Program-made: the position numbers and the translations under genes
Source: an uncultured Oscillospiraceae bacterium
GTDB lineage: Bacteria > Bacillota > Clostridia > Oscillospirales > Oscillospiraceae
Direction of reading: 5' to 3'
DNA length: 28,237 bases
NCBI GenBank assembly: GCA_934589155.1
Contig: CAKTNP010000027.1
Location: forward strand, 1 to 28,237
The notes under the pieces: model-generated
Database searches by the model: none
What the model was told of the DNA's origin: nothing
What the model saw: only the letters and a program-made list of their open reading frames with translations
Part shown: positions 1-28,237 of the stretch, piece after piece
How the letters are laid out: every line of letters begins with the position of its first letter
Position numbering within the stretch: the first letter of the stretch is position 1

Positions 1-220
1 ACACCATTTTTACACCATTTCGGCGTGGAGTAGTATGGAATTGCATGAAGTTATATAGTGGCTGTTTGTGCGGAAAATACGCCGAAATCAAAAAATATCG
101 GTATTTATGAGGCAATATTGAGATATAGAATCAGGTGAATCGCCCTCGATACCCAGTTTCATAGATCCCAGCACTCCTTATTTCTAAACGCAGGCGGCGT
201 TTATCTTCATTCAGTGTTTT
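1..220. other. Gene-poor left edge
   Basis: No convincing gene is visible. There is a direct repeat of ACACCATTT (1-9 and 12-20) and a perfect 10-bp inverted repeat, ATTTCGGCGT (17-26) against ACGCCGAAAT (79-88). On the minus strand a 24-codon frame (162 down to 88) starts 11 nt after TAAGGAG (174-180) and lies downstream of a good minus-strand promoter. It may be a truncated gene start or a leader peptide. The stretch is more AT-rich than the genes that follow. Confidence 0.5.
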
Positions 221-249
221 ATTATACCATGGTCAACCGGGCTTTTCAA
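221..249 (-). promoter_or_regulatory. Sigma-A-type promoter reading left
   Basis: On the minus strand, TTGAAA (249-244) is separated by 17 nt from TATAAT (226-221), and a TG one base upstream of the -10 makes it an extended -10. It fires toward the left edge, so its main target probably lies outside the window. Confidence 0.6.
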
Positions 250-308
250 CTTGTTTTCCCGGTTTTTCCCCGGGATCTCGGGATCTTTCCCCTCTTTCAT
301 CCCCGCTC

Positions 309-337
309 TTGCTTTTTGCCCCGGAATTCGATATACT
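309..337 (+). promoter_or_regulatory. Promoter of the esterase gene
   Basis: TTGCTT (309-314), a 17-nt spacer and TATACT (332-337) lie about 42 nt upstream of the esterase start. It is divergent from the promoter at 221-249. Confidence 0.6.
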
Positions 338-379
338 GAAAGCAGCGGCGAGCTTCGCCGAAAGAATGGAGGAACTATT

Positions 380-1159
380 ATGGGTATTGCTACCGTTGAA
401 TTCAGATGCGACAGCCTGAACCGCACCACGGAATTTCGGGCCTATATCCCCGACGACCTGGCCCCGGGTCAAAAGCTCAAGACCCTTTACCTGCTTCACG
501 GCGCAAATGGATGCAACTCCGACTGGCTCAACTACACCAGGATCGCCCTGTGGGCCCGGCAGCGAAATCTGGCCGTCATCATGCCCAACGGCGAAAACAG
601 CTTCTATGTAGATGAGAAAGAGGGCCGAAGCTTCTATTCCAAGTACATCTGCGAGGATCTGCTGAACTACACTCGGAATCTATTCCCCCTGTCTGACAAG
701 CGGGAGGACACCTTCATCTGCGGCCTGTCCATGGGCGGCTACGGCGCCGTGACCAACGGTCTTAAGTACTGGCAGACCTTCGGCTATATTGCGGGGCTCT
801 CCTCCGCCTTCCGGGTGGAAACCTACGCCGACGCCGTGGACGGCTCCGACGTCTTCTACCTGGTCTCTAGAGGCTATCTGAAGCGGACCTTCGGCGACCT
901 CAGCAAGGTCGCCGGCAGCGATATGGACTACCGAACCCTGGCTCTTTCCGTGCCCCGGGAGCATTTCCCCCACATGTACCTCTGCTGCGGCACCGAGGAT
1001 TCCCTGCTGCCCGCCAACCGGGCCTATCACAAGTTCCTGGCGGACCACCAGCTGCCCGTGACCTATGAAGAGGGCCCCGGCGGCCACGACTGGGACTTCT
1101 GGAACACCTTCATCCTGAAGATCCTGAACTGGCTGCCTCTGGAGGCGTCCCATCACTGA
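380..1159 (+). CDS. Esterase D-type alpha/beta hydrolase
   Basis: This 259-residue cytoplasmic serine hydrolase belongs to the putative-esterase (esterase D / S-formylglutathione hydrolase-like) family, which cleaves carboxylic esters. The catalytic triad is readable: Ser117 in GLSMGG, Asp207 in GTEDS and His236 in GGHDW. The oxyanion-hole region is LLHGANG (38-44). There is no signal peptide. The start was set at ATG 380 because GGAGG (368-372) lies 7 nt upstream; an in-frame ATG at 251 would add 43 residues that do not look like the family and would overlap the promoter. The gene stands alone behind its own promoter. The natural substrate cannot be told from sequence; small acyl esters, including acetylated sugars, are plausible. 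Confidence 0.88.
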   Translation: MGIATVEFRCDSLNRTTEFRAYIPDDLAPGQKLKTLYLLHGANGCNSDWLNYTRIALWARQRNLAVIMPNGENSFYVDEKEGRSFYSKYICEDLLNYTRNLFPLSDKREDTFICGLSMGGYGAVTNGLKYWQTFGYIAGLSSAFRVETYADAVDGSDVFYLVSRGYLKRTFGDLSKVAGSDMDYRTLALSVPREHFPHMYLCCGTEDSLLPANRAYHKFLADHQLPVTYEEGPGGHDWDFWNTFILKILNWLPLEASHH

Positions 1160-1189
1160 GCTTCTCCTCCGCCGAAGGCGAACGGGACC

Positions 1190-1218
1190 TTGACAAGCTC
1201 CCAGAAACTCATTATAAT
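1190..1218 (+). promoter_or_regulatory. Strong promoter of the MATE leader
   Basis: Consensus TTGACA (1190-1195), a 17-nt spacer and consensus TATAAT (1213-1218). Transcription should start near 1225, about 100 nt before the exporter start codon. Such a strong promoter ahead of a terminator implies control by attenuation. Confidence 0.85.
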
Positions 1219-1224
1219 AGTGTC

Positions 1225-1312
1225 GCTCACTCGGAGGGCAAGTTGTTCGTAAGAAACGGCAAGCCGGATAAGAGGACAGGCTGAGACGCCTGTTTTCTTA
1301 TCCGGCTTTTTT
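1225..1312 (+). promoter_or_regulatory. Structured attenuator leader, possible guanidine-IV (mepA-type) riboswitch
   Basis: The short leader holds a small hairpin (about 1242-1260, loop GTAA) and then a long terminator hairpin ending just before the ribosome site of the MATE gene. The layout (strong promoter, about 90-nt leader, terminator, MATE exporter) matches the mepA RNA motif, the guanidine-IV riboswitch known upstream of MATE genes in Clostridia. This assignment rests on architecture and partial recollection of the class, not on a covariance-model match. An antibiotic-responsive attenuator is the alternative. Confidence 0.5.
1262..1312 (+). terminator. Intrinsic terminator inside the MATE leader
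   Basis: A near-perfect stem pairs 1262-1281 with 1288-1307 (loop TGAGAC at 1282-1287) and runs into a U tract at 1307-1312. The ribosome site GGAGG (1317-1321) follows at once, so the exporter is expressed only by read-through. Confidence 0.85.
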
Positions 1313-1326
1313 CTATGGAGGAACCA

Positions 1327-2643
1327 ATGGACCTACTGAAAGACAACCTGAAAAAAATCTATCTCCGCTTTCTTTTCTCTTCTTTGGGCAGCGCCCTAGC
1401 GTCCAGCATTTACGGTCTGGTGGACATGGCCATGGTGGGCCAGTATCAGGGCCCCAGCGGCGCGGCGGCCATGGCTGTCATCGCCCCCATCTGGAACATT
1501 CTATACAGCTTCGGTCTGCTCTGCGGCATCGGCGGCTCCGTGCTCTACGCCGTGGCCCACGGCCGCTCCGGCAGGCGAGAGGCCGACTCCTACTTTACGG
1601 CCTCGGTCCTTCTGGGCGGCGGCATCTCTCTGGTCCTCTGGGGGCTGCTGTGGGCCCTGGAGGTGCCGGTGCTCCGGCTCTTCGGAGCCGACGACAGTCT
1701 GCTTCCCCTGTGCCGGTCCTATCTCACGGCCCCCAAGCTCACCGTGCCCCTTTACGTGTTTTTCGGGATCCTGGCGGCCTTTCTGCGGAACGACTCGGAT
1801 CCCGGCCTGGCGGGCAAGGCAGTGCTGGCCGGCGGGATCTTCAACGTGTTCGGGGACTATTTCCTGGTCTTTGTCATGGATCTGGGAATAAAGGGCGCGG
1901 GAATCGCCACGGCCATGGGGGCGGGATTTACGGATCTTGTGATGCTGACCCACTTCCTGAAGAAGAAAAACACCCTGTCTTTGGCCCCCTGTCCCGGGAT
2001 CCTCCGGAAATTCGGCGGCATCTGCGTCAACGGCTTTTCCTCCTTCATCGTGGACATTGCCATGGGCATCCTCACCATGCTCTTCAACCGGCAGGTCATG
2101 AAATACCTGGGCGGCGACGCCCTGGCGGTCTACGGCGTCATCGTATCCGTCAGTACCCTTGTCCAGTGCTGCGCCTACGGCATCGGCCAGGCCGCCCAGC
2201 CCATTCTCTCCCAGAACTACGGCGCCGGGCTCTATGGCCGGGTCCAAACGGTCCTCCGGTACAGCGTTCTGACCTCTGGCCTCATGGGCCCGTTATTCAC
2301 GGCGCTGACCATGGCGCTGCCGGAGGGAATGGTTCGGATCTTTATGTCCCCCACCCCGGAGGTGCTGGCCATCGCCCCGCCCATTCTGCGGGTCTATGCC
2401 GTTTCCTTCCTACTTCTGCCCTTCAACGTGTTCTCGACCTATTATTTCCAGGCCACCCTGCAGCCCGGAGTCTCCGCCGCCGCTTCCGTGGCCCGGGGCA
2501 TCGCTCTCAGCGGCGGACTGATCCTGCTGCTGCCTCTGCTGAACGGCGGTGCCATGCTGTGGTGGGCCATGCCCATTACCGAGGCCGCCGTGGCCCTGTT
2601 CTCCGGTCTCTGGATCCGGCGGCAGACCCGCCGGTGGGCTTAG
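1327..2643 (+). CDS. MATE family multidrug/cation antiporter
   Basis: This 438-residue polytopic membrane protein has about 12 hydrophobic segments in two similar halves, as in the multidrug and toxic compound extrusion family (NorM/DinF/MepA-like). These use Na+ or H+ gradients to export cationic compounds. Typical features are the N-terminal SSLGSALASSIYGLVDMAMVG segment and the second-half QPILSQNYGAG motif. ATG 1327 is preferred over the in-frame ATG 1315, because GGAGG (1317-1321) sits 5 nt before 1327 while 1315 has only the terminator U tract upstream. The gene is alone downstream of a strong promoter and an attenuator, so expression is probably inducible. The exported substrate is not evident; guanidine-like compounds are a guess from the leader. 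Confidence 0.9.
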   Translation: MDLLKDNLKKIYLRFLFSSLGSALASSIYGLVDMAMVGQYQGPSGAAAMAVIAPIWNILYSFGLLCGIGGSVLYAVAHGRSGRREADSYFTASVLLGGGISLVLWGLLWALEVPVLRLFGADDSLLPLCRSYLTAPKLTVPLYVFFGILAAFLRNDSDPGLAGKAVLAGGIFNVFGDYFLVFVMDLGIKGAGIATAMGAGFTDLVMLTHFLKKKNTLSLAPCPGILRKFGGICVNGFSSFIVDIAMGILTMLFNRQVMKYLGGDALAVYGVIVSVSTLVQCCAYGIGQAAQPILSQNYGAGLYGRVQTVLRYSVLTSGLMGPLFTALTMALPEGMVRIFMSPTPEVLAIAPPILRVYAVSFLLLPFNVFSTYYFQATLQPGVSAAASVARGIALSGGLILLLPLLNGGAMLWWAMPITEAAVALFSGLWIRRQTRRWA

Positions 2644-2652
2644 CGATCACAA

Positions 2653-2688
2653 AAGCGCCCGGCTTTCGCCGGGCGCTTGCTCTATTTT
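2653..2688. terminator. Terminator after the MATE gene
   Basis: Stem AAGCGCCCGGC (2653-2663) pairs with 2668-2678 across a TTTC loop, followed by a T-rich run (2679-2688). It lies between convergent genes and may also stop the minus-strand sdaA transcript. Confidence 0.85.
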
Positions 2689-2697
2689 ATAGGTATA

Positions 2698-3918
2698 TTA
2701 CGGGTTCTGCTTTCTCCGGTTGTAGAACCGGGCCAGGCCGCCCTCGCTGGTCTCCCGATACTGATGGCTCAGGTTGATCCCCGTTTCGTACATGGCCTTA
2801 CAGACCATGTCATAGCTGATGTTCCGGGAGCCGCAGAGGAAATAGCTCAGGTTGCAGGCGTTCATGGCCCGCATGGCCGCCACGGCATTCCGCTCGATGC
2901 AGGGGATCTGCACCAGGCCGCAGATGGGGTCGCAGGTCAGGCCCAGGTGGTGCTCCATGGCCATTTCCGCCGCATATTCCACCTGGTCGATGTTCAGGCC
3001 GAACAGCTCCGCCAGAGCCGCCGCCGCCATGGAACAGGCGGTGCCGATCTCCGCCTGGCAGCCGCACTCCGCCCCGGAAATGGAGGCGTTACGCTTGGTC
3101 AGGTTCCCGATGATGCCCGCCGTGGCCAAAGCCCTGACGATGTTGTCATCGGTGCAGCCCCGGGTCTCCTTCATATACCGCAGCACCGCGGGCAGGACCC
3201 CGCAGGCCCCGCAGGTAGGAGCCGTGACCACGGTGCCGTTGTCGGCGTTCTGCTCGCTGACGGCGTAGGCATAGGCGCAGATCAGGCGGCATTCCCGGAC
3301 CTGGGCCACCTCCGTGGACAGCTCCTGCTCATAGAGGGTCTTGGCCTTCCGCTGCACGTTCAGCCCCCCGGGCAGGGTGCCGGTGGCCTGAAGGCCCTCG
3401 TCAATGGACCGCTGCATGGCCTCCCAGACCTCGTGGAGGAAGTCCCAGATCTCCGGGCCCTCGTTCATCTCCACATACTCGCTGATGGTGGGGATGTAGC
3501 GCCATTTGCAGAAATCCGCGATCTCCGCAAAGGAATTCTCGGGGTACACCTCCGCCTGGCGGCTCACGGGGCGTCCCTCTATCACAATATCTCCGCCGCC
3601 TACGGACTCCACCCGGAGAAAGGCGGTCTGCTTGTCCCCCGCATAGGCGAAAAAGTCCATGGTGTTGGGATGGCGGACCTCCGGCGGGGTCTCGCAGGTG
3701 CAGTCAATCTGGGTCCGCTCCTCCCCCAGGACCTCCCGCAGGACCCGGTCCGTACCGTGGCCCACACCGGTCTTCCGCAGGGAGCCGTACAGCGCCACCT
3801 TGAACCGGTCCGCCGTGGGATTCTCCGACAGAAACAGCTTCGCCGCCCGCTCCGGCCCCATGGTATGGGAGCTGGAGGGTCCCTTTCCGATCTTATAAAT
3901 ATCCCGAATCGAGCGCAT
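2698..3918 (-). CDS. sdaA: L-serine ammonia-lyase, single-chain iron-sulfur type
   Basis: This 406-residue enzyme deaminates L-serine to pyruvate and ammonia with a [4Fe-4S] cluster. The N-terminal beta domain is marked by GPSSSHTMGP (13-22). The C-terminal alpha domain carries APTCGACGVLP, SGAECGCQAEIGTACSM and CDPICGLVQIPCIERN, which supply the conserved cysteines that bind the cluster. Bacillus has two subunits; here both domains are in one chain, as in enterobacterial SdaA. The start at 3918 has GGAGG (3925-3929) 6 nt upstream and a good promoter at 3951-3979. The gene is monocistronic. It would feed serine into pyruvate, fitting an amino-acid-using anaerobe. Confidence 0.95.
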   Translation of the reverse strand: MRSIRDIYKIGKGPSSSHTMGPERAAKLFLSENPTADRFKVALYGSLRKTGVGHGTDRVLREVLGEERTQIDCTCETPPEVRHPNTMDFFAYAGDKQTAFLRVESVGGGDIVIEGRPVSRQAEVYPENSFAEIADFCKWRYIPTISEYVEMNEGPEIWDFLHEVWEAMQRSIDEGLQATGTLPGGLNVQRKAKTLYEQELSTEVAQVRECRLICAYAYAVSEQNADNGTVVTAPTCGACGVLPAVLRYMKETRGCTDDNIVRALATAGIIGNLTKRNASISGAECGCQAEIGTACSMAAAALAELFGLNIDQVEYAAEMAMEHHLGLTCDPICGLVQIPCIERNAVAAMRAMNACNLSYFLCGSRNISYDMVCKAMYETGINLSHQYRETSEGGLARFYNRRKQNP

Positions 3919-3950
3919 CGTCTACCTCCAGGGTTATTGATTTCTCCAAC

Positions 3951-3979
3951 AGTATACCAAATCCGCCGCGGAAATACAA
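3951..3979 (-). promoter_or_regulatory. Promoter of sdaA
   Basis: On the minus strand, TTGTAT (3979-3974), a 17-nt spacer and TATACT (3956-3951), with TG one base upstream of the -10. It ends about 32 nt before the sdaA start. Confidence 0.7.
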
Positions 3980-4007
3980 TCCTCCGGAGAAATTTCCTTC
4001 CCGTAAA

Positions 4008-4264
4008 GACTCTGCCGGTGAGAAGCCTCACCGGCAGGATGGAAAAGCCTCGCAGAGTTTGCCGCCCGCAGGCGGCAAATAGAATAAAATCATTTTCTCT
4101 GGCGGCGTGTACGTCAGAGAAAATACCTCTCAGGCCGCAAGTGTGCAAATTGACCGCCAGCGGCGGGCAATGGTGCGCGCAGCGGCCTGCAAGTTCATTG
4201 TCGGAAAAGCCTGAAGGGATTTTTCGACAGCGACTCTGCCGGTGAGAAGCCTCACCGGCAGGAT
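4008..4264. repeat. Multi-hairpin intergenic element bounded by identical 33-bp repeats
   Basis: Two identical 33-bp copies (4008-4040 and 4232-4264) bound the element. Each contains an 11-bp palindromic stem, CTGCCGGTGAG against CTCACCGGCAG, with a 4-nt loop. Between them are further inverted repeats: TTTGCCGCC with GGCGGCAAA (about 4058-4079), ATTTTCTCTG with CAGAGAAAAT (about 4091-4124), and CAGGCCGC with GCGGCCTG. GGAAAAGCCT also occurs twice (4041 and 4203). No coding frame is convincing. It resembles a REP/BIME-like or miniature mobile intergenic element, or a structured RNA read on the minus strand. Confidence 0.6.
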
Positions 4265-4267
4265 AGA

Positions 4268-4423
4268 TCACGCCTTTTTTGCCAGGGAGCTGAGAGACAG
4301 CTCCCCCGCCAGGCGGAACAGAGCGTCGGACAGGATCCGCTCCACCGGCAGCTGGGTCTGCTGGGCCACCTTTTCATACAGCTTTGCCGCCGCCGGATCC
4401 AGGGATATGGTATAGGAAATCAT
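4268..4423 (-). CDS. Small ribbon-helix-helix-like protein
   Basis: A 51-residue protein beginning MISYTISLDPAAAKLYEKVA. The pattern of a short beta strand (SYTISLD), a helix (AAAKLYEKVAQQ), a turn (TQLPVERI) and a second helix (LSDALFRLAGEL) fits the ribbon-helix-helix fold used by CopG/Arc-type repressors and antitoxins. ATG 4423 was chosen because GGAGG lies 5 nt upstream; an in-frame start 14 codons earlier has no better site. No toxin gene adjoins it: the next minus-strand gene is sdaA, beyond the repeat element. It is divergent from proS. Its target is unknown, and the fold call is an inference from pattern only. Confidence 0.6.
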   Translation of the reverse strand: MISYTISLDPAAAKLYEKVAQQTQLPVERILSDALFRLAGELSLSSLAKKA

Positions 4424-4492
4424 GGAAACCTCCTCCTGCCGGAGCGGAGGACCGCCCCGGGTCATTGGGCTCGAAACATCCTATGCAGGGGA

Positions 4493-4522
4493 TTGACAAA
4501 CGTGCTAAAATGGTAATAACAT
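4493..4522 (+). promoter_or_regulatory. Probable proS promoter
   Basis: Consensus TTGACA (4493-4498) is clear. The -10 is less certain: TAACAT (4517-4522, spacer 18) or TAATAA (4514-4519, spacer 15). Transcription would begin about 35-40 nt before the start codon. Confidence 0.55.
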
Positions 4523-4535
4523 AATTGGCAAATAA

Positions 4536-4549
4536 GGCGGAATTCCGCC
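4536..4549. promoter_or_regulatory. 14-bp palindrome just before the proS ribosome site
   Basis: GGCGGAATTCCGCC is a perfect palindrome ending 4 nt before the GAGAGG ribosome site (4553-4558). In RNA it could form a small hairpin near the 5' end; in DNA it could be a dimeric operator. No function can be assigned. Confidence 0.35.
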
Positions 4550-4566
4550 GGAGAGAGGTAATGACA

Positions 4567-6003
4567 ATGGCGAAAGAAAAGAAGGTCGAACAGATCACCG
4601 ACATGGAGGTGGACTTCGCCCAGTGGTACACCGACATCTGCCGGAAGGCGGAGCTGGTGGAGTATTCCAGCGTGAAGGGCTTCACCATTCTGCGGCCCTA
4701 TGGCTACGCCATCTGGGAGAACATGCAGGCCATCATGGACGGCGAGTTCAAAAAGACCGGCCACGTGAACGTGGCCATGCCCGCCCTGATCCCCGAGAGC
4801 CTTTTGAAAAAGGAAGGCGAGCTGGTCAACGGCTTCGCTCCCGAGGTGGCCTGGGTCACCATGGGCGGCAACGAAAAGCTGGAGGAGCGTCTGGCCTTCC
4901 GGCCCACCTCCGAGACCATGTTCTGCGATCACTGGTCCAATGTGCTCCACTCCTACCGGGAGCTGCCCATGCTGTATAACCAGTGGTGCTCCGTGGTCCG
5001 CTGGGAAAAGACCACCCGGCCCTTCCTCCGCTCCCGGGAGTTCTGGTGGCAGGAGGGCCACACCATCCATGAGACCGCCGAGGAAGCCCAGGCCGAGACG
5101 GAGCAGCAGCTGAACTGCTACGCCGATTTCTTCCAGAACGTGCTGGCCATTCCCGTGATCCCCGGCCGCAAGACCGATAAGGAAAAATTCGCCGGTGCCG
5201 AAGCCACCTACACCGTAGAGTGCATGATGAAGGACCACAAGGCGCTCCAGGGCGCTACCTCCCACTACTTCGGTGACAAGTTCAGCCGGGCTTATGATGT
5301 GACCTTCACCGGCCGGGACAACAAGCTCCAGTACCCCTTCCAGACCTCCTGGGGCAGCACCACCCGAATGATCGGTGCGGTCATCATGGCCCACGGCGAC
5401 AACAACGGTCTGGTCCTGCCGCCCAAGATCGCCCCCATCCAGGTCATCGTCCTTCCCATCGCTCAACACAAGCCCGGCGTTCTGGAGGCTGCCGCCTCCC
5501 TGGAGGCCCGGCTGAAGGCCGCAGGCTACCGGGTAAAGATGGACGATTCCGACAACTCCATGGGCTGGAAGTGCGCCCAATACGAAATGAAGGGCGTGCC
5601 CCTCCGGGTGGAGTGCGGCCCTCGGGACCTGGAAAACGGCCAGTGCGTCCTGGTCCGCCGGAACGACGGCGAAAAGACCGTAGTGAAACTGGAGGATCTG
5701 GAATCCGCCGTTCAGGAGCAACTGGACCTGGTCCACAAAGGTATGTTTGAAAAGGCCAAGAAAAACCTGGACGAGCACATCTATGCGGCCCACTCCCTGG
5801 AGGAGGCCAAGCAGCTCCAGGCGGAGCACGGCGGCTTCATCAAAACCATGTGGTGCGGCGACGTGGCCTGCGAAATGAAGATGAAAGAGGAGGGCGGCAT
5901 GTCCTCCCGGTGCATCCCCTTCCAGCAGGAACAGCTGGACGAGGTGTGCCCCATCTGCGGCAGGCCTGCCAAGCAGATGATCTACTGGGGCATTGCATAT
6001 TAA
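4567..6003 (+). CDS. proS: Prolyl-tRNA synthetase, archaeal/eukaryotic-like (type 3)
   Basis: This 478-residue class II synthetase charges tRNA-Pro with proline. It shows class II motif 2 in RPFLRSREFWWQEGH (151-165), motif 3 around GSTTRMIGAVIMAHGD, an anticodon-binding domain from about 285, and the C-terminal zinc domain of this subtype with cysteines in CGDVAC, SSRC and CPICG. It ends YWGIAY, the terminal Tyr being typical of the archaeal-like form. It lacks the editing insertion of the ordinary bacterial (ProS type 1) enzyme. Start 4567 has GAGAGG 8 nt upstream; ATG 4561 is only 2 nt from it. No T-box leader is visible. A terminator separates it from the GH13 gene. Confidence 0.95.
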   Translation: MAKEKKVEQITDMEVDFAQWYTDICRKAELVEYSSVKGFTILRPYGYAIWENMQAIMDGEFKKTGHVNVAMPALIPESLLKKEGELVNGFAPEVAWVTMGGNEKLEERLAFRPTSETMFCDHWSNVLHSYRELPMLYNQWCSVVRWEKTTRPFLRSREFWWQEGHTIHETAEEAQAETEQQLNCYADFFQNVLAIPVIPGRKTDKEKFAGAEATYTVECMMKDHKALQGATSHYFGDKFSRAYDVTFTGRDNKLQYPFQTSWGSTTRMIGAVIMAHGDNNGLVLPPKIAPIQVIVLPIAQHKPGVLEAAASLEARLKAAGYRVKMDDSDNSMGWKCAQYEMKGVPLRVECGPRDLENGQCVLVRRNDGEKTVVKLEDLESAVQEQLDLVHKGMFEKAKKNLDEHIYAAHSLEEAKQLQAEHGGFIKTMWCGDVACEMKMKEEGGMSSRCIPFQQEQLDEVCPICGRPAKQMIYWGIAY

Positions 6004-6009
6004 ATCCTT

Positions 6010-6043
6010 CGGCCCATTTCCGTGGGGAAATGGGCCGATTTTT
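6010..6043 (+). terminator. Terminator after proS
   Basis: Stem CGGCCCATTTCC (6010-6021) pairs perfectly with 6026-6037, loop GTGG, followed by ATTTTTA. Only 20 nt separate it from the next gene, which has no clear promoter of its own, so some read-through is likely. Confidence 0.88.
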
Positions 6044-6062
6044 ACAAACGGAGGGAATAACT

Positions 6063-7625
6063 ATGGCAGCAAGCTGGCTCCGCGACGCGGTATTTTACGA
6101 AATTTATCCTCAGAGCTTCCGGGATTCCAACGGTGATGGCATCGGCGATTTCGCCGGGATCCAGGAGAAGCTCCCCTACATCAAAAGTCTGGGCTGCAAC
6201 GCTCTGTGGATCAACCCCTGCTTCGACTCCCCCTTTAAGGACGCGGGCTATGACGTCCGGGACTTTTACAAGGCGGCCCCCCGCTACGGCACCAACGAGG
6301 AGCTGGCGGAGCTGTTTCGAAAGGCCCACGAATTAGGCATCCACGTCCTTCTGGACCTGGTCCCCTGCCACACCAGCGAGGAGCACCCCTGGTTCCGGAA
6401 AAGCTGCGAGGCGGAGCCCAACGACATGTGGAACCGGTTCATCTGGACAGACCACTGCTTTGCCGGCGGCGACGGTATGGCCTTTGTGGGCGGTGAGGCG
6501 CCCCGGTCCGGCACCTATATCATCAGCTTCTTCAAGTGCCAGCCCGCCCTGAACTACGGTTATCACGAGATCCGCCAGAACTGGCAGCAGCCCATCGACT
6601 CCCCCGACGCCCTCAAGACCCGGGAGGCCATATCCGACGTCATGCGGTTCTGGCTGGACCTGGGCTGCGACGGTTTCCGGGTGGACATGGCCGGAGCCCT
6701 GGTGAAAAACGACCCGGAGAAGATCGGCACCATGGCCGCCTGGCAGGCCATGCTGGAGCCCATTCATCGGGATTACCCCGAGGCCGCCTTCGTCTCCGAG
6801 TGGAGCGAACCGGAGCGGTCCCTGTCCTGCGGCTTTGACATGGACTTCTATCTGACCTGGCCCACGGAGGGCTTCAACGCCATGGTCCGGGACTACAAGT
6901 CCGACTCCACCGGCCGGGTCCTGTCCGAAAACAAAGCCTATTTTGTGAAGGATTCCACCCGGGACGTTCAGGAATTCCTGGCGGATTACCTGCCCAAATA
7001 TGAAGCCACCCGGGACAAGGGCCTGTGGTGCCTTTTGACCTGCAACCATGACACCCTGCGGCCCTCGGCCACGCTGTCCCCGGAGGAGCTGGCCCTGGTC
7101 TACGGCTGGATCTTCACCATGCCCGGCGCCCCCTATCTGTACTACGGCGATGAGATCGGTATGCGCTACCGCAGACTCCCCACGAAGGAGGGCGGCTATT
7201 TCCGCACCGGCTCCCGGACCCCCATGCAGTGGACGAAGGGCAAAAACCTGGGTTTCTCCGACGCCCCGGCAGAGGATCTGTATCTGCCTGTGGATCCCGC
7301 CGAGGACGCCCCCACGGTGGAGGGCCAGGAAAAGGATCCCGATTCCCTTCTGAATCTGGTCCGGCATCTGACGGCCCTGCGCCACAGCCGGGAGGAGCTG
7401 CAAAACTACTCTCCCTTTGCCGTTTACGCCGCCGAACCCGGCTCCCGGCTCTTTGCCTATAAGCGGGGCAGCTTGCTGGTGGCCCTGAATCCCAGCGGAG
7501 GGAAATTGACCCTGACTCTGGACGGGCAATACCGTTCCCTGCTGACCCAGGGCACCGCCGCCCTGGAAAGCGGCTCTCTGACCCTGGGCGCCCAGTCCTT
7601 CGTGGTGCTGGAGCCTCTGGCATAA
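6063..7625 (+). CDS. GH13 (alpha-amylase family) glycosidase
   Basis: This 520-residue cytoplasmic enzyme of the alpha-amylase clan acts on alpha-glucosidic bonds by a retaining mechanism. It opens with AVFYEIYPQSFRDSNGDGIGD, typical of oligo-1,6-glucosidase/trehalose-synthase-like enzymes. Conserved regions: region I DLVPCHTS (98-105); region II GFRVDMA with nucleophile Asp208; region III acid/base Glu246 in VSEWSEP; region IV NHD with Asp330. In region I the usual Asn before His103 is Cys102. There is a C-terminal beta domain and no signal peptide, so it probably processes imported malto-oligosaccharides or disaccharides. GGAGGG (6050-6055) is 7 nt before the start. Substrate and subfamily cannot be fixed by eye. 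Confidence 0.88.
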   Translation: MAASWLRDAVFYEIYPQSFRDSNGDGIGDFAGIQEKLPYIKSLGCNALWINPCFDSPFKDAGYDVRDFYKAAPRYGTNEELAELFRKAHELGIHVLLDLVPCHTSEEHPWFRKSCEAEPNDMWNRFIWTDHCFAGGDGMAFVGGEAPRSGTYIISFFKCQPALNYGYHEIRQNWQQPIDSPDALKTREAISDVMRFWLDLGCDGFRVDMAGALVKNDPEKIGTMAAWQAMLEPIHRDYPEAAFVSEWSEPERSLSCGFDMDFYLTWPTEGFNAMVRDYKSDSTGRVLSENKAYFVKDSTRDVQEFLADYLPKYEATRDKGLWCLLTCNHDTLRPSATLSPEELALVYGWIFTMPGAPYLYYGDEIGMRYRRLPTKEGGYFRTGSRTPMQWTKGKNLGFSDAPAEDLYLPVDPAEDAPTVEGQEKDPDSLLNLVRHLTALRHSREELQNYSPFAVYAAEPGSRLFAYKRGSLLVALNPSGGKLTLTLDGQYRSLLTQGTAALESGSLTLGAQSFVVLEPLA

Positions 7626-7631
7626 TACACG

Positions 7632-7664
7632 ATGCCCCCAGGCCTTCGCCTGGGGGCATATTTT
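7632..7664. terminator. Terminator between GH13 gene and sfsA
   Basis: Stem ATGCCCCCAGGC (7632-7643) pairs perfectly with 7648-7659 across CTTC, followed by ATTTTA on the plus strand. It overlaps the end of sfsA and may partly serve both convergent genes. Confidence 0.85.
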
Positions 7665-8352
7665 ACGGCTCTGGGATCCGGACCTCCACCGGGTTTTGAA
7701 TCTCCATGGTGGTCTCCGTCACCCGGCAGTCCATGGCCAGGGCCTGTACTCCGGCCTCCTTTGCCTCCCACAGGGCCCGGGCAAAGGCCGGGTCCGTGGC
7801 TCCGTTGGGCTCCAGATACCGGACCTTTTCCATCTGGATGACGAACAGCACGTAGGCTCCATAGCCCTCCCGGACCGCTTCTTCCAGGCCCCGCAGGTGC
7901 TTGGTCCCCCGCTCCGTGGGGGCGTCGGGAAACCGCACCACATCCCGGTCCTCCAGAGTTACGCCCTTGACCTCCAAGAAGCAAGGCTTCCCCTCCTTCG
8001 TAAAGGAAAAATCAAACCGGGAGTCTCCGTGGGTGGTCTCCGGCCGCAGGTCCTGAAGGAGCCCCAGGCCGCCGCCTGCCAGCCACTCCCCCGCCGCCTT
8101 GTTGGGGGCCTGGGAGTCCATGTTTACGAGCCGCTGGCCCTTCCGCACGGCGTAGAGGTCGAATTTGGTCTTCCGCTCCGGCTTGTCAAATTCCTGGCAC
8201 CAGACCTCCGCCCCGGGCTGCAGCAGCTCCCGGCAGCGGCCGGTATTCTTCACGTGGACCGTCTCCACCCGGCCCCGGATCTCCACCTGGGCGATAAACC
8301 GGTTGGGCCGGGCCAGGAAGATCCCCGGGCAGGCATTTTCATAGATCACCAT
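7663..8352 (-). CDS. sfsA: SfsA family protein
   Basis: A 229-residue protein of the SfsA (sugar fermentation stimulation) family, which has an OB-like N-terminal domain and a PD-(D/E)XK nuclease-like C-terminal domain. The E. coli protein was reported to bind DNA and stimulate maltose use; its molecular role is still unclear. Signatures visible are HVKNTGRCRELL, HGDSRFDF, CFLEVKGVTL (nuclease-like core Glu and Lys) and FPDAPTERGTKHL. The length is normal for the family. Start 8352 has a GGGGGAG site about 6 nt upstream and a promoter at 8376-8404. It is transcribed divergently from tRNA-Gln. Confidence 0.93.
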   Translation of the reverse strand: MVIYENACPGIFLARPNRFIAQVEIRGRVETVHVKNTGRCRELLQPGAEVWCQEFDKPERKTKFDLYAVRKGQRLVNMDSQAPNKAAGEWLAGGGLGLLQDLRPETTHGDSRFDFSFTKEGKPCFLEVKGVTLEDRDVVRFPDAPTERGTKHLRGLEEAVREGYGAYVLFVIQMEKVRYLEPNGATDPAFARALWEAKEAGVQALAMDCRVTETTMEIQNPVEVRIPEP

Positions 8353-8375
8353 GGACAGCTCCCCCTTTTCGCCCC

Positions 8376-8404
8376 ATTGTACCAAAGACCGGCGGGAAAG
8401 GCAA
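8376..8404 (-). promoter_or_regulatory. Promoter of sfsA
   Basis: On the minus strand, TTGCCT (8404-8399), a 17-nt spacer and TACAAT (8381-8376). Confidence 0.6.
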
Positions 8405-8410
8405 CGGATC

Positions 8411-8424
8411 CCGAAATATTTCGG
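8411..8424. promoter_or_regulatory. Palindrome between divergent promoters
   Basis: CCGAAATATTTCGG is a perfect 14-bp palindrome lying between the sfsA promoter and the tRNA-Gln promoter, in the position of a shared operator. No known regulator is recognised. Confidence 0.35.
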
Positions 8425-8442
8425 AGACCGTGAAAATAATGC

Positions 8443-8470
8443 TTGACTTTTTCCGTCTTTTGGATATAAT
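8443..8470 (+). promoter_or_regulatory. Promoter of tRNA-Gln
   Basis: TTGACT (8443-8448), a 16-nt spacer and TATAAT (8465-8470), about 31 nt before the mature tRNA. Confidence 0.8.
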
Positions 8471-8501
8471 AAGATACGTGCTTCGGCACAGGACACAATT
8501 T

Positions 8502-8575
8502 AGAGGGTTTGTGTAACGGTAGCACACCGGACTCTGACTCCGTTTGCGGGGGTTCGAATCCCTCACCCTCTGCCA
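8502..8575 (+). tRNA. tRNA-Gln (anticodon CTG)
   Basis: The 74-nt gene has acceptor arm AGAGGGT/ACCCTCT, an anticodon loop CTCTGAC giving CUG (reads CAG), a normal T arm with GGTTCGAATCC, discriminator G and an encoded CCA. It has its own promoter and terminator. Confidence 0.95.
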
Positions 8576-8580
8576 CGAAC

Positions 8581-8616
8581 AAAACCACCCAAGAAATTTT
8601 CTTGGGTGGTTTTTTC
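8581..8616 (+). terminator. Terminator of tRNA-Gln
   Basis: Stem ACCACCCAAGAA (8584-8595) pairs with TTCTTGGGTGGT (8599-8610) and is followed by six T residues. Confidence 0.9.
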
Positions 8617-8769
8617 TATGGTTTCCCGGAACTTTTACGGTATATTAAACTTTTCCGCTCTGTTTGCATCTTCAAGTTTGGGGACATATCCGCAAAAATT
8701 TTGCGGTTCCCGGCAAAAGAAGTGATGAAAAAGGCGATAGAAAAGGCTATAGGAAAGTTTGGGTTTCCC

Positions 8770-8813
8770 AAAAAGCGTAAAACAGGCCCTCGCCGAAAGG
8801 CGATGGCCTTGTT
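8770..8813 (-). terminator. Terminator of the minus-strand HTH gene
   Basis: An imperfect stem covers 8781-8813, with core CTCGCC/GGCGA and flanking AACAGGCC/GGCCTTGTT. On the minus strand it is followed by TTTTACGCTTTTT, immediately after the stop codon at 8814-8816. Confidence 0.75.
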
Positions 8814-9149
8814 CTATCGATGGAGCAGCCCCAGGAGCTCCTGCATCATCAGGCGCACATACAGGGGGCTCTCGTTGTAGCCGGCGGCCCAGTTTTCCAC
8901 AGTCCGGTACGGGATGCAAAAGTGCTCGGCCATTGCCCGGCAGCTGATCCCGGCCTCGGCGGCGATCTGCTTAACGCTCCTGTGGCAGGCGTCCCAGATC
9001 TCCCCCAGAGTTTGGAATCGATCCTCCGGGACCGGGGCACCCTCTCTGTCACTCCAGACAGCAGAAAATGCAAAATTGGAAATATACTCCTCTCTGTCTG
9101 TATAATTGTTGGCCTCCGCCACGCACAGGCCATACTGTTTATTTGTCAT
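8814..9149 (-). CDS. Small helix-turn-helix protein
   Basis: A 111-residue acidic protein. The C-terminal half contains a helix-turn-helix-like stretch: VKQIAAEAGISCRAMAEHF, then CIPYRTVENWAAG. This resembles small XRE/KorB-like HTH proteins common in gut Clostridia, often beside mobile DNA. The N-terminal half (NKQYGLCVAEANNYTDREEY) is recurrent in such proteins but has no named function. Start 9149 has AGGAGG about 9 nt upstream. It may be co-transcribed with the membrane-protein gene that ends 47 nt upstream. DNA binding is inferred; the target is unknown. Confidence 0.7.
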   Translation of the reverse strand: MTNKQYGLCVAEANNYTDREEYISNFAFSAVWSDREGAPVPEDRFQTLGEIWDACHRSVKQIAAEAGISCRAMAEHFCIPYRTVENWAAGYNESPLYVRLMMQELLGLLHR

Positions 9150-9196
9150 TTGCTTTCCTCCTTGCCTGACTGTTGTTATGTGTTTGTATCATTGGA

Positions 9197-9733
9197 TCAT
9201 CCGCGGAATTCCGCGGCTTTGGGGTAGACCGGAATCTCGGCCCCTATTACGGTCTCAATAACCATGCGGTTCTCCGGGGTGTCCGGCAGAAGTACTACCT
9301 GCCGCCGGAGCAGCACCCAATAAACAGAATTTCCCGCCTTCAAATCTGGTTCTTTTCCAGTCCAAAGAACAAGATATAGTGCCCACATGTTGGCCGTTCG
9401 CAATGGAAAGGCCAAGTCCATGGACGCCACGAAGAAGGGCTCTCCAAAATACAGGGTCCATCTGCGGCCCAGCGCCCGCATGGACACGCTGTCTCGGGTG
9501 AGCCGAAATTCCGCCCGGGTGCACCACAGCTTCAACGCCGCGGCCACAGTCGTATAGGCAAATATCGCCGCCAGGAGGAGAAAGGCAATCCAGCCGTCCT
9601 CTCTTTTCCAAATTTCCTCTCCATGCTTTACAAGCCAGAAGATCATTCCCGCCAGGATTAGCACCCAGAGTCCGCACATTACGGCCGTCAGTCTGCGCTC
9701 CTCTGAATTTACAACGAATTTTCTTTGTTCCAT
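9197..9733 (-). CDS. Membrane protein of unknown function
   Basis: A 178-residue protein with two N-terminal transmembrane helices (about residues 16-36 and 48-69) and a soluble C-terminal domain rich in beta-type sequence (about 70-178). The layout resembles bacterial PH-like or YcxB-like small membrane proteins, but no family is recognised. ATG 9733 is preferred to GTG 9739 because GGGAG (9741-9745) lies 7 nt from 9733 and only 1 nt from 9739. A clear promoter lies at 9791-9819. The HTH gene at 8814-9149 follows on the same strand and may be in the same transcript. Confidence 0.7.
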   Translation of the reverse strand: MEQRKFVVNSEERRLTAVMCGLWVLILAGMIFWLVKHGEEIWKREDGWIAFLLLAAIFAYTTVAAALKLWCTRAEFRLTRDSVSMRALGRRWTLYFGEPFFVASMDLAFPLRTANMWALYLVLWTGKEPDLKAGNSVYWVLLRRQVVLLPDTPENRMVIETVIGAEIPVYPKAAEFRG

Positions 9734-9790
9734 GGGCACTCCCGGTCACACCTCGTCGGTCTTTTCTGTCTCGGTCATGAACACCGCTTT

Positions 9791-9819
9791 ATTATACAAA
9801 GCCATTGTTCCTTTGGCAA
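9791..9819 (-). promoter_or_regulatory. Promoter of the membrane-protein gene
   Basis: On the minus strand, TTGCCA (9819-9814), a 17-nt spacer and TATAAT (9796-9791). It is divergent from the riboswitch promoter about 70 bp away. Confidence 0.8.
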
Positions 9820-9887
9820 TTACATTCTGAGATCATTTTTATTTTTTTGTATCAAATTCACTCCACCGCTTTTTATTTTCTTCCATC

Positions 9888-9916
9888 TTGACAGAGTACA
9901 CAAAATGTGATACATT
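9888..9916 (+). promoter_or_regulatory. Promoter of the SAM-riboswitch operon
   Basis: TTGACA (9888-9893), a 17-nt spacer and TACATT (9911-9916). The start point near 9922 falls exactly at the first base of the aptamer. Confidence 0.75.
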
Positions 9917-9921
9917 CAACT

Positions 9922-10052
9922 CAACCTATGAAGAGTGCGCGAGAGACAAGCTCGTTGACCGCACAGCAACCTGCCCCCGGGTAAGGTGCTAACGCTTGCA
10001 CGATGGGTCCCTTTGAAATTTGGCACCCGTCGTGATCGATGGGTGCTTTTGT
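9922..10052 (+). promoter_or_regulatory. SAM-I-clan riboswitch, compact form without P4
   Basis: P1 pairs ACCTAT (9924-9929) with ATGGGT (10003-10008), followed by the AAGAG junction. P2 is GTGCG (9935-9939) with CGCAC (9960-9964), carrying a kink-turn pattern (GA at 9941, GTTGA at 9954). The core strings AGCAACC (9965-9971) and AAGGTGCTAA match SAM-I RNAs. The P2-loop pseudoknot is kept by changed bases: CAAG (9947-9950) with CTTG (9995-9998), in place of CTGG/CCAG in Bacillus. No P4 hairpin is present. CGATGGGT at 10001-10008 is repeated at 10037-10044, so ACCCGTCG (10025-10032) can pair with either. Binding of SAM should lock P1, allow the terminator and turn the genes off. Confidence 0.85.
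10023..10052 (+). terminator. Riboswitch-controlled terminator
   Basis: Stem GCACCCGTCG (10023-10032) pairs with CGATGGGTGC (10037-10046), loop TGAT, followed by TTTTGT. Its 5' arm competes with the antiterminator that uses 10001-10008. Confidence 0.85.
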
Positions 10053-10091
10053 TCGCCTTCTAGGGATTTTTTGAAATTGGAGGATCTCCCT

Positions 10092-10400
10092 ATGCGAACC
10101 ATTTGTGAACTTTCCCTGCTCCCCGGCACGGTCTATGTCTCCCTGCCCACTCCGGAGGCCCAGAATCTATTCCTGCGGGACGCCCTGGACCAGGGGCTGA
10201 CCTTTGAAGAGGACCCGGCCCCCTGGAATTTCTACCGGCTGGGGCCCGGCCTGACCCTCAGCCGTGCCGGACGGGGCTTCTGCGCCGTCCAGAAAATGGC
10301 CCTGGTATGCCAGGGCGCCGTCCCCGGCGAGACGGCCGTAGACTATCTGCGGTACCGCGCCGGTGCCGGGGATTATATCCTGCCCCGCTCCGGCCAATAA
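10092..10400 (+). CDS. Hypothetical protein under SAM riboswitch
   Basis: A 102-residue soluble protein beginning MRTICELSLLPGTVYVSLPT. No catalytic motif, signal peptide or membrane segment is visible, and I do not recognise the family. The composition suggests a small alpha/beta domain. GGAGG (10079-10083) lies 8 nt before the start. It is the first gene after the riboswitch terminator and is followed 17 nt later by the next gene, so both should be repressed when SAM is plentiful. That regulation suggests a link to methionine, SAM or sulfur metabolism, but the protein itself gives no hint of a reaction. Confidence 0.75.
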   Translation: MRTICELSLLPGTVYVSLPTPEAQNLFLRDALDQGLTFEEDPAPWNFYRLGPGLTLSRAGRGFCAVQKMALVCQGAVPGETAVDYLRYRAGAGDYILPRSGQ

Positions 10401-10417
10401 AAAAAGAGGGACCCACC

Positions 10418-10972
10418 ATGGAATATATCTTAGCAGTTTTGGGGCTCTGCATTGCGATCTTTCTCATCTGGTACATCATCCGCCCCGTTTCCTCGGAGGG
10501 CGGCACCCCGGAACACGCCGCACCGGATACATCCCGGCAGCGGTATGATGCGGCACTGGAAAAAGACCTGGAAGAGCTGAAGGACAGCCCCTTCCTGGAG
10601 CCCGTGGAGGCCGCCATGTGCCGGGAGATCGAGCTCCAATTGGGCCCGAAGCACCGCTTCACCCCGGGGATCTATTACCTGGGCCCGGCCTGGCTTCGGG
10701 GGCCCTGTGAAATCAGCTGTCCCATGTACGATTGGGGCAGTATTATCCTGTCCTATGACGAGGTCGGATACGATAAGATCCATTCCAGCACCCGACGGGA
10801 CGCGGTGACCCTGCACCTGATCCCCCGGCTCCAGGCCAAATATCCCCACCTGGGGATTGAATGCAGCAAGGTCCTGGAGCATGACCGGAAGGACCCCATG
10901 ACCCTGTATGAGCACAAGGCCATCCTGGTCAACTACGCTCTGGTCAACTCGTCGCCCCTGAAGCAGGTATGA
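10418..10972 (+). CDS. Hypothetical protein with one N-terminal membrane anchor
   Basis: A 184-residue protein with an N-terminal hydrophobic helix (about residues 2-21, YILAVLGLCIAIFLIWYIIR), a polar linker, a probable helix rich in Glu and Lys (about 40-65) and a globular C-terminal domain with no recognised family. The helix lacks a lipobox or cleavage site, so it is probably a membrane anchor. AGAGGG (10405-10410) lies 7 nt before the start. It is the second gene of the riboswitch operon and is followed by a strong terminator. No function can be assigned. Confidence 0.75.
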   Translation: MEYILAVLGLCIAIFLIWYIIRPVSSEGGTPEHAAPDTSRQRYDAALEKDLEELKDSPFLEPVEAAMCREIELQLGPKHRFTPGIYYLGPAWLRGPCEISCPMYDWGSIILSYDEVGYDKIHSSTRRDAVTLHLIPRLQAKYPHLGIECSKVLEHDRKDPMTLYEHKAILVNYALVNSSPLKQV

Positions 10973-11012
10973 TGAAGGCCCTCGGAGGATCTCCTCCGGG
11001 GGCCTTCATTTT
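10972..11012 (+). terminator. Terminator of the riboswitch operon
   Basis: A long stem (about 10973-11007, GAAGGCCC...GGGCCTTC with inner CGGAGGA/TCCTCCG) is followed by ATTTTAT. It overlaps the stop codon of the last gene and faces the convergent lysozyme gene. Confidence 0.85.
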
Positions 11013-11021
11013 ATGCCGGGC

Positions 11022-11828
11022 TTACACCAGCTTCAGATTGTGCAGAATGGTCAGCATCCGCGTCAGGTCCTCGGACAGATCCAGGACCGGCTTGCCGTCC
11101 TCCGTGCCGGTGCCTTTCAGGGCCCCCTTATCCATGGCGGCCTTCACCGCCTCTTTGGCCCAGGACGGTACATTTTCATAAAAACGATACACGGCCTTTT
11201 CCTCCTCATATCCGTTTTTTCCGTATTTTTTTACCATGGCCGGATAGTCCGTCACCATGTCGTTCTGATCCACCACATAGCCCGCCATCTGGCTGTTCCG
11301 CAGGAAATTCTGCTCCCCGCCGAACTGCCACATGCCGTGGCTCAGCTCCGGCCGGTCCGAGCTCCACTGGGCCACCCAGCGCTCTAAGTGCCGGAGCTTT
11401 TCCCAGTCCATTTTGTCCCGGAACCAGGAGGGGGTGGCATAGACCCCGCAGAGATAGCCCCTCTCCTCCAGATACCGGCTCCAGGCCAGGATGACCTCCG
11501 TCAACTCCCGCCGGCTCAGGGCCGCCTGCTCCTTCCCCTCGCAGTCCAGATAGACGGGCAGCTCGAACTTCCGGCCCTTCAGGCAGGCGGCCCGGAACCA
11601 CTCCGCCTCGATCTTGGCCTGGTTCACGGTCTCCGCTCGGCTGTACCAATAGGCCCCCACCGGCAGGCCGTTGGCCTTGGCCTGGTCGTAGAACGTGCCG
11701 AAGCAGCTGTCCTCATAGGTCCCGTCGCCGCCCCGGAGGATCACTGCCTTTACCCCCTGGTCCTTGAGCTTGGCAAAGCTGATGCCCTTCTGGTATTCCG
11801 ACAGGTCCACACACAGTACACCCTTCAT
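11022..11828 (-). CDS. GH25 family lysozyme-like protein
   Basis: A 268-residue protein whose N-terminal about 200 residues form a glycoside hydrolase family 25 (Chalaropsis-type muramidase) barrel, cutting the MurNAc-GlcNAc bond of peptidoglycan. Visible active-site elements are Asp8 in CVDLSEYQ, ILRGGDG (30-36) and the catalytic pair Asp95/Glu97 in YLDCEG. The C-terminal about 45 residues (VPSWAKEAVKAAMDKGALKG) resemble a single SLH-like or wall-binding helix motif. There is no signal peptide, as in many phage-derived or holin-dependent lysozymes, so the route out of the cell is unclear. A GGGAGG site and an overlapping upstream mini-ORF precede the start. Confidence 0.88.
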   Translation of the reverse strand: MKGVLCVDLSEYQKGISFAKLKDQGVKAVILRGGDGTYEDSCFGTFYDQAKANGLPVGAYWYSRAETVNQAKIEAEWFRAACLKGRKFELPVYLDCEGKEQAALSRRELTEVILAWSRYLEERGYLCGVYATPSWFRDKMDWEKLRHLERWVAQWSSDRPELSHGMWQFGGEQNFLRNSQMAGYVVDQNDMVTDYPAMVKKYGKNGYEEEKAVYRFYENVPSWAKEAVKAAMDKGALKGTGTEDGKPVLDLSEDLTRMLTILHNLKLV

Positions 11829-11860
11829 TCCGCAGCCTCCCTTCGGATATTTCCTTCCAT
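11825..11860 (-). CDS. Possible 11-residue leader peptide of the lysozyme gene
   Basis: The minus strand carries ATG at 11860 with a strong GAAGGAGG site just upstream, encoding MEGNIRREAAE. Its stop overlaps the lysozyme start as ATGA (11828-11825), and its last codons contain the lysozyme ribosome site. This arrangement would couple translation of the lysozyme to the leader. It is a sequence-pattern inference only. Confidence 0.35.
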   Translation of the reverse strand: MEGNIRREAAE

Positions 11861-12004
11861 ATTCTTCCTCCTTCGACGTTCCGGGGCAGAGCCCCTACCT
11901 CGTTCTACGCCGGATTCTGGAGATCCGTGCAGGATCGGGGCAACTTTCCCCTTCTACCCCTGTTCGCCCGTCCCGGAGATGTTGCACGAAACCGTGCAAC
12001 GGAG

Positions 12005-12039
12005 CGCAAAAAAGAGGGCGGCGCCAAGGCGCCGCCCTC
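12005..12039 (-). terminator. Terminator of the acyltransferase operon
   Basis: Perfect stem GAGGGCGGCGCC (12014-12025) with 12028-12039. On the minus strand it is followed by a run of T (complement of A-rich 12008-12013), 14 nt after the operon's last stop codon. Upstream at 11981-12000 is another perfect 8-bp hairpin, GTTGCACG with CGTGCAAC. Confidence 0.88.
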
Positions 12040-12052
12040 CCGAAGGGTTTCT

Positions 12053-12775
12053 TTATACGAAAAACAGCTTATGCATCTTCCGTCTCAGGGGCTTAATAAT
12101 GGCCACCAGCAGGAAAAACACACCCACGGCGCACAGCACCGTCAAAGGATACAAGCTCCAGCGGAACATCCGTCCGCCGAAGGTAATGACCTGGAACAGT
12201 TCAAAGAGCATCATGGCACAGCCCAGGAAAATAAAGGCCCCGCCCCATACATACAGGTGCCCCCGACGCAGGCAGCGGCACAGGGTCACCACCGTCACCA
12301 CCAGCAGGCCCACAATGCCCACCACCGGGAAGGCAAAGGACAAAAACCAGCCGCCCCGGAGCTTCAGGTCGATATAGAGGAGATAACACCCCAGGGCCAC
12401 AAAGTCCAGGGCCGTAAACACGATGGGGTTAGGCTTCCGGAACCAAAAGGGCATGTCCACCAGGCAGTACAGCAGCAGCAGTGCCCCCGCCGCATAGCCG
12501 GACCAGGTGACCCGGCCCTGGATGGACAGGTTGATGACGATGCACACCACCGCCGCCAGCACCGTGAAGATCGTCAGCATGAGCTGGACCCCGTGGGCCG
12601 TGGGGTGGAACTCCTCGGTGCCTGGATTGGGGAAGGTAGGCTCCCCATGGGGTTCCGGCAGGTCCGGATGATAGACCCGGGTGCCGCAGATAGGACACTT
12701 TCTCTCGCTGTCCGCCAGGTGGACACCACAATTTACGCAATACATAGTTTTGTTGAACCTTCTTTCATTCCCCAT
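12053..12775 (-). CDS. Zinc-ribbon multi-pass membrane protein (DUF6320-like)
   Basis: A 240-residue protein with an N-terminal zinc ribbon (CVNCG and CPICG, about residues 13-30), a short Pro-rich linker and about six transmembrane helices from residue 65 onward. I believe this matches the DUF6320 family, which often accompanies acyltransferase-like genes; this is from memory and is not verified. The start at 12775 overlaps the end of the acyltransferase gene by 11 nt, indicating translational coupling. MYCVNC at 12745 is an alternative start, but its ribosome site is weak. It is the last gene of a three-gene operon, so it probably works in the same membrane-associated process. No catalytic residues are evident. 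Confidence 0.78.
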   Translation of the reverse strand: MGNERRFNKTMYCVNCGVHLADSERKCPICGTRVYHPDLPEPHGEPTFPNPGTEEFHPTAHGVQLMLTIFTVLAAVVCIVINLSIQGRVTWSGYAAGALLLLYCLVDMPFWFRKPNPIVFTALDFVALGCYLLYIDLKLRGGWFLSFAFPVVGIVGLLVVTVVTLCRCLRRGHLYVWGGAFIFLGCAMMLFELFQVITFGGRMFRWSLYPLTVLCAVGVFFLLVAIIKPLRRKMHKLFFV

Positions 12776-14036
12776 TACTTTCCAGGGTCACATCCAGCCC
12801 CAGCTCCACCAGCCGGGTAAAGAACCGCCGCTCCAGCTCCGGCTCCTTAATGCTCCTGATCATGTTGATGGCGGTAACGCCGCCGTAGCTGACCACGCTG
12901 CAGTTGTTGTGATAGGACATCTGGACTCCGATAATGAAATCCAGCCGGGTCACATAAGGCGCCATTTCCTCCGGCAGCTTCTGCAGGCCCAGATTGGAAA
13001 TGGTAATGCTGTTTTTCGTCTCACCTACGGAATTATACACCAGGCGCATGGCCAGGTTCTTCAAAAACAGGGGCGTCACCTTCAAAAGGGCCGAACGCTC
13101 GGCGTTGACGTTGGCAGCAATCCGGGCGGACATGAGCTTCGGGGTGACCTCCATGGCGATTCTCTGGCCCATGATGGTGCACAGCTCCTGGAGGTCGTAA
13201 TTCCCCAGCCGGGGATCCACGCCGGGATTGATGTTCAGGACAAAGTTCCGCAGGGTCCTGCTGCCGTACAGGGGCCGCAGGTTCACGGGCACGCTGATCT
13301 GCACGTTCTTCTGGGGGCGGCGGCGCTGGGCCTGCATCTCCATAATGACCTGGACCATAACGGCGGACAGGAAGGCCGTCACCGTGACGCCGTATTTGTG
13401 GGCCGCCTCCTTCAGTTGTTTGGCATCCACGGTGCCGGTGATCAGGTGTCGAAAGCCGTCGGCCTCCGGGGTACCGCCCCGGAGGTGGTAAGCATTGGGC
13501 TCTGCCCGGCTCATGGCCACAGGGGCGGCATACTTCTGGAAACTGTCCTCCAGCTCCTCAGCCGCAGGCGCCTCCCGAATGTCCAATACGCCGAAGCCCG
13601 GGGTGATCTCCGCCCCGTAGCGCAGGGTCAGATACCGGGCCGTCAGGGTCTTGAGAAAGACCATGCCGCCGTTGCCGTCGGTAACGGCGTGGAAGATCTC
13701 CACGGCGATCCGGTTTTTATAATACAGCACCCGCAGGGCGCAGGTCCTGAGCTCCTGCCGGTACATGTGGATCAGCGGATAAGCCCCGTCCCGCCGGACC
13801 TTGGGGGCCTTGGGGACCTGCTCCAGATAGTACCAGAAGGCCCCCCGCCGCAGCCGCACGGCCATGGAGGGAAAACGGGGCAGCACATCCTCCACCGCCT
13901 GCTGGAGCACAACGGGGTCCACCTCCTCCTTCAGCAGGGCGGAGACCCGGAACACATTGTTCCAGTCCCGGCGCATGATGGCGGGGAATATTTTGGCCGC
14001 GTTGTCCAGCCGCATCCATTTCAGTTCTCTGGGCAC
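12765..14036 (-). CDS. Condensation/alcohol acyltransferase-like protein
   Basis: A 423-residue protein of the CoA-dependent acyltransferase superfamily (chloramphenicol acetyltransferase, NRPS condensation and alcohol acetyltransferase folds). The signature HAVTDG (His116 to Gly121) matches HxxxDG, with the catalytic His in the first half. NLRPLYGSRTLRNFVLNINPG in the second half resembles the region preceding the DFGWG-type element. It probably transfers an acyl group to a hydroxyl or amine acceptor. It overlaps the upstream hydrolase gene by 16 nt and the downstream membrane-protein gene by 11 nt. No carrier-protein or adenylation gene is nearby, arguing against nonribosomal peptide synthesis. 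Donor and acceptor are unknown. Confidence 0.8.
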   Translation of the reverse strand: MPRELKWMRLDNAAKIFPAIMRRDWNNVFRVSALLKEEVDPVVLQQAVEDVLPRFPSMAVRLRRGAFWYYLEQVPKAPKVRRDGAYPLIHMYRQELRTCALRVLYYKNRIAVEIFHAVTDGNGGMVFLKTLTARYLTLRYGAEITPGFGVLDIREAPAAEELEDSFQKYAAPVAMSRAEPNAYHLRGGTPEADGFRHLITGTVDAKQLKEAAHKYGVTVTAFLSAVMVQVIMEMQAQRRRPQKNVQISVPVNLRPLYGSRTLRNFVLNINPGVDPRLGNYDLQELCTIMGQRIAMEVTPKLMSARIAANVNAERSALLKVTPLFLKNLAMRLVYNSVGETKNSITISNLGLQKLPEEMAPYVTRLDFIIGVQMSYHNNCSVVSYGGVTAINMIRSIKEPELERRFFTRLVELGLDVTLESNGE

Positions 14037-14920
14037 AGGACCACCCCCCTGGCAAAAGCCACGATCTCCTCCATGTCACAGCGCCGCTCCTTCAGGCTGT
14101 ACAGGATGTAGGCATGCCACAGCTCCGGCCCGACGATCAGGCGGCTCTCACAGCCCGCGGCCAGCAGCTTTTCATGCAGGTCCTCCGCATCAGACAGCAT
14201 GACCTCGTCCCCGCCCACGAACAACAGGCTCCGGGGCAGGCCCGACAGATCCCCGAATAGAGGCGAAGCCAGCGGGTCCTCCGGGGCCCCGGTATAGCAC
14301 TTAGCGAAGAATTGAAGCTGATCCCGGGTCATGGAGGGATCCCGCTCCCGGTTGGTCTCGAAGCTCGCCCCCGAGGAGGTGAGATCCGTCCAGGGGGAAA
14401 TGCCGATCAGCCCCCCCGGCAGAGGCAGGCCGTTTTCCTTCAGCCACAGACACAGGCAGAAGATCAGCCCGCCGCCGGCGGATTCTCCGGCCAGGACGAT
14501 CCGCTTGGGGTCCAGCCCCTGATCCAGCAGCAGCCGGTAACAGGCCGCCGCATCCTCCAATGCCGCCGGGTAAGGGTACTCCGGGGCCAGCCGATAGGCC
14601 GGGCACAGGACCCGCAGTCCCGTTTCCGCAGCCAGTACCGCGCCGAAGCCCTTGGCATACTCCAGGTCCCCGCAGGTGTATCCGCCGCCGTGCAGATATA
14701 AAATCACGCCGCCTTCCAGGCCGGCCTCTTTAGGCACCGCCCAGCTGGCCTCCAGGCCGGGGACCTCCGCCGGGACAAACTCCACCTCATGCCGGTACAG
14801 GGTCTGCATGAACTTGCCCATGGCGTCCTGTCCCTTACGGTTGGTTTCGATTGAACAGGCGCTGAGCAGGGGCTGCAGCCGTTCCAGCTGGCGTCTGACA
14901 AATTTTTGAGATAGCTCCAT
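14021..14920 (-). CDS. Alpha/beta hydrolase fold-3 (HSL family) esterase
   Basis: A 299-residue serine esterase of the hormone-sensitive-lipase family. Key motifs are the oxyanion-hole HGGG (77-80), nucleophile Ser147 in GESAGG, Asp238 in GGDEV and His269 in ELWHAY. PAYRLAPEYPYPAALED (107-123) is typical of the family. It lacks a signal peptide. GGAAAGGA lies about 7 nt before the start and an extended -10 promoter at 14965-14973. It is first in a tightly overlapping operon with an acyltransferase and a zinc-ribbon membrane protein, which suggests a deacylation/acylation pair acting on the same class of ester. The substrate is unknown. Confidence 0.88.
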   Translation of the reverse strand: MELSQKFVRRQLERLQPLLSACSIETNRKGQDAMGKFMQTLYRHEVEFVPAEVPGLEASWAVPKEAGLEGGVILYLHGGGYTCGDLEYAKGFGAVLAAETGLRVLCPAYRLAPEYPYPAALEDAAACYRLLLDQGLDPKRIVLAGESAGGGLIFCLCLWLKENGLPLPGGLIGISPWTDLTSSGASFETNRERDPSMTRDQLQFFAKCYTGAPEDPLASPLFGDLSGLPRSLLFVGGDEVMLSDAEDLHEKLLAAGCESRLIVGPELWHAYILYSLKERRCDMEEIVAFARGVVLCPEN

Positions 14921-14964
14921 GCCGTTTCCTTTCCATCCGGGTGTCCCCGGAGCTTGATTTTTTT

Positions 14965-14973
14965 ATTATACCA
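14965..14973 (-). promoter_or_regulatory. Extended -10 promoter of the esterase operon
   Basis: On the minus strand, TGGTATAAT is a TGn extended -10 with no good -35. The start would lie about 40 nt before the esterase start codon. Confidence 0.6.
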
Positions 14974-15059
14974 CAAATTGCAACGGTGCGCATGGTCCTT
15001 TTGCGAATTTTACAATTCCGTAAATTTTGGCGGGGCACGTAGCCTTGAACGGAGGTCCG

Positions 15060-15068
15060 TGATATAAT
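15060..15068 (+). promoter_or_regulatory. Extended -10 promoter of the methyltransferase gene
   Basis: TGATATAAT forms an extended -10. TTGAAC (15045-15050) is too close to serve as the -35. It is divergent from the promoter at 14965-14973. Confidence 0.55.
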
Positions 15069-15103
15069 GGGGCCATAGGATTTTCTGAAAAGAAGGTGCT
15101 TTT

Positions 15104-15916
15104 ATGGATCTTCAATGTAACGCAGACCGCTTCCTGGGCTTTGCCGACGTCTACGACAGCGCCCGGCCCTCCGTCCCCCGAAAATGCGTGGAGCTGCTCA
15201 CCCGGTATCTGGGGCGGGTACCGGACCGGGTGGTAGATCTGGGCTCCGGCACGGGGCTATCCACCCGGGCCTGGCAGGGTGCCTGCGGCGAGGCCGTGGG
15301 CGTGGAGCCCAGCCCCGACATGATCGCCCAGGCCCGGCGCCGGGGCGGCCAGGGTCTGCGGTTCGTGGAAGGCTACGCCCATAACACGGGCCTGCCCGAC
15401 GAATGTGCGGACATCGTGGTCTGCTCCCAGTCCTTCCACTGGATGGAGCCGGTGTCCACCCTGAATGAAGTCAACCGGATCCTGGTCCCCGGGGGGCTCT
15501 TTGCCACCGTAGACTGCGACTGGCCCCCGGTGTATTCCGTGAAGGTGGAAATGGCCTATCGGGACCTGTTCGACAAGGTCCGGGAGCTGGAGTCCACCCT
15601 GCCCGGGGTCCGAGACAGCTTCCGCCGGTTCGACAAAAGTCATCATCTGGAAAACATCCGATCCAGCGGCCATTTCCGCTACACTCGGGAGCTGGTGCTC
15701 TTGAGTGAGGAGCCCTTCACCCCGGAGCGTTACATCGGCCTGGCTATGAGCCAGGGGAGCCTCCAGACCATTCTGAAGAAGCACCCGGAGACCATTCAGG
15801 CGGATCTGAACCGATTTTGCGAAAAAGTCCGGGAAAGCTGGATTTTGGGCCAGAATACCGGGGCATTTTGTTACCGGATTCGCCTGGGCGCCAAGGCACC
15901 TGACGCCCGGCCCTGA
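15104..15916 (+). CDS. Class I SAM-dependent methyltransferase
   Basis: A 270-residue cytoplasmic methyltransferase of the Methyltransf_11/UbiE-like type. SAM-binding motif I is VVDLGSGTG (43-51). Acidic motif II is VGVEPSPDM, and the post-motif region is ADIVVCSQSFHWM, ahead of a helix ending LVPGG. FHWM in place of a catalytic loop is common in trans-aconitate/small-molecule methyltransferase-like proteins, but the substrate cannot be inferred. GAAGG lies upstream of the start in a short leader. The gene is monocistronic between the divergent esterase operon and tRNA-Val. It is not adjacent to the SAM riboswitch and has no such leader itself. Confidence 0.87.
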   Translation: MDLQCNADRFLGFADVYDSARPSVPRKCVELLTRYLGRVPDRVVDLGSGTGLSTRAWQGACGEAVGVEPSPDMIAQARRRGGQGLRFVEGYAHNTGLPDECADIVVCSQSFHWMEPVSTLNEVNRILVPGGLFATVDCDWPPVYSVKVEMAYRDLFDKVRELESTLPGVRDSFRRFDKSHHLENIRSSGHFRYTRELVLLSEEPFTPERYIGLAMSQGSLQTILKKHPETIQADLNRFCEKVRESWILGQNTGAFCYRIRLGAKAPDARP

Positions 15917-15943
15917 TGCCGTGAAAAAAAGATAAATTGGGGC

Positions 15944-15971
15944 TTGATTTTTCCGAAAACTCTGCTATAAT
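15944..15971 (+). promoter_or_regulatory. Promoter of tRNA-Val
   Basis: TTGATT (15944-15949), a 16-nt spacer and TATAAT (15966-15971), 16 nt before the mature tRNA. Confidence 0.75.
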
Positions 15972-15987
15972 AATGAAGCATTGTTCC

Positions 15988-16064
15988 GGAGGCTTAGCTC
16001 AGCTGGTTAGAGCGCATGCTTCACACGCATGAGGTCACAGGTTCGAGTCCCGTAGTCTCCACCA
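15988..16064 (+). tRNA. tRNA-Val (anticodon CAC)
   Basis: The 77-nt gene has acceptor GGAGGCT/AGTCTCC (one G-U pair), D arm GCTCAGCTGGTTAGAGC, anticodon stem CATGC/GCATG with loop TTCACAC giving CAC (reads GUG), T loop GTTCGAGTCC and an encoded CCA. Confidence 0.95.
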
Positions 16065-16066
16065 CA

Positions 16067-16123
16067 TATGAAAAATCCGAACTTCTTCCCTATTGGGAGT
16101 GCGTTCGGATTTTTCATTTTTAT
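16067..16123 (+). terminator. Terminator of tRNA-Val
   Basis: Stem ATGAAAAATCCGAAC (16068-16082) pairs with GTTCGGATTTTTCAT (16103-16117), followed by TTTTTAT. Confidence 0.88.
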
Positions 16124-16149
16124 CAAGGATATTTCCTACTGATATTTAC

Positions 16150-16183
16150 GCCCGGAGGAATTTTACATCCTCCGGGCATTTTT
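16150..16183 (+). terminator. Second hairpin terminator
   Basis: Stem GCCCGGAGGA (16150-16159) pairs with TCCTCCGGGC (16168-16177), followed by ATTTTT. No gene lies between it and the first terminator. The stretch from here to 16333 holds no recognisable gene, though AGGAGG occurs at about 16240 without a good start codon. Confidence 0.7.
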
Positions 16184-16333
16184 CCGCATATTCGATTTCT
16201 GCCGCTCCGCCTGCTACAATGAGTGCAGAAATTCATTAGGAGGACGAGCCGGAGGGCAGACCCATCGGCATTTAGGGGCGGCGGCACCTGCGATACATAC
16301 AAAACCGGGATATAGACTTAGCCGCAAAACAAG

Positions 16334-16576
16334 TCATCTATTCAGAAGCCGATAGCCCTTCTTGTGAACGTCGTATTCCAGCTGCAAGCCGCAGATGTCC
16401 CCCAGAGCGGCGAAATCCGCATAGAGGGTTTTCTTCTCGACGGTGATCCCATGTTCCTTCAAAAGCCCTTCCAGCTCTCCACGGGTGACAATTCTGTTCT
16501 TGCCCGCATTGGCTTCCAGATACTGCTTCAGAATCAGAAGCCGCTCGGCAATGTAGTATTTCCCGTAATTTGCCAT
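16334..16576 (-). CDS. WYL-regulator-like DNA-binding domain, truncated
   Basis: An 80-residue protein resembling only the N-terminal winged helix of WYL/DeoR-like transcription regulators: AERLLILKQYLEANAG, VTRGELEGLLKEHGI, then VEKKTLYADFAALGDICGLQLEY and GYRLLNR. Full members have about 300 residues with a ligand-sensing WYL domain, which is absent here, and I see no remnant of it in the downstream frames. It is either a decayed gene or a stand-alone DNA-binding domain. It reads away from the AT-rich island and has an extended -10 (TGATACAAT, minus strand, 16612-16604) upstream. Confidence 0.65.
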   Translation of the reverse strand: MANYGKYYIAERLLILKQYLEANAGKNRIVTRGELEGLLKEHGITVEKKTLYADFAALGDICGLQLEYDVHKKGYRLLNR

Positions 16577-16603
16577 ACCCGCACCCCGCAGAAGTTTTTC
16601 TCT

Positions 16604-16612
16604 ATTGTATCA
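16604..16612 (-). promoter_or_regulatory. Extended -10 of the truncated regulator
   Basis: Minus-strand TGATACAAT, 28 nt before the start codon, with no convincing -35. Confidence 0.45.
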
Positions 16613-16655
16613 CACCAAAAGCAAAGAAAAAAGAGTGCATTTCAAATCTTAGCCG

Positions 16656-16684
16656 TTGATATTTGCGGACGGATGTGGTATGAT
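16656..16684 (+). promoter_or_regulatory. Promoter of the rod-shaped leader RNA
   Basis: TTGATA (16656-16661), a 17-nt spacer and TATGAT (16679-16684), with TG upstream of the -10. The predicted start at about 16691 coincides with the first base of a 14-bp closing stem. Confidence 0.75.
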
Positions 16685-16690
16685 AACCGT

Positions 16691-16880
16691 GCCAAACTAA
16701 CTGAATAGATAAGATGGAGCCTATGGGGATAGTCTACTCTTTTTGCCTATACGCATTGAATTTGATAAAAATGCAAATTCTGCTGTGTATAGGCAAGGCT
16801 CTTGCTATATCAGTTAGTTTGGCGACTATCGGAGTTTGCGTTTTTTGTGCGTCTACTTCGGTAGGCGCACTTTTTATTTT
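16691..16880 (+). ncRNA. Rod-shaped structured leader RNA of unknown class
   Basis: The RNA opens with GCCAAACTAACTGA (16691-16704), which pairs perfectly with 16810-16823. Inside, GAGCC (16717-16721) pairs with GGCTC (16797-16801), TTGCCTATAC (16743-16752) with GTATAGGCAA (16787-16796), and GAATTTG (16758-16764) with CAAATTC (16774-16780). A one-sided 21-nt bulge (16722-16742) holds GATAGTC (16728-16734), complementary to GACTATC (16824-16830) right after the closing stem, so a pseudoknot is possible. A terminator ends it at 16847-16880, just before the next ribosome site. I do not recognise the class. It could be a riboswitch-like attenuator or an independent small RNA. Confidence 0.7.
16847..16880 (+). 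terminator. Terminator of the structured leader
   Basis: Stem GTGCGTCTAC (16847-16856) pairs with GTAGGCGCAC (16861-16870) across a TTCG tetraloop, then TTTTTATTTT. The gene's GGAGG begins 3 nt later. GTCTAC also occurs in the leader bulge (16732-16737), so the 3' arm has an alternative partner. Confidence 0.9.
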
Positions 16881-16894
16881 ATGGAGGAATGGCT

Positions 16895-17500
16895 ATGGAA
16901 GAAAAAATCATTATCAAAGGCGAAAAACAACGATTTACCCTATTCTATTATGTAATTGGACTCGTCGGTATGGTGTGCATTTTAATACCATTTATTGACC
17001 AAATGATTGACCCCGGTTATCACAACAAATCGCTCATGTATAATGTAATACATTGCAGTGACCTTCACACATTTTTGTGGCCGATAGGTATTGCTTTTAT
17101 TGCTGTTGCAGCGATTTTCCCAATGGTATATTCCAGAGTTGAATTGACAATCACTAACAAAAGAGTATTTGGAACGGCAGCGTTCGGAAAGCGGGTTGAT
17201 TTGCCGCTGGATTCTGTATCTGCGGTTGGAAGTGGTGTGTTTCATAGCATAACGATAACATCCGCCTCCGGCGCAATTAAATTTGGGATGCTTAGCAATC
17301 GTGACGAACTGTACAAGGCAATCAGTAAACTTCTTATTGATCGGCAGGATTCAAAGCAGCCAATCACGCAAACAACAATTAAGCCAGAAATTCCCCAGAG
17401 CAATGCCGAAGAACTGAAAAAGTACAAAGATTTGCTTGACAGCGGCGTTATCTCTCAAGAAGAATTTGATGCAAAGAAAAAGCAGTTGCTGGGATTGTAA
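16895..17500 (+). CDS. Membrane protein with bacterial PH-like and SHOCT domains
   Basis: A 201-residue protein. Two transmembrane helices (about residues 14-36 and 58-80) are followed by a bacterial PH-like domain (about 82-150, RVELTITNKRVFGTAAFGKRV onward) and a C-terminal SHOCT motif (ELKKYKDLLDSGVISQEEFDAKKKQLL). Such proteins are widespread and uncharacterised; SHOCT domains are thought to mediate oligomerisation. Start 16895 has GGAGG (16883-16887) 7 nt upstream; ATG 16889 is too close. The gene is visibly more AT-rich than its neighbours, suggesting transfer. Its expression depends on read-through of the structured leader. The next small gene begins 2 nt after its stop. Confidence 0.85.
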   Translation: MEEKIIIKGEKQRFTLFYYVIGLVGMVCILIPFIDQMIDPGYHNKSLMYNVIHCSDLHTFLWPIGIAFIAVAAIFPMVYSRVELTITNKRVFGTAAFGKRVDLPLDSVSAVGSGVFHSITITSASGAIKFGMLSNRDELYKAISKLLIDRQDSKQPITQTTIKPEIPQSNAEELKKYKDLLDSGVISQEEFDAKKKQLLGL

Positions 17501-17502
17501 AT

Positions 17503-17703
17503 ATGATTCGGCGCAGTACGGAATTTCTGCATTCTTTCTTCTTTGGCAGTGATACATATTCCGCAGACGCAATTGACAGGAAAGTGGCTGCTGACATTAT
17601 TGACTTCTGCCTAGAAAATAGGATGATTGAAGTTACTAGGAACAATAGAAAACGACTCTATCGTATTTTGCCAGAGGGCAAAAAAGTGATTGACCGAAAA
17701 TAG
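17503..17703 (+). CDS. Small winged-helix-like protein
   Basis: A 66-residue basic protein whose second half (AADIIDFCLENRMIEVTRNNRKRLYRILPEGKKVI) looks like a short winged-helix or DUF-type domain with a helix and two strands. The ATG lies 2 nt after the stop of the PH/SHOCT gene with no separate strong ribosome site, so it is probably translated by coupling. It shares the AT-rich composition of that gene. The protein is too short and divergent to name; it could also be the remnant of a longer gene. Confidence 0.5.
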   Translation: MIRRSTEFLHSFFFGSDTYSADAIDRKVAADIIDFCLENRMIEVTRNNRKRLYRILPEGKKVIDRK

Positions 17704-17705
17704 CA

Positions 17706-17737
17706 GGAAAAGGGTGCCGCAATCGGCACCCTTTTCC
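17706..17737. terminator. Hairpin between convergent genes
   Basis: Perfect 14-bp stem GGAAAAGGGTGCCG (17706-17719) with 17724-17737, loop CAAT. The internal T-rich arm is followed by only GTTA, so it is a weaker terminator by sequence. It can serve both strands. Confidence 0.65.
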
Positions 17738-17738
17738 G

Positions 17739-17885
17739 TTACCCCTCCAAAAGAGAAAGGTATTTATAAACCGTCGTCCTGCTCAAATCGCAAACCCTTG
17801 CCAATTCCGAAACATTCAGCGTTCCGTTGATGATCTGCAGCGCGGTGGCCACTGACACGCCCGCCATGTGGGAAATATCATTCAT
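17739..17885 (-). CDS. 48-residue helix-turn-helix peptide
   Basis: A short minus-strand frame starting MNDISHMAGVSVATALQIIN and ending TVYKYLSLLEG. It contains a clear HTH of the Hin/resolvase or transposase type: VSELARVCDLSRTTVYKYL. The N-terminal half also resembles a LacI-type helix (DISHMAGVSVATALQIING). No strong ribosome site is visible upstream. It may be the C-terminal or isolated DNA-binding remnant of a longer regulator or recombinase, or a genuine small DNA-binding protein. It ends beside the hairpin at 17706-17737. Confidence 0.5.
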   Translation of the reverse strand: MNDISHMAGVSVATALQIINGTLNVSELARVCDLSRTTVYKYLSLLEG

Positions 17886-18142
17886 GGAAATCGTCGTCCC
17901 TTTTCCTCTATTCCCTTGGTTTTTCCTATCAGCATTTTACTCAAAATTCCGTGTGGAATTTTGTGAAAAGCCACAACGGTTTGCGAAAACAGCTCCGCTT
18001 TCCGCGCCGTGCCCAGGGCTCCCGCTCCGTTTTCTTTCTCTTTTTTCTCCTCTCTGCCTCCTTCTGCGACTCCCACATCCTGCTTTCAGGGAAATTATGG
18101 CGTCATTTCAAGGTCCATTCCCCTATTTTCTTCGATTTTCCC
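17886..18142. other. Gene-free stretch before murC
   Basis: No gene or repeat is supported here. The plus strand is strongly pyrimidine-rich between about 17995 and 18080. A long in-frame extension upstream of murC is open but lacks coding character and a ribosome site. Confidence 0.5.
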
Positions 18143-18171
18143 TTGTGTTTTTCCATCACCTGTATTATAAT
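18143..18171 (+). promoter_or_regulatory. Promoter of murC
   Basis: TTGTGT (18143-18148), a 17-nt spacer and TATAAT (18166-18171), about 45 nt before the start codon. Confidence 0.65.
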
Positions 18172-18217
18172 TGGCTATTGGTACGTCCAAATATTTCTCT
18201 TTTGGGAGTCGACATAT

Positions 18218-19579
18218 ATGAATCAAAATGACAGGCTAAAGAGCTATCTCACCCCGGGCCACCACATCCATCTGGTAGGCATCGGCGGCGTTTCTATGCG
18301 TCCCCTGGGCCTGGTGCTGAAGGGCATGGGCCTGAACATCACGGGCTCCGACATGAACGCCTCCGTTTCCACGGAGGAGCTGGAGTCCAAGGGCATCCAC
18401 GTCCACATCGGCCACAGCGCCTCCAACATTCAGGGGGCCGACTGCATCATCCGCACTGCCGCCGCCCACAACGACAACCCGGAGATCGCCGCCGCCCGTC
18501 GGCTGGGTATCCCCGTTTTTGAGCGGGCCGCCGCCTGGGGCGTGATCATGCAGGCCTACAAAAATGCCATCTGCGTTTCCGGCACCCACGGAAAGACTAC
18601 CACCACCTCCATGCTGACCCATATCTTTATGGAGGCGGGCTGGGATCCCACCGTCATGATCGGCGGCTATCTTCCCCTGCTCCACGCCGGGCACCGGGTG
18701 GGCCAGGGCGACACCATCATCATGGAAAGCTGCGAATACTGCAACTCCTTCCTGAACTTTTTCCCCACCACCGCCATTGTTCTGAACATTGAAGCGGACC
18801 ACCTGGACTTTTTCAAGGATCTTTCCGATATTGAAGCTTCCTTCCGGAAGTTTGCTGAGCTGGTGCCGCCGGAGGGCACCGTCATTGCCAACGGTGACGA
18901 TGCCAGCACCGTCAAGGCCCTGGCGGGTCTCGACTACATTTCCTTCGGTCTGGATCTTTCCAATCGGGTCCACGCCGAAAATGTCTCCGAAAATTGGCGG
19001 GATTTTGACGTGATCTGTGACGATCAGCCCTATTGCACCGTCCATCTGGAGGTCTACGGCCGCCACAATACCCTCAATGCCCTGGCCGCCGCTGCCGCCG
19101 CCTGGAGCCTGGGTGTCCCCGGAGACATGGTGGCCAAGGGCCTGGCCTCCTTCCACGGGGCAGGCCGCCGGCTGGAATTCAAAGGCAATTTCCACGGGGC
19201 CGACGTCTACGACGACTACGCCCACCACCCCGGTGAGCTCCACGCCACCATCGCCGCCGTAAAGGCCATGGGGTATCAGCGGATCGTGCTGGCCTTCCAG
19301 CCCCATACCTATTCCCGAACCAAGGCCCTGTTTAACGATTTTGTCCGGGAACTGCGGACCGTAGATCAGGTGGTGCTGGCAGAAATTTACGCTGCCCGGG
19401 AGCGGAATACCATCGGAATTTCCTCCAAAGACCTGGCGAATCAGATCCCAGGGGCCGTATATTTTGAGACTTTACCGGAGGTCACGTCGTATCTGCGCGA
19501 AACGGCGCGGCCCGGAGACATTATTTTGACCGTGGGGGCGGGAGATATTTACACCGCGGGAGAGGCGCTGTTCAAATAA
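18218..19579 (+). CDS. murC: UDP-N-acetylmuramate--L-alanine ligase
   Basis: A 453-residue cytoplasmic Mur ligase that adds L-alanine to UDP-MurNAc using ATP, the first amino-acid step in peptidoglycan stem synthesis. The N-terminal UDP-binding domain has HLVGIGGVSMRPLG (18-31). The ATP-binding P loop is SGTHGKTTTT (121-130), followed by the central ESCEY metal/ATP region and the C-terminal DDYAHHPGE and AFQPHTYSRT motifs typical of MurC. The length is normal. Start 18218 has GGGAG (18204-18208) 9 nt upstream and its own promoter. It is not in a dcw cluster here: tRNA genes and an ABC operon follow on the other strand. SGTHGKT and DDYAHHP favour MurC over MurD, MurE or MurF. Confidence 0.95.
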   Translation: MNQNDRLKSYLTPGHHIHLVGIGGVSMRPLGLVLKGMGLNITGSDMNASVSTEELESKGIHVHIGHSASNIQGADCIIRTAAAHNDNPEIAAARRLGIPVFERAAAWGVIMQAYKNAICVSGTHGKTTTTSMLTHIFMEAGWDPTVMIGGYLPLLHAGHRVGQGDTIIMESCEYCNSFLNFFPTTAIVLNIEADHLDFFKDLSDIEASFRKFAELVPPEGTVIANGDDASTVKALAGLDYISFGLDLSNRVHAENVSENWRDFDVICDDQPYCTVHLEVYGRHNTLNALAAAAAAWSLGVPGDMVAKGLASFHGAGRRLEFKGNFHGADVYDDYAHHPGELHATIAAVKAMGYQRIVLAFQPHTYSRTKALFNDFVRELRTVDQVVLAEIYAARERNTIGISSKDLANQIPGAVYFETLPEVTSYLRETARPGDIILTVGAGDIYTAGEALFK

Positions 19580-19634
19580 GCCCAAAAGCCAGGCCCAAAA
19601 TGCCCGTTCCCGAGATGAATCGACAAGCAGCCCT

Positions 19635-19675
19635 AAAAAGGCGGAGTAACCTGTAGGTTTCTCCGCCTTTTTCTG
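19635..19675 (+). terminator. Terminator of murC
   Basis: Stem AAAAAGGCGGAG (19635-19646) pairs with CTCCGCCTTTTT (19661-19672), with inner AACC/GGTT, and ends in a T run. Confidence 0.88.
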
Positions 19676-20021
19676 TCGGAAGAGCAAAGAATATGGGACC
19701 CCAGGGCTAAGAAAACGCCGCAGGCGGGCCAGGCAGGAGCGGCCGGGACTCCGGCGCCGGGCAGGACACTCTTCGACCGGAGCCGACGGTCTTCCTGCCC
19801 ATTCGATTTTTCTTATATTTTGACTCACTCCTTTTTCTTGTGGGATTGAAGAGAAGTGGTGCGCAGAAACATCCGTACCGATATGTTTTTACGCAAAAAT
19901 TTTTACGAAGCCGCAATCCAATAAGGGGAAACGCAAAGTCAAGTTAACAGGAAAATGAAGGGCAAATCGAAAGCCTCTAAAAATCCTGCAATATTTACAG
20001 GCTGTAAACCCAGAAAAATAC
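19676..20021. other. Gene-free stretch with a large hairpin
   Basis: No gene is supported. A two-level hairpin lies at 19759-19800: GGGCAGGA pairs with TCCTGCCC and inner GACCG with CGGTC. It is followed by the T-rich run ATTCGATTTTTCTT, so it could be a second terminator on the plus strand or the end of an unrecognised small RNA. The rest (19815-20021) is AT-rich with no clear signal. Confidence 0.4.
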
Positions 20022-20057
20022 AGAAAAGCAGCCAGCAATTGTTACGATTGCTGGCTG
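20022..20057 (-). terminator. Terminator of the tRNA-Ile2/tRNA-Trp transcript
   Basis: Stem CAGCCAGCAAT (20029-20039) pairs with ATTGCTGGCTG (20047-20057). On the minus strand it is followed by CTTTTCTG. Confidence 0.85.
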
Positions 20058-20063
20058 TTTTTC

Positions 20064-20139
<76 letters not shown>

Positions 20140-20172
20140 ATTTATGATGTACGCCCAAAGGGCGGTACTGAC

Positions 20173-20249
20173 TGGTGGGCCCTCGGGGACTCGAACCCAG
20201 GACCAGGCGGTTATGAGCCGCCAGCTCTAACCAACTGAGCTAAGGGCCC
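20173..20249 (-). tRNA. tRNA-Ile2 (anticodon CAT, lysidine-modified)
   Basis: On the minus strand the 77-nt gene has acceptor GGGCCCT/AGGGCCC, D arm GCTCAGTTGGTTAGAGC, an anticodon loop CTCATAA, discriminator A and an encoded CCA. CAT could mean Met, but the GGCTCATAACC arm and TTAGCTCAGTTGGTTAGAGC-type D region match the Bacillus Ile2 tRNA, whose C34 is changed to lysidine by TilS to read AUA. Elongator Met tRNAs usually have GGTTCATACC. Confidence 0.85.
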
Positions 20250-20276
20250 GTAGATCACTGGGACATTACGGGTGAT

Positions 20277-20305
20277 ATTTTACCATTTCTTTCGTCCCTT
20301 GTCAA
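20277..20305 (-). promoter_or_regulatory. Promoter of the tRNA-Ile2/tRNA-Trp transcript
   Basis: On the minus strand, consensus TTGACA (20305-20300), a 17-nt spacer and TAAAAT (20282-20277), with TG one base upstream of the -10. Confidence 0.85.
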
Positions 20306-20315
20306 TGGTTTTTTC

Positions 20316-20346
20316 GGGCCGCCGGAAGATTTCCTTCCGGCGGCCC
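20316..20346 (-). terminator. GC-rich hairpin after the ABC operon
   Basis: Perfect 13-bp stem GGGCCGCCGGAAG (20316-20328) with 20334-20346, 6 nt after the stop of the ATPase gene. On the minus strand it is followed by A residues rather than T, so it is not a classic intrinsic terminator. It may protect the mRNA 3' end. Confidence 0.45.
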
Positions 20347-20351
20347 GGGCC

Positions 20352-21110
20352 TTACAGAATACTCTGCAAAAATTGCCTGGTCCGGGGATTCTGGGGGTTA
20401 GAAAATATCTCCTTGGGTGCCCCCTCCTCCAGGATCACCCCGTCGGCCATGAACAGCACCTTGTCGCAGACCTCCCGGGCAAAGCCCATCTCATGGGTCA
20501 CGCAGAGCATGGTCATGCCGTCCTCTGCCAGCTTTTTCATCACGTTCAGCACGTCTCCCACCAGCTCCGGATCCAGAGCCGAGGTGGGCTCATCAAAGAG
20601 CATGACCTTAGGCTGCATGGCCAGAGCCCGGGCAATGGCCACCCGCTGCTGCTGGCCGCCGGAGAGCCGGGAGGGGTACTCCTCCGCCCGGTCCTGGAGC
20701 CCCACCCGGGACAATAGGTCCATGGCCAGGTTCTCCACCTCCTCCCGCTTGAGCCCCTTGACGGTCATAGGGGCCAGGAGCACGTTTTCCAGTACGGTCT
20801 TATGGGGAAACAGATTGAATTTCTGGAATACCATGCCCATTTCCAGCAATAGCTGCTTCTGCTTCACAGGATCAATGCACTCGATGGTGCGGTCATTCTC
20901 CCGGTGGAGGAACAGCTGATCGTCCACGAAGATCTTTCCGCCGGATATCTTCTCCAGCTGGTTCAGGGACCTGAGGAAGGTGCTCTTCCCCGCGCCGGAG
21001 GGACCGATGATGGACACCACCTCACCCTTTTCCACGGTCATGTTGATGTCCTTCAGCACCTCCAGCTTGCCGAAATGCTTGCTCAGGTGCTCCGTGCGGA
21101 TCATGGACAT
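20352..21110 (-). CDS. Polar amino-acid ABC importer, ATP-binding subunit
   Basis: A 252-residue ATPase of the GlnQ/HisP type that powers amino-acid uptake. Walker A is GPSGAGKST (36-44), the Q loop FQ (95-96), the signature LSGGQQQ (149-155), Walker B VMLFDE (169-174) and the switch His is in CVTHEMGFA. The start at 21110 has GGAGGGG 7 nt upstream, overlapping the stop of the permease gene 12 nt away. It is the last gene of a three-gene operon encoding a binding protein, a permease and the ATPase. The family contains glutamine, cystine, arginine and histidine systems; which amino acid is carried is not determined. Confidence 0.93.
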
Positions 21111-21122
21111 AGGGACCCCTCC

Positions 21123-22187
21123 TTACAGATACAGGGACAGCCGCTTTTCCACCTTACCGAACACGAAGGTGAAGAAGGCCGTCATAATAAGATAGATCAC
21201 AAGGGCCGGGACAAAGACCAAATAGTCGCCGTTGGAGGCAATATTCTTGGAAATGGTGGTAATGTCCAAAAGGCCGATGCAGAACACCAGAGAGGCGTCC
21301 TTGATGATCATTACAAACTCGTTGCACACCGGAGGCACCAGCCGCCGGATGGACTGGGGAATGATGATCTTGGACATGGTCTGGCCGTAGGTCAGGCCCA
21401 GGGCCTTGGCCGCCTCCGCCTGGCCGGGATCGATGGACTCGATGGCCGCCCGGACGATCTCGGCGCAGTAGGCCGCGTTGCTTAAGGTAAAGGCGATGAA
21501 GGCCGCCACAAAGGCCCCCTTGAACACGGCGTTGGGGTCCCCCTCCGGGAACAGGCCCCGCCAGCTGAAGCCGGGGATCAGCCCCGGCACCGCCAGGTAA
21601 ATGGCGAACAGCTGGATCATGAGGGGCGTCCCCCGGAAGAAAAAAATGTAGGCCGAGCAGGGCTTGCTGATCCACTTGTGCTTGGAGATCTTGCCCAGAG
21701 CCAGGAACACGCTGAGAATCAGACCCACCACCATGGTGGAGGAGGTCAGCACCAGGGTCAGCTTGGCTCCGTACAGCACCCCCTGGCCCACGCCCAGCAT
21801 CCGGTAGACGTAGTTCACCATCCGACCCCAGAAGTTAGCAGAGCCTGCGGCGGCATCATAGATATGGCCCCCAAAGCCCAGGTACTTCTCGCTGAGGGCG
21901 GTCTTGCCCTGGGTCTCAAAGGACACATAGTTCACAAAATACAGGTCGTTATAGGTCACCGTCACCTGTTTCCGGGTCCGGGTCTCGTCCTCCTTCAGCT
22001 CCGCCTCGATCTCCTGAGAGGCGCAGGCCATCATCTCCGCCCGGGTGGGCTTGAACAGGGCCAGCATGGATGCCAGCAGAAACAGGGCCAGGATCACTGC
22101 CACCACCTGCCGGGTGTCCTTTTCCCAGTGCTTGGGATTCAGAAAGGCCCAGCTGAATTTCTTCTTTTTCCGCAACTTCCTCACCAT
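21123..22187 (-). CDS. Polar amino-acid ABC importer, permease with long N-terminal extension
   Basis: A 354-residue permease of the HisM/GlnP family, which usually has 215-250 residues. A basic cytoplasmic N terminus and one membrane helix (about 28-48) are followed by about 85 mostly polar residues that should face outside, then the conserved permease core from about 130 with the TM helices. The EAA loop, AAKALGLTYGQTMSKIIIPQSIR, contacts the ATPase. The extra helix plus extracytoplasmic segment is unusual. The ribosome site before 22187 is weak, and 39 nt separate it from the binding-protein gene. Since only one permease gene is present, the transporter is probably a homodimer. Confidence 0.92.
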   Translation of the reverse strand: MVRKLRKKKKFSWAFLNPKHWEKDTRQVVAVILALFLLASMLALFKPTRAEMMACASQEIEAELKEDETRTRKQVTVTYNDLYFVNYVSFETQGKTALSEKYLGFGGHIYDAAAGSANFWGRMVNYVYRMLGVGQGVLYGAKLTLVLTSSTMVVGLILSVFLALGKISKHKWISKPCSAYIFFFRGTPLMIQLFAIYLAVPGLIPGFSWRGLFPEGDPNAVFKGAFVAAFIAFTLSNAAYCAEIVRAAIESIDPGQAEAAKALGLTYGQTMSKIIIPQSIRRLVPPVCNEFVMIIKDASLVFCIGLLDITTISKNIASNGDYLVFVPALVIYLIMTAFFTFVFGKVEKRLSLYL

Positions 22188-22226
22188 TCCGTTTTCAAAG
22201 TGGGCCGGGAGCCGGCCGTACAGCCT

Positions 22227-23069
22227 TTAGCCGAACCACTTGCTCTGGCACTCTGCCAAAAAGCCGCTGTCCTTCAGGTTCTGGAGGGCCTCATTGATGG
22301 CGGCAGCCATGACGGTGTCGCCCTTTTTCATGGCGATGCCGAAATTCTCCACCTCGTCGCCGTCCACGTAGGCGATCTTGTACACGTCGGGCTCCTTGGC
22401 CACGTAGCCGTCGGCCACGGTGGAGTCGCAGAGGATCACGTCCACCTCGCCGTTGGCCAGTTGCTCAAAGCAGGTGGTGACCTTTTCGTTGGTCACGGGC
22501 ACGCAGTTGCTCACGGAGCCGGTGTCGATGAGGTCCTGGAGGATAATGTCGGAGTTGGTCTCCTTCTGCATGGATACGGAGTAGCCGGACAGGTCCGTCA
22601 GCGCCGAGAAGGTCAGCTCGCTGTCCGCCGGCACCACGATGGCCTGATAGTTGGAGATGTAGGGATCGGAGAAGTCCACGTACTGCTTCCGCACCTCGTT
22701 GATGCAGGCGGCGGAGATCACCACGTCGTAATTGGTGCCGCAGCCCTGGAAGATGGTGTCCCAGGCGGTGTCCACGAACTGGAGCTCCAGGCCCAGCTCC
22801 TGGGCGATGGCGGCGGCCACGTCGGCGTCGAAGCCAATGATGGTGGTGCCGTCCTCGGCGTAGTACTCAAAGGGCGGATAGGCCGCCTCCACGCCCACGG
22901 TGAGAACGCCCTGGGAGATCAGGTCCAGTTGGGCGATCTCCTGGGTCCCGGTGGATCCCGCGGCGGTCTCGGCGGCGGGGGTGTTTTCCGGGGCCTTGGT
23001 TCCGGCACAGCCGGCCAGCAGGCCCAGGGTCATGGTCAAGCCCAACAGCATTGCGGCAATCTTTTTCAT
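22227..23069 (-). CDS. Amino-acid ABC importer, lipoprotein substrate-binding subunit
   Basis: A 280-residue family 3 solute-binding protein. The signal peptide ends in the lipobox LLAGC, so Cys21 should be lipid-modified and anchor the protein to the outer face of the membrane. A low-complexity linker (about 22-45) leads to two lobes with family signatures VGVEAAYPPFEY, TIIGFDADVAAAIAQELG and the DAV-type region VDVILCDSTVADGY. GGAGAG precedes the start. It is first in the operon, behind a strong promoter at 23133-23160, as is usual for the most abundant component. Ligand class: polar amino acids. Confidence 0.94.
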   Translation of the reverse strand: MKKIAAMLLGLTMTLGLLAGCAGTKAPENTPAAETAAGSTGTQEIAQLDLISQGVLTVGVEAAYPPFEYYAEDGTTIIGFDADVAAAIAQELGLELQFVDTAWDTIFQGCGTNYDVVISAACINEVRKQYVDFSDPYISNYQAIVVPADSELTFSALTDLSGYSVSMQKETNSDIILQDLIDTGSVSNCVPVTNEKVTTCFEQLANGEVDVILCDSTVADGYVAKEPDVYKIAYVDGDEVENFGIAMKKGDTVMAAAINEALQNLKDSGFLAECQSKWFG

Positions 23070-23132
23070 CGTTCATCTCTCCTGTTCTTTTTTCCGGAAG
23101 CTCCTCGGGACGTCCCAGATGATTTGTACATT

Positions 23133-23160
23133 ATTATACGCTTGATTGCATAAATGTCAA
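23133..23160 (-). promoter_or_regulatory. Promoter of the amino-acid ABC operon
   Basis: On the minus strand, consensus TTGACA (23160-23155), a 16-nt spacer and consensus TATAAT (23138-23133). The leader also carries a short palindrome, GGGACGTCCC (23108-23117). Confidence 0.85.
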
Positions 23161-23217
23161 TACCCTGGGCCAAAATAATCCTCCGGGACCGCAATTTTGT
23201 ATCCGCTGTGTATTTTG

Positions 23218-23257
23218 TATGAATATTTATCATTTTCCTGTGCAATATTCATATAAT
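23218..23257. promoter_or_regulatory. AT-rich inverted repeat overlapping a -10-like site
   Basis: TATGAATATT (23218-23227) and AATATTCATA (23244-23253) form a perfect 10-bp inverted repeat with a 16-nt spacer, overlapping TATAAT (23252-23257). It has the look of an operator, but no plus-strand gene follows before the terminator at 23297 and no good -35 is seen. Confidence 0.35.
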
Positions 23258-23296
23258 GGCGATTCGTATGCTCATATTCGTATTATTATAAAAGCA

Positions 23297-23335
23297 GGTC
23301 CGGGGCCTCCCAGAGGAGGTCCCGGACCCGTTTTT
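23297..23335. terminator. Bidirectional terminator
   Basis: A 14-bp stem pairs 23297-23310 with 23315-23328, loop CAGA. On the plus strand CGTTTTT follows. On the minus strand TGCTTTTAT follows, serving the amidohydrolase gene. Confidence 0.8.
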
Positions 23336-23365
23336 CACTGTTTCAGTTCGTATATATTCACGTTT

Positions 23366-24190
23366 TTATTCACATTTCGGCAGGTGCAGCAGCTTTGCGG
23401 CATTGCCGTATAGGATCTTGCGCTCCTCGGCGCGGCTGAGCCCCAGGGCGTAGAACCGATCCAGCTCCTCCTTGGGCCGCCACATGGGAAAGTCCGTGCC
23501 GAACAGCACCCGGTCCGCCCCGTAGGCCCGGACCAGCTCCCGGACCTTCTCCGGGGGCAACGCGAACATGGTGGAGGAAATGTCCACATAGAGGTTCTCA
23601 TATTTCCCCGCCAGGGCCCGGGTCGCCCGCTCCCAGATGGTGTAGCCTCCCATATGAGCCCCCACAAAGGTGGTGTTCGGGAATGCCTCCAGTGCCGGGA
23701 TCAGCTCCTCCGGGTTGGAGAAATGATAGCGGTCGTCCCCCGTGTGATACAGGACGATGAGCCGGTCCCCGCAGGCCTCCAGCAGGCGAAAGGATCGAGG
23801 CTCGTTGATGGCGAAGCCCTGCATATCCGGGTGGAGCTTCACGCCCTTCATGCCCATGGACAGGATCTCCTCCACCTCCCGCTCCGGGTCCTCGCAGTCC
23901 GGGTGCAGGGTGCCGAAGGGGATGAGCCTTCCCCCGGCCTGGGAAGCCAGGCGGAACAGGAATCCGTTGACGGAGCCCACCTGGTGGGGCGTGGTAGCCA
24001 CGGAGTGGATCACCTGATAGGCGATGCCCGCCCGGGCCTCTTCCCGGGCCAGGACTTCCGGGGTCCCCGTCAGATTGGCGGGCTTCACCCCGGCGGTCTC
24101 CGCCCGGTAAAAGGAGGCCACTGCCGCCGCAGCATGGGCGGCGATCTTCTCCGGGTACACATGGCAGTGGAAATCGACGATGGGCTCCAT
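23366..24190 (-). CDS. Amidohydrolase 2 (ACMSD-like) family protein
   Basis: A 274-residue metal-dependent hydrolase or decarboxylase of the amidohydrolase-2 family. The metal site is visible as HxH in DFHCH (His8, His10), His149 in LYHTGD, His179 in GAHMGG and Asp233 in FGTDFPM. The family includes ACMSD-like decarboxylases and lactone or amide hydrolases; the substrate here is unknown. The start codon overlaps the stop of the dipeptidase gene as TAATG at 24190, which argues for coupled translation. An earlier in-frame start would lie inside that gene and was rejected. It is the last gene before a terminator at 23297-23335. Confidence 0.88.
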   Translation of the reverse strand: MEPIVDFHCHVYPEKIAAHAAAAVASFYRAETAGVKPANLTGTPEVLAREEARAGIAYQVIHSVATTPHQVGSVNGFLFRLASQAGGRLIPFGTLHPDCEDPEREVEEILSMGMKGVKLHPDMQGFAINEPRSFRLLEACGDRLIVLYHTGDDRYHFSNPEELIPALEAFPNTTFVGAHMGGYTIWERATRALAGKYENLYVDISSTMFALPPEKVRELVRAYGADRVLFGTDFPMWRPKEELDRFYALGLSRAEERKILYGNAAKLLHLPKCE

Positions 24191-25632
24191 TACAGCCGCC
24201 TCAGGATCTCCAGAAGATACTTCCACATCCGGCCCACGGAGGCAATGTTCAGCTTTTCCCGGCTGGTGTGGATGTCCGCCATCTCCGGGCCGAAGGACAC
24301 GCAGTCCAGCCCCGGCAGCTTGTCGGACAAAAGGCCGCACTCCAGACCGGCGTGAATGGCCTGGATCTCCGGCTCCTTGCCGAACTGCTCCCGGTACACC
24401 TCGCACATCAGGTCCCGCAGGGGGGAATCCTTCCGGTACTCCCAGGCGGGATAGGCACCCATGATCTCCATGGTTCCCTCATACCGCTCTGCCGTCTGCC
24501 GGAGGGTTTCCAGCAGGGCGGTCTTTTCCTCGTTGACGCTGCTGCGGACGGAGAAGGTCAGCACCAGCTGCTCCTCCTCGATCCGGGCAATGCCCAGGTT
24601 CAGAGAGGTCTGGACCAGGCCGGGGATCTCCTGGCTCATGGCTTGGACCCCGTTGGGCAGGTCGCAGAGGAAGTCCGCCACGTTCTTGGAATCCTCGGTG
24701 CTCATGGCCATGCCGCCCATGGCCTCCACAGCCTCCGCCTTCACTACGGCGTCGGGCTCATCATACTGGGCCCGGACCCACTCCTGGGCCTCTGCCGCCA
24801 GCTTGGGCAGCAGGGTCTCGTCCATGGTCATGGCCACCAGACTGACGGCGCAGCTTCTTGGAATGGCGTTGTCCTTGGCGCCGCCCTGGACCTTCACCAG
24901 GCACAGGGGGGCGGTCTCCTGGATCTTTTTCAGCAGCTCACCCATGACCTTGTTGGCGTTGGCCCGGTTCTTGTTGATCTCCTGGCCGGAGTGGCCGCCC
25001 TGGAGCCCCTCCACGGACAGGCTCCAGCAGGGGCCGTAGACCGCCTTCCGGTGCAGGGGCATTTTCAGGATGGCCGTAGCGCCGCCGGCACAGCTGACGG
25101 TGAGGATGCCCTCCTCCTCGGAGTCCATGTTCACCAGGGTCCGGCCCTTCAGATCCGACAGATCAATGTCCGCCGCCCCCAGCATGCCGATCTCCTCGTC
25201 GGTGGTGATGACCACCTCCAGGGGGGGATGGGGAATCTCCTTGGAATCCAACAGGGCCAGGGCGTAGGCCACAGCAATGCCGTCGTCGCCGCCCAGGGTG
25301 GTGCCGTAGGCGAATACGTCGGTGCCGTCGTGGGTCAGGTCCAGGCCGTCCGTTTCAAAGTTGATGGTGCAGTCCGGCTCCTTCTCGCAGACCATGTCCA
25401 TATGGCCCTGGAGGATCACGGGGGCGTGGTCCTCATAGCCCTCGGTCCCCGGGGCAAAGATCACCACGTTGTTGCTGCCGTCCCGGCGGCAGCGGAGGCC
25501 GTGGGCCTGGGCAAAGTCCAGAAGATACTGGCTGATGGGCCCCGTGTGCCGAGAGCCGTGAGGGATAGCGCAGATCTCCTCAAAATACTTCCAAACGGCC
25601 TGGGGCTCCAGGCCCTGCAAGGGATGACTCAT
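24190..25632 (-). CDS. pepD: Aminoacyl-histidine (Xaa-His) dipeptidase
   Basis: A 480-residue M20-family di-zinc dipeptidase of the PepD type, hydrolysing short peptides such as beta-alanyl- or aminoacyl-histidine in the cytoplasm. Metal and catalytic residues are visible: His77 and Asp79 in QGHMDMVCEK, the bridging Asp116 in LGGDDGIA, Glu146/Glu147 in TTDEEIG, and later HSGQEINKNRANA (lid-domain contact) and IHAGLECGLL. AGGAG lies about 6 nt before the start at 25632, and a promoter at 25684-25712. It precedes and overlaps an amidohydrolase gene. With the neighbouring amino-acid importer it fits peptide and amino-acid use. Confidence 0.93.
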   Translation of the reverse strand: MSHPLQGLEPQAVWKYFEEICAIPHGSRHTGPISQYLLDFAQAHGLRCRRDGSNNVVIFAPGTEGYEDHAPVILQGHMDMVCEKEPDCTINFETDGLDLTHDGTDVFAYGTTLGGDDGIAVAYALALLDSKEIPHPPLEVVITTDEEIGMLGAADIDLSDLKGRTLVNMDSEEEGILTVSCAGGATAILKMPLHRKAVYGPCWSLSVEGLQGGHSGQEINKNRANANKVMGELLKKIQETAPLCLVKVQGGAKDNAIPRSCAVSLVAMTMDETLLPKLAAEAQEWVRAQYDEPDAVVKAEAVEAMGGMAMSTEDSKNVADFLCDLPNGVQAMSQEIPGLVQTSLNLGIARIEEEQLVLTFSVRSSVNEEKTALLETLRQTAERYEGTMEIMGAYPAWEYRKDSPLRDLMCEVYREQFGKEPEIQAIHAGLECGLLSDKLPGLDCVSFGPEMADIHTSREKLNIASVGRMWKYLLEILRRL

Positions 25633-25683
25633 ATTTTTCTCCTTCCCGAAGGCGTGCCGCCTTCTTCGGTATTTTTCTTGGGT

Positions 25684-25712
25684 ATTATAGCACCAAATCC
25701 AGATCCTGTCTA
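25684..25712 (-). promoter_or_regulatory. Promoter of the pepD operon
   Basis: On the minus strand, TAGACA (25712-25707), a 17-nt spacer and consensus TATAAT (25689-25684). Confidence 0.75.
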
Positions 25713-25831
25713 TTTTAAGTAAAAAATACCGGGGCGCTGCAAGGGTGTTCATAAGGCAGCCATTCTAAAATTTACGGTTATGGCATCTGTCAGGCGGGAT
25801 TGTAAAAGCAAGAGGAGCATTCTTTTGAAGC

Positions 25832-26242
25832 GACCCCAAAAAGTTAGACAATATTTTGAAGTAAAAATTGCTCAGGCTGCCGAGTGGGCTTGCTGTCTGT
25901 GAATAGCAGGCGGCAAGCCCTTCGGTTTTGCCTTAGTGATCCGGCGATAGCCGTATCTTCCCTTGCGGACGGTCCTTGCTGCCGCGGCCTCTGCGCTCAA
26001 CTGCAAGTCCTTCTGGACCTTCTTCCAGATAGATCCGTTCCCAGGCGGCAACACGCTTGTCTCCGCTGATCTCAAACCGTCTTGCCGTTTCACGGTAGTT
26101 CAGATTTTCTTTCTGCATGGTTTCCACGATCAGTTTCTTAAATTCCGGTGTGTATCGTTTGCTTGGTACTCCCTTTGACGCAGAAAAACACCCCATTCCT
26201 TAGTACAAGTATTGTATCATACTTGTCTAACAAATGGGGTGC
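25832..26242 (-). mobile_element. Internally deleted IS3-family element
   Basis: Both ends carry matching imperfect terminal inverted repeats: GACCCCAAAAAGTTAGACA at 25832-25850, and on the other strand GCACCCCATTTGTTAGACA at 26242-26224. The roughly 411-bp element holds the start of an IS3-type orfA and the tail of orfB, with the catalytic core missing. It is too short for a complete IS3 copy (about 1.2-1.5 kb) and could move only with help from a full relative. I see no clear target-site duplication. Confidence 0.75.
25872..26196 (-). pseudogene. Remnant IS3-family transposase (orfA start joined to orfB tail)
   Basis: The first frame (26196 down to 25933) encodes 87 residues with the IS3 orfA helix-turn-helix: KRYTPEFKKLIVETMQ, YRETARRFEIS, then WERIYLEEGPEGLAVERRGRGS. 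Orf A normally continues with a leucine-zipper region, absent here. In another frame (to 25872), GRYGYRRIT and KGLPPAIHRQQAHSAA look like orfB pieces, the latter like its extreme C terminus. The DDE catalytic core is deleted and the frames do not join, so no active transposase is made. OrfA-like protein alone could still bind the ends. Confidence 0.75.
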
Positions 26243-26338
26243 TGTTCAGGCCAGGCGAAAAGCCTGTTCGCTGCGCTGTCCATTGTTCGCTTATGTGGTC
26301 ATGTCAGCGGCTTTGCTGCTTGGCCGTATGTCAGCCGG

Positions 26339-28237
26339 TCACTTTTTGCAGCGCCAGAGGAAGGTCACGATCTGCGCTCTGGTGCAATCCGCGTTGGGGC
26401 TGAATGTCGTGCTGCCGGTTCCCTTGGTGATGCCCTCCTTGACCGCCCACAGAACCGCGTCTGCATAGTAGTCGGTGGACTTCACATCGGTAAAGGGATT
26501 GACGGTATCGCCTGCCGGAGACTTCTCAGAACGCCACAGGAAACTCACAGCCTGTGCGCGGGTACAGGTGGCATCCGGACTGAACGTAGTGTGGCTGGTA
26601 CCTGCGGTAATGCCGTTCTCCACTGCCCACAGCACAGCGTCGTAATAGTAGCTGCCCACGGGAACGTCGGTGAAGGGCATGGTGCGGGTTTCAGGTTCGG
26701 GACGGCCAGCGGCACGCCACAGGAAGGTCACAGCCTGTGCGCGGGTGCAGACGGCATCCGGACTGAACGTAGTGTGGCTGGTACCCGCGGTAATGCCGTT
26801 CTCCACTGCCCAATCCACGGCGTCTTTATAATAACTGTCGGCGGCAACATCCACAAACACGCCAGTCTGAGGGGTGCTGTCCTTCACGAAGATGACCTCA
26901 ATGGTATGGGGCTTGCTAACATTCTCGAAGGTGTAGGACGTCACTGCGCCGATGCTGTTACCGTCGATTTTGACATTGGAAACGGTGTAGCCCTTGTCCG
27001 GGGCAATGGTGAAGGTCTGATCGCTGCCCTCACTTACGCTGACATTGCCGGCGGGGGAGATAGAACCACCGGCTCCGGCTACTGCCTGGATGATGTAGGA
27101 GCTGGGAGCAGGAGGCGTGACGGTGCGCTCGTAGCCGCAGGTGTCGCAGATCATATCTGCATCATCGTCATAGCGGTGTGCTTCCGTTACCCGGCCCTTG
27201 TTGGCATCCGGGCAATTTTCGGCTGTGCAGACGCGGGAGTGAGTGTCGTCGCCGTCGGACGTCCATGCGCCGAATTTATGGCCGAGCGGGTCGCCGGATT
27301 CAAAAGTTGCTTCATCGGCAGTTCCTGCAGAACTCAGACCGCAGGCGGTGCAGGATTTGTAATACACCGCCTTCTCGGTGCAGGTCGCGGCAGTTTTCAG
27401 ATATTTGGCGTCTGCCGTTTCGGCGGTGAAGTCGTGGGGCAGCAGGTCGCCGTAGGGCTGCTTGCAGGTATCGCAGACTGCCCGCTCGGTGCAGGTGGCG
27501 GTGCCGCCTGCATGCTGCTTCTGAATGGTGATTGTCTTATCGATGCTGAACCGGTAGCCCTCCGCAGTGGAGACGGAAGCGACAAAGCGGAAGCTGCTTT
27601 CATCCTTATAATCATTGGCAGGAATCGTCCCCGTGCAGAGACCGTCAACCGGGGTGATGGGTTCTCCGTCGCCGGCGAAGGTAAACTCATAGCTGTAGGC
27701 GGGATCCGTGCAGCCCTCCGGCAGCCGGAAGGAGAAGGTGAAGTCCTGGGTACGGCACACGGTATCCGGGCTGGTGATTGCGAGTTCGGGGATGGCCTTG
27801 CGCTCGGTTTTTCTGCTGCAGAATTCGCATTCTCCCCAATACTGGCCGTTCTCTGTCTTCCACTGGTAGGAATGGGACGAATGGACAGTCACGGTAAGTG
27901 TCGTGGAATTGCCCGCCTTGTCCGTGGCAATGACGGTCTGCGGTGTTCTCGCGTCGGTGAGGATGATCTGGCCCTGTTCGTTGGGGGTCACGGCAACGTC
28001 GTTGACGGTCACGGTATCCAGATACAGGTCGGTTATGGTGAGGGTCTTGTCGCCCTCGCCGCAGAAAATGTCGCCGTTCTCCGCGCCGGTGATCGCCGGA
28101 GCGGTTTTGTCGATGATGATTTTCTCCGTGCATACAACGCCATAGCGAGCAAGGAGCTTTGTCCCCAACTGTGCATAGATCACATAGGGCTTTCCCTCCT
28201 CCAGATTCAGAGATGCCGTATTGAAGGCGCCGGTATA
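26339..28237 (-). CDS. SLH-domain surface protein, C-terminal part
   Basis: The frame stays open to the right edge, so the N terminus is missing; 632 residues are visible. Order from the left of the protein: an Ig-like or bacterial adhesin-type region (TAPAITGAENGD, DKAGNSTTLTVTV), Cys-rich repeats with CxxC pairs (CEFC, CDTC, CTAC, CDTCG), a bacterial repeat domain (GAGGSISPAGNVSVSEGSDQ), then three S-layer homology domains in the last about 180 residues (FVDV..YYKDAVDWAVENGITAG and relatives, each ending TRAQ..(T/S)FLWR). SLH domains bind pyruvylated wall polymers, so the protein should be cell-wall attached. The deleted IS element lies just past its stop. Confidence 0.88.
   Translation of the reverse strand, partial: YTGAFNTASLNLEEGKPYVIYAQLGTKLLARYGVVCTEKIIIDKTAPAITGAENGDIFCGEGDKTLTITDLYLDTVTVNDVAVTPNEQGQIILTDARTPQTVIATDKAGNSTTLTVTVHSSHSYQWKTENGQYWGECEFCSRKTERKAIPELAITSPDTVCRTQDFTFSFRLPEGCTDPAYSYEFTFAGDGEPITPVDGLCTGTIPANDYKDESSFRFVASVSTAEGYRFSIDKTITIQKQHAGGTATCTERAVCDTCKQPYGDLLPHDFTAETADAKYLKTAATCTEKAVYYKSCTACGLSSAGTADEATFESGDPLGHKFGAWTSDGDDTHSRVCTAENCPDANKGRVTEAHRYDDDADMICDTCGYERTVTPPAPSSYIIQAVAGAGGSISPAGNVSVSEGSDQTFTIAPDKGYTVSNVKIDGNSIGAVTSYTFENVSKPHTIEVIFVKDSTPQTGVFVDVAADSYYKDAVDWAVENGITAGTSHTTFSPDAVCTRAQAVTFLWRAAGRPEPETRTMPFTDVPVGSYYYDAVLWAVENGITAGTSHTTFSPDATCTRAQAVSFLWRSEKSPAGDTVNPFTDVKSTDYYADAVLWAVKEGITKGTGSTTFSPNADCTRAQIVTFLWRCKK
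26533..26812 (-). repeat. Near-identical tandem SLH-coding segments
   Basis: A 60-bp stretch at 26570-26629 recurs at 26753-26812 with one mismatch, 183 bp apart (61 codons), and similarity extends about 40 bp further on the lower-coordinate side. The third SLH copy is diverged. This indicates recent duplication or gene conversion between the first two SLH domains. Confidence 0.75.

Follow-up and report, generated by a model that had tools for sequence, protein, structure and literature searches.

The leader of a SHOCT-domain gene in an uncultured Oscillospiraceae bacterium probably attenuates transcription in cis, as a two-state switch that represents a new class of RNA. The architecture of this two-state leader is well supported by sequence comparison, and on this evidence it is a predicted orphan riboswitch-like attenuator, belonging to a putative new class of two-state attenuator leaders that would work like terminator-controlling riboswitches or protein-dependent attenuators. 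A fuller reading, to which we give slightly less than an even chance, is that of a new orphan riboswitch class concentrated in one order of mostly uncultured gut Clostridia and present also in one phage-deposited record. In it the tail would mimic an arm of the apical hairpin and compete with that arm for its partner, and a signal at the apex or side loop would pick either antiterminator or terminator. The family was traced from a single unannotated leader, and the stretches scanned against Rfam 15 gave no match for it.

Architecture of the leader and proposed mechanism

The leader lies on contig CAKTNP010000027.1, of which the whole stretch of 28,237 nucleotides was analysed (here, the window). 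Its parts, with P1 to P4 denoting the helices of the rod, are the following.

16656..16684, + strand: sigma-A-like promoter, read from the sequence; its register matches the upstream profile of 174 elements
16656-16661, + strand: -35 box TTGATA, with a 17-nt spacer to the -10 box
16676-16684, + strand: extended -10 box TGgTATGAT, read from the sequence
G16691, + strand: +1, the first base of P1
16691..16704, + strand: P1 5' arm, a perfect 14-bp stem, covarying in 71 aligned sequences
16716..16722, + strand: P2 5' arm in the predicted fold (partner 16796-16802)
16723..16743, + strand: one-sided bulge of 21 nt in the predicted fold, containing GATAGTC (16728-16734)
16744..16755, + strand: P3 5' arm in the predicted fold (partner 16784-16795)
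16758..16764, + strand: P4 5' arm of the apical hairpin, from the predicted fold and P4 covariation (partner 16774-16780)
16767..16781, + strand: switch strand AAAAATGCAAATTCT, able to pair either over its 3' part with the P4 5' arm or over its full length with the tail
16784..16795, + strand: P3 3' arm in the predicted fold
16796..16802, + strand: P2 3' arm in the predicted fold
16810..16823, + strand: P1 3' arm, from sequence, predicted fold and covariation
16826..16835, + strand: antiterminator 5' strand CUAUCGGAGU, in the minimum free energy (MFE) fold and by covariation (partner 16855-16864)
16831..16845, + strand: tail GGAGUUUGCGUUUUU, partner of the switch strand 16767-16781
16847..16879, + strand: intrinsic terminator GUGCGUCUAC-UUCG-GUAGGCGCAC plus U tract (hairpin 16847-16870), from sequence and covariation of the terminator helix
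16855-16864, + strand: antiterminator 3' strand ACUUCGGUAG, inside the terminator (loop and 3' arm)
16883..16887, + strand: ribosome site GGAGG, read from the sequence
16895..17500, + strand: downstream gene, its protein having a SHOCT domain and, toward the N-terminus, hydrophobic stretches (listed ORF start 16889)

The original prediction had described a promoter whose RNA start coincides with the 5'-most base of a perfect 14-bp stem, and the window sequence confirms this. The further inner helices that it proposed (P2, P3 and P4) and the one-sided bulge with GATAGTC are found in the predicted fold, and the UUCG terminator followed by the ribosome site of the SHOCT gene is present as described. 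A gene start at 16895 suits the ribosome site better than the listed ORF start at 16889. Directly 3' of the SHOCT gene there is a small ORF (17482-17703) without a Pfam match.

Positions 16691-16894 fold with an MFE of -79.3 kcal/mol (z -7.05), and none of 200 shuffled sequences was equally stable. The reverse strand gives a similar fold score (z -6.90), which a palindromic rod would be expected to do; the orientation is fixed by the promoter, the terminator and the gene.

As comparison of the elements supports, the promoter sets +1 at the start of P1 and the rod P1-P2-P3-P4 follows. The switch strand, as the 3' side of the apical hairpin, can pair either locally with the P4 5' arm or with the tail behind P1. 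The switch:tail helix excludes both P4 and the antiterminator, and the antiterminator excludes the terminator; because of these mutual exclusions, the two best-paired sets are P4 with the antiterminator and the switch:tail helix with the terminator. With the former, the polymerase would read into the gene (predicted ON state), and with the latter transcription would stop (predicted OFF state), a direction that we infer from the overlap of the helices by the established logic of attenuation. A third combination, P4 plus terminator with the tail left unpaired, is allowed too and would likewise stop transcription; thus, the switch:tail helix would most likely act by keeping the tail from the antiterminator. 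The choice between the states would be made by a signal acting on the rod, the apical hairpin or the side loop.

Comparison with known RNA families

Membership of an Rfam family was taken as a covariance-model score at or above the gathering threshold, and by this measure the window, 18 loci and 20 variant loci contained no element belonging to a known Rfam 15 family. In the window the only families found were tRNA and SAM, both of them elsewhere, with no match at the element, in agreement with the earlier description of it as an unrecognised RNA; the 18 loci gave only tmRNA, tRNA and one L21 leader. When Rfam 15 was run in E-value mode on the window element and the 20 variant loci, everything besides tRNA remained below the gathering score. 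A T-box or SAM riboswitch was rejected, as neither family model matches at the element. The SAM riboswitch aptamer of the window, at 9923-10045 and over the Rfam threshold, is an ordinary known leader.

Distribution and sampling of the family

A distant DNA search with the element across phages returned one match, covering 23 percent of the query, in MT835503.1 (locus L001, 338-560). This record, which comes from human faeces, was deposited under the name 'Bacteriophage sp.', is flagged as unverified and carries no annotation. Its leader shares the tail and has a similar terminator, differs in the sequence of the closing stem, and precedes the gene for an EcoRI-type adenine methylase (PF13651, E 1.6e-132). 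The shared 16-base tail, written as CGGAGTTTGCGTTTTTN{0,4}GCG, served as search pattern for the genome collection and was found at 118 loci at least. Among 80 matches listed by title, nearly all were Clostridia/Oscillospiraceae assemblies, mostly from gut and rumen. Each of 34 genomes reached from the loci has between 1 and 4 copies of the 16-base tail and none of a reversed control pattern. Searches of viral contigs with two exact patterns of the 5' half of the element and with the tail pattern, and a plasmid search, gave nothing useful; the SHOCT protein matched 76 loci in viral contigs, most of them through the C-terminal SHOCT region alone, and these were left unused.

A covariance model (R1) was built from 71 sequences. 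At E 0.01 it detected the element in 6 of the 81 genomes searched from one family; at E 0.001 it did so in 74 of the 295 searched from one order, with as many as 6 members in a genome. Of 398 genomes sampled across the phylum at E 1e-4, 1 had a member, and this was the query centre itself. These counts are lower bounds, and the phylum run is the least sensitive, because few candidates (34, 9 and 6 per genome in the family, order and phylum runs, respectively) were scored under strict filters.

Three loci with the core sequence and, by eye, no rod (L124, L159 and L182) were excluded from all later counts. The 117 matches, window included, were reduced to 112 by removal of L090, L097, L125, L167 and L192 (contig ends or low stem score), and to 111 elements by removal of L112, whose 5' end is cut. 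For the 81 loci L196-L276 a heuristic gave 76 elements in 73 loci, of which L220 and the minus-strand match of L253 were judged false; with 4 further elements lost to short ends, 181 elements remained, and 175 after removal of identical ones. Alignment A1 holds 71 of the 112 elements and A3 103 of the 175; the protein alignments hold 96 of 99 downstream proteins (A2), 57 of 65 (A5) and, as background, a random draw of 96 of 363 ORFs (A4).

The model also recovered a short class that lacks the side hairpin and reaches the end of P1 after some 100-130 nt; among the 175 distinct elements, 152 have at least 130 nt and 23 are shorter. A side hairpin like GGGATANTATACCC followed by T's, with TATANT on the reverse strand, is present in 101 of the 152 long elements, as judged with a loose pattern, and the window bulge at 16723-16743 occupies the place of this long-class hairpin, GGGATANTATACCC-TTTTT. 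The sequence AATA at the inner end of P1 (window 16704-16707) is conserved in both length classes: [AC]ATA lies within nucleotides 9-24 in 145 of 175 elements, as against a mean of 76 and a maximum of 92 in 200 shuffles, and it is possible that AATA is a recognition site. Two tandem pairs of elements on the same strand were observed, 387 bases apart in L143 and 317 bases apart in L252; such tandem copies may give sharper control.

Covariation of the rod and of the switch:tail helix

The outer and apical helices of the rod are preserved by compensatory changes. In the 71 sequences aligned out of 112 elements, P1 and P4 together had a covariation score of 0.291, compared with 0.119 +- 0.006 after shuffling (matched by 0 of 500 shuffles), and 147 cells were changed on both sides, compared with 48.9 in shuffles; when the partner was shifted by one column the score fell to 0.07. 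The outermost pair of P4 was unpaired in 7 of 71 cells. The sequences of P2 and P3 vary between elements and the pairing of each arm with its own partner is kept: over the 111 elements, the arms paired on average at -17.8 kcal/mol with their own partner and -10.6 with a swapped one for P2, and at -17.6 versus -6.7 kcal/mol for P3.

As judged from covariation, the conserved pseudoknot of the family is that of the apical loop with the tail 3' of the closing stem. The apical strand, with the consensus AAAAAYGCAAAUUCC, pairs with the tail GGAGUUUGCGUUUUU behind that stem; in the window, 16767-16781 and 16831-16845 form 15 of 15 pairs, the terminal one being U-G and others wobbles too. RNAalifold on A1 alone returned, unprompted, a 14-bp helix of apical strand and tail as the whole consensus structure. 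In the first 111 elements the switch strand paired with the consensus tail in 1630 of 1665 cells, with all 15 positions paired in 83 elements, and 80 of the 115 apical departures from consensus could still pair. The tail of these elements was set by the search pattern, and therefore it is mainly the later variants that test its covariation. Among the 175 distinct elements, own switch:tail pairs averaged -18.04 kcal/mol versus -16.88 for permuted ones (0 of 2000 permutations), and in the 50 elements with altered tails the values were -17.28 and -14.23 +- 0.32 kcal/mol (0 of 2000). For every one of these 50 tails, no stretch of the rod pairs better than the A-rich apical strand (-10.9 to -21.8 kcal/mol), and in L197, L207, L260, L270, L274 and L276 a one-base deletion or insertion on one side is matched on the other. 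A harder test, in which partners were exchanged with the closest element whose tail differs, gives weaker evidence, the own partner being better in 63 and worse in 31 of 157 pairs (p 0.001).

A different pseudoknot had been proposed originally, between GATAGTC in the bulge and GACTATC after the closing stem. The complementarity is present in the window; across the 152 long relatives the pairing of GACWATC with the bulge is at chance level (own -3.14 versus permuted -3.12 kcal/mol, with 790 of 2000 permutations equal or better), and this pseudoknot was rejected. Of the two signs of conservation that had been sought in homologues, compensatory changes are thus found in the helices, with none above chance for GATAGTC/GACTATC. 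Instead of pairing with the bulge, GACTATC would form part of an antiterminator with the terminator hairpin.

Antiterminator and terminator

The MFE fold of the window pairs CUAUCGGAGU (16826-16835) with ACUUCGGUAG (16855-16864), and the antiterminator thus joins the start of the tail and the five preceding bases to the loop and 3' arm of the terminator. Own antiterminator pairs averaged -11.83 kcal/mol versus -9.68 for permuted ones in the 175 distinct elements, and -11.71 versus -9.47 in the 50 elements with altered tails (0 of 2000 permutations in both cases). In the 103 aligned sequences the covariation score was 0.237, compared with 0.160 +- 0.007 in shuffles (0 of 500), and the count of doubly changed pairs was matched by 22 of 500 shuffles; the two outer pairs are frequently not formed (in 32 of 103 and in 25 of 102 cells). 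The base W (window 16827) is paired as A-T in 67 elements, as T-A in 50 and as T-G in 19, and is unpaired in 17 (153 scorable, 22 of 175 not scorable).

The terminator helix itself had a covariation score of 0.360, compared with 0.173. When terminators were swapped with the most similar element of different sequence, the own one was better in 106 and worse in 13 of 148 pairs, and therefore the signal does not come from lineage alone. Moreover, in L198, L199, L240, L249 and L253 the terminators are divergent, with no plain UUCG loop, and as judged by eye each can still form 10-11 bp with the tail region of its own element. Antiterminator and terminator share columns 40, 41, 46 and 52-54 of A3, and both scores beat all 500 shuffles and all slides. 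The element therefore has what defines an attenuator, two covarying and mutually exclusive helices with a common strand. In crude energies of the 3' module the antiterminator is better than the terminator in only 37 of 175 elements; thus, the ON state is probably reached with the help of a factor or through the order or kinetics of folding.

Promoters and downstream genes

Upstream of the 174 elements profiled, TTG stands at -35 to -33, TG at -15/-14 and a TATAAT-like box at -12 to -7, and in 89 percent the +1 base is G. Of the 174, 131 have a TAnnWT box and 106 an extended -10, and 43 have no recognisable TAnnWT box at the expected place. An ORF of at least 50 codons led by a Shine-Dalgarno sequence begins within 160 nt downstream in 129 of 167 elements, compared with 28 of 165 in the upstream mirror test; the other 38 of the 167 have no such gene within this distance.

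The 96 downstream proteins include 15 with BspA-type LRR_5 repeats, 5 with SHOCT, 5 with Zn_Ribbon_1, 3 that are MazE/AbrB-like and 1 EcoRI methylase, and the 57 of the variant set include 6 with LRR_5, 5 with Zn_Ribbon_1 and 1 EcoRI methylase; NCBIfam gave no match on 6 proteins. A fixed tie to SHOCT genes was rejected, as SHOCT accounts for only 5 of the 96. The genomic copies in L168, L173 and L276 also precede EcoRI-type methylase genes. In 20 such genomes the number of stretches matching BspA-type repeats ranges from 5 to 166 per genome, and with repeats so common a control with random ORFs matters. For 96 random ORFs, drawn from 363 of the same loci, the 25 families listed were metabolic and housekeeping and included none of the downstream-gene families; since the first 13 of them have two members each, each downstream family occurs at most once among the 96. 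Lipoprotein-like starts were found, by crude motifs, in 24 of 81 downstream ORFs of at least 100 codons versus 55 of 727 in the background (odds ratio 5.1, p 6e-8), and signal-peptide-like starts, also by crude motifs, in 40 of 81 versus 186 of 727. Members of the class often stand before genes of gut Clostridia whose products are secreted, membrane-bound or otherwise accessory.

Discussion

The expectation of a structured, unclassified leader with promoter and attenuator is borne out by the compensatory changes, the promoter profile and the preserved terminator helix, and the question is what would operate the switch. The leader has the two parts by which a riboswitch is recognised, a conserved structured domain and an overlapping expression platform. 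It is quite possible, as one form of the explanation that we prefer, that a small molecule is sensed: the rod with its side hairpin or internal loop would be the aptamer, and the ligand would free or lock the apical hairpin. Conserved stretches outside the variable helices, the complete terminator/antiterminator platform and the several copies in many genomes are in line with this, whereas the varied downstream genes indicate no metabolite, and the short class lacks the side hairpin altogether. That the apical hairpin or the side loop is instead recognised by an RNA-binding protein, acting as antiterminator or terminator much as in the BglG/LicT or ANTAR systems, is conceivable, if rather doubtful. 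One element common to unrelated surface genes would fit the regulon of a protein, and the apical sequence is well conserved though free of the search pattern; however, at about 100 nt or more the element is longer than the protein-antitermination sites known to us. A leader-peptide attenuator was also considered and rejected: the frame GTG CGN YTR CTT CGG occurs in part of the elements and, by eye, the others stop after two codons.

Two further explanations were weighed. The element could be a stand-alone small RNA that ends at the terminator, with tails and apical loops of different copies pairing in trans and cross-regulating. It has its own promoter profile and a covarying terminator, and tails and loops are so alike between copies that permuted pairs reach -16.88 kcal/mol, making pairing across copies possible; yet a ribosome site and an ORF stand close behind it in 129 of 167 cases and the antiterminator helix covaries, which the plain terminator of a small RNA would not need, and we regard this explanation as improbable. 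A scattered miniature transposon or palindromic repeat, the case that had been named as refuting the original prediction, is very improbable indeed and already contradicted. Inverted ends, several copies in many genomes and the two tandem pairs might suggest it, but the copies are alike in P2 and P3 in structure and not in sequence, lie mostly oriented toward a gene, and keep the promoter register and the terminator helix; copies alike in sequence and free of that register, as in a MITE or REP repeat, were not what was found. The compensatory changes in homologues, together with promoter profile and terminator helix, thus disfavour the transposon.

If the fuller reading, that of a new orphan riboswitch class, is true, LRR surface proteins, lipoproteins, SHOCT and zinc-ribbon proteins and EcoRI-type methylases would be under one intracellular signal, and cross-talk in trans would be possible between copies with a common tail and loop. 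Through the element, surface genes and accessory genes in uncultured gut bacteria would be recognisable as responding to that signal, and naming it would give access to a regulon in bacteria whose gene control has hardly been studied. Since covariation already resolves the expression platform, mutants and double mutants can be designed at once.

A literature search, over titles and the beginnings of abstracts, found no RNA of this kind named. A survey of the human microbiome from 2021 (Fremin and Bhatt, PMC8040213) gives 3161 unnamed intergenic candidate structured RNAs; no such switch is described in its matching passages, and parts of the family may already be among these candidates, without a function.

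With regard to known systems, the proposed attenuator resembles three groups of leaders. BglG/LicT RAT and ANTAR hairpins are protein-dependent attenuators and share with the element the choice between terminator and antiterminator upstream of several genes, but the element has about 100 nt or more and a long-range pseudoknot. The processive antitermination RNAs put and EAR share a long structured leader before a terminator; unlike them, the element has no Rfam match in the scanned stretches, and its antiterminator would be a defined helix with the terminator itself. Transcription-terminating riboswitches have in common with it the promoter, the structured RNA, the mutually exclusive antiterminator and terminator and the ribosome site behind. 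In contrast to known riboswitches, the element has no Rfam match in the stretches scanned and would have an orphan aptamer, and it would differ from the transcription-terminating ones in its switching strand, which is an arm of the apical hairpin for which the tail behind the closing stem competes.
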